Positions 1 to 39,016 of a stretch of DNA of 39,016 nucleotides are shown in pieces. The stretch is taken from the IMG/VR virus record IMGVR_UViG_3300034198_009617, positions 1-39,016 of that record. One strand, written 5' to 3'. Made by a program: the position numbers and the translations under genes. How positions within the stretch are numbered: the stretch's first letter is position 1; each line of letters starts with the position of its first letter. Source of the stretch: a virus. A model generated the notes under the pieces. That model ran no database searches. It was not told the origin of the DNA and saw only the letters and a list, made by a program, of their open reading frames with translations.

Positions 1-1
1 C

Positions 2-583
2 ATCAGCAATGTGCTTGTAGTCAGCGACCCCAAGCACCCCGAGAACGAGGGCAAGGTGTTCCTGTTCAAGTACGGCAAGAAGATTTTCGAGAAGATTCAG
101 GGTGCGATGAACCCTGAGTTCCAAGACGAGAAGCCCATGAATCCGTTTGATTTTTGGAACGGTGCAAACTTCAAGTTGAAGATTCGTCAGGTGGACGGCT
201 ACGCAAACTTCGACAAGAGCGAATTCTCTGCCCCGTCAGCACTGCTTGGCGGCGATGACGCTGCGCTTGAGAAGTTGTGGAAGACGCAGTACTCGCTGAA
301 GGAGTTCACTGATCCCAAGAACTTCAAGTCCTATGACGAACTCAAGGCTCGTCTTGAACAGGTTCTTGGCGGCAACATTCGTGCAACTGCATCGGACGCG
401 GTTGCGAAGGGTGGCGCGGAGAAGGCTTCGTTTGGTGACGAGGACGCTGCTCCTGCGCGTAAGCCTTCGCTGTCCCCGCCTCCAACCAAGAAGCCCGCTC
501 CCGTGAAGGAAGCCGTCAAGACTGACGATGACGACACGGAAGACGCTTTGTCCTACTTTGAGAAGTTGGCAAGCGAAGACTAA
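2..583 (+). CDS. 32: gp32 single-stranded DNA-binding protein (5' end outside window)
   Basis: This is the C-terminal part of the T4-type ssDNA-binding protein that coats single strands during replication, recombination and repair. The frame is open from base 2 (reading I-S-N-V-L-V-V) and runs into the window edge, so the true start lies upstream; a GTG at 11 is only an internal valine. Family signatures visible are NVLVVSDPKHPENEGKVF, the GKKIFEKI segment, NPFDFWNGANFKLKIRQVDGY and FKSYDELKARLEQVLGG, which match the core OB-fold and its C-terminal side in T4 gp32. A low-complexity Ala/Pro/Lys linker follows, then an acidic tail (TDDDDTEDALSYFEKLASED) of the type that in T4 recruits replication partners. 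It is the only early/middle-type gene in the window and is followed by its own terminator. The family assignment is firm. Confidence 0.95.
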   Translation: MSNVLVVSDPKHPENEGKVFLFKYGKKIFEKIQGAMNPEFQDEKPMNPFDFWNGANFKLKIRQVDGYANFDKSEFSAPSALLGGDDAALEKLWKTQYSLKEFTDPKNFKSYDELKARLEQVLGGNIRATASDAVAKGGAEKASFGDEDAAPARKPSLSPPPTKKPAPVKEAVKTDDDDTEDALSYFEKLASED

Positions 584-606
584 ATCCCCTTCGGTTTCGC
601 AGGAAG

Positions 607-635
607 AGGCGCACGAAAGTGCGCCTTTTTCTTTT
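607..635 (+). terminator. Rho-independent terminator after gp32
   Basis: A perfect 8-bp stem (AGGCGCAC / GTGCGCCT) with a GAAA tetraloop at 615-618 is followed by TTTTCTTTT. It lies 24 bases after the gp32 stop and touches the last base pairs of the convergent 769-aa gene (stop at 634-636). On the minus strand the same hairpin would be followed only by CUUCCU, so termination should be strong for plus-strand transcripts and weaker for minus-strand ones. Confidence 0.9.
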
Positions 636-2943
636 AACGCATGAGAGATTCGCGTTGCAGTTGTCGCAGTGTTGCTTCGTTGTTACGAACACGAACCTCA
701 TCATTGAAGTTGTTGTTCACTACAGAAGTCTTGTTGCTGACACTCGTATTGGATGGCACAATTGTTGGAGCGGGTGTTAGTTCCTTTTTCTTCTGTGCTT
801 CCATCATGGAGATACGCTCTGTATTGTATTGGATTAGCGTCTTTCCGAGTGTGGAGTTTGGCAGTTGAGCAGGAGTGATGTTTCCGAATGTTGTATTCGG
901 TGCGCGTAGTTCGGGTGTACCGAAAGTTCCTGATAGTGATTGAAGTGTTCCCGTACTCAACGGCATGGTTTTCAGATCATTAAATACCGATGTATTGTTT
1001 ATCGAAGACACATCCGACAGTGGACCGCCAAACACTGATGGAATGGCGGATACAGGAATGGAATCCGACAGTGGACCGCCAAACACTGATGGAATGGCGG
1101 ATACAGGAATGGAACCCGATGATCCACCAAGTGCTTCTCCCACCTTTCCAGCCACCATTGCATTTGTTGCATTGGCATTGGAACCTGTTGGAACTATTGT
1201 TGCCCCCGAACCCGCAACCGTAGCAGTTTCTTTTGAGAATACTGTGTTGTATATGTCGCGGATTTTTTCTCCAAAAGTTCTCTTGATGCCTGTGGTCTTT
1301 CCTGCCTGATTGCCAGGATTGTAGTCTGTGGCAATTCCAAGCACATCTTTGATCTTCTTGGAGTAGTTTCCGCCTGTGAGTTCTTGAAGAGCCTCTGCGT
1401 ATTCTCCACCTACATCGGATATGATCTGTGCCGTTGGACGAACATCTTGTGCAGCAGTTGCCCCCATGAAAATCTCTTTGAACATTCCTGTGGCGGCATC
1501 TTTGAGATTTTCTTCCTTTTCAGTCTTCGGCTTCTTTGGAGCGGGAGTTCCTTTGACTGCTTCCTTTGCTTTTTCAAGCGATGTTGTAGTTGCAGTTATA
1601 GCATCCGTCTTTTCGGAAGCAGTCGCTTCGGTCTTTACGGCTTGAGCAACCGCTTGGGTTGCTGCCTGAACCTGTGCAGGCTGTGTGGTTGCTTCTGCTG
1701 CTTCAGTAGCCGCAGCCTTTGCAACCACAGCGGCATTCTGTGTTTCTTTTTCTTTGATCTGTTCTACCGTTTGAGAATCCGTTTCCTTCTTGCTCTCGGT
1801 GAATGTCTTTTCTATTTTTTCGAGCAAGCCAGACTTCTTTTCAGCCATGTCCTGCGTCTTTGGACCAAAAGCCTGCTCTAGCAGTTTACGAATCTCTACA
1901 GCCTCATGGTATACCGCACCCATAGGATTTTTCTTTGGGTCGTCACTTTCGGAGTCTTGCCCGTCAAGATTCGTGAATAGTTCGGATGCTTTCGTTCCGC
2001 CAATTGTTTTAGCAACTCGTTCCACGGTGTTGGTGGAATCGACAATTGCTCCTGCAACTGCCTCGTCGCTAGATTCTTGAGTGGTTGCAGCAGCAGTCTC
2101 TTCGGGGTCAAACAGTTCTTCTTCCAAGGCTCTTGCTGTTTTACCTTGTTGTGCAATTTTTTCGTAGAGTCTTCCTGAATAACTCTCAACCCGCTCTTTT
2201 CCTTCGCGGTTTTCCTTATAGTTTTGGGCAAGCAGATCCCCGACAATAGGAATGTTTCCAAGCAGCCTTTCGGGTATGCTTTGTGCATAACCCTTTAGCC
2301 GTTCCTTCACCATAGCCCCGAAGCCACTCTTTTCGCGTATAGCATCGCGCACAGGCTTTATGACTTCTTCTAGATTCTTTGCAATAGGAGACTGATCGCC
2401 TTGGCTTTGTTTTACAACATCAAGAATGAATTGTAGACGATCATAAATGCGTTTTGCTTCTTCGCGGTCTGCACTCAGCGCATCTTCAGACAGTGATACA
2501 GCCTCGCTATACAGAGTACGCGCAGCCATTCCTTCTGGTGTGCTTTTGTCGAACAGTGCTTTGTTCTTGCTGGCAAAATCTTGAATCTGCTGACGGATAC
2601 CCTTTTGCCCTTCAAGACCTACGACCATCTTTTCGATTGGTCCTGGTTCGATGCCCCGCTGCTTTCTTGCCTGCATGATGCGCTCAAGCAGTTTGAGTTC
2701 GGTCTTTACTTGAGTATTCTCTTCCTTCTTTTCCTGTGGGGTGTCGCCTGCTGGCGCGGGAACAGGAATGTCAATCGGAGCGTTTGCCGATGTAGAGGAA
2801 GTGTCCATATACGAAGGCACAGCATTAGATACTGGAGAAGTCTCCACCATTTTAGCCCGCTGCTCAAATTGCTTCAGTTTTGCAGCGTTTTGCTTTCGTG
2901 CCTTGTCTTTGGCTCGTTGGGATTTTCTGGACTTTCTTGGCAT
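634..2943 (-). CDS. 769-aa hydrophilic coiled-coil protein, probable tail tape measure (gp29 position)
   Basis: I do not recognise a named domain. The protein is long, Ala/Lys/Glu/Gln-rich and largely helical by composition, with a very basic N-terminus (MPRKSRKSQRAKDKARKQ). It has one more hydrophobic patch (about residues 225-245, ERLLGNIPIVGDLLAQNY), a central low-complexity Ala/Thr/Val/Gln stretch, and a Ser/Asn/Thr-rich C-terminal third holding a tandem 17-residue duplication near residues 611-644. The ATG has a good AGAGGA ribosome site a few bases upstream. It follows gp26 and the gp51-like frame by 30 bases, the place where other long-tailed phages keep the tape measure after the frameshifted chaperone pair. 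T4 gp29 is 590 aa; at about 1.5 angstrom per residue, 769 aa would predict a tail near 115 nm. Role inferred from context, length and composition; another structural or scaffold role is possible. Confidence 0.5.
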   Translation of the reverse strand: MPRKSRKSQRAKDKARKQNAAKLKQFEQRAKMVETSPVSNAVPSYMDTSSTSANAPIDIPVPAPAGDTPQEKKEENTQVKTELKLLERIMQARKQRGIEPGPIEKMVVGLEGQKGIRQQIQDFASKNKALFDKSTPEGMAARTLYSEAVSLSEDALSADREEAKRIYDRLQFILDVVKQSQGDQSPIAKNLEEVIKPVRDAIREKSGFGAMVKERLKGYAQSIPERLLGNIPIVGDLLAQNYKENREGKERVESYSGRLYEKIAQQGKTARALEEELFDPEETAAATTQESSDEAVAGAIVDSTNTVERVAKTIGGTKASELFTNLDGQDSESDDPKKNPMGAVYHEAVEIRKLLEQAFGPKTQDMAEKKSGLLEKIEKTFTESKKETDSQTVEQIKEKETQNAAVVAKAAATEAAEATTQPAQVQAATQAVAQAVKTEATASEKTDAITATTTSLEKAKEAVKGTPAPKKPKTEKEENLKDAATGMFKEIFMGATAAQDVRPTAQIISDVGGEYAEALQELTGGNYSKKIKDVLGIATDYNPGNQAGKTTGIKRTFGEKIRDIYNTVFSKETATVAGSGATIVPTGSNANATNAMVAGKVGEALGGSSGSIPVSAIPSVFGGPLSDSIPVSAIPSVFGGPLSDVSSINNTSVFNDLKTMPLSTGTLQSLSGTFGTPELRAPNTTFGNITPAQLPNSTLGKTLIQYNTERISMMEAQKKKELTPAPTIVPSNTSVSNKTSVVNNNFNDEVRVRNNEATLRQLQRESLMR
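1013..1114 (-). repeat. Perfect 51-bp tandem duplication inside the 769-aa gene
   Basis: Two adjacent identical 51-base units (1013-1063 and 1064-1114) differ at no position. The length is 17 codons, so the frame is kept, and each unit encodes SIPVSAIPSVFGGPLSD on the minus strand. Complete identity, including third codon positions, indicates a recent duplication or active slippage/recombination. Confidence 0.95.
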
Positions 2944-2973
2944 GAGTATCCTCTAATATCAAAATGAAGACGC

Positions 2974-3102
2974 TCACTGCTTTGTGTTTCTAGCCCTCTC
3001 GCGCTCTTCCTTGAGGTGGGCAATCAGCATTTGTATGTATACCTCCCTTTCCCAAGGCATCATTTCCTCTATTTCAGACAGCGACCAGTGGTGGTGCTGC
3101 AT
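2974..3102 (-). CDS. 51: gp51-like baseplate hub assembly tail (42 aa; probably made as a gp26 frameshift fusion)
   Basis: A short frame encodes 42 residues from an ATG at 3102, with the family-like core EEMMPWEREVYIQML followed by a charged helix (KEERERARNTKQ). T4 gp51 is the catalytic hub-assembly factor encoded directly after gp26, and the Met-Pro-Trp-Glu-Arg signature is typical of C-terminal extensions of T4-like and other tail chaperones. No convincing Shine-Dalgarno sequence precedes the ATG. The same frame is open without a stop for 19 further codons upstream, back to the slippery run at the end of gp26. Expression as a -1 fusion (gp26 residues 1-234 plus 61 residues, about 295 aa) is therefore more likely than independent initiation. 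The stop TGA at 2974-2976 lies 30 bases before the next gene. The gp51 assignment rests on short motif and position. Confidence 0.65.
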   Translation of the reverse strand: MQHHHWSLSEIEEMMPWEREVYIQMLIAHLKEERERARNTKQ

Positions 3103-3152
3103 AAGGTTAAAGTTTGTCTGAAAATATGAGGCTAGATCACTGTGGCAAAGGG

Positions 3153-3860
3153 TTAGCGAAAAAAATCAGTAATGCTCTTGAACTCCACCTTTACCTTCTC
3201 TCTGCACTTGGGACAGGTGTACTCAATCCCATAGTTCAGTTTGGGTGTGGTTTCAAAGAAGTCCATGATCTGCTCGAAGCCTTTTGGAGTCAGGTTGTCG
3301 ATGAAGTTCCCCAAATCAGCATCATCTATTTCTGTCCGTGTAACTACATCTTCTCCAATGATGACCGCTTCAACACACTGCTTGGCTAGATCGAAAGCCG
3401 CTTCCACGGGAGACTTGTTTGTATCAAGATCGTGAATATTTGCATATCGCATAATCAGACTGACATCATCATCTAGTTTTATGGTTGTGTCAGATTTGGG
3501 TGTGGAAGTCTTCAATGCGACTTCATCCAATCGTACCTTGAGGGAAGTCTGTGTTTGACACTTGCCACACATGACCTGTGGCTTTGCTTCTTCACCAATC
3601 GACTTGGCACGGATCTGCAAGAAGATGTACTCCGCATCAGCAGAGCATATTTTGTAGGTGTCTATGTTTCCATTGGTGCATAGTGATATGATGCTGCTCA
3701 TGGCATCGGAAATCTGCTGAGAGTCCTGTGACTGCAAAGCCACCAAGAGGATCTTCTCCTCTTTAACGACAAACGGTCTGTACTTGGTGGTGATTCCCGA
3801 TACGGGAAGAGTGGCAGTATAGTACGGAACTTGTGCAACTGGTAGTTTCAACTTGTTCAT
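3153..3860 (-). CDS. 26: gp26-family baseplate hub assembly protein (T4_baseplate family)
   Basis: A 235-aa protein (T4 gp26 is 208 aa) of the family needed to assemble the central baseplate hub. Signatures are the N-terminal KYRPFVVKEEKILLVALQS, the region SSIISLCTNG, AEYIFLQIRAKSIGE and the C-terminal EQIMDFFETTPKL. Two CxxC pairs (Cys98/Cys101 and Cys216/Cys219) look like a four-cysteine zinc ribbon joining the two halves. I chose the ATG at 3860: an AAGG ribosome site precedes it by 8 bases, whereas the in-frame GTG at 3869 overlaps that site. The last codons GAT TTT TTT CGC TAA contain a perfect -1 slippery heptamer leading into the gp51-like frame. The gene is preceded by a short intergenic gap with a possible late promoter. 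Confidence 0.85.
   Translation of the reverse strand: MNKLKLPVAQVPYYTATLPVSGITTKYRPFVVKEEKILLVALQSQDSQQISDAMSSIISLCTNGNIDTYKICSADAEYIFLQIRAKSIGEEAKPQVMCGKCQTQTSLKVRLDEVALKTSTPKSDTTIKLDDDVSLIMRYANIHDLDTNKSPVEAAFDLAKQCVEAVIIGEDVVTRTEIDDADLGNFIDNLTPKGFEQIMDFFETTPKLNYGIEYTCPKCREKVKVEFKSITDFFR
3159..3165 (-). other. Candidate programmed -1 ribosomal frameshift site (U UUU UUU)
   Basis: Seven consecutive T on the minus strand are phased exactly as X XXY YYZ relative to gp26: gaT TTT TTT cgc taa. In the -1 frame a TGA lies immediately upstream (tga ttt ttt tcg cta), and in frame 0 the TAA comes one codon downstream. A -1 shift can therefore create a gp26-gp51 fusion only within this very small interval, and the heptamer fills it. 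No obvious close downstream stem-loop was found by eye. Confidence 0.75.
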
Positions 3861-3891
3861 AGTTTTCACCTTTTCAATAATGTGACTATTC

Positions 3892-3899
3892 TATTTAGG
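3892..3899 (-). promoter_or_regulatory. Possible T4-type late promoter element (CCTAAATA) upstream of gp26
   Basis: The minus-strand octamer CCTAAATA lies in the 46-base gap between the tail-tube-family gene and gp26, about 32 bases before the gp26 ATG. T4 late promoters consist of little more than a TATAAATA box; this copy differs at the first two positions. The same octamer occurs in front of gp13. Assignment is tentative. Confidence 0.3.
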
Positions 3900-3906
3900 C
3901 GGTTTA

Positions 3907-4491
3907 TTACTGACCCACTATTCCTGTTAGGTTTTGTGTGTAGAAGTTTGGGGTATATTTGCGATACGCAAGGGTTATGTCTTGGCGTAGTATTTCGTTG
4001 TCTTTCTCATATCCTAGTTGAAGATCGCCAATCGACTTGGGATACACCTCTTCTACCACGGCTTCGTACACCACCGTGTCTGCCTTGGTGAGGATTCGTA
4101 TGAGCATATTGTCCGCCACATAGTTGTTGTAGTAACCCATTTTGAAGTTTTCTGGGTTGGACACCAGCGTAGTCCACGATTCAAATATACGCCGTTCGCG
4201 CATATCGGCTGATAGTATGACAGACAGAGTGAGTTCTCCGCTGTAAGTTACCTCATAAGGCATGGTTCTTGCTGGACCATAGATTCGATACTGTGAGGTG
4301 CTAAACGCTTTTCCTGGTATGTTGATGGAATCGCAGCGCAGACTGATGTTAGCCAAATCAATCGCTTTCACCGCTCTTGGTATGGATAGTATTACTTCGT
4401 ATCTGTTGGCAAAAGCCAAACCAGAATCAGCAACCGAACTCATTATGTTCATAATTGACGAGGTACGATTTGCGTTTGTAGCGTCTGGCAT
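3907..4491 (-). CDS. Tail-tube family protein (T4 gp19/gp54-like)
   Basis: A 194-aa protein with the layout of the T4 tail-tube fold, shared by the tube protein gp19 and by gp54, the baseplate protein that initiates the tube. Features are an N-terminal FANRYEVILSIPRA strand, a conserved middle NISLRCDSINIPGKAFSTSQ, and YGPARTMPYEVTYSGELTLSVILSADMRER. These are followed by the helix RRIFESWTTLV and a C-terminal strand pair EEVYPKSIGDLQLGYEKDN...QDITLAYRKY. The main tube gene normally sits after gp17/gp18, beyond this window, so this copy inside a hub/baseplate cluster more likely serves as the gp54-type tube initiator. T4 gp54 is 320 aa, so this one is short. It starts 3 bases after the preceding stop. 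Family fairly sure, gp54 role inferred. Confidence 0.7.
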   Translation of the reverse strand: MPDATNANRTSSIMNIMSSVADSGLAFANRYEVILSIPRAVKAIDLANISLRCDSINIPGKAFSTSQYRIYGPARTMPYEVTYSGELTLSVILSADMRERRIFESWTTLVSNPENFKMGYYNNYVADNMLIRILTKADTVVYEAVVEEVYPKSIGDLQLGYEKDNEILRQDITLAYRKYTPNFYTQNLTGIVGQ

Positions 4492-4494
4492 GGA

Positions 4495-5094
4495 TTATCT
4501 TGCCTTTTGGTTGTGTCTCTTGATCTGATTTGCCGATTCTCTATACACACCAGTCTTTCGACCACCTATGAAAAAGCCCGTTTCCGATTCAGCCAGTGTT
4601 TTCCAATTCTCATATGGAATGACTACTGGTCGTTTCCGCATTCCGCCCCACGAGTATTTCCTGTAACACGCATAGAAAAATTTGAACTTCTTTCCCGCCT
4701 TCAAGATGCGATAGTTCATCTGTAAACGATTTCTCCACTCCTCTGTGTTTCGCTTGAGTGGGAGTTGATCCATCAGTGCATTGAACAGGAACATCCTTCG
4801 TTTGATGTCTACAAAGTGGAGGTTGATTCCTTCAAATCCCCCACGATGCACCTCCGTTACAAATATCAACGGAAACACATCATAGTATTTATCTGATTCT
4901 AAAAATGCTTCATTCGTTGGTGCATATTTGAAAAAGATCATCTGACCAGGCATGAGCCTGTTTGGAACCGACAACTTGCCTTCATTGGAGAGGAACTTCA
5001 GTAGCGAGGCATAGGTGTTGTTCGTGCCGCCAAGCGCAGAGGTGGTTTCTGCAAGCAATTCTTTGAGTTCGGCATTGGTGTCGGTGTTGCTCAT
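4495..5094 (-). CDS. Unassigned conserved-looking 199-aa protein in the T4 gene 2 position
   Basis: I cannot assign a function from sequence. The protein is basic and rich in aromatic residues. A helical N-terminus (LKELLAETTSALGG) leads into SVPNRLMPGQMIFFKYAP, then YYDVFPLIFVTEVHRGGFEGINLHFVDIKRR, a helix FNALMDQL, and a Lys/Arg/Tyr-rich C-terminal half (KKFKFFYACYRKYSWGGMRKRPVV). The pattern of FxY, YYDxFPL and GFxGINLHF blocks looks like an ordered all-beta or mixed core, not a linker. Its ATG overlaps the gp4 stop (ATGA), implying translational coupling. In T4, gene 2 (protector of packaged DNA ends) lies directly beside gene 4, so a gp2-like role is possible, but I see no diagnostic gp2 motif. 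Confidence 0.5.
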   Translation of the reverse strand: MSNTDTNAELKELLAETTSALGGTNNTYASLLKFLSNEGKLSVPNRLMPGQMIFFKYAPTNEAFLESDKYYDVFPLIFVTEVHRGGFEGINLHFVDIKRRMFLFNALMDQLPLKRNTEEWRNRLQMNYRILKAGKKFKFFYACYRKYSWGGMRKRPVVIPYENWKTLAESETGFFIGGRKTGVYRESANQIKRHNQKAR

Positions 5095-5531
5095 TGCTGT
5101 TTCTTGAATAGATCGTCTTCTGTGAGGATTTTAAACTCCCACCCTTTTGATGCGGAAACGGCTTTTGCTGCTTCCCATTTAGCCTTGTTGGTGATCCAAG
5201 TCTGTACTTCCGTAATGTAACCGCGAGTTACTTTTTTTTTCTTCTCTGGCTCGCGGCACTGTTTTTTGGGTTTGATTTCCACCAACCAAGTTTTAATCCC
5301 ATCGGGCTGTCTGATTTCTACTAGGAAGTCTACGAAGTATCGGTGCATTTTTCGATCAAGCGGACTCATGTATGGAATGACCACTTCCTCAGATGCCCAA
5401 CGCAGCACATTCGTGCTTTGATCGCACCATTTCATAAACTTTCGCTCCCACATACTCCGATACATAATCTGCGTGGGATTGCCTATGTATTTTGTGGGGT
5501 TTTGAGGTTTGAAATATCCTTTGTACGCCAT
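5091..5531 (-). CDS. 4: gp4 head completion protein (T4 gp50/gp65)
   Basis: A 146-aa protein aligning closely with T4 gp4 (150 aa), which completes DNA-filled heads before tail joining and has an endonuclease-like fold. Diagnostic blocks in order are MAYKGYFKPQNPTKYIG, IMYRSMWERKFMKWCD, LRWASEEVVIPY.SPLD, HRYFVDFLVEI, WLVEIKPKKQ, AKWEAAKA and WEFKILTEDDLF. The glutamate of SEEV, the aspartate of YFVDF and the EIKPK motif resemble the D-ExK catalytic layout of restriction-like nucleases. I chose the ATG at 5531 because MAYKGYF is the family N-terminus; the in-frame GTG at 5552 would add seven unconserved residues. The coding strand carries an A9 run (5232-5240) giving a lysine cluster. The gene is transcribed away from gp48 across a 37-base gap. 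Confidence 0.92.
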   Translation of the reverse strand: MAYKGYFKPQNPTKYIGNPTQIMYRSMWERKFMKWCDQSTNVLRWASEEVVIPYMSPLDRKMHRYFVDFLVEIRQPDGIKTWLVEIKPKKQCREPEKKKKVTRGYITEVQTWITNKAKWEAAKAVSASKGWEFKILTEDDLFKKQQ

Positions 5532-5553
5532 CGCATAGATATGTAGCACCACC

Positions 5554-5560
5554 GAGAGGA
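5554..5560 (+). promoter_or_regulatory. Ribosome binding site of gp48
   Basis: GAGAGGA lies 8 bases before the ATG at 5569 and fixes that start. It lies in the 37-base divergent gap between gp4 and gp48, so any promoters for the two opposite transcripts must overlap coding sequence. Confidence 0.75.
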
Positions 5561-5568
5561 AATAGCGT

Positions 5569-7446
5569 ATGTCATTAGCATCAGGTCCAAATCCACCAAT
5601 GTCTTACAATGATAAATTGGCATTGGAGCGGTATCTGTATGAGAAGATGAAGCGTGAAACCATCGAAAAATATGGTCCTGAACGAGCCAGAGCGACTGAC
5701 GAGGGACTTCGTGGCAGAGCGGGACTACAAGCCGAAGTGATATGGGCACAGTCAAACGGAATGCAACTTGGTGGACCTGGAAAGCAAGTCGCATCACATA
5801 AAAACGGAAAGTGGACTCAAGAAGAACTCCACGAACAAACTCCGTCTTCGACTCCTGCACCGTCAATCCCCCCACAGACTCTTGATAAGACCGCTCCTTC
5901 GTCACAACCAGGTTTGTGGCAGTCACTGGTCAACAAGGGAATTGCACAGGGTGAAGCCGCTGTACAGTCTGTCAAGCAGGGTGTCAAGAATGTCAAGGAC
6001 GGAGTTGTTGCTGCAACCAACCGCGTAGTAACGGCATTCGACAACAGCATCGTTGAAGGTGTCAAAGAAGTAAACAAGATAGTCAAAGCACTTGAAGGTA
6101 AACCAGAAGAGAAGAAGGGGTCTAGAAAGACACCAAGCATACTAAAGTATCCTTTGGACATCGGTACTACGCAGATGCCCCATGTCATGCAGTTCAAGAT
6201 TTTTTGGAGATTTGAGAAGAAAGAACTCAAAGACGCAAAGGTTGAGAGCGATAAGGTTACGGGTCTGCTGAACAATCTTGGCTCTTTGGCTGCGGCAGGT
6301 CAATTTACTACTGCTGTAATCGGTGCGGTCAAGACCATGCGGGGAGACAAGTCTCAAGGTATTTCTGAACTTGTCGCTACCAACAAAGACTCCAAGCCAA
6401 TTGATATGTCTATGGCGGTGAATGTTGCTTTGACTGTGGCGCAGTTGAAGGCAATGGCGGAAGGAACTCCCGCAGCAAGTCAGGACTCGGTTACATCCGC
6501 TGAATCTGAAGGTGTAAACTTTGATGTTCAAGAGCGTCAACTCGTAAGTAATCGTGTCAGCAGCAATTTGGAAAAGACTAATGCTACTGAAGTAGGAATC
6601 AAAGTTGGTGCTGTAGCCGCCGTTACAGGAGCCGTGACTGCTGCTGGACTTTCAAGACAATCGGGAAAGAGTTGGCGCGAGTCCATTGTTAAAGGTGGAC
6701 TTGCTGGTTTGGGATCAGGGCTTGCCGCTGGTGTTGCGGCGGGAATCGGAACGGCACTCACCAAAGCACTCCAAAACTCTCCAAAGTACGATCAGATGGT
6801 TTCCATTTACTTGCCTATCTGCAACAAAATTGGAAACGAAGATACCTTCATATATGATGATGCAAACACTATGGTTGCTCAGGGTATGCTTGATGCCCTG
6901 AACAACACGCTTGATTCTATTGCACAGGGAGCAGTAGCGGGTGGATTGAAATTAGCAGACAAAGTTGGTCAGGCTGGCACGGTTACTGCTCTTACGGGAT
7001 ATGTGATCAATCCACGAATTGAGCGTATCTTCAAAGCAAAGGACTACAGAACTTTTCAATTCACATGGGAAATGTATCCTCGCAGCCCCGATGAGTCGAA
7101 GATGATAAAGACCATCGTGGATACTTTCCGATATCATGCGAACCCCGCACATGACGAGGAAGTGGTTGGTCAGGAGGCATCGAATGCTTCAATCATTCTT
7201 CGCGCTCCTGCTGAATTCGAGGTTCGGTTTTTGTCGAGTCATCCCAATCCAAAGGTAAAAGGATGGATTGACAATCCAACCATTCCGCAGATTGCTCGTC
7301 TTGCCTGTGAAAGCATTTCTGTTGACTACACAGTCAATGGTGTCTTCTCTACTTTTGAAGACAATTCGCCCACAGCAATCAGCCTGACTCTATCGTTCAA
7401 GGAAATCGAACTCACAACACGCGAACAAGTCGGTAAAGGATTCTGA
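5569..7446 (+). CDS. 48: gp48-like baseplate tail-tube cap protein, enlarged
   Basis: A 625-aa relative of T4 gp48 (364 aa), which sits on the hub and nucleates the tail tube. The tube-like core is split. A first strand block at about 193-216 (KYPLDIGTTQMPHVMQFKIFWR) is followed, after a long insertion, by residues 488-625: ARTFQFTWEMYPRSPDES type sequence, EFEVRFLS, and the terminal TAISLTLSFKEIELTTRE. The last two match the T4 gp48 FTWDLTPRS and FTLEITMREI blocks. Extra features are a charged N-terminus, a Pro/Ser-rich linker (residues 90-115), an amphipathic helix (115-180) and a Gly/Ala-rich hydrophobic stretch (about 340-400). The latter resembles membrane-inserting or glycine-zipper segments. 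The stop overlaps the gp53 start (TGATG). Confidence 0.8.
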   Translation: MSLASGPNPPMSYNDKLALERYLYEKMKRETIEKYGPERARATDEGLRGRAGLQAEVIWAQSNGMQLGGPGKQVASHKNGKWTQEELHEQTPSSTPAPSIPPQTLDKTAPSSQPGLWQSLVNKGIAQGEAAVQSVKQGVKNVKDGVVAATNRVVTAFDNSIVEGVKEVNKIVKALEGKPEEKKGSRKTPSILKYPLDIGTTQMPHVMQFKIFWRFEKKELKDAKVESDKVTGLLNNLGSLAAAGQFTTAVIGAVKTMRGDKSQGISELVATNKDSKPIDMSMAVNVALTVAQLKAMAEGTPAASQDSVTSAESEGVNFDVQERQLVSNRVSSNLEKTNATEVGIKVGAVAAVTGAVTAAGLSRQSGKSWRESIVKGGLAGLGSGLAAGVAAGIGTALTKALQNSPKYDQMVSIYLPICNKIGNEDTFIYDDANTMVAQGMLDALNNTLDSIAQGAVAGGLKLADKVGQAGTVTALTGYVINPRIERIFKAKDYRTFQFTWEMYPRSPDESKMIKTIVDTFRYHANPAHDEEVVGQEASNASIILRAPAEFEVRFLSSHPNPKVKGWIDNPTIPQIARLACESISVDYTVNGVFSTFEDNSPTAISLTLSFKEIELTTREQVGKGF

Positions 7447-8357
7447 TGGCTTACTTCTCGAAATTTCCTGTACTTCAGTACCCTGTTGGCACAGACCTTC
7501 AGAACTTTCGTCTTGTATGGGTGCGAAATCTGCTTCGTCGCATCGCACTGTCGGACGAAATAAAAAGCGGAGTTGGTGCATTCTACACCTACGATGTCAA
7601 GGATGGAGAGCGACCCGAGCATATAGCAGAGCGTCTGTACGGGAGTCCCGATTATCATTGGCTCGTCTTGCTGTGCAATAACATAATCAATCCCTATCAC
7701 GATTGGTGCAAGTCGGAGTCTGCTCTTCAGGAGTACATTTCAAAGAAATACAGCGGATATGCTGTGTTCATAACAAAACCAGACGATACCTTCTTCTTCG
7801 ATCCTGCTGTTGTATCGGGATGCACACTTTCTCAAGGCAAATTCACCGCGTCCATTACCAACTTTGAGCCTACGCTTTGCCGTGTGGTTGTTGCTGATCC
7901 GTCTTTTGCGGCTGGTTCCGCAACAATAGACACAGGAACGGGAACTCTCACGCCAGTAGAGATTCATCGTGTTCTTGATTATCAGTATTCGGTTCACCAT
8001 TTCGAAGTGCAAAAAGGAACTAGTGATATTGGTGCGGCGGACAAATTTATCGCAGATCCACTTTCGTATCAGTCGTCCACATATGGAAGCATCAGTGGAT
8101 CAATCGGCGTGACTTTGGATGAATATCCTGAAAGCACAGAGGGATTGAACTATGCCCCGAATGGTGCCACCTACCGTATGTGGCAGACCTTTATTGGCGG
8201 ATACATGGGAATATCGGGTAGTGCTTACAACTCATATGCTGTATCGAATATAATTTATGAGATGGGTGTTAATGACGATAAGCGAAAAATTCGTGTTCTT
8301 GATCCTGCGTACAAGAAACAAGCCACCCGTGAACTAGAAGCATTGTTAGGAGTATAA
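7446..8357 (+). CDS. 53: gp53 baseplate wedge subunit
   Basis: A 303-aa protein whose N-terminal half matches T4 gp53 (196 aa), the last wedge component, which binds neighbouring wedges together. The key block is the LysM-like segment GERPEHIAERLYGSPDYHWLVLLCNNIINPYHDW (about residues 57-90), equivalent to RPEELANAIYGNPQLYWVLLMCND in T4. The C-terminal 200 residues are extra: a beta-rich insertion (FDPAVVSGCTLSQGKF...), then YAPNGATYRMWQTFIGGYMG and a charged C-terminal helix (KKQATRELEALLGV). It is translationally coupled to gp48 and ends one base before the gp27 ATG. Assignment firm for the N-terminal half. Confidence 0.85.
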   Translation: MAYFSKFPVLQYPVGTDLQNFRLVWVRNLLRRIALSDEIKSGVGAFYTYDVKDGERPEHIAERLYGSPDYHWLVLLCNNIINPYHDWCKSESALQEYISKKYSGYAVFITKPDDTFFFDPAVVSGCTLSQGKFTASITNFEPTLCRVVVADPSFAAGSATIDTGTGTLTPVEIHRVLDYQYSVHHFEVQKGTSDIGAADKFIADPLSYQSSTYGSISGSIGVTLDEYPESTEGLNYAPNGATYRMWQTFIGGYMGISGSAYNSYAVSNIIYEMGVNDDKRKIRVLDPAYKKQATRELEALLGV

Positions 8358-8358
8358 A

Positions 8359-9702
8359 ATGGAATCAGGCAACGGCGGAAACTTGATGAAGGCTGGAGAC
8401 TATCAACTTGAAAGTCTCATCATGTACTCGTTGCCATCAGGAGATAACATCAACATTCGTTACCTTTTTAGTTACATGGAGGTTTACGAGGACATTTATT
8501 CTCCGTGTATCACGGCAAAGATTCACATGAACGATGGGTTGAACATCAGCGAGTTTTTGCCCATTCGCGGACAGGAGTTGGTTGAACTAGTTTTCAGAAC
8601 TGATGTAGATGGTCTTGAATCGGTCAAACTTCTGTTTCGGGTCTACAAGATTGATTCGCACCACATAGAGCCAAACAGCAAAAGTCAACGATACACTCTT
8701 CATCTAATCAGCGAAGGCGGCTATTTCAACTTCACCGAGCGGTGCGGTTATGCTGTGGGCGGAAAAGTGTCGGACATGGTGAACACAGTGATGACACGGC
8801 ACTTTCCAGAACAAGTATGGAAGGATCGTCTTGATGTTGAAGGCACAAAGCACGACTACTCGTTTGTTTTGTCTGCACATCAAAATCCGTTCCGCGCCAT
8901 AAATTGGTTGTGTTCCAAGGCGGTAAGCAAGACAGACGGCTCGTACAGTCCGTTCATGTTTTTTGAAACACTTGACGGATACAAGTTCAAAAGCCTAGCC
9001 TCTATCATGCAGGATGCCGCGACCAACAACCGCGTCATCAAGTATTTCTACAACACGGGAAATCTTATGATTGGCGGGGGCGTTCCAATCGGTAGTCCGT
9101 TTGTTGTAGAGAAGACACCGCTGCCACCGCGTTACGACAAGGTACAGAAACTAGAGGAGTTGTCGCGTTTTGACATGGTATCTAACTTCATGGATGGAAA
9201 GGTTTCGTCCATGCTGGTTGTCCATGATCTGATGAAGAAGCAGCAGCGCACAATCAATTTCAAGGAACTTGATGGCTTTGAAGACATCCCAAAGACAGGA
9301 AGCAAAAATCACTTTCAGAGCAAGGATCCGCAGGCAGAGAAGATTTTCACAAAGCCCGCAACAATGGACTATTTTCCTGTGACCCCTTATACGGCTTACA
9401 GTGTTCTCAATCCCGTTGTAGACAACATGAGAACCGAAGATATCTACTTGAAGAGAAGATTTCAGATGAACAGTTTGTTGTCTGGTCAAAAGGTTATGAT
9501 TGAGGTTTTCGGTGATTCTCGTAGGCGCGTAGGTGATATCGTGGATCTGTATATCCCGAAAGTTCAGGCAGATGCACAACTGTTCGATGATCCAATCGAC
9601 AAAAATCTTGGGGGCAAGTATCTTGTCACCAGCATTAAGCATATTTTCAACATGGGATACACCTGTAAGATGGAACTGTCCAAATCGTTCTTGGGGGTAT
9701 GA
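8359..9702 (+). CDS. 27: gp27-like baseplate hub subunit
   Basis: A 447-aa protein of the hub family whose trimer joins the sixfold baseplate to the threefold spike; T4 gp27 is 391 aa. The N-terminal domain (LESLIMYSLPSG..INIRYLFSYMEVYEDIYSPCITAKIHMNDG) and the following GQELVELVFRT and YTLHLISEGGYFNF segments show the two tube-like barrels of gp27/VgrG-type hubs. A later INWLCSKA..PFMFFETLDGYKFKSL block is typical of this family. The last part (GDIVDLYIPKVQAD...GGKYLVTSIKHIFNMGYTCKMELSKS) is the closing hub domain. AGGAG lies 6 bases before the ATG. The stop overlaps the gp5 start (ATGA), matching the gp27-gp5 complex formed by the two products. Confidence 0.85.
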   Translation: MESGNGGNLMKAGDYQLESLIMYSLPSGDNINIRYLFSYMEVYEDIYSPCITAKIHMNDGLNISEFLPIRGQELVELVFRTDVDGLESVKLLFRVYKIDSHHIEPNSKSQRYTLHLISEGGYFNFTERCGYAVGGKVSDMVNTVMTRHFPEQVWKDRLDVEGTKHDYSFVLSAHQNPFRAINWLCSKAVSKTDGSYSPFMFFETLDGYKFKSLASIMQDAATNNRVIKYFYNTGNLMIGGGVPIGSPFVVEKTPLPPRYDKVQKLEELSRFDMVSNFMDGKVSSMLVVHDLMKKQQRTINFKELDGFEDIPKTGSKNHFQSKDPQAEKIFTKPATMDYFPVTPYTAYSVLNPVVDNMRTEDIYLKRRFQMNSLLSGQKVMIEVFGDSRRRVGDIVDLYIPKVQADAQLFDDPIDKNLGGKYLVTSIKHIFNMGYTCKMELSKSFLGV

Positions 9703-10814
9703 TGCAAAAGTTCATGGGAAGAGATTCATTTGTGTGGTGGCACGGTGTCGTAGAAGACATCGCTGACCCGTTGTATCTTGGTCGGTGCAGAGTTCGCATA
9801 TTTGGATTTCATAGCGATGACCTGACCAAACTTCCAACATCATCTTTGCCGTGGGCATATCCCATGCAGCCCATCACCAGCGCGGCAGTTTCGGGAATCG
9901 GTCAGTCTCCAACAGGACTTCTAAACGGATCCCATGTATTTGGATTCTTCCGTGATGGAGAAGAAGCACAAGATCCTGTCATAATTGGTTCGTTTGGAGG
10001 AATCCCACAGAACTCGTCCAACAAGACCAAAGGATTCAACGATCCAGATGGAAAGTATCCCGCAACTGCATACGAAGTTGCGGCAAAAACGGTTCCTTCT
10101 GGTGTTTCTGTTGTTAACGAAGCAGACACCAATCGTCTTGCTCGCAACAACGACCAAACGCAAATGAAATCTACGATTGCTGCTCAAAAAGCCAGCACAG
10201 TGAAGACGGGTATCAAGAGCAATCCAAGCATGAGCGTTGGTCAACAGTGGTCGGAACCCGCCACACCGTATGCTGCTCAATATCCAAAGAACCATGTGCG
10301 TTTTACAGAAAGTGGTCATGCAGAGGAGTTTGATGATACGCCTGGTCACGAACGCATTTCACAATATCACAATTCGGGATCATTCACTGAAGTAGGAAAT
10401 GGATGGGCAAGCCATCCAAACGGAACGCGCGTTCAGCGCATAGTTGGCGATGACTTTGAAATAGTCTATGGCAACAAGAACATCTATGTGGCGGGCGGCA
10501 GGGGGATGAATCTTGTCGTGGACGGCAAGATGAGCATTACAATCAACAGTGATGCAAACATACAGATCAATGGTGATGCAAATGTGCTTGCTTCAAAGGA
10601 TGTCAATCTACAAGTTGATGGAAACATAAAGGCTTCGGCTGCGAGGAACATAGAGTTTCATGCGGGAAGCGACTTTGCAGTGTCTGCCACTACTATTTCG
10701 CTCTCTACGCTTGGATCGGTGTTCGTGATGCGTCCGTTCCCGCGCATCGAAGCCAACTCTGGTTTGCCAGCAGTTCGTCCAAGCACAGTTAATCTGAAGG
10801 GATCTATCTTCTAA
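9699..10814 (+). CDS. 5: gp5-like spike: OB-fold plus beta-helix needle, no lysozyme domain
   Basis: A 371-aa counterpart of T4 gp5 (575 aa). Residues 8-102 form the OB domain (YLGRCRVRIFGFHSDD, LPWAYPMQP, DPVIIGSFGG). Residues 198-231 hold the motif preceding the needle (HVRFTESGHAEEFDDTPGHERI). Residues 250-335 are the regular beta-helix of short repeats (VDGKMSITINSDANIQINGD, DVNLQVDGNI). T4 has a T4-lysozyme-like domain between OB and needle; here that position is an 85-95 residue low-complexity linker (Asn/Lys/Ala/Thr) with no Glu-Asp-Thr lysozyme triad. The protein would therefore puncture mechanically. Two ATGs (9699, 9702) are possible; the first overlaps the gp27 stop and follows a GGGGG ribosome site. 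Confidence 0.85.
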   Translation: MMQKFMGRDSFVWWHGVVEDIADPLYLGRCRVRIFGFHSDDLTKLPTSSLPWAYPMQPITSAAVSGIGQSPTGLLNGSHVFGFFRDGEEAQDPVIIGSFGGIPQNSSNKTKGFNDPDGKYPATAYEVAAKTVPSGVSVVNEADTNRLARNNDQTQMKSTIAAQKASTVKTGIKSNPSMSVGQQWSEPATPYAAQYPKNHVRFTESGHAEEFDDTPGHERISQYHNSGSFTEVGNGWASHPNGTRVQRIVGDDFEIVYGNKNIYVAGGRGMNLVVDGKMSITINSDANIQINGDANVLASKDVNLQVDGNIKASAARNIEFHAGSDFAVSATTISLSTLGSVFVMRPFPRIEANSGLPAVRPSTVNLKGSIF

Positions 10815-11059
10815 TGGCTGCCAACATGAACTTTAGAGGCTTTCATCGAAAATACATTGAAGGTACTTCAAAGTATGAGGTGTATGTTTATGGCGATGTG
10901 GTTGAGCGAAACGGAAAAACCTACATTTGCACAGTTCCCCGAACATCGGGATATGTTCCAGAAGACGCCAAGTCGGGATTCACTCTGTTGGCATTCTATG
11001 AAGATCCATCTCCAAATACGGGTGGATTCACTGGTGAAATTGGGGGAGGAACTTACTAA
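10814..11059 (+). CDS. 81-aa protein with a carbohydrate-binding-module-like sequence
   Basis: A small protein lies between gp5 and the PAAR tip, with start and stop overlapping both neighbours (TAATG), so it is probably made with them and part of the virion spike region. Its core, YEVYVYGDVVERNGKTYICTVPRTSGYVPEDAKSG, resembles the short chitin/cellulose-binding CBM5/12 pattern (aromatic, GDxVxxxGKxYxC, turn, Pro). The usual second tryptophan is replaced by FTLLAFY. The C-terminus is a Gly-rich tail (TGGFTGEIGGGTY). Binding to a surface polysaccharide or peptidoglycan glycan is an inference from the pattern; a purely structural adaptor is equally possible. Confidence 0.55.
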   Translation: MAANMNFRGFHRKYIEGTSKYEVYVYGDVVERNGKTYICTVPRTSGYVPEDAKSGFTLLAFYEDPSPNTGGFTGEIGGGTY

Positions 11060-11337
11060 TGGCGCGTGTAATACGGCAGGGCATAGACTTCATTAATGGT
11101 GGACCCATGTTAGTGGGTAATCCAACTTTTGTGGTTGACGGATTTCCTGTATGCTTTATTGGCTCTGTTGGCACTGCTCACCCACCATCCCCACTTCCTC
11201 CCATACACACGGTTCCTGTAATTGTAACTGGAGCCTTTTCGTTTGTTGTTGGCGGAATACCTATTGCAACTACGAATAGCATTGCCAGTTGTGGCGATCT
11301 TCCGCTAATTGGTTCTCTAACATTTGAGGTTGGCTGA
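11059..11337 (+). CDS. 5.4: PAAR-domain spike tip protein (T4 gp5.4-like)
   Basis: A 92-aa PAAR protein forms the pointed metal-binding tip that caps the gp5 needle; T4 gp5.4 is 97 aa. It starts ARVIRQGIDFINGGPMLVGNPTFVVDGFPVCFIG and contains the histidine-bearing turn TAHPPSPLPPIHTVP. A second repeat follows (GAFSFVVGGIPIATTNSIASCGDLPLIG) with the conserved CGD near the C-terminus. The His residues of the turn plus Cys80-region CGD are the likely metal ligands. Strong Gly/Pro spacing and size agree with the family. It is translationally coupled to the upstream 81-aa gene, and the next gene starts two bases after its stop. Confidence 0.88.
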   Translation: MARVIRQGIDFINGGPMLVGNPTFVVDGFPVCFIGSVGTAHPPSPLPPIHTVPVIVTGAFSFVVGGIPIATTNSIASCGDLPLIGSLTFEVG

Positions 11338-11339
11338 AT

Positions 11340-12137
11340 ATGGCTTGCGATAATCCACTACCGATTCCCGTGACAGACATTCCTATTCTTGGATATGCTC
11401 TGTCACATGATATTCTTAAGAATCCACACAAGGAGTCTCTTACCACCACACTCAAGGCAACGGATCTAAATATCGAAAAACTCACTCGCTTGATCGGATT
11501 ACTATCTCCAAACGGACTTCCCAATCCTTTGGTGGAAGTGTTTACCCCCTTGAAGACCGCGATGGAATCATCTAGGACTGCTCTCACGGGATTTCAGACA
11601 GAAATCAACACTCTATTGAGTCCGCAGAACCTTATGTCTTCTATCGGTCTTTTGAGTCTATATGAATCTGCTTCGTGTGTCTTGGGCAAGGAGAATGTGG
11701 ATGCTGTTACTGGTTTGGGTGTGTTGAATCAGGTTGGCGGAAATGCAATCTACAATGTTTTGAATGCTCACGGCAGAACTTCTGTGCTGCTTGACAAATT
11801 GACTAGTCCCGATCTTGTTTCTGCCATAGCAAGCACATCGTATCCGTTTGATGAAAATGACCTGCGATCTCTTGTTCCAAATTACAAGGCGGATCTTGAG
11901 AACTCCAAGAATATTCTTACTGCTGCTACTCTTGGAATGGATAATGTCAGAAGCACGGGCGAAGCCCTTCGCGCCAGAGCGTTGAATTTTGCCATACAGT
12001 ACTCTATCGCCAATTTTTTCAAAGACATTGTGCAGAATCAAAAAGGTGCGTTTCCAACTAGCCTAAAAGAAAATGTCATAACGCCAGACTTTATCAATGT
12101 TGTAAAGGCAAACACCCCAAAACTACCAGGAACCTGA
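11340..12137 (+). CDS. Unknown 265-aa baseplate-cluster protein
   Basis: No family was recognised. The protein begins MACDNPLPIPVTDIPILGYALSHDIL and is then mostly predicted helix with Leu/Ser/Thr-rich amphipathic segments (for example LNIEKLTRLIGLLSP, PLKTAMESSRTALTGFQTEINTLL, ALRARALNFAIQYSIANFFKDIVQN). There is no signal peptide, no clear transmembrane segment and no catalytic-looking motif. It lies two bases after the PAAR gene and one base before the GAF-like gene, in an otherwise structural operon. A virion or baseplate-assembly role is plausible from context only. Candidates are a hub assembly factor (T4 gp28 function is otherwise not visible here) or a helical protein inside the hub. 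Confidence 0.5.
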   Translation: MACDNPLPIPVTDIPILGYALSHDILKNPHKESLTTTLKATDLNIEKLTRLIGLLSPNGLPNPLVEVFTPLKTAMESSRTALTGFQTEINTLLSPQNLMSSIGLLSLYESASCVLGKENVDAVTGLGVLNQVGGNAIYNVLNAHGRTSVLLDKLTSPDLVSAIASTSYPFDENDLRSLVPNYKADLENSKNILTAATLGMDNVRSTGEALRARALNFAIQYSIANFFKDIVQNQKGAFPTSLKENVITPDFINVVKANTPKLPGT

Positions 12138-12138
12138 C

Positions 12139-12810
12139 ATGATAGAAGCACAGGACACACTATCGTCCATGAAGGAGTACGCGGTCGGCATGGGGGAACT
12201 CCTCGGTGCTGTCATCATGGGCATAGGTGTGGGTGTGTTCGGGGCGTTGAAGAAGAAAAGCAGTTCCATAAAATGGACTCATCAGAAAAATCAAAAATTC
12301 ATTGTGAAGCACTCGCAGATACACGAACTCTTGACCGAACTGCGAATCACCGTCCGCGCTTCCCGCTGTCTAGTATTTCAATTTCACAATGGTGGTTCTT
12401 TTGCAGACGGAACTTCCATCAAGCGTTTCTCGGTTACCCATGAGTCATGTGACAGCGGCGTAACTAGCATGATTCTTGAATCTCAAGATGTTCTGCTTAC
12501 TCGTTACATGGAACTGGTCAAGACTCTTGAGGACAGCAGCAACAAGATTCTTCGTGTTTCGGCTCTTGCTCCCTCTGCATTCCGTTCTGGACTTGAGATA
12601 AATAGCGTTGAATACTTCAGCATCAGTCCGCTGAAGTGTTTGGACGGACTTACACCACTTGGATTTGTGTGCTGCCATTGGTGTTCTGCGGATGAATTAG
12701 ATACCATCGAAAAAGAAGGCATCTCGCAGAACGCCATAGAGCAGGTGATTGAGGGCAGCGTAGGCAATATCAACAACCATCTGGCTTACAAAAAGGCAGA
12801 GCAGAAGTAA
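12139..12810 (+). CDS. Membrane-anchored GAF-like protein, function unknown
   Basis: A 223-aa protein has one clear hydrophobic helix near the N-terminus (about residues 20-37, ELLGAVIMGIGVGVFGAL) followed by KKK. This predicts an N-out, positive-inside single-pass anchor. After a helical linker (HSQIHELLTELRITV) comes a segment with the look of a small-molecule sensing GAF fold: RCLVFQFHNGGSFADGTSIKRFSVTHESCDSGVTS near residues 76-110, and the closing strand PLGFVCCHWCS near 173-183, then a C-terminal helix. Five cysteines lie in the domain. It sits between structural genes with one-base spacing upstream and TAATG coupling to gp25 downstream, so it is co-expressed with the baseplate. Whether it is a virion protein, a holin-like regulator or an infection-state sensor cannot be told from sequence. 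Confidence 0.55.
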   Translation: MIEAQDTLSSMKEYAVGMGELLGAVIMGIGVGVFGALKKKSSSIKWTHQKNQKFIVKHSQIHELLTELRITVRASRCLVFQFHNGGSFADGTSIKRFSVTHESCDSGVTSMILESQDVLLTRYMELVKTLEDSSNKILRVSALAPSAFRSGLEINSVEYFSISPLKCLDGLTPLGFVCCHWCSADELDTIEKEGISQNAIEQVIEGSVGNINNHLAYKKAEQK

Positions 12811-13217
12811 TGGCGACACAGATCAGCGGCAATAATCAGCCTGTCTTTACTGATATCGACCCGAATTTCATTCGGAGTCCGAAGACCAGTGATCTGTTGC
12901 TTTTAAAGGACGAGAAGGCAATACGGGCTTCGGTACACAATCTGCTATCCACCGCATTTGGTGAACGCCTGTTTCAGCCAAACATTGGCGGCTCTCTGCG
13001 TCCGCTGCTGTTTGAACCTATTGATGCCATCACCGCTATGGAGATGCGCGACCGAGTTTTAAAGACGCTGTTGGACAATGAGCCTCGTATCGCTGATGTG
13101 TTGGTTGACATAGTGTCGCTTGCGGACGAAAACACATACAATGTCACCGTAGAATATTCCATAAACGGAATAGGCAGAGCAGATCGAATCAATCTAGTTC
13201 TTCAGAGGATAAGGTAA
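12810..13217 (+). CDS. 25: gp25 baseplate wedge protein (GPW/gp25 family)
   Basis: A 135-aa member of the gp25/GpW family, the conserved inner wedge protein that also serves as sheath-initiating handshake partner in contractile systems (T4 gp25 is 132 aa; TssE is the type VI homologue). Diagnostic segments are ADxDPNF-type N-terminus (FTDIDPNFIRSPKTSDLLLLKDEKAIRASVHNLLST), the signature GERLFQPNIGGSLRPLLFEP with E-R-x-F-x-P-x-x-G, and EPRIADVLVDIVS, followed by the final strands YNVTVEYSINGIG. It is coupled to the upstream GAF-like gene and separated by one base from the gp6 gene, the usual gp25-gp6 pairing. Confidence 0.93.
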   Translation: MATQISGNNQPVFTDIDPNFIRSPKTSDLLLLKDEKAIRASVHNLLSTAFGERLFQPNIGGSLRPLLFEPIDAITAMEMRDRVLKTLLDNEPRIADVLVDIVSLADENTYNVTVEYSINGIGRADRINLVLQRIR

Positions 13218-13218
13218 C

Positions 13219-15042
13219 ATGGGAGTCACCAACAACAGTTTCAACATCATCGGACTTGATTTCGATGAGACAAAAGATTCTCTGAAGGCATACCTGTCCA
13301 CACAGGAAACCCTCAAGGACTACAATTTTGATGGGTCGGTTCTCAGCACTATCTTGGATGTGCTGGCGTACAACACCCACTATCAGGCGTTCTATGCCAA
13401 TATGGTAGCCAATGAGATGTTCCTTGACAGCGCAATCCTGCGTCCATCTGTGGTGTCGCACGCAAAAGCACTGGGATATGTTCCTGCTTCAAAGCGTGCT
13501 GCGTACAGTGTTATGAACTTGAAGATTGCTGATTCCGAGAATGTCACAGAGAACACCTATCTGTCTCGCGGATCGGTTTTCCGTGGAATAGATCCCGCAG
13601 GAATTGAGTATCGGTTTGTTCTGCTTGATACAGTCTATGCCAATTCGCAGACTCGCGTGTTTGAAAATGTAAAGGCATATGAAGGCACTCTGCGCCGCAT
13701 CAGTTACATTTATAACCCAAATGTAAAGCAGGCATCGTATCTGCTGATGCCCAACGATAAGATCGACACTTCGACCATTCGTGTTCGTGTTCAGAACTCT
13801 CCTACTGATGTTGATGGATTTGCTGATACATGGACACTAGCGACTTCATACATCGACTTGACTCCAACCTCAAAGGTGTTCTTCCTGCAAGAGCGCGAAC
13901 AGGGAATGTATGAACTGTACTTCGGTGACAACTTCCTTGGGCAGAAGCCTGAAGTAGGAAATGTCATAGTGATTGAATATCTGGAAACAAACGGTGATGC
14001 TGCTAATGGCATCTCTGATTTCAGCACAGATATAGCCAGCATCACTATTCAAAGTGCAGATGTTTCGAGTGGTGGAACACAGGAAGAAAGTATCGAAGAG
14101 ATCAAGTTCCTTGCTCCAAAGTATTACGCTACTCAGGGGCGGGCAGTAACGGAGAATGACTATACTGCAATCGTCCGCAAGGAATACCCCAATACTTCTT
14201 CTATTTTCGTATATGGTGGCGAGACAGTAACTCCACCGCAATACGGTAAGGTGTTCATTGCTCTGAAGCCAAAATCTGGTTCTGCTCTCACTACTGAGGA
14301 GAAATCCACTCTAGTTCGTACTTTGCGTAAGAATGCAGCGGTAATGGCTATTGTTCCTGAAATAGTAGATCCAGATTACATCGACTTGGTGTTCGATACG
14401 ATTGTCACATATGATCCAGCACTACTCTCGTTTGGTGAGGGAACACTCAAGGCATTGGTGGTTGCGTACATCCTCACATATTCAAGCAGTAGCCTTGAAT
14501 CGTTTGGATCAAACTTCTATCTGTCGCAAATCATTCAGGGAATCAACGGATTGAATCCATCCATTCTAAGCAATCAGACCACAGTGAATATGCGTAAGAC
14601 GCTTAATATCAGCACGGTCACTGCATCCAATGGATTCGTGGTTGACTTTATGAATCCTCTGTTCCATCCTCACGATGGTCATTCTCCCGTGGTAAAGAGC
14701 AGTTCATTTCAGCACACTCCCAAAGTAGGTGGAGATCCCGTTGATGTCGTGGTTTCTGATGACGGCTACGGTGTTCTGAATTTGGTCAACTATGATTCCA
14801 CGGGAAAGCAGATCGTGATCTATTCAAAGATCGGAACCGTAGATTACACGAAGGGAATCGTGCGGTTTAATACTGCTTTCTCTCCCACTGGTGTGACTCT
14901 TCTGACTTTGACTGTTCAGCCAAAGAACACAGACTTGTTTGTTTTTGAAAATAAGATGGTTCGTGTCAACAGGGGCTATACGGATTCTGTGAAGGTGTCT
15001 GTTGTTCGGCAGTCTACCCGCAAGGAAAATCTGAAGGCATAA
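13219..15042 (+). CDS. 6: gp6 baseplate wedge subunit
   Basis: A 607-aa protein equivalent to T4 gp6 (660 aa), the wedge component that dimerises to close the iris-like inner ring of the baseplate (gpJ/Baseplate_J related). The N-terminal block is characteristic: FNIIGLDFDETKDSLKAYLS, DYNFDGSVLSTILDVLAYNTHYQAFYANMVANEMFLDSA, followed by RPSVVSHAKALGYVP. The middle is beta-rich (VKAYEGTLRRISY, ELYFGDNFLGQKPEVGNVIVIEYL), and the C-terminal part holds the J-type block APKYYATQGRAVTENDYTAIVRKEYPN. It starts one base after gp25 and is followed one base later by the gp7-like gene, keeping the T4 wedge order. Confidence 0.93.
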   Translation: MGVTNNSFNIIGLDFDETKDSLKAYLSTQETLKDYNFDGSVLSTILDVLAYNTHYQAFYANMVANEMFLDSAILRPSVVSHAKALGYVPASKRAAYSVMNLKIADSENVTENTYLSRGSVFRGIDPAGIEYRFVLLDTVYANSQTRVFENVKAYEGTLRRISYIYNPNVKQASYLLMPNDKIDTSTIRVRVQNSPTDVDGFADTWTLATSYIDLTPTSKVFFLQEREQGMYELYFGDNFLGQKPEVGNVIVIEYLETNGDAANGISDFSTDIASITIQSADVSSGGTQEESIEEIKFLAPKYYATQGRAVTENDYTAIVRKEYPNTSSIFVYGGETVTPPQYGKVFIALKPKSGSALTTEEKSTLVRTLRKNAAVMAIVPEIVDPDYIDLVFDTIVTYDPALLSFGEGTLKALVVAYILTYSSSSLESFGSNFYLSQIIQGINGLNPSILSNQTTVNMRKTLNISTVTASNGFVVDFMNPLFHPHDGHSPVVKSSSFQHTPKVGGDPVDVVVSDDGYGVLNLVNYDSTGKQIVIYSKIGTVDYTKGIVRFNTAFSPTGVTLLTLTVQPKNTDLFVFENKMVRVNRGYTDSVKVSVVRQSTRKENLKA

Positions 15043-15043
15043 C

Positions 15044-17938
15044 ATGGCAGACATAAAGGAGATTGTCACTAACAACAGTACGGACGCTCTTGAGCGTATA
15101 CTGTCTCCTTTCATCGAAGAGCAGTTTCCGCTGTTCATGCGATCTGAATACAGAAAGTTGATTGCTTTCATCAAAGCGTATTATGAGTGGCTAGAGCAGA
15201 AGGATAACTCAGGTTATGTTTTGGCTCACATGGACAGTGTGACCGATGTGGACGAGAACTTGAATCAGTTCTATTCTCACTTTAGACACACATATCTTGA
15301 TGGTTTTCCGAGTTTCTTTGCCACCAACACCGATGGCGAAACACCAAATGAAAAAACTGTCTTGAAGAAGATACGCGAGTTCTATGGAAACAAAGGAACC
15401 GAAGGTGCATATGAGTTCGTTTTCCGTGTGCTGTATGATAGTGATGTCAACTTCTACTATCCAAAAGAAGACATCATCAAGGCTTCTGATGGTCGTTGGA
15501 TAGAATCACGATCCATCAAGACCACAAGCCTGAACGGAATGAACCTGTTTGTAGCAAAGGGCGGACAGATTGTTCAGAATGCTGGCTCCGAAACGCGGGC
15601 TTCTGCATTCGTAGATTCCGTGGTTCAGTATACAGCAAATGGATTGCCTGTCACCGAATTCTTTTTGACGAACATCAGCGGTGAGTTTTTGCCTGAGCAG
15701 AATGTTACTATACAAACAGCAGAAGGCGACTACACCGAATATGCGTATTCTGTGCTTGGTGAACTCTTTATTGAATTGCCAGGCAACGGATATTCAGTTG
15801 GAGAGTACGCAACTGTGATTGACACAACAGGAGCAGGCTTCAAAGCAAAGATAGAACAGACTGGATATGGTGGCTCTATCAAAAAAGTGTCGATCATCAA
15901 CTCAGGCTTGCGGTATTTTGCCGACAGTCTTGTACTCACAATCATTTCTGCAAACGGAAAACAGACCGCGAAGATCATTGGCGTGAAGACTGCCATTACA
16001 AACTATCCTGGATACTTTCAAGGAAATCATGGCAAGGTTTCGTCTAACAAGCACATCCAAGACGGAAACTACTATCAGGATTTTTCGTATGAGTTGAAGA
16101 GCGAGGTTTCTTTTGACCGATACTTTTCGGTTCTGAAAACCATTGCTCACCCTGCTGGTATGCGTATGTTTGGAAGCATTCTAGTCAAACGCGGACTTCA
16201 AAACACACCAGTGTCTTCGTCGCAAATGACGGAGAAAGAAACGCCGATTGTTGGTAAGTACACGCCGTATAAATTTGGAACAACTCTTGATCTGCGTGCA
16301 AACGGAGTCACCTCTAGCGGATATTGGTTGGGAGCAACAGGCGATCTGTATCCGCTAGGCTACAATCCGTTTATCGGCAGCACTCTCCAAGCAGGACCAA
16401 GTGGAAAGACCACATCTCTAGGAACTCTGTTCGTTGGAACATCACTGGGATACACATATTGCTATGTTCCCGAGGGTGGACGAACTGCTCACAATCCTAT
16501 CGGTGCCCCACTGGGTAGCACCACTTCGTGGTACAGCGGAAACGAAAGTCGTTTGAGTCCACAGGGTATGCGTGGGCTTGTATTGTGGCTCAAGCCAGAA
16601 AATATTGGTGTGTGCGGATCGGTAGCCAACGGTGCAAGCATGGATTTTTGGCTAGATGCTTCTCCTAGCGGAAATCATGCTGTTCCTCCAACATGGGATA
16701 GATGGACAACCAATGGGGCATATGCTGGTGTTACTGTGGATCAACTGCGCCCAACTTTGGTCATAAACGATAATGGAGTTGTTGGAGCCACAGGAATATC
16801 TTTTGACGGTGGAGTCATTTGTGGTCCACAAACTGTATGGAATGAAGCAGGAGTTTACAGAACTTCAGGATACGAGTTTCGTTCGGGATACACTCTTGGC
16901 ACATCTCTAACCTTTGTTCCAGGTTCTACGGGTGAAAAACTTCTTGTTGGTCGCCACTTCTATCTGAAAAATGGAATCACCTTTACTGCCGATATGGATG
17001 TCATCATGGTCTATCGACCAGTTGTTGATTCACCGTATTACGGTCTTGGATTGGTGTCTTCGAACAAGAAGTTCACAGACAGTTACTTCAAGAGTTTTTC
17101 TGACTACATCATATTCTCTCGTTCGTGGAACTCTGTTGACGCAAATCCCGCGCAGCAGACATCCAAATTTTACACTATTGCGAGTGACGGCACAAAGAGA
17201 TATCCAACTGGAACGGGAATGATCGGAATGCGCCCTTGGGGAGCGGTTGATTACAGTGGAATCATTCCTATTGATTATACTTTTAACCGAGTAAGCATTT
17301 CCTATGATCCTCATGTGTCTGGAGCAAGTACGGGCGTGGTGGTCGGAGAAGTAGCGAGAGAGAAAGACGGTCTTTACGCTTTTGCAAATGGAGATCCCGC
17401 AATCAATCAATCGCGGTCTACGGGAATTCGTGTTTCTGCAAATGACGAGCCGTATTCGGATTCTCGTATTCCTTTGTGTGATGCTGCCATCAATATTGGA
17501 AGATTTGGAGCATATCATCTGAGTGGTGTGTCTTCTGACAATGTTTTTGGTACAGCATCGTGGGTTAGAGGTGTCACAGCGAATCCTTCTTATGGATTCC
17601 GCGGAGTTCTTTATGAAGTGATTGTGTTCAATCGTAAGTTGAACGATCAAGAGCGCAAGAATGTATATGGTTACTTGTCGCGTAAATACAAACTAGACGC
17701 CGCTCTACCAGATTCATACAAACAGGCACATCCAAGCACATATCCGTTCGGAGTGACATATTGGGCAATACAGCACCACCCAAATACAAAAAATCTGACA
17801 ACCATTCCAAGCGGAATTTCATTCTCGGGAATCACACTGACCAACTTCTTCAATATGCCGATACTCATATACAAGTCTGAAGGAACTGTGCTTGCGAATG
17901 GAACAGTGTTGACAGGCGATACATACACAAGCGTATGA
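15044..17938 (+). CDS. 7: gp7-like baseplate wedge protein with a C-terminal lectin (LamG-like) domain
   Basis: A 964-aa protein in the gp7 position between gp6 and gp8 (T4 gp7 is 1032 aa). The first 160 residues have the conserved pattern of marine T4-like wedge initiators: ILSPFIEEQFPLFMRSEYRKLIAFIKAYYEWLEQ, DVDENLNQFYSHFRHTYL, TVLKKIREFYGNKGTEGAYEFVFRVLYDSDVNFYYPKEDIIKASDG. Residues about 160-390 are beta-rich repeats (GAGFKAKIEQTGYGGSIKKVSIINSG). Residues about 508-890 form a concanavalin/LamG-like domain with an internal insertion. It opens with MRGLVLWLKPENIG...DFWLDASPSGNHA and closes with FRGVLYEVIVFNRKLNDQERKNVYGYLSRKYKL, a classic final strand of lectin-like domains. gp7 identity rests on position and N-terminal pattern. 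Confidence 0.8.
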   Translation: MADIKEIVTNNSTDALERILSPFIEEQFPLFMRSEYRKLIAFIKAYYEWLEQKDNSGYVLAHMDSVTDVDENLNQFYSHFRHTYLDGFPSFFATNTDGETPNEKTVLKKIREFYGNKGTEGAYEFVFRVLYDSDVNFYYPKEDIIKASDGRWIESRSIKTTSLNGMNLFVAKGGQIVQNAGSETRASAFVDSVVQYTANGLPVTEFFLTNISGEFLPEQNVTIQTAEGDYTEYAYSVLGELFIELPGNGYSVGEYATVIDTTGAGFKAKIEQTGYGGSIKKVSIINSGLRYFADSLVLTIISANGKQTAKIIGVKTAITNYPGYFQGNHGKVSSNKHIQDGNYYQDFSYELKSEVSFDRYFSVLKTIAHPAGMRMFGSILVKRGLQNTPVSSSQMTEKETPIVGKYTPYKFGTTLDLRANGVTSSGYWLGATGDLYPLGYNPFIGSTLQAGPSGKTTSLGTLFVGTSLGYTYCYVPEGGRTAHNPIGAPLGSTTSWYSGNESRLSPQGMRGLVLWLKPENIGVCGSVANGASMDFWLDASPSGNHAVPPTWDRWTTNGAYAGVTVDQLRPTLVINDNGVVGATGISFDGGVICGPQTVWNEAGVYRTSGYEFRSGYTLGTSLTFVPGSTGEKLLVGRHFYLKNGITFTADMDVIMVYRPVVDSPYYGLGLVSSNKKFTDSYFKSFSDYIIFSRSWNSVDANPAQQTSKFYTIASDGTKRYPTGTGMIGMRPWGAVDYSGIIPIDYTFNRVSISYDPHVSGASTGVVVGEVAREKDGLYAFANGDPAINQSRSTGIRVSANDEPYSDSRIPLCDAAINIGRFGAYHLSGVSSDNVFGTASWVRGVTANPSYGFRGVLYEVIVFNRKLNDQERKNVYGYLSRKYKLDAALPDSYKQAHPSTYPFGVTYWAIQHHPNTKNLTTIPSGISFSGITLTNFFNMPILIYKSEGTVLANGTVLTGDTYTSV

Positions 17939-17950
17939 TAGAGGACATAA

Positions 17951-20353
17951 ATGGCTAGTTACCTAAAAGCATCAATCAAGCGGTCGTATGCCGAGAACTT
18001 CTTGGCTGAACTGGAGCGTAACAGCAACCAGTATTTCTTCTTTGTCGCCAAGACAACGGAGTGGACTGATCCCAACTCTCCAGATCCATATGTCGATTCT
18101 GTAAAGAGCGAATACACCGTTCTGAACAACATTATTGCATATAAGAAATTGAACCCGCAGAACATACTGTTCGCGCTTCCCCGTCATACTTGGACATCTG
18201 GAACGGTGTATAGCCAGTACGATGATACCATTGATCTGTTTTCTGAAAGCAATCCCGTTCTCTTTTATGTGGTAACAGAAGACAACAACATCTACAAGTG
18301 CTTGTCCAACAACGGTGGCATCAAGTCAACCGACAAGCCCAATCAAACCATCGTGTCTCCGTTCAAGACGGGGGAAGGTTATGTTTGGAAGTATCTCGGA
18401 ACGATAAAGGAAACCGATCTTCCTTATGATCTGACGGACTACATTCCTGTTGATTTTGTCACAACAAGCACGGACACCGAAACTGTAAATCAATACACAA
18501 CCCAACTAGAGGCAGTAAACGGTTCGATTACTCGAATTGATACTACCTTGACAAACGGGCAGTATCCGTACACGATCACGAATAGCGGAAGCGGTCCAAC
18601 CATTCGTGTTGCTGAATTCAATTCTGATGTTGGGGGCGGCATCCGTTCGATTACGGTCACAGACCCAAATGCTTTCGGTGGTGCTGGCAAGATTCAATCA
18701 ACCAGCATTTCTCAGTATATTGGTTATGTGGTGCGTGTCGATAACAGTAACCAAGATCCTGCCGAAATTGGTAACTACGCAATCATCACCAATGCAATAT
18801 ACGAGACTGCGTTTGGTCAGCCCCGCGCAACATTCTATCTCACCGATGATGTTCAGGGATTCCGTGTCACGCCTGGTCAGGGAGATCAGTCCTTTGCGTC
18901 CGTTGAGATCATTCCGTACATCAAAATATACGGTGATGGATCTGGTGCTTATGCCTTCCCAATAATGGGAGGAAGTACGGGAGACAGCATTATTGGAGTC
19001 GATCTGTTTGATGGTGGGCACAACTATTCCCGAGCAGATGCAGCGGTTGGAACCCCTGTCAAGGTTGGTACAACAGCACCTACACTGACCACTGTGTTGT
19101 CTCCCAAAGGAGGACACGGCAGCAATATTCTGCGAGAACTGAATGCAAAGGATATTCTGCTCATCATCAATCTGTCTGAGTACGACTCAGAGAAATTCAT
19201 TACGGGTGGATCGTATCGTCAGTTTGGAATAATCAAAAATCCTGTGTTGAGCGATGGCTCTGGTTCAATTGCTGGTAAAAATACTCCGTATTACAGAGAC
19301 ATCATTATGAGTTACGAGGGAAGCAGCCCATCACTCATACAGGGAACGATATTCAAGACTAGCGGCACCAATCTGATTGTTGGAACCGAAACCATCACTA
19401 CTTGCAAGGTTGTTTCCTCCAATAAGCCCTCGACTCTTGAAGATCAGACCCGAGTAACGGTGAAAGTGCTTAATAATTCTGGTGGGTTCGTTACTTATCT
19501 GGATCGTCCGAATGATTATGTTTTGTCTTTCGAGTCTGCACCTAGATTTCCGTATCATATTGGAGAAACAGTCAAGCAGACAATTCTGGCTGGTACAACA
19601 CTGCCAAGCGGAGTTTCCTTTTCATACGACATTATTTCCACGGGACAGGTGCTATCGTCAAGTGGATATACTATGGAAGTCAGGTATCTTGATGGGGGTT
19701 TTGTCACAGGCACATCCAACTATTTGACTGGCGTTGAGTCTGGAGCCACAGCCGACATCATAGCCATCAAACCAAAATATGGTGAATATGTTTGGGTGCT
19801 AAACGAAGTAGATGGTGCGGTCACCATGTACACCGAAGGAACGAACAATAAGATGTTCAAAGTTCTTGAGGTAAGTGAGCCGTATTTTGACGAAAGCAAC
19901 AGCCCATCCTATTGTGGTCTGCACAAACTGATGCTTACCACTAGTGTCAGTGGCATCACTGGCGCGGTTGATGTCACTGCATCTCCTCTGACACGGACTT
20001 CTTTCTCGAATGGAGACTTTATTCAGCAGGGAGTCAGTGGAAGTTACTCTTCTGACTACGCATCTGGAATCGTATACCAGTGGGATTATGTCAACGCATC
20101 TTATGGAAACTTGTGGCTGACGGATGTCCTTGGGGTATTCAAGACAGTTCAAGACAATCGTCGTGGTTCCACGGGTGCAACTTTGGGCACCAACTTTGCT
20201 GTTGGAGCCACGGTCGGAGCGTATATTGCATACGATTCGGTGAAACCAGAGATCGACAGGAACTCGGGCGAGGTGTTATACATAGACAATATACGAGCCA
20301 TCAATAGAATTCCTGGTCAAAAGGAAGAGTTCAGGCTCCGTCTAGGCTTCTGA
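17951..20353 (+). CDS. 8: gp8-like baseplate wedge subunit, enlarged
   Basis: An 800-aa protein aligning at its N-terminus with T4 gp8 (334 aa), a dimeric wedge protein. Blocks are SYAENFLAELERNSNQYFFFVAKTTEW, VLNNIIAYKKLNPQNILFALPRHTWTSGTVYSQYDDTID, and FYVVTEDNNIYKCLSNNGG...STDKPNQTIVSPFKTGEGYVWKYL, the family hallmark. The segment SPKGGHGSNILRELNAKDILLIINLSEYDSEKF near residue 385 is also typical of marine relatives. The remaining 400 or so residues are beta-rich tandem segments (ILAGTTLPSGVSF, LTGVESGATADIIAIKPKYGEY) not present in T4. An AGAGGA ribosome site precedes the ATG. Confidence 0.85.
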   Translation: MASYLKASIKRSYAENFLAELERNSNQYFFFVAKTTEWTDPNSPDPYVDSVKSEYTVLNNIIAYKKLNPQNILFALPRHTWTSGTVYSQYDDTIDLFSESNPVLFYVVTEDNNIYKCLSNNGGIKSTDKPNQTIVSPFKTGEGYVWKYLGTIKETDLPYDLTDYIPVDFVTTSTDTETVNQYTTQLEAVNGSITRIDTTLTNGQYPYTITNSGSGPTIRVAEFNSDVGGGIRSITVTDPNAFGGAGKIQSTSISQYIGYVVRVDNSNQDPAEIGNYAIITNAIYETAFGQPRATFYLTDDVQGFRVTPGQGDQSFASVEIIPYIKIYGDGSGAYAFPIMGGSTGDSIIGVDLFDGGHNYSRADAAVGTPVKVGTTAPTLTTVLSPKGGHGSNILRELNAKDILLIINLSEYDSEKFITGGSYRQFGIIKNPVLSDGSGSIAGKNTPYYRDIIMSYEGSSPSLIQGTIFKTSGTNLIVGTETITTCKVVSSNKPSTLEDQTRVTVKVLNNSGGFVTYLDRPNDYVLSFESAPRFPYHIGETVKQTILAGTTLPSGVSFSYDIISTGQVLSSSGYTMEVRYLDGGFVTGTSNYLTGVESGATADIIAIKPKYGEYVWVLNEVDGAVTMYTEGTNNKMFKVLEVSEPYFDESNSPSYCGLHKLMLTTSVSGITGAVDVTASPLTRTSFSNGDFIQQGVSGSYSSDYASGIVYQWDYVNASYGNLWLTDVLGVFKTVQDNRRGSTGATLGTNFAVGATVGAYIAYDSVKPEIDRNSGEVLYIDNIRAINRIPGQKEEFRLRLGF

Positions 20354-20363
20354 AGAGGAACAC

Positions 20364-23300
20364 ATGGCATACGATCCTAGCATTTTCAACATCAGCCCGT
20401 ACTATGACGATTTTGACGCACAGAAAGCGTTTCTGCGGGTGTTGTTCAAGCCTGGCTACGCTTTGCAAGCCCGTGAATTGACACAGGCACAGACGATTCT
20501 TCAGAATCAAATTTCAAAGATTGGTGACAATCTGTTCAAGGACGGATCGCGGGTTGTCGGTGGAAACATCTCCATTCGCACCACCTCGTTCATTATGATG
20601 TCTGTGGATGCACTGAATGCTTACGGTATTTACGATTATTCTGCGCTGATGGGCGCGATCCTAAAGACCTCTGATTCGGCTATCAGCGCGAAAGTTGTTC
20701 ATTATGTGAATCCAGATTCTGCAACAGACAACAAACTTGTGCTGGTTGTGGATTATACTTCAGGAACTGCTTTTGCAGACAACCAATTTACGATTACTCT
20801 TGCAGACGGAACTCTGCTAGTAGGTGGCGTGTTTGGTACTGAAAACGGAAACTCGTGGAACAGCGGAAAGTGCAAACTTATCACCGTTGGCGGTGGTGTG
20901 TTCTATGTTGATGGTTTTTTCGTTACAACAAGCGATCAGACTTTCTCTCCGTACTACAGCAACACCACAGGAAAGTACCGCGACTTTCAGTTTGGTACGG
21001 ATTTTGCCGAGTTGAATAAAAAGGTTGGCTTCTCTCTGTATCGCAACTATGTTACCGATCAAGAAGACAATACTCTCCGTGATACTGCAATTGGTTCGTA
21101 CAACTACAATGCGCCTGGTGCTGACCGCTACAAGATTGAACTCACACTCGCACAGGCTGATCTAACCGAAACTCCCACTGATTTTCTTGAACTTATCCGT
21201 TTTGAAGACGGCACGATCACCAAGAAGGTCGAACGGATCACCTATGGAGAGATTGAAAACACTCTTGCTCGCCGTACATATGATGAATCGGGTTCTTATA
21301 CGGTTCGACCTTTCGATGTAAGTATCAAGAGCGCGTCCGATGAAACAATGTTCAACATCGTGCTTGGAACAGGCAAAGCCTATGTGCTTGGGCATGAACT
21401 TGAGTCTGCGTATCCACAGACACTTTCCGTGGACAAGGCACGAACCACGGTAGACGAGAACAACATTTTCTTGGATTTTTCCGTTGGAAACATCTATGGA
21501 GTCACAATCGGAAATGCCACTGATTACGGAACTACATTCGGCAGCGGAATCACTACGGTAAACGGTGGTGCTGCTGCAATCGAATTCATCAATAACGCAG
21601 GAACTCGGACTGCTACTGGTTTTGTTCACGGAGCAATACCGTCTGGTTCAACCAGTGGATATCAGTACAATCTGTACCTGTATGGAGTTTCGGGAGCGGT
21701 TGCGGTAGGCAACATCGGAACCATTAAATCTGTTGGTGATGGAACCATACTTGGAAAGGCAACCGTGACCTCTGCTGGAGTGTCTACGGCAAATCAGAGT
21801 TTGGTGTTTGAACTCAAGCCATCGTATGCCGTTAACGCTATCAAGAACTTGAAGTTTACAGGCAAGGCAACAAGCGATGACCTGACAGATTTCTTCACTT
21901 ACGGCAATAGCGTAATGACAATTACGCTTACCATCAATGAGTTTTCTGAAACTCTGAAGGCTGAAACAGGAACGGTATATCGCTTTCCTCTGAACCGCGA
22001 TATCTCTTCTGTGATATCCGAAATTCAACTAGTCAACTCCGATGGACTTGCTCTGCAACTTGATTCTGCATTTGTCACCGCTCAAGGAACGACAGATGGT
22101 AGCAGTGTAACACTCAATATAACAAACAATGCAGACAATCGTCTTGCGGGATTCACCGAAGGCGGAATCCGCGTGACAATGCCAATTGTCTACGATCAAA
22201 GCAATCTTCAGGACAGCACTGGTTACTACAGATGGAAGCAATTGGTTATTGCTCCAGAAGAAAACATCCTTGTCAGCGACAAGATTTCTGAAAACGGACG
22301 AAGCATTTTTGAACTGTCTCGCGTCGATGTGTTCTCCGTTAGCAGCGTAACCATCAGAAACGCGGTCACCGCAGAAACATCGGATGTCACCGATTACTTT
22401 GAGTACGATGACGGTCAGCGCGAGGCTTATTACACATACGGACGATTGGTTGTCAAGCCATCGTATGTTGCTGAAGTTGCTTCGTGGGATGCGGAAGATA
22501 CGCTCACGGTTTCGTATTCGTATTTCGAACATCGTGGTCTTGCGTCTGCTCCATTCGTAGGAAAGTTGTCGTATCCCGACATTTCGTATGGTGCTATTCC
22601 GCTCTTTACGAATACACGAACAGGAAACACTGTATCTTTGGCGAACTGCTTGGATTTCCGCCATGTACATCCTGATTCGTCGTTTGTTATGAAGCCATAC
22701 GGAACCTCTGAATTCTCCATTGGTGAATTCACAGCCACCGAAGTTTCGTATGATCACTATCTGCCGCGAATCGACAAGGTGTGTCTGCGTAACAATCCTA
22801 CCGATAATTCGGCGCAGTTCTTCGTGGTTTCGGGAACTCCCGACCTATCTCCATCAACTCCCGCTGATGTGGAAGATGCACTTACGATATGCACACTCTC
22901 TGTTCCCGCATATACCCATAGCCCATCTAATGTAAGCGTTACACAGGTTGATACTCAACGCTTTACGATGGCTGATATCGGTAAGATACAGAAGCGTGTG
23001 GATGATATTGAAGTATTCACCAAGTTGTCGTTGAGCGAAGCAGAGATTGAAGCCCGTTCACTAAAGACATCTTCTGCTGCAACAGAACCCCTGAAGACAT
23101 CCGTTTACTCTGATGAATTCTTTGGTCATTCTGTTGCCGATGTAAGTTCTGGTGAGAATATCTGCTCTGTTGATTATGAGTGGGGAGAATTGCGTCCGTT
23201 CTTCACAGAGTACAAGCCTACCCTCACCATTACCGAACTGTCTGGCACTACTCTTTCAGCAGATGGTATTATTACTCTGAACTACAGCGGTGTTACCTAT

Positions 23301-25280
23301 ATCGAAAACAAGCAGTACACCAAAACAGTAAAGGTCAATCCATCCAATACTTTGAACTGGCTTGGATTCATGCAGTTGTCTACATCGGTGTCTCCGTTCT
23401 TTGATCTTGAGTACCGTCCTGTTGTGAAGACAAACTCTCTATCGGAGAATGACAACTGGCTTTCGTCCAATGCAAACAATGCCCGCGGATTTGGCACACA
23501 ATGGAACGATTGGGAAAGTCTGTGGACGGGTATTCCGCAGACACCCGAAGAGCAAGACGAAATCAACAAGAGAACATTCGAGGTTCCCCATTCAAACAAC
23601 TCTTCGGTGATTCCTAATATCAATTCGGGAAGCGTCCATGTTGGATCTAGCCGTTCTGTCGATACACTAAATCAGAAGACCAGCAACTTTATTCGTCAAG
23701 CACGAATGAAGAATCGCATCAAGACTGTTGTTGGATCTAGGGTGGTTGATCGCAGCGTTGTGCCGTATGTTCCCTCGTCTGTGATTGGAGTTACTGCCCA
23801 CGGTCTAAAGCCCAACACTGGTGTATCTGTTTACTTTGATGGTGATACAGTCATAAGCGGAATCACTACAGATTTTACGGGAACGGTGTCTGGAGTAACT
23901 TTCAGCATTCCTGCGGGTCAGTTTCTTGCAGGCGAGAAAGTTGTCCGTATCAGCGATTCTGCTTCTGCGGAGAATGCTACCACTGCTGCCGAGGTGGTGT
24001 ACTACTGCACGGGAATTCTTAATCAGCGTGATTCTGGATGTGTATCGACTCGTCCTCCTGTTTTGCGCCGCCGTACTGTTGGTAGCGAAGGAATCGTCAA
24101 GGATCCATTCAATGTGGATCTGGCGTATGATGTTCTTGAAAATTCAGCGTGGTGCGATCCACTGGCGCAGACATTCTTTGTTGACCGCAAGGCTAATCCC
24201 GAAGGCATATTCCTGAAGAGCCTTACTCTCTTCTTTGCCACAAAGGACAGTAGCCTGCCTGTCACGGTTCAGATTCGTCCAACCGTGAATGGCTATCCTT
24301 CACCGTCCGTTGTTGTTCCGTTCAGCACAGTCACCAAACAGGCTTCTGCTGTGAATGCTGATGCAAACTCTCCATCGGGAACGGTGTTCAAGTTCAGCAG
24401 CCCTGTGTTCCTTGAGTCGGGTGAGTACGCCATCTGCATTATTGCAAACAGCAATCTGTATTCGCTCTATGCTGTTGGCAGTTCAATAAACACAACTGCA
24501 AACGGTGATGCTATTGCGGGACGCGGTGGAAACAATCAGCGTGTCGGAACCCTGTATTTCCCGCAGGGAATCGGACCAGCAGTTCAGGACAACAACACCG
24601 ACCTGATGTTCACGATGGAACGCTGCGTATTCATCGGCAACAACAATACGGTTACCTTCAGCACAACCAACTGCTCGGCAAAGCAAATAATCAAGTTTGC
24701 GGCATCCGAAGTCAGCCCCGTTGGATGCAGAATCACCCGTAGAGTAGAAAATACAGCCATTGCAAACAATGAGAACCTGTATTTGAGGAATATGCTTGAG
24801 AACTCTCCGCAGTTGCGTTATACGCTGTCGAACGGTGCAAGCACGGCAGTCAGTCCGATCTTGGATACGCAGACCCTGTATGGGGTAGGCATTGAGATGC
24901 GTCTGAATGATACTACGCCGTCATCGTATGTTTCACGGGTGGTAACACTTGATCCCGATGTTGTTTCGAATGGATTGCAGGTGTTCCTTGACGCAAATCT
25001 TCCCAGTACAGCACAGATTGCAGTATACTTCCGTTGTTCTCAGACGGGAGAGAGCGATATCTTCACGAAGCCGTGGACTGCTCTTGATCGCAAAAATGCG
25101 TCTTTCACCAGTACATCGGAACTAGACTTCCGTGAGGCAGTATATCGTTTCTACGATGCCAACAAGGAGTTCAAGTCTTATCAGGTCAAGGTTGATATGT
25201 GGTCTGAGAACGGCTCTTCTGCTACTTACTATGAAACTCCTGCATTGAAAAATGTCAGGACGATCAGTTTCTATCTGTAA
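20364..25280 (+). CDS. Giant 1638-aa DUF4815-type baseplate/fibre-connector protein (gp10 position)
   Basis: The largest protein in the window. The N-terminus (AYDPSIFNISPYYDDFDAQKAFLRVLFKPGYALQARELTQAQTILQNQISKIGDNLFKDGSRVVGG) is the hallmark of the DUF4815 structural proteins of aquatic T4-like phages. Beta-rich repeats follow, then a short helical stretch (about 870-905, IGKIQKRVDDIEVFTKLSLSEAEIEARSL). A conserved GFGTQWNDWESLWTG sits near residue 1055, and a late block DPLAQTFFVDRKANPEGIFLKSLTLFFATKDSSLPVTVQIRPTVNGYPS near 1275. It lies directly after gp8, where T4 has gp9-gp10-gp11-gp12, none of which I can find. It probably forms the outer baseplate pin or the socket for the downstream adhesins. 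AGAGGA ribosome site upstream. Confidence 0.75.
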   Translation: MAYDPSIFNISPYYDDFDAQKAFLRVLFKPGYALQARELTQAQTILQNQISKIGDNLFKDGSRVVGGNISIRTTSFIMMSVDALNAYGIYDYSALMGAILKTSDSAISAKVVHYVNPDSATDNKLVLVVDYTSGTAFADNQFTITLADGTLLVGGVFGTENGNSWNSGKCKLITVGGGVFYVDGFFVTTSDQTFSPYYSNTTGKYRDFQFGTDFAELNKKVGFSLYRNYVTDQEDNTLRDTAIGSYNYNAPGADRYKIELTLAQADLTETPTDFLELIRFEDGTITKKVERITYGEIENTLARRTYDESGSYTVRPFDVSIKSASDETMFNIVLGTGKAYVLGHELESAYPQTLSVDKARTTVDENNIFLDFSVGNIYGVTIGNATDYGTTFGSGITTVNGGAAAIEFINNAGTRTATGFVHGAIPSGSTSGYQYNLYLYGVSGAVAVGNIGTIKSVGDGTILGKATVTSAGVSTANQSLVFELKPSYAVNAIKNLKFTGKATSDDLTDFFTYGNSVMTITLTINEFSETLKAETGTVYRFPLNRDISSVISEIQLVNSDGLALQLDSAFVTAQGTTDGSSVTLNITNNADNRLAGFTEGGIRVTMPIVYDQSNLQDSTGYYRWKQLVIAPEENILVSDKISENGRSIFELSRVDVFSVSSVTIRNAVTAETSDVTDYFEYDDGQREAYYTYGRLVVKPSYVAEVASWDAEDTLTVSYSYFEHRGLASAPFVGKLSYPDISYGAIPLFTNTRTGNTVSLANCLDFRHVHPDSSFVMKPYGTSEFSIGEFTATEVSYDHYLPRIDKVCLRNNPTDNSAQFFVVSGTPDLSPSTPADVEDALTICTLSVPAYTHSPSNVSVTQVDTQRFTMADIGKIQKRVDDIEVFTKLSLSEAEIEARSLKTSSAATEPLKTSVYSDEFFGHSVADVSSGENICSVDYEWGELRPFFTEYKPTLTITELSGTTLSADGIITLNYSGVTYIENKQYTKTVKVNPSNTLNWLGFMQLSTSVSPFFDLEYRPVVKTNSLSENDNWLSSNANNARGFGTQWNDWESLWTGIPQTPEEQDEINKRTFEVPHSNNSSVIPNINSGSVHVGSSRSVDTLNQKTSNFIRQARMKNRIKTVVGSRVVDRSVVPYVPSSVIGVTAHGLKPNTGVSVYFDGDTVISGITTDFTGTVSGVTFSIPAGQFLAGEKVVRISDSASAENATTAAEVVYYCTGILNQRDSGCVSTRPPVLRRRTVGSEGIVKDPFNVDLAYDVLENSAWCDPLAQTFFVDRKANPEGIFLKSLTLFFATKDSSLPVTVQIRPTVNGYPSPSVVVPFSTVTKQASAVNADANSPSGTVFKFSSPVFLESGEYAICIIANSNLYSLYAVGSSINTTANGDAIAGRGGNNQRVGTLYFPQGIGPAVQDNNTDLMFTMERCVFIGNNNTVTFSTTNCSAKQIIKFAASEVSPVGCRITRRVENTAIANNENLYLRNMLENSPQLRYTLSNGASTAVSPILDTQTLYGVGIEMRLNDTTPSSYVSRVVTLDPDVVSNGLQVFLDANLPSTAQIAVYFRCSQTGESDIFTKPWTALDRKNASFTSTSELDFREAVYRFYDANKEFKSYQVKVDMWSENGSSATYYETPALKNVRTISFYL

Positions 25281-25284
25281 AGCA

Positions 25285-25473
25285 ATGAGTGAAAAATACA
25301 AACGAGACATCAGAAGTGGGGCGGCAGTGCTTGCCGACAAATCGGCAATGCGTGATTACTTGCAAAAAAAGAATGTCACGGACGCTATGGATGCCATGAA
25401 AGCCGAAATAAATAGGTTGCAGCACGATTTGCAAGCCCTGAAATCACTACTGGAAACCAACGAGAAACGGTAA
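25285..25473 (+). CDS. 62-aa coiled-coil peptide
   Basis: A small hydrophilic protein whose C-terminal half is a heptad-patterned helix (MDAMKAEINRLQHDLQALKSLLETNEKR). The N-terminal half is basic (MSEKYKRDIRSGAAVLADKSAMRDYLQKKN). I chose the ATG at 25285, four bases after the upstream stop; an in-frame ATG at 25252 would overlap the end of the 1638-aa gene and has no ribosome site. It is followed after three bases by the first fibre gene. A trimerising connector or fibre chaperone between the DUF4815 protein and the fibres is a reasonable guess, without direct evidence. Confidence 0.6.
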   Translation: MSEKYKRDIRSGAAVLADKSAMRDYLQKKNVTDAMDAMKAEINRLQHDLQALKSLLETNEKR

Positions 25474-25476
25474 ACA

Positions 25477-28143
25477 ATGGCTTCATACACAGGACCAGAC
25501 AGTAACTCGTATATCATCCCCGAAGTAGAACTCGGGGACACTTTCAATGTTTGGCGCGACATCACCAATACTGGTGTCTACAAACTGAACAAACTGAAGG
25601 TCTACGAGGGAGTCAGCACGGGCAGCATCACCGTGGTGACTAGTGATGGTGGTACTGCTGCCATGTATCTGGCAGAAACCATTCAAACGGGACACACATT
25701 TGAAGGTCCAATAGTATTTGATGGCGATGTCACATTCAACGCCAATCACTTTACCGTGAATGCAAATGTGGTCACAATTGATGACTATAACATCGTGCTT
25801 GGCGATACTGCTGCTGCAAGCGATGCCAACATTAACACTGCTGGCGGCGGTGGTCTGATCCTGAATCGCGGAAGCGGAAATACCGCAGAGTGGCTGTGGC
25901 AATACAATCAGGTTCGTGGTGTCACTGGATACTGGCGTGCAAACACTAGTATTGGATTCAGCGGAGCGTCAAGTGGAATTTATCCTGCTGATGGTGGCAT
26001 TCTTCCTGTTCACGGCACGGGTCTGTGGATTGACGGCGGAAACACATCCGATCACGGATTCAAGATTTCATTCAGCGGAACCACCTATGCAGATCGTGTC
26101 ACGCAGTTTGCGCGTACTGCACCAACGGGTGCTACGGTGTTCATGGAAGTGTTCGGCGGCGCGACTTACGGAGCGCAGCCATCAGTCAGCATCTACGGTG
26201 GTGTAAACAAGAAGATTGTCAATCAGGCAGACCACGGATTCTGGTTTGGCGAGCCTGTGTACCTGAACGCAGGAACCTATACTGCGGCAAGGGCTTCTTC
26301 TGCTCCGCTTGCAGAAGTCGTGGGACTCGTGTCTCGGGTAATTGACGCGAGCAATTTTGAAATCACTTTCTTGGGTGAAATATACGGCGATTTCATAGAT
26401 GCTATTTCGGGTGGTGGATCTCTTGTGGCAGGAACTGTGTATTACTTGAGTCCGTTCACCGCAGGAAAGATCACTCCAACCCTTCCAATCGCAGCGGGAC
26501 AGGTACACAAAGCAGTACTGATTGCCACAGGAACCAATTCTGGAATCGTGTATCCGTTTACGGGTGGTATTCTGAGCGCAACTCAAAACACTTCTACCTC
26601 CACCTCACTAGGCGTTGAGATTCAGCAGTACAACCAGTTCAAGATTGGCGATTTTGTGCGGTGGAATTCCACGGTGACAAGTCTTACTTATGGAGCCACC
26701 ACAGGAACATATACACAAGGTGTGTATGTAAAGGCACAGGCTAATAGCGATGCCGAAGCCGAAGTTGCTGGTATGGTTGTTGCTGTGACAGACATTGGTG
26801 GACCTGGTGCATCCTCTGGGATTAATGGCTCGTTCTCGGTTCTCATGGACGGATTTTTCCAAGGAATTTGTCTACCTGCACAATACGGAGCCGTCAACAG
26901 CGGAACCGTATATTTCTTGAGCAAGGACTGTGCAGGAACCACGGGTGCATACGAAAGCAACACTGCTCCATTCAGTTCGAGTTATCCCCTGACCTCTGGT
27001 TCCATTCGCAAGCCGCTGTTCATGGCTACTAGTAATGACGAAGGAAGCCTGTCGGGATACCTGTTCTCGTATCGTGGAGACAAGGCAGCCACAGCAAACG
27101 ATCTTACGAACATCACTCTAAGCGATCTACTGATTCGGAACCTTGGTTCGACTGGTCCCGTGGCTGATCTTGAGTTTGGTGTGCGTGATGGTGCAGACAC
27201 CGCAGGTGGTACGAAAGTCATGCGTTTCCCCAAGGATCGCAAAGGCAGCGTTCAGATTGGATTCTTTGGATCAGGATCTGGCGGCTCAACCCTTGATGTG
27301 GCAGGCACGATTGTTTCGGGAAACAATCAGTCCGTTCAGGGAAGCGTTCTGCTCGCCAGTCGCTACAATGAGTCGGGAAACAACAGTGCATATCCCGAAA
27401 CTCTCAACACAATCGGCACTCAATACAGCAGCGGAAACACTGTAGTCGGTTACGGGTTGCGTCCAGTTCCAAGTGCATTGGGCTACCAAAGCACCACAGG
27501 AGCAAGCAGCATTCCTCGTGTGGCTCTTGAAGTCGGAAACACCCTCGGTAACGGTGGATTGCTGCTGAGAACCGCCTCTGCGACTTCCGCTACGGTTGGC
27601 GTTACTCTCACTATGAACGATCTGTTGGTTGTCAACACTTCCAAGATGACATACATGGGTGGAAATGTTGGCATTGGAATAACCTTGCCAAGCACCACAC
27701 TTGATGTAAATGGTGCTGCTACTGTTCGTTCCACACTCAGCGTTACAGGTGCTGCCACCGTTGGCGGAAGCCTGACTGCAACAGGATTGATCACAGCAAG
27801 CGCAGGAATCACTGTTGGAAACTTTGCAGCAAGTAATGTCATGCCGAAGCCTGGTGGAACTACTCTGTTTTCTACGAATCCAGCAAACGAAGCAGCAAAT
27901 CCAAATCCACAGGTAGGTCAGCCTTTCCAAATAGATGTTACTTCGGCTGGTTCTGCAATTACCATTGGACGAACTAGTCAGACATGGATGTGCATAGTAA
28001 AAAACGGAACGGACAACGATGGTAATACTCGTGGCTTGACCATCAAAGTAATAACAGCACCCGTTCTTGCCAAAGCATTTACGGATGATTTGGGAATTAG
28101 CAGCAATGAGAATCTGAACATCGTTGGATGGAGAATTTCCTAA
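25477..28143 (+). CDS. Tail-fibre-like protein 1 (888 aa)
   Basis: A glycine/threonine/serine-rich beta protein with fibre architecture. The N-terminus (residues 1-160: YIIPEVELGDTFNVWRDITNTGVYKLNKLKVYEG, HFTVNANVVTIDDYNIVLGD, GGGLILNRGSG..AEWLW) is the attachment-type domain seen in fibres of aquatic T4-like phages. Residues 253-363 and 386-535 are two copies of a module (FGEPVYLNAGTYTAARAS..AEVVGLVS and IGDFVRWN...VYVKAQANSDAEAEVAGMV) that recurs in the next gene. Residues about 730-790 carry the fibre motif NVGIGITLPSTTLDVNG plus alanine/threonine repeats. The tip ends in SQTWMCIVKNG...LNIVGWRIS. Probably a trimeric receptor-binding or connector fibre. Its stop TAA overlaps the next ATG. 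Confidence 0.75.
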   Translation: MASYTGPDSNSYIIPEVELGDTFNVWRDITNTGVYKLNKLKVYEGVSTGSITVVTSDGGTAAMYLAETIQTGHTFEGPIVFDGDVTFNANHFTVNANVVTIDDYNIVLGDTAAASDANINTAGGGGLILNRGSGNTAEWLWQYNQVRGVTGYWRANTSIGFSGASSGIYPADGGILPVHGTGLWIDGGNTSDHGFKISFSGTTYADRVTQFARTAPTGATVFMEVFGGATYGAQPSVSIYGGVNKKIVNQADHGFWFGEPVYLNAGTYTAARASSAPLAEVVGLVSRVIDASNFEITFLGEIYGDFIDAISGGGSLVAGTVYYLSPFTAGKITPTLPIAAGQVHKAVLIATGTNSGIVYPFTGGILSATQNTSTSTSLGVEIQQYNQFKIGDFVRWNSTVTSLTYGATTGTYTQGVYVKAQANSDAEAEVAGMVVAVTDIGGPGASSGINGSFSVLMDGFFQGICLPAQYGAVNSGTVYFLSKDCAGTTGAYESNTAPFSSSYPLTSGSIRKPLFMATSNDEGSLSGYLFSYRGDKAATANDLTNITLSDLLIRNLGSTGPVADLEFGVRDGADTAGGTKVMRFPKDRKGSVQIGFFGSGSGGSTLDVAGTIVSGNNQSVQGSVLLASRYNESGNNSAYPETLNTIGTQYSSGNTVVGYGLRPVPSALGYQSTTGASSIPRVALEVGNTLGNGGLLLRTASATSATVGVTLTMNDLLVVNTSKMTYMGGNVGIGITLPSTTLDVNGAATVRSTLSVTGAATVGGSLTATGLITASAGITVGNFAASNVMPKPGGTTLFSTNPANEAANPNPQVGQPFQIDVTSAGSAITIGRTSQTWMCIVKNGTDNDGNTRGLTIKVITAPVLAKAFTDDLGISSNENLNIVGWRIS

Positions 28144-30230
28144 TGGGATCATCACTTTACCTATCAGGCGGCGTTCAAACCACGGATCAACTGGTCAAGA
28201 CTGTTTCACAGTCAAACTCGTTTTCGGTGGGTGATGTTCTGCGGTGGGATGTCAGCAGCGGTACCTATGTCAAGGCTCAGGCTGATAGCGCACTGAACTC
28301 CGAAGTTGTTGGCGTTGTGGGTAGTGCTACAGGAACGCAGTTCACTCTTGTGATTGCAGGAAAAATTGATCTGTCTGCGGTTGGATATCTTTCTGGCGCA
28401 ACGGTTCCTGTACTGTTCTTGAGCGACAGCGATTCAGGAAAACTCATGCTCACGCCACCGAGTCTGATTGGTGCTGTCATCAAGCCCATCTTGATTCGCA
28501 ACCAGTCAACTCAAGAGTATGTTCTGAACAACTTCCTTGGAACACAGATTGGTGGATCTTCGACCGTTGCGATTGACGAGATTCAACCTGTAGGAACAGT
28601 TATTCCGTTTGCGGGTGGCGATATTCCGATCACTTGGTTGGCTTGCGATGGTACGACGATTTCGGTTTCTCTGTATCCTGAACTACTTGCGAAGATTCGT
28701 TTCACTTCTGGCGTTCGCGCTCCCATGTACGGTCATGTGGCTGTACTGACATTGAGCAGCGTGACAGGAATCACTGTTGGTGATGGTGTCACACAGACCT
28801 CTTCTGACGGAAACAGTTCGCTTGCTGGTGATGTTATTGCCGTAAACACCACAACGAAAACCATAACAGTACAAACAAAGAATTCGTTCTCGTCTGCAAA
28901 TCAGAACTTCTATGTTCCGAATCAATTTTTTGCAACGGGAAGCGTAAGCATCAGTTTCCGAACTTCTGGCGAAGTTGGAACATTTACCGTAACAGGAACA
29001 TCGCTCACCCACTTCAACACGCCCAACATGAGCGGGCGGTTTCCGCTTGGATACACCGATGCGGCAAACTCTGCTGTTTCCAATCCATATCCTATCAGCA
29101 CATTTGGTGGAGAAGAAAAGAACACACTTGATACCACAACTGCTGCAAGTGGAACCACGAAAACTGTACTCAAGCCGTTGTCGAACGATGTACTAAACAA
29201 TATGCCGCCGTATCTGGCGGTGCGGTACATCATCAAGGCAAAGCCGTATACACGCGCTGCCATCATTGGTGGTGTAGACATCCCATACGAGAATCTGCTT
29301 GTTGGTGATCTGCGTGACGGAACGATCCTACCCACCAACGCTGGTGCTGACCTGATCTTCCGTACCAATGACGGAATCTCTGGCATTGAACAGATGCGCC
29401 TCAGCAATGCAGGAAAACTGGGAATCGGAACCACTTCTCCACAGACCACGCTTCACATTTCATCTTCTTCTCCGCAGATTCGTCTGCAAGACAGCGATGA
29501 TACCACTGGCAAGTACGCTCAAGTAAACGCAAACAGCAATGGCAGTCAACTTGGTGCGCTGTTCCTCGAAGCGGACAAGGGCGGAAATTCGTCCAGTTCT
29601 TCCTATGTGATTGCAAATGTGGGAAACACGGAACGCCTGCGTGTCGCGTCCGCAAACACCACAATTACCCATGCTGCAAACAATCATGGAGCAGCGAGTC
29701 GCGGAAATCTGATTGTTGGAAACGGAACCAAGCAGTTGCAGTTTGGTGTAAGCGATACAAACAATGTGGCTTGGATTGACGGTTGGCTGAATAGCGGAGG
29801 CTTGACTCTATCCATTCAGCCAAGCGGTGGTCGCGTGGGTATTGGAAACACGACTCCTGCTGTTGCGCTCGACATTACTGGTCAGGCTCGCAGCAGCATC
29901 GGCACCACAGCAGGTTCGCATTCAAAGACACTCACGACAAAAGATTATGTTGACAGCGTTTTGGTGACACCCACAAACTTCATGCCCAAGGCGACAAGCA
30001 ACTCTGGTGTTGGGCAGATCGTGGCAATAAATACTTTTACAAATTTTCCAGTTGTTCTTCCTGGAAGTTCCGATCAGACATGGATGTACCATGTAACGAG
30101 AAGCACTAGACTTGATTATAGCAGCAACGGTCAGCAACCATCTTATGCTGGAGTGAATGCTGGTGGATCGCAAGTTGTTGCTGCGGCAGCACACTTCAAT
30201 TTCAGCGGATTCGCTTGGCGCATCTCCTAA
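28143..30230 (+). CDS. Tail-fibre-like protein 2 with phage tail-collar domain (695 aa)
   Basis: I chose the ATG at 28143 (TAATG overlap with the previous stop); an in-frame ATG at 28128 lies inside the upstream gene. Residues 25-132 repeat the module of the upstream fibre (FSVGDVLRWDVSSGTYVKAQADSALNSEVVGVVG). Residues about 146-180 (IQPVGTVIPFAGGDIPITWLACDGTTISVSLYPELL) and 292-368 (FNTPNMSGRFPLGY...NNMPPYLAVRYIIKAK) form a split phage tail-collar domain as in T4 gp12 and many short fibres. Residues about 425-435 and 565-575 hold GIGTTSPQTTL and VGIGNTTPAVALDI fibre motifs. The C-terminal tip (SSDQTWMYHVTRS...NFSGFAWRIS) parallels the upstream fibre. A short-tail-fibre-like adhesin is likely. 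Confidence 0.8.
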   Translation: MGSSLYLSGGVQTTDQLVKTVSQSNSFSVGDVLRWDVSSGTYVKAQADSALNSEVVGVVGSATGTQFTLVIAGKIDLSAVGYLSGATVPVLFLSDSDSGKLMLTPPSLIGAVIKPILIRNQSTQEYVLNNFLGTQIGGSSTVAIDEIQPVGTVIPFAGGDIPITWLACDGTTISVSLYPELLAKIRFTSGVRAPMYGHVAVLTLSSVTGITVGDGVTQTSSDGNSSLAGDVIAVNTTTKTITVQTKNSFSSANQNFYVPNQFFATGSVSISFRTSGEVGTFTVTGTSLTHFNTPNMSGRFPLGYTDAANSAVSNPYPISTFGGEEKNTLDTTTAASGTTKTVLKPLSNDVLNNMPPYLAVRYIIKAKPYTRAAIIGGVDIPYENLLVGDLRDGTILPTNAGADLIFRTNDGISGIEQMRLSNAGKLGIGTTSPQTTLHISSSSPQIRLQDSDDTTGKYAQVNANSNGSQLGALFLEADKGGNSSSSSYVIANVGNTERLRVASANTTITHAANNHGAASRGNLIVGNGTKQLQFGVSDTNNVAWIDGWLNSGGLTLSIQPSGGRVGIGNTTPAVALDITGQARSSIGTTAGSHSKTLTTKDYVDSVLVTPTNFMPKATSNSGVGQIVAINTFTNFPVVLPGSSDQTWMYHVTRSTRLDYSSNGQQPSYAGVNAGGSQVVAAAAHFNFSGFAWRIS

Positions 30231-30250
30231 CTAGAATCAGGGAACACTAA

Positions 30251-33200
30251 ATGGCTTATTCACACCTACCGTATCCAACGAGCAGCAGCAGTGCAGCACA
30301 GTCGCTCAACACCATCACCAGCGATACGGTGTTCTATGTTGCCACCACGGGTGATGACGGCACGGGTGACGGCACGCTTGCAAAGCCATATTTGACGCTT
30401 GCGAAAGCCCTTCAGGTCGCAAACACCTATACGATTGTCGGGACTGCCACTCTGTACATTCGCCTGCTGCGTGGAGAGTACACCATTTCCACTCCCGTGA
30501 ACCTGTATCACCCACAGGGATCAAACATCGTGATTGAAGGCGATCCCGCCGCATTCAATCAGCGTACACTGTATCAGGTTCAAAACTATACTTGGAATAT
30601 TCAGAACTTTGCTGGTGGTGGACACACAGGCAGTATTCGTCTGTTTGATGGTGTTACTACAAACACGGCAAACACCACAAAGCACGGTTTTACTTCTCCT
30701 GATCAGGGAATGTATTTCACTATAACGAATGCCGCAATCGGATCGCGTGACGGATATCAAACTAGCAGTTCAGCGAGTGGATTCGGCATCAACAGCAACA
30801 CGACAAGTGACGGTTCGTACACTACACAGTTCTACGGCGACCGCTTTTTCAATCACGGCTGCTCGTTTGAAGAAGGCGAAGGCATTCTTGGCATCGGCAG
30901 AATTCTTGGAGCCACCACCAGCGATTCACTGTTGGCGGTACAATTCCAAAACACCAACACAGATGTTCGTTGTCCGTCGTTGGATGTGGCTGGTGGATTG
31001 AACAATGTATCCACATGGGCTGGTGTTGGTTCTAACTATCCAGAATCACAGTACTCTCAACCAAACGGTTACTACGGCGGTGACAACACATGGACAAGTG
31101 ATTTTTCTACCGTTACTCTGTATCCAACCAAAGCAAGTACTTCTGCAACCGTTACTGTCACTACAGATCCGTATGTGCTGTCCACATATCCTGTGACTAT
31201 TCGTGCAGCATACGGATCTAATTACGGAACGCTGTTCTTGAAGAACGGAACCCTGAAGGGAATCCGCAATATATTCTTCATTAACAATGCTGCTCCATAC
31301 ACACTGTACAACGGAACCACAGGCAGCACTGCAAACTATTCTCAGGCACTGTCTGCGATCACCAATCAGAACATTGCACCCACATCAAACGGAACTGCTC
31401 TGCTTTTAGAGAATTCAAGCGTAGGCATTCGCCATCTTGGATTCCTTGGAACGGGAACCGCTCTGTCTGCATACGGTTCAAAGGTTTACGCCTACTACGA
31501 CAACACAGGTTTCACTATGGGCACTCCTTCCGCTTCACAGAGCGGACAGAGTTCTTATGCTGTTCAGAACACGCTTGACAATGCGCCAGTCATTTGTACC
31601 GCACAGTGCAAACACGGTATTGTTGCTAAAAATTCTGTAATAGATTTCACAAATGGTTCAGGATTGAATCGCAACTACGGAGCCGATTATCGCCACAACG
31701 GTTCATACATTTCAAGCACTGCTCGTTCCGTTGAATTGTTCAACAGCAAGTTCACCGCAAACTCTGTTCATGTTCGCTGCGACAGTGATTTGCCAAAGTT
31801 CAAGATGGACATCGTGGTTCCTGTTTTCACAGGAATGGGTGACAAGACAAATGCGAAAGCGTCTTTCCCTGCATATCAGGACACAACTGAATTCTCTAAT
31901 GTGTATCCTGCTGCAAAACTGTCTTGGATCAATACTACTGGAACCGCTTTTGACATTGGATATGTGAATTATGTTGTAGCGGGGGGAATTGTGCCTGGTG
32001 GTATCGGAACCACTCTGTTTGGTTCCACTAGCGGAGCATCATTGATTACTGGTTCAGACGCAACCGAATACCGTTACTACACGCTGTATGGTGTAAAAGT
32101 TACAACTTTTCCATTAGTTTCCCTCAAAACAGTCTCACGCGAAGACTTAAATTTTCAACTTGACGGTGGAACAACCTTTTCCATCAAGTTCTACAAGGAT
32201 TCTGCTCTATCGGGTGTCTCTGCCCAATATTTTGTTGGAAACACCAGTGTTCTAGTCAGCGGGCGAGATGGTGTCACCACTGGATACACGAATGTTATCA
32301 GTGGAAAAGCGTACATCAACAACTTTGTTTCGTTTGGCGGAAACGATGCTTCGGTGTACATGAACTCTGCTGCAAATGCCGTTGCTGTCTATGATGGATC
32401 TCAACTAGAGATTGAAAAATGCTTGAGTGTAGTGAACGGCGGATATCGTGCAGTGGATGTCAGAAACGGTTCTACTGTCATTGTCGGTGACTTGCAGACT
32501 AGCAGTTCCGCGAATAGTGCAAATCCTGCATACGATCCAACACCAAATCCTGTGGTTGGTTCGCTGTGTGTGCGTGGATATTCCAAGAGCGCACTGCATC
32601 TTTCCAACAACAGCCGTGGTCATGTTGGAGCGATTTTTGCAAAGAACAACCTGCACGGTGATCCCGCACAGGTAAACAGCACCAGCACAGAAGTGGAAAC
32701 CGTTAGCGTAAACAGCCTTTCGTCTTTGGATTTAGGACGAGCATACATTGTTGGCGTGCCAGGCAGAACAATCAATGCTGATACCGCACCTGGTGTGTTT
32801 ACATCATGGGCTAACACGGCATATGGATTGCACACATCTGATTCGTATTCTCAAGGCATGATTTATGCGAGAAATCGCAGCAGCATCACGATATACGATT
32901 CAACAGAATCGGTGTTTGCATTTGACGGCGCGTCTGCTGATATGAGAACCCCTGACTTGTTGAATCCCATATTCAGAAGGGCTTCAGTGACGAATTCATA
33001 TGATGATTCCACTATCAGCCTAACTTCTGCTGGAGCATTGCAGACAACATCGTCTGATGATTGGACGGATTCTGCCGCATCGTATCGTATTGTATTGGAT
33101 CAGCGAGCAACACAGAGGTTGGTCACCCGTAATGGCGACACATTCCTGTACAACAATTCGGGTGCTGTTCGTGCTTGGCAAGGAAAATTTCCAACATTTG

Positions 33201-33355
33201 TTGGTGATGGATTCACCACTTGTGGCATGAACATAGGTAATGCTGACGGCAGCGAACCATCAGAGAATAGCGGCGGTGGAGTCGGCGTTCCTGGACCAGG
33301 AATCACATGGTCGTCATATGTTGAGAACTTCGGAAAAGTAATACGCTTCCGTTAA
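30251..33355 (+). CDS. Tailspike-like beta-helix protein (1034 aa)
   Basis: The N-terminus contains TVFYVATTGDDGTGDGTLAKPYLTLAKALQVAN, the entry motif of right-handed parallel beta-helix (pectate-lyase-like, DUF1565-type) proteins. A long Asn/Gly/Ser/Thr-rich solenoid follows with repeated short strands and Asn turns (GIRNIFFINNAAPYTLYNGT, VRHLGFLGTGTALSAYGSKVYAYYDN, NSVHVRCDSDLPKF, AVYDGSQLEIEKCLSVVNGGYRAVDVRNGSTVIVGD). The C-terminus ends in a Gly/Pro hinge and GITWSSYVENFGKVIRFR. Such proteins usually bind, and often cut, host surface polysaccharide. No catalytic Asp/Glu cluster can be assigned by eye. It stands alone between two fibre genes with a 20-base upstream gap. Confidence 0.7.
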   Translation: MAYSHLPYPTSSSSAAQSLNTITSDTVFYVATTGDDGTGDGTLAKPYLTLAKALQVANTYTIVGTATLYIRLLRGEYTISTPVNLYHPQGSNIVIEGDPAAFNQRTLYQVQNYTWNIQNFAGGGHTGSIRLFDGVTTNTANTTKHGFTSPDQGMYFTITNAAIGSRDGYQTSSSASGFGINSNTTSDGSYTTQFYGDRFFNHGCSFEEGEGILGIGRILGATTSDSLLAVQFQNTNTDVRCPSLDVAGGLNNVSTWAGVGSNYPESQYSQPNGYYGGDNTWTSDFSTVTLYPTKASTSATVTVTTDPYVLSTYPVTIRAAYGSNYGTLFLKNGTLKGIRNIFFINNAAPYTLYNGTTGSTANYSQALSAITNQNIAPTSNGTALLLENSSVGIRHLGFLGTGTALSAYGSKVYAYYDNTGFTMGTPSASQSGQSSYAVQNTLDNAPVICTAQCKHGIVAKNSVIDFTNGSGLNRNYGADYRHNGSYISSTARSVELFNSKFTANSVHVRCDSDLPKFKMDIVVPVFTGMGDKTNAKASFPAYQDTTEFSNVYPAAKLSWINTTGTAFDIGYVNYVVAGGIVPGGIGTTLFGSTSGASLITGSDATEYRYYTLYGVKVTTFPLVSLKTVSREDLNFQLDGGTTFSIKFYKDSALSGVSAQYFVGNTSVLVSGRDGVTTGYTNVISGKAYINNFVSFGGNDASVYMNSAANAVAVYDGSQLEIEKCLSVVNGGYRAVDVRNGSTVIVGDLQTSSSANSANPAYDPTPNPVVGSLCVRGYSKSALHLSNNSRGHVGAIFAKNNLHGDPAQVNSTSTEVETVSVNSLSSLDLGRAYIVGVPGRTINADTAPGVFTSWANTAYGLHTSDSYSQGMIYARNRSSITIYDSTESVFAFDGASADMRTPDLLNPIFRRASVTNSYDDSTISLTSAGALQTTSSDDWTDSAASYRIVLDQRATQRLVTRNGDTFLYNNSGAVRAWQGKFPTFVGDGFTTCGMNIGNADGSEPSENSGGGVGVPGPGITWSSYVENFGKVIRFR

Positions 33356-33370
33356 AGAAACAGGCTATCC

Positions 33371-35212
33371 ATGAACAAGAAACTCATAGTTACAAATCGC
33401 AAGACTGGTGAAGTAATCCGCGAAGTAAACGGATACGATTACTCCAACTTTATGACAGCATCGTTTTCTCCCAATGAGATTCCTTTCGTTGTGGCTGCTG
33501 ATCTGCCATCGGTTTCTTCCACAAAGACTCTACGCAATCCTGATGGCAGCACCTACAATAGTCAAATTTTGGTGAGTCCTGCCACGGAACAAATCCTATT
33601 TGGAACAATTTACGGCAACTTCCAAGTGGATGAAACTGTCTTCCAAGGACAGTACATTCCCGTTATTGTGAACAATCTTACACTGTCTGGTGTCACGGCT
33701 ACTGATTACAATCCAACAGTTGGAACCATCGGTATAAGCGGACCAGAACTTGGAAATCGTTCCATTCAGTTCATGGGTTCGTATCTCGACACGGACACCA
33801 AGGCAGCAGGATTGCAGTTGCCGTCTTTCACTACCACAACGGTTCCGTACTTCATGTTGTCTGGTTTCGTGTATCTTGAAGCGGAGCCAAGTGGCGCATA
33901 CGATCCCATCATCGTTACTCGTAGCAGCAATGGAAAAACGGATAACACAAATGATTCGTTCCGTTTGGAATATGATACAAGCAATAAGCAGTTGCAGTTC
34001 CACTTTGCCACCACAAACTACGGCAGTGCTGGCTATCAAGCCATCACAAATGTGTCTCCTGCAAACGGAGTTACCCTGAATCAGTGGCACCAATTTGCGA
34101 TTGCGTATTCCAATCAGGGTGGTTCGGCGTGTGTTTCATCGTATTGGAACGGCAATCGTTACGCCCAAACCACAGGAATCACGGGATATCTCAAGAACAG
34201 CACTGGATATTTCATGCTCGGTAGCGGTGCTTCAGGCGACCGCCCATTCAAGGGTTGGGTTGAACACATAATGGTCAGCATGGGAGGTGTAACTACTGCT
34301 TTGCGTGAGTTCAATCACGGTTTGACAGCACCCACAGATGCAGCGGCTCAATTCGCAGGCGATTATACGGTATATGCGCTGACCATGAATGGTCCTGTTG
34401 GCAGCAGTCTGTTTCCCTGTGCAAGCACTAAGCGTGTGATTTCCACTGTGACATTCACCGATACTCTTGGCGGAAAGATTGGTGTTGCAAATGTGAATCG
34501 TGAAAACACATCAAACCACGGCACAACCTTGTTCACTGGTTTGAACGGCGGACACACTGGCTCTAGTTCTGCCTCTAATTCGGGGTATTTGTTTGGATAC
34601 AACAGTGGCGCGTGCATGGTGATTTCGGGAGTCACATCAGGATATGTTCTTGCTGATTTGCAAAAAGTGAAGGGATCGCTCGTAGACCACACCATTACTT
34701 ACCTGTTTGGTTCCACGGCTATGCGCGGAACTTGCGGTTCGGTTGGAGATTTCCCGCTGCTGCTTCGTGGAACTGCGGGATCGTTCTCTGGCAGAACATT
34801 TAGTTTCATGCCTGTTGCGGCAAATGTTTCAATGGTACGCAGCCTGTACGACAACATCACTATTGTTGGAAGCACGGGAACATACTACCTGTCCGATTTC
34901 GAAGGTAATATGTACACCTTCTCTACAGGTGGAATCAAAAATCTGTACGGAGACATTGTTAACTATCAGGCAAATGCTTTTGCGGCGGGAACCACATATA
35001 GAAATGCAATTGCAGGGGTAACTAACGCAACAAATTTGCTGTCTCTAAACGGAATTTCTGATTCTGGTGTGATACAGAAACTTGCTCCTCGTGTGGATTC
35101 AAGTGGAATGCTGTACTTGAGTGGAAAAGCCAGAGCAACAAAGAAGACAAATACTCCTGAAACTCAGGCTGTCATCGACATTAAGGGCATCATAGGAATT
35201 GATGAGGTTTAA
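33371..35212 (+). CDS. Concanavalin/LamG-like lectin structural protein (613 aa)
   Basis: After an N-terminal domain (MNKKLIVTNRKTGEVIREVNGYDYSNFMTASFSPNEIPFVVAAD) and a short repeat-like linker, residues about 128-310 look like a LamG/concanavalin A jelly-roll. Features are RSIQFMGSYLD, PYFMLSGFVYLEAEPSG..PIIVTRSS, FRLEYDTSNKQLQFHFATTNYG, LNQWHQFAIAYSNQGGSACVSSYWNGNRY and YFMLGSGASGDRPFKGWVEHIMVS. The C-terminal half is beta-rich (FEGNMYTFSTGGIKNLYGDIVNYQ) and ends in a charged tail. A sugar-binding adhesin or decorative virion protein is likely. The fold is the same class as the lectin domain on the gp7-like protein, but I saw no close sequence identity. Confidence 0.7.
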   Translation: MNKKLIVTNRKTGEVIREVNGYDYSNFMTASFSPNEIPFVVAADLPSVSSTKTLRNPDGSTYNSQILVSPATEQILFGTIYGNFQVDETVFQGQYIPVIVNNLTLSGVTATDYNPTVGTIGISGPELGNRSIQFMGSYLDTDTKAAGLQLPSFTTTTVPYFMLSGFVYLEAEPSGAYDPIIVTRSSNGKTDNTNDSFRLEYDTSNKQLQFHFATTNYGSAGYQAITNVSPANGVTLNQWHQFAIAYSNQGGSACVSSYWNGNRYAQTTGITGYLKNSTGYFMLGSGASGDRPFKGWVEHIMVSMGGVTTALREFNHGLTAPTDAAAQFAGDYTVYALTMNGPVGSSLFPCASTKRVISTVTFTDTLGGKIGVANVNRENTSNHGTTLFTGLNGGHTGSSSASNSGYLFGYNSGACMVISGVTSGYVLADLQKVKGSLVDHTITYLFGSTAMRGTCGSVGDFPLLLRGTAGSFSGRTFSFMPVAANVSMVRSLYDNITIVGSTGTYYLSDFEGNMYTFSTGGIKNLYGDIVNYQANAFAAGTTYRNAIAGVTNATNLLSLNGISDSGVIQKLAPRVDSSGMLYLSGKARATKKTNTPETQAVIDIKGIIGIDEV

Positions 35213-35214
35213 TC

Positions 35215-35496
35215 GTGAAACTTATTCATCATGGACGCAACGACATGATACGGATCAACAACAACGAGTACAGGTTTTGTGATTTTTTGAAACTAGAACC
35301 TCGGTACTCCGTGTCATATGACTTTCCGATCCGTGTGTATGAAAAGGGAGTAAGACACTACATCACGGACGGGCGGAACACGGTGTACCTTCCACTTGAT
35401 GATCCGTATTGCGACAAGATTTGTCTCCGTGAGGATGAACTTGCCCGTCTTGTTAAGCGTTTAGAACGGGAAACCGAAGGCACGCAAGTCTCCTAA
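35215..35496 (+). CDS. Unknown 93-aa protein between fibre block and neck genes
   Basis: No family was recognised. A compact, charged, non-membrane protein: KLIHHGRNDMIRINNNEYRFCDFLKLEPRYSVSYDFPIRVYEKGVRHYITDGRNTVYLPLDDPYCDKICLREDELARLVKRLERE. It looks like a small beta domain followed by a C-terminal helix. It starts with GTG two bases after the lectin gene stop, with TGAGG 7 bases upstream; an internal ATG eleven codons later is possible but would remove the first strand. Placed between adhesins and gp13, it could be a fibre assembly factor or a minor structural protein. The context does not decide. Confidence 0.55.
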   Translation: MKLIHHGRNDMIRINNNEYRFCDFLKLEPRYSVSYDFPIRVYEKGVRHYITDGRNTVYLPLDDPYCDKICLREDELARLVKRLERETEGTQVS

Positions 35497-35499
35497 ATA
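35492..35499 (+). promoter_or_regulatory. Possible T4-type late promoter element (CCTAAATA) upstream of gp13
   Basis: CCTAAATA overlaps the stop codon of the 93-aa gene and lies 19 bases before the gp13 ATG, with AAGGAG at 35506-35511 as ribosome site. It is the same octamer found before gp26 on the other strand and resembles the T4 late box TATAAATA. Placement before the neck/packaging operon fits a late promoter; tentative. Confidence 0.35.
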
Positions 35500-35517
35500 C
35501 TTGAAAAGGAGAACGGA

Positions 35518-36282
35518 ATGGCGCATCCTCGGACACGACAAGAACTCAAAGACTATTGCCTCCGCGCTTTGGGCGCACCTGTAATCGAAATCAATGTTGA
35601 CGATTCACAGGTTGAGGATCGTATTGACGAGGCGTTGCGCTATTTCCTTGACTGGAACTCCTTTGCCACCGAAAAGAAGTACTACAAGTACCAGGTCACC
35701 ACACAGGATCAAGCCAACGGCTACATCAGCACGGCAAACCTTGATCCCGAAAACGGTGAAGTCATTTCCGTTAGCCGTGTGTTTCAGGTAGGCTTCAATC
35801 TACAGATCAACAATGTGTTCAATGTGCGCTACCAGATGGCACTCAATGACTTCTACGGTCTGCGTACAGGACAGATGAACTTGAATTTCTTCGTGTCTAC
35901 CATGCAGTACATTGAGATGTTGCAGCAACTGCTTGATCCCGAAAAACAAGTCACCTACAGCCGTTACAAGGATCGCCTTACCATTCACATGAACTGGGGA
36001 GACTTTGTAGTCGGTCAGTACTTGTTGATTGAAGCGTACACGGGACTTGATCCTGATACATTCAGCAAGGTCTACGAAGACCCCATGCTGAAGAAATATA
36101 CAACGGCTCTAATCAAAAGGCAGTGGGGTGCGAACCTGTCGAAGTACGAGGGCATCCCGCTGCCAGGAAACATCACCTTCAATGGTCAGCGTATCTATCA
36201 GGAAGCCCTAGAAGAGATTGCTAAGATTGAAGAACAAGTATTGACCACCTATCAGGAACCACCTGACTTCATCACAGGATAA
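35518..36282 (+). CDS. 13: gp13 neck protein
   Basis: A 254-aa protein of the T4 gp13 family; gp13 (309 aa in T4) forms the neck with gp14 and is needed to join tails to filled heads. The N-terminus RTRQELKDYCLRALGAPVIEINVDDSQVEDRIDEALRYFLDWN is highly characteristic. The later block VFQVGFNLQINNVFNVRYQMALNDFYGL and the C-terminal KKYTTALIKRQWGANLSKYEGIPLPGNITFNGQRIYQEALEEI also agree with the family. It has the best ribosome site in the region (AAGGAG, 6 bases from ATG). gp14 follows after two bases. Confidence 0.92.
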   Translation: MAHPRTRQELKDYCLRALGAPVIEINVDDSQVEDRIDEALRYFLDWNSFATEKKYYKYQVTTQDQANGYISTANLDPENGEVISVSRVFQVGFNLQINNVFNVRYQMALNDFYGLRTGQMNLNFFVSTMQYIEMLQQLLDPEKQVTYSRYKDRLTIHMNWGDFVVGQYLLIEAYTGLDPDTFSKVYEDPMLKKYTTALIKRQWGANLSKYEGIPLPGNITFNGQRIYQEALEEIAKIEEQVLTTYQEPPDFITG

Positions 36283-36284
36283 AC

Positions 36285-37169
36285 ATGACCATCAATCCGT
36301 ATTTTCGCAGGAATGTAAAGGGAGAGCAGAATCTCCTTGAATCACTCACGACCGAGGCGATCAAGATCCACGGGCATGAGATGATCTACATTCCGCGAGA
36401 AACGGTACAGAACGACAAGATTCTGGGTGAAGAGGTGTCGGAGTTCTACGATGCTAACCGCATCGAAATGTATCTTGAGGATGCCGAGGGTTATCAGGGC
36501 GAATCAGAGATGAGTCGTTTTGGTCTTGACATCCGCGACAGTGCCACTTTCATTGTTTCCCGAAAGCGATTCATGGAAGTCATGGGGCATCATCCCGATA
36601 TTCGCAGAGTTCAGCGTCCCCGTGAAGGCGACCTGATCTTCTTTGACTATCCATACAATCTGTTTGAGATCAAGTTCGTCAAACACGACAATCCTTTCTA
36701 TCCAGGCGGCGACCGCTATTCGTTCAAGTTGGACTGTGAAGCATTCAAGTCCAGCAGCGAGAAGTTCAACACAGGCGAGACAGAGATGGACACAATCGTG
36801 TCCACTTACTCCTCGTATATGCAGGGGATCACCTTGTCGAGTGGAAATGGAACTTTTGCGGCAGGCGAACAGATTTACACTGGTCCCGTGGATCAAAAGA
36901 AGGCTTACGCCACGGTGGTGAGTTTCGTGACTCCTATCGTTGGTTCGAAGGTTGTCAATGTCAATATGCAGGAAGGCAAGTTCCAAATTGGCGATCTTCT
37001 TATTGGAGTTGTCAGCGGTGCTTCATATACTGTTGGCTCAATCGCAGACACAGACACGCGCATCGACCACGAAGATCAGCAGGACAACGGACAGATTGAT
37101 CTTGAGACAAACCGCGACAACATCTTCGACTTCACGGAGAAGGATCCGTTCTCGGAAGGCAACTACTGA
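36285..37169 (+). CDS. 14: gp14 neck protein
   Basis: A 294-aa protein (T4 gp14 is 256 aa), partner of gp13 in the neck between portal and tail. The N-terminal half is the conserved part: INPYFRRNVKGEQNLLESLTTEAIKIHGHEMIYIPRETVQNDKILGEEVSEFYDANRIEMYLED, then FGLDIRDSATFIVSRKRF and RPREGDLIFFDYPYNLFEIKFVKHDNPFYPGG. The C-terminal part is variable and acidic (DTDTRIDHEDQQDNGQIDLETN). The stop TGA shares a base with the gp15 ATG (TGATG), so the two are translationally coupled. Confidence 0.92.
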   Translation: MTINPYFRRNVKGEQNLLESLTTEAIKIHGHEMIYIPRETVQNDKILGEEVSEFYDANRIEMYLEDAEGYQGESEMSRFGLDIRDSATFIVSRKRFMEVMGHHPDIRRVQRPREGDLIFFDYPYNLFEIKFVKHDNPFYPGGDRYSFKLDCEAFKSSSEKFNTGETEMDTIVSTYSSYMQGITLSSGNGTFAAGEQIYTGPVDQKKAYATVVSFVTPIVGSKVVNVNMQEGKFQIGDLLIGVVSGASYTVGSIADTDTRIDHEDQQDNGQIDLETNRDNIFDFTEKDPFSEGNY

Positions 37170-38041
37170 TGTTCACGAACTTCTACAATGGCACAATTCG
37201 CAAGATGGTTGTAGCGTTCGGATCGCTGTTCAACTCGCTATACATTGACAAGATCGAAAGCGATGGCACAAAGCAGTTTCTTGTTCCCCTTGCATATTCC
37301 CCTAAAGAAAAATACAAGGTGCGTCTTGCAGGCGATCCATATCTGAACAATCCCAATCAGATCGTGTTACCTCGCATGGCTTTTGAGATCACGGGATACA
37401 ATTACGATCCGTCAAGAAAAAGAAACTCGCTTGCTCGTCATGTTGTTCGCCCCACAACATCAAATCCATCCAAGGTGGATTACACTTACGCCGAAGTTCC
37501 ATACAACATTGACTTTGGACTATACATCTATGTTCGTAACATGGATGATGGATTGCGTATTGTTGAGCAGATTCTTCCATACTTTTCTCCTGAGTTTGTT
37601 GTCACGGTGAACTTTGATTCCATTAACACCAAGGTTGATGTTCCTATCTACTTGAACTCCGTTTCAACGGAAGAAGACTACGAAGGCGACTTCACAACTA
37701 GACGAAGCATCATCTTTACTTTGAACTTCACGATGAAGACCTACTTGTTTGGTCCCACCAAGAACTACAAAGAAATTCGTGTCATGCAGGCAGGACTGTG
37801 GAACTACGATGTGTTTGGAGACAACTTCCTCGGTGGAATTTCGTATCAGCCAGGAAATACCACTGATACTCCAAACTATGTGTTGATCACGGACGGCATC
37901 AGTGGTCCGAGCGGTGCCAACTCCAACATGAACAATTACGAGCCGTATGCCAAGGTGTATCAGAACGACAAGCCAGCAGGCGGAAGCACATACGCATCAG
38001 GAATGGCATCTGGAGGCATCACTGTTGATTGGAATCTTTGA
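37169..38041 (+). CDS. 15: gp15 tail terminator / sheath stabiliser
   Basis: A 290-aa protein (T4 gp15 is 272 aa) that closes the finished tail and stabilises the sheath, forming the head-binding interface. Signatures are TNFYNGTIRKMVVAFGSLFNSLYIDKI, FLVPLAYSPKEKYKVRL, ILPRM-type VLPRMAFEITGYNYDPSRK, and the block FGLYIYVRNMDDGLRIVEQILPYFSPEFVVTVN, equivalent to T4 ELSIFTRYEDDMFQIVEQILPYFQPHF. The C-terminus is Gly/Asn-rich and variable. It is coupled to gp14; gp16 follows after 10 bases with its own GAGAGG ribosome site. Confidence 0.92.
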   Translation: MFTNFYNGTIRKMVVAFGSLFNSLYIDKIESDGTKQFLVPLAYSPKEKYKVRLAGDPYLNNPNQIVLPRMAFEITGYNYDPSRKRNSLARHVVRPTTSNPSKVDYTYAEVPYNIDFGLYIYVRNMDDGLRIVEQILPYFSPEFVVTVNFDSINTKVDVPIYLNSVSTEEDYEGDFTTRRSIIFTLNFTMKTYLFGPTKNYKEIRVMQAGLWNYDVFGDNFLGGISYQPGNTTDTPNYVLITDGISGPSGANSNMNNYEPYAKVYQNDKPAGGSTYASGMASGGITVDWNL

Positions 38042-38051
38042 GAGGTAGACT

Positions 38052-39016
<965 letters not shown>

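Follow-up and report, generated by a model that had tools for sequence, protein, structure and literature searches.

The gp26/gp51 locus of a T4-like phage is very probably a pair of tail assembly chaperone (TAC) genes that relies on programmed -1 ribosomal frameshifting for its expression, a reading drawn from comparison of sequences. The window, that is, the whole stretch of DNA analysed, is 39,016 bases long, comes from a virus record, and holds T4-like tail genes. Most ribosomes that translate the gp26-type gene would stop at its TAA codon and release gp26, the short chaperone or TAC-N. A minority would slip by -1 while tRNA-Phe occupies both sites on U UUU UUU; the relatives and the gene order point to this slip and its efficiency. 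The slipped ribosomes would read 61 further codons and make a gp26-gp51 fusion (TAC-NC) that continues as ...DFF-SLTLCHSDLASYFQTNFNLMQHHHWSLSEIEEMMPWERE... across the junction. By the same relatives and gene order, the chaperones would hold the tape measure and recruit tube subunits in the manner of lambda gpG/gpGT.

The locus and predicted slippery site in the window

On the minus strand, the genes follow one another in the direction of transcription as gp4 (head closure), gp2 (DNA end protector), tail tube, gp26, the gp51 stretch, and a gene of 769 codons, while gp48, gp53, and more tail genes lie on the plus strand. Profile searches assign gp26 to Pfam T4_baseplate (1.4e-52) and phrog_150 (7e-56), and it falls within the T4 gp26 family (PF12322), scoring 179 bits against a curated cut-off of 24.5 and covering positions 2-219 of 219. 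The arrangement is the gene order of a TAC pair, with two overlapping frames, the tail tube gene upstream, and a gene downstream that is putatively the tape measure by its position. With gp26/gp51 placed after the tail tube gene and before the putative tape measure gene, the parallel to lambda G/GT drawn in the initial annotation is the right one. The coordinates of these features are collected in Table 1.

Table 1. Features of the gp26/gp51 region, in window coordinates.
Feature	Position	Strand	Details
gp26-type gene, read as the short chaperone TAC-N	3153..3869	-	238 aa from GTG 3869, or 235 aa from ATG 3860
gp26 stop codon TAA, frame 0	3153..3155	-	Read in sequence
Predicted slippery heptamer T TTT TTT	3159..3165	-	Phased with gp26, one codon ahead of its stop
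TGA in -1 frame	3166..3168	-	Immediately 5' of heptamer; not conserved in relatives
-1 frame extension, predicted TAC-C (gp51)	2974..3159	-	61 codons and stop; phrog_634 match
gp51-like ORF from its own ATG	2974..3102	-	42 aa; start without Shine-Dalgarno
Long imperfect stem, predicted; candidate stimulator	3041..3157	-	CCCUUU/AAAGGG arm begins 6 nt past heptamer
Putative tape measure gene, by position only	634..2943	-	769 aa
Tail tube protein gene, upstream neighbour of gp26	3907..4491	-	phrog_45 tail tube, 4e-36

The 3' end of gp26 reads ...ATT ACT GAT TTT TTT CGC TAA on the minus strand. As the initial annotation proposed, the seven T at 3165-3159 are phased as a -1 heptamer and have the canonical in-phase X XXY YYZ form of a -1 frameshift site. 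Its claim that the frame stays open for 61 codons past the slip also holds; the open codons span 3159-2977 and end at a TGA (2976-2974). The predicted fusion of gp26 and gp51 is 295 or 298 residues long, with the junction ...ITDFF-SLTLCH.... The TGA that adjoins the run upstream in the -1 frame, on which the initial annotation laid weight, is present at 3168-3166 but no longer carries significance, for it is found at just 19 of 275 junctions and is a by-product of 'xxT GAT' rather than a general feature.

Only two further in-phase copies of TTTTTTN are present in the 25 genes of the window (12,387 codons), and this rarity puts the chance of its falling within the three or four codons where a -1 shift works at about 0.05-0.1%. 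Both of the others are TTTTTTC, at codon 225 of 266 in the gene at 11340-12137 and at codon 184 in the gene at 20364-25280, and are probably incidental. A run of nine T at window 5232-5240 is a possible slippage site of its own; on the gp4 coding strand it reads A9, and A AAA AAA is in phase there at codon 105.

That a tape measure gene follows the pair, which the initial annotation thought likely, is supported by its position and by four relatives, in that the gene at the equivalent place in KVP40-like, phiM7, Cr30, and P-HM2 phages gives partial tape-measure matches (1e-5 to 1e-10). Family searches with the 769-residue protein of the window itself returned no match. The gene contains a 51-bp tandem duplication (window 1012-1119; 98% identical, 2.1 copies) that adds 17 residues.

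The junction and the gp51 frame among relatives

Junctions between gp26 and gp51 were gathered from IMG/VR and phage records, which gave 275 distinct examples. One alignment of gp26 from eight phages was too divergent for the contig scan, and closer alignments were used in its place; scans for close relatives with KVP40-type and with Stenotrophomonas proteins found 2 loci each. T TTT TTN is phased with gp26 near its stop, mostly one codon before it, and gp51 is in the -1 frame, at 271 of the 275 junctions. The heptamer and its phase are thus conserved, the outcome that the frameshift proposed in the initial annotation calls for. After clustering, the in-phase heptamer is present in 192 of 195 clusters at 80% protein identity and in 78 of 80 at 60%. 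It is also found in pf16, PhiW-14, phiAS5, VmeM-32, EniLVp02, ORM_20, Melnitz-3, and Rhizobium phage RHph_I1_9 (Pootjesviridae). At three loci (L176, L191, and L204), it lies eight codons ahead of the gp26 stop, so the two frames overlap for longer than elsewhere.

T TTT TTN is lacking in T4, where the genes are separate, in an Agtrevirus, which has A ATT TTC instead, in a single contig that reads G TTT TTT, and at locus L334. The last is near-identical to Stenotrophomonas phage Ps15, and its gp26 is out of frame past the junction, probably through an indel in the record. In the Ackermannviridae the heptamer is absent, and the -1 relation of gp51 and a 'T TTY' before the stop are kept. Loci of this family and its relatives (L335, L336, L337, L338, L344, L346, and L010) have gp51 in the -1 frame and no X XXY YYZ. 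Their gp26 ends are of the types GAG ATT TTC ATT TAA, TCA CTT TTC AAG TAA, and GAG GCT TTC ATG TAA, where the T-preceded Phe codon would allow a single tRNA to slip from UUC to UUU.

Synonymous codon choice at the site is biased toward T. Across the 192 clusters, which were picked for carrying the heptamer with just 3 of 195 excluded, the codon ahead of the Phe pair ends in T in every one, against 114 expected from the codon use of the genes themselves, and the first Phe is TTT in every one, against a background of 75%. The second codon of the heptamer varies among TTC, TTT, TTA, and TTG, which changes the amino acid and retains the run.

Past the gp26 stop, nearly all junctions keep the -1 frame open for about 50-65 codons, whereas the +1 frame soon meets a stop. 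Third positions of the -1 frame carry an excess of substitutions that is already seen between the gp26 stop and the ATG of gp51, a pattern by which the frame upstream of this ATG is under protein-level selection. The ORF that starts at the ATG matches phrog_634 at 6e-17 (63 bits), and the whole -1 frame of 3168-2974 matches it at 4e-30 (99.6 bits; profile positions 54-118 of 121). Taken together, the conserved heptamer, the position of gp51 in the -1 frame, the T-biased synonymous codons, and the selection on the -1 frame exclude chance.

T4 gp51, a protein of 249 residues, matches phrog_150 along its whole length (positions 13-280 of 282) and aligns with the predicted fusion with no gap across the junction (VFKLLVNPDEIFTFYQINH with FFSLTLCHSDLASYFQTNF). 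The gap-free alignment indicates that T4 encodes the long form as a separate in-frame gene, in agreement with Sullivan et al. 2010 (PMC3037559), who noted that cyanophage gp51 is without the first ~200 residues. The AlphaFold model of gp26 has a pLDDT of 93, and its best matches among viral predicted structures are hub assembly chaperones of the gp26 type, together with a T4-type gp51 (phage ZZ1). Against the PDB, the model gave no match at E <= 0.001, a search whose PDB copy may hold no close enough TAC structure, and sequence and fold searches of the PDB with gp26 found no similarity to solved structures.

Candidate stimulatory elements and possible other routes to gp51

Elements that resemble ribosomal stimulators in their position surround the predicted slip site in the relatives. 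A Shine-Dalgarno-like element, UUG GAG GGA, which encodes Leu-Glu-Gly of gp26, lies 7-11 nt upstream of the heptamer and stands out from synonymous shuffles (z -10 to -16); GAG makes up 97 of 144 Glu codons at this position, compared with 25% elsewhere. Segments of 50 nt directly 3' of the heptamer fold better than their neighbours (mean z -1.3). In 47 cyanophage-type sequences, a hairpin of 11 pairs begins 5 nt past the heptamer, and 93% of its cells pair. One of its pairs is U-A in 35 sequences, G-C in 6, and A-U in 3, where the last base of an Ala codon and an E/V/A codon vary in concert, and its covariation score is above that of all 500 shuffles.

The window was found to have neither a suitably spaced Shine-Dalgarno-like motif ahead of the heptamer (-2.1 kcal/mol) nor a short downstream hairpin of the cyanophage kind. 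The candidate stem covers 119 nt with a folding energy of -38.5 kcal/mol (z -3.0 to -3.6), a feature spotted post hoc and seen in the window only; the most extreme fold of 315 sampled stem-sized segments falls at this stem. Shift efficiency in the window may consequently be low, or may rest on the run of seven U and the longer stem. The Shine-Dalgarno-like and downstream elements are weaker at T TTT TTT sites than at T TTT TTC sites, which suggests that seven U's may need less help from stimulators. On balance, we lean slightly toward the view that the T4-like TAC site is a composite, made of a Shine-Dalgarno-like motif in the conserved Leu-Glu-Gly, T TTT TTY, and in some lineages a compensated hairpin, and that lineages swap these parts. 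By this account, the window would have T7 and perhaps a longer stem in place of the Shine-Dalgarno-like motif and short hairpin, the Ackermannviridae would have lost the heptamer and kept the -1 frame, and T4 would have gone to two separate genes.

An alternative to frameshifting is a separate gp51 protein, whose synthesis begins at its own start or by reinitiation once ribosomes have terminated at the gp26 stop, with the T run incidental. Annotators' records do give gp51 a start of its own, the start overlaps the stop in several phages (TAATG in ValKK3), and up to 95 of the 192 clusters have an ATG at most 4 codons past the slip site. The window also has GAGG a few nucleotides upstream of an ATG in its MMPWERE core (-6.0 kcal/mol). 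However, the first ATG in the window is ~50 nt beyond the gp26 stop, a distance that makes reinitiation unlikely there, and the best Shine-Dalgarno duplex at this gp51 ATG is +0.7 kcal/mol, which bears out the earlier observation that it lacks a ribosome site. Any gp51 start with a strong Shine-Dalgarno occurs in just 12 of the 192 clusters, compared with half of the gp26 starts. Separate initiation is also at odds with the protein-level selection that the -1 frame shows ahead of the ATG and with T4 gp51, which holds the same stretch in frame, and it leaves the conserved in-phase heptamer and the T-biased synonymous codons unexplained. It is very improbable as the explanation of the locus, and reinitiation is a possible side route in the clusters with an ATG close behind the stop, about half of them.

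Frameshifting by the ribosome also has to be set against two other accounts of the T run. RNA polymerase can slip on runs of seven or more identical bases, so transcription of the T run could yield mRNAs with one extra U, equivalent to a -1 shift. This account is less probable still, since most relatives have T6 only (TTTTTTC in 112 of 192 clusters) and the run is strictly codon-phased, with features placed like ribosomal stimulators, and polymerase slippage needs neither these features nor the phase. A homopolymer error of sequencing or assembly, by which the two frames would really be one gene, is suggested by the presence of a 7-T run and has a negligible probability. A contig of 149,886 bases repeats the stretch at 99.97% identity (2 mismatches in 6,714 bases, no gap) and keeps the run ungapped, so the run is not a slip peculiar to the window contig. 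Hundreds of contigs, and isolates with finished genomes as well, share the two-frame layout, which leads us to reject this error; the isolate genomes refute it. The 149,886-base relative has one gp26 match and one gp51 match; a second, separate T4-like gp51 gene was found neither there nor in the window, neither of which is a confirmed complete genome.

Relation to known tail assembly chaperones

Genes 26 and 51 are reportedly the ones meant in the work of Vladimirov, Gautam and Davidson on T4-like TACs. Papers that cite this work (Vladimirov, Gautam and Davidson 2022, Virology 566:9-15) describe short and long forms as separate genes in some T4-like phages, and one of them (PMC12846349) refers to poly-T slippery sequences as known in TAC-N genes of T4-like phages. 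According to these sources, the frameshifted TAC arrangement in T4-like phages was already proposed by Vladimirov et al. 2022, and the assignment of gp26 as TAC-N and gp51 as TAC-NC fits both the window and T4 here. Unlike those phages, the window is an unannotated environmental contig. New detail may lie in the composite stimulators.

Lambda has the slippery site G GGA AAG. Lambda gpG/gpGT (Xu, Hendrix and Duda 2004) and other siphophage TACs resemble the gp26/gp51 pair in having a short and a long product from one start, a -1 shift near the 3' end, and a locus flanked by the genes for the tail tube and the tape measure. Unlike lambda, the window phage is contractile-tailed, and no sequence or solved-structure similarity between the two was found. 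The TAC locus of Vandenendeviridae/Andersonviridae (phage Adele, PMC12846349) is also similar, with a -1 shift at a T run (GTTTTT) that ends TAC-N and a -1 frame that is open in all genomes, but it belongs to other phage families and its T run is shorter.

T4 genes 26 and 51 correspond by homology to the short and long forms, respectively, but are two separate genes on opposite strands, with no heptamer. Their products are listed as hub assembly chaperones, and gp51 is required for assembly and is not in the particle (PMC3004832). The initial annotation suggested that hub assembly uses a frameshifted gp26-gp51 product; the predicted fusion stands, and it is better named a TAC-NC that would serve the tape measure than a hub component.

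For a long time, T4 gp26 and gp51 appeared in lists as hub proteins whose role was unclear. Read as a frameshift pair, gp26/gp51 would be the T4-like counterpart of lambda G/GT, and most T4-like phages are predicted to have a single long chaperone at each tail locus. In many records, gp51 is annotated as a gene of its own or is overlooked, which leaves the long protein out of the databases that proteomics relies on. The stimulator elements of the relatives are ready targets for reporter tests.
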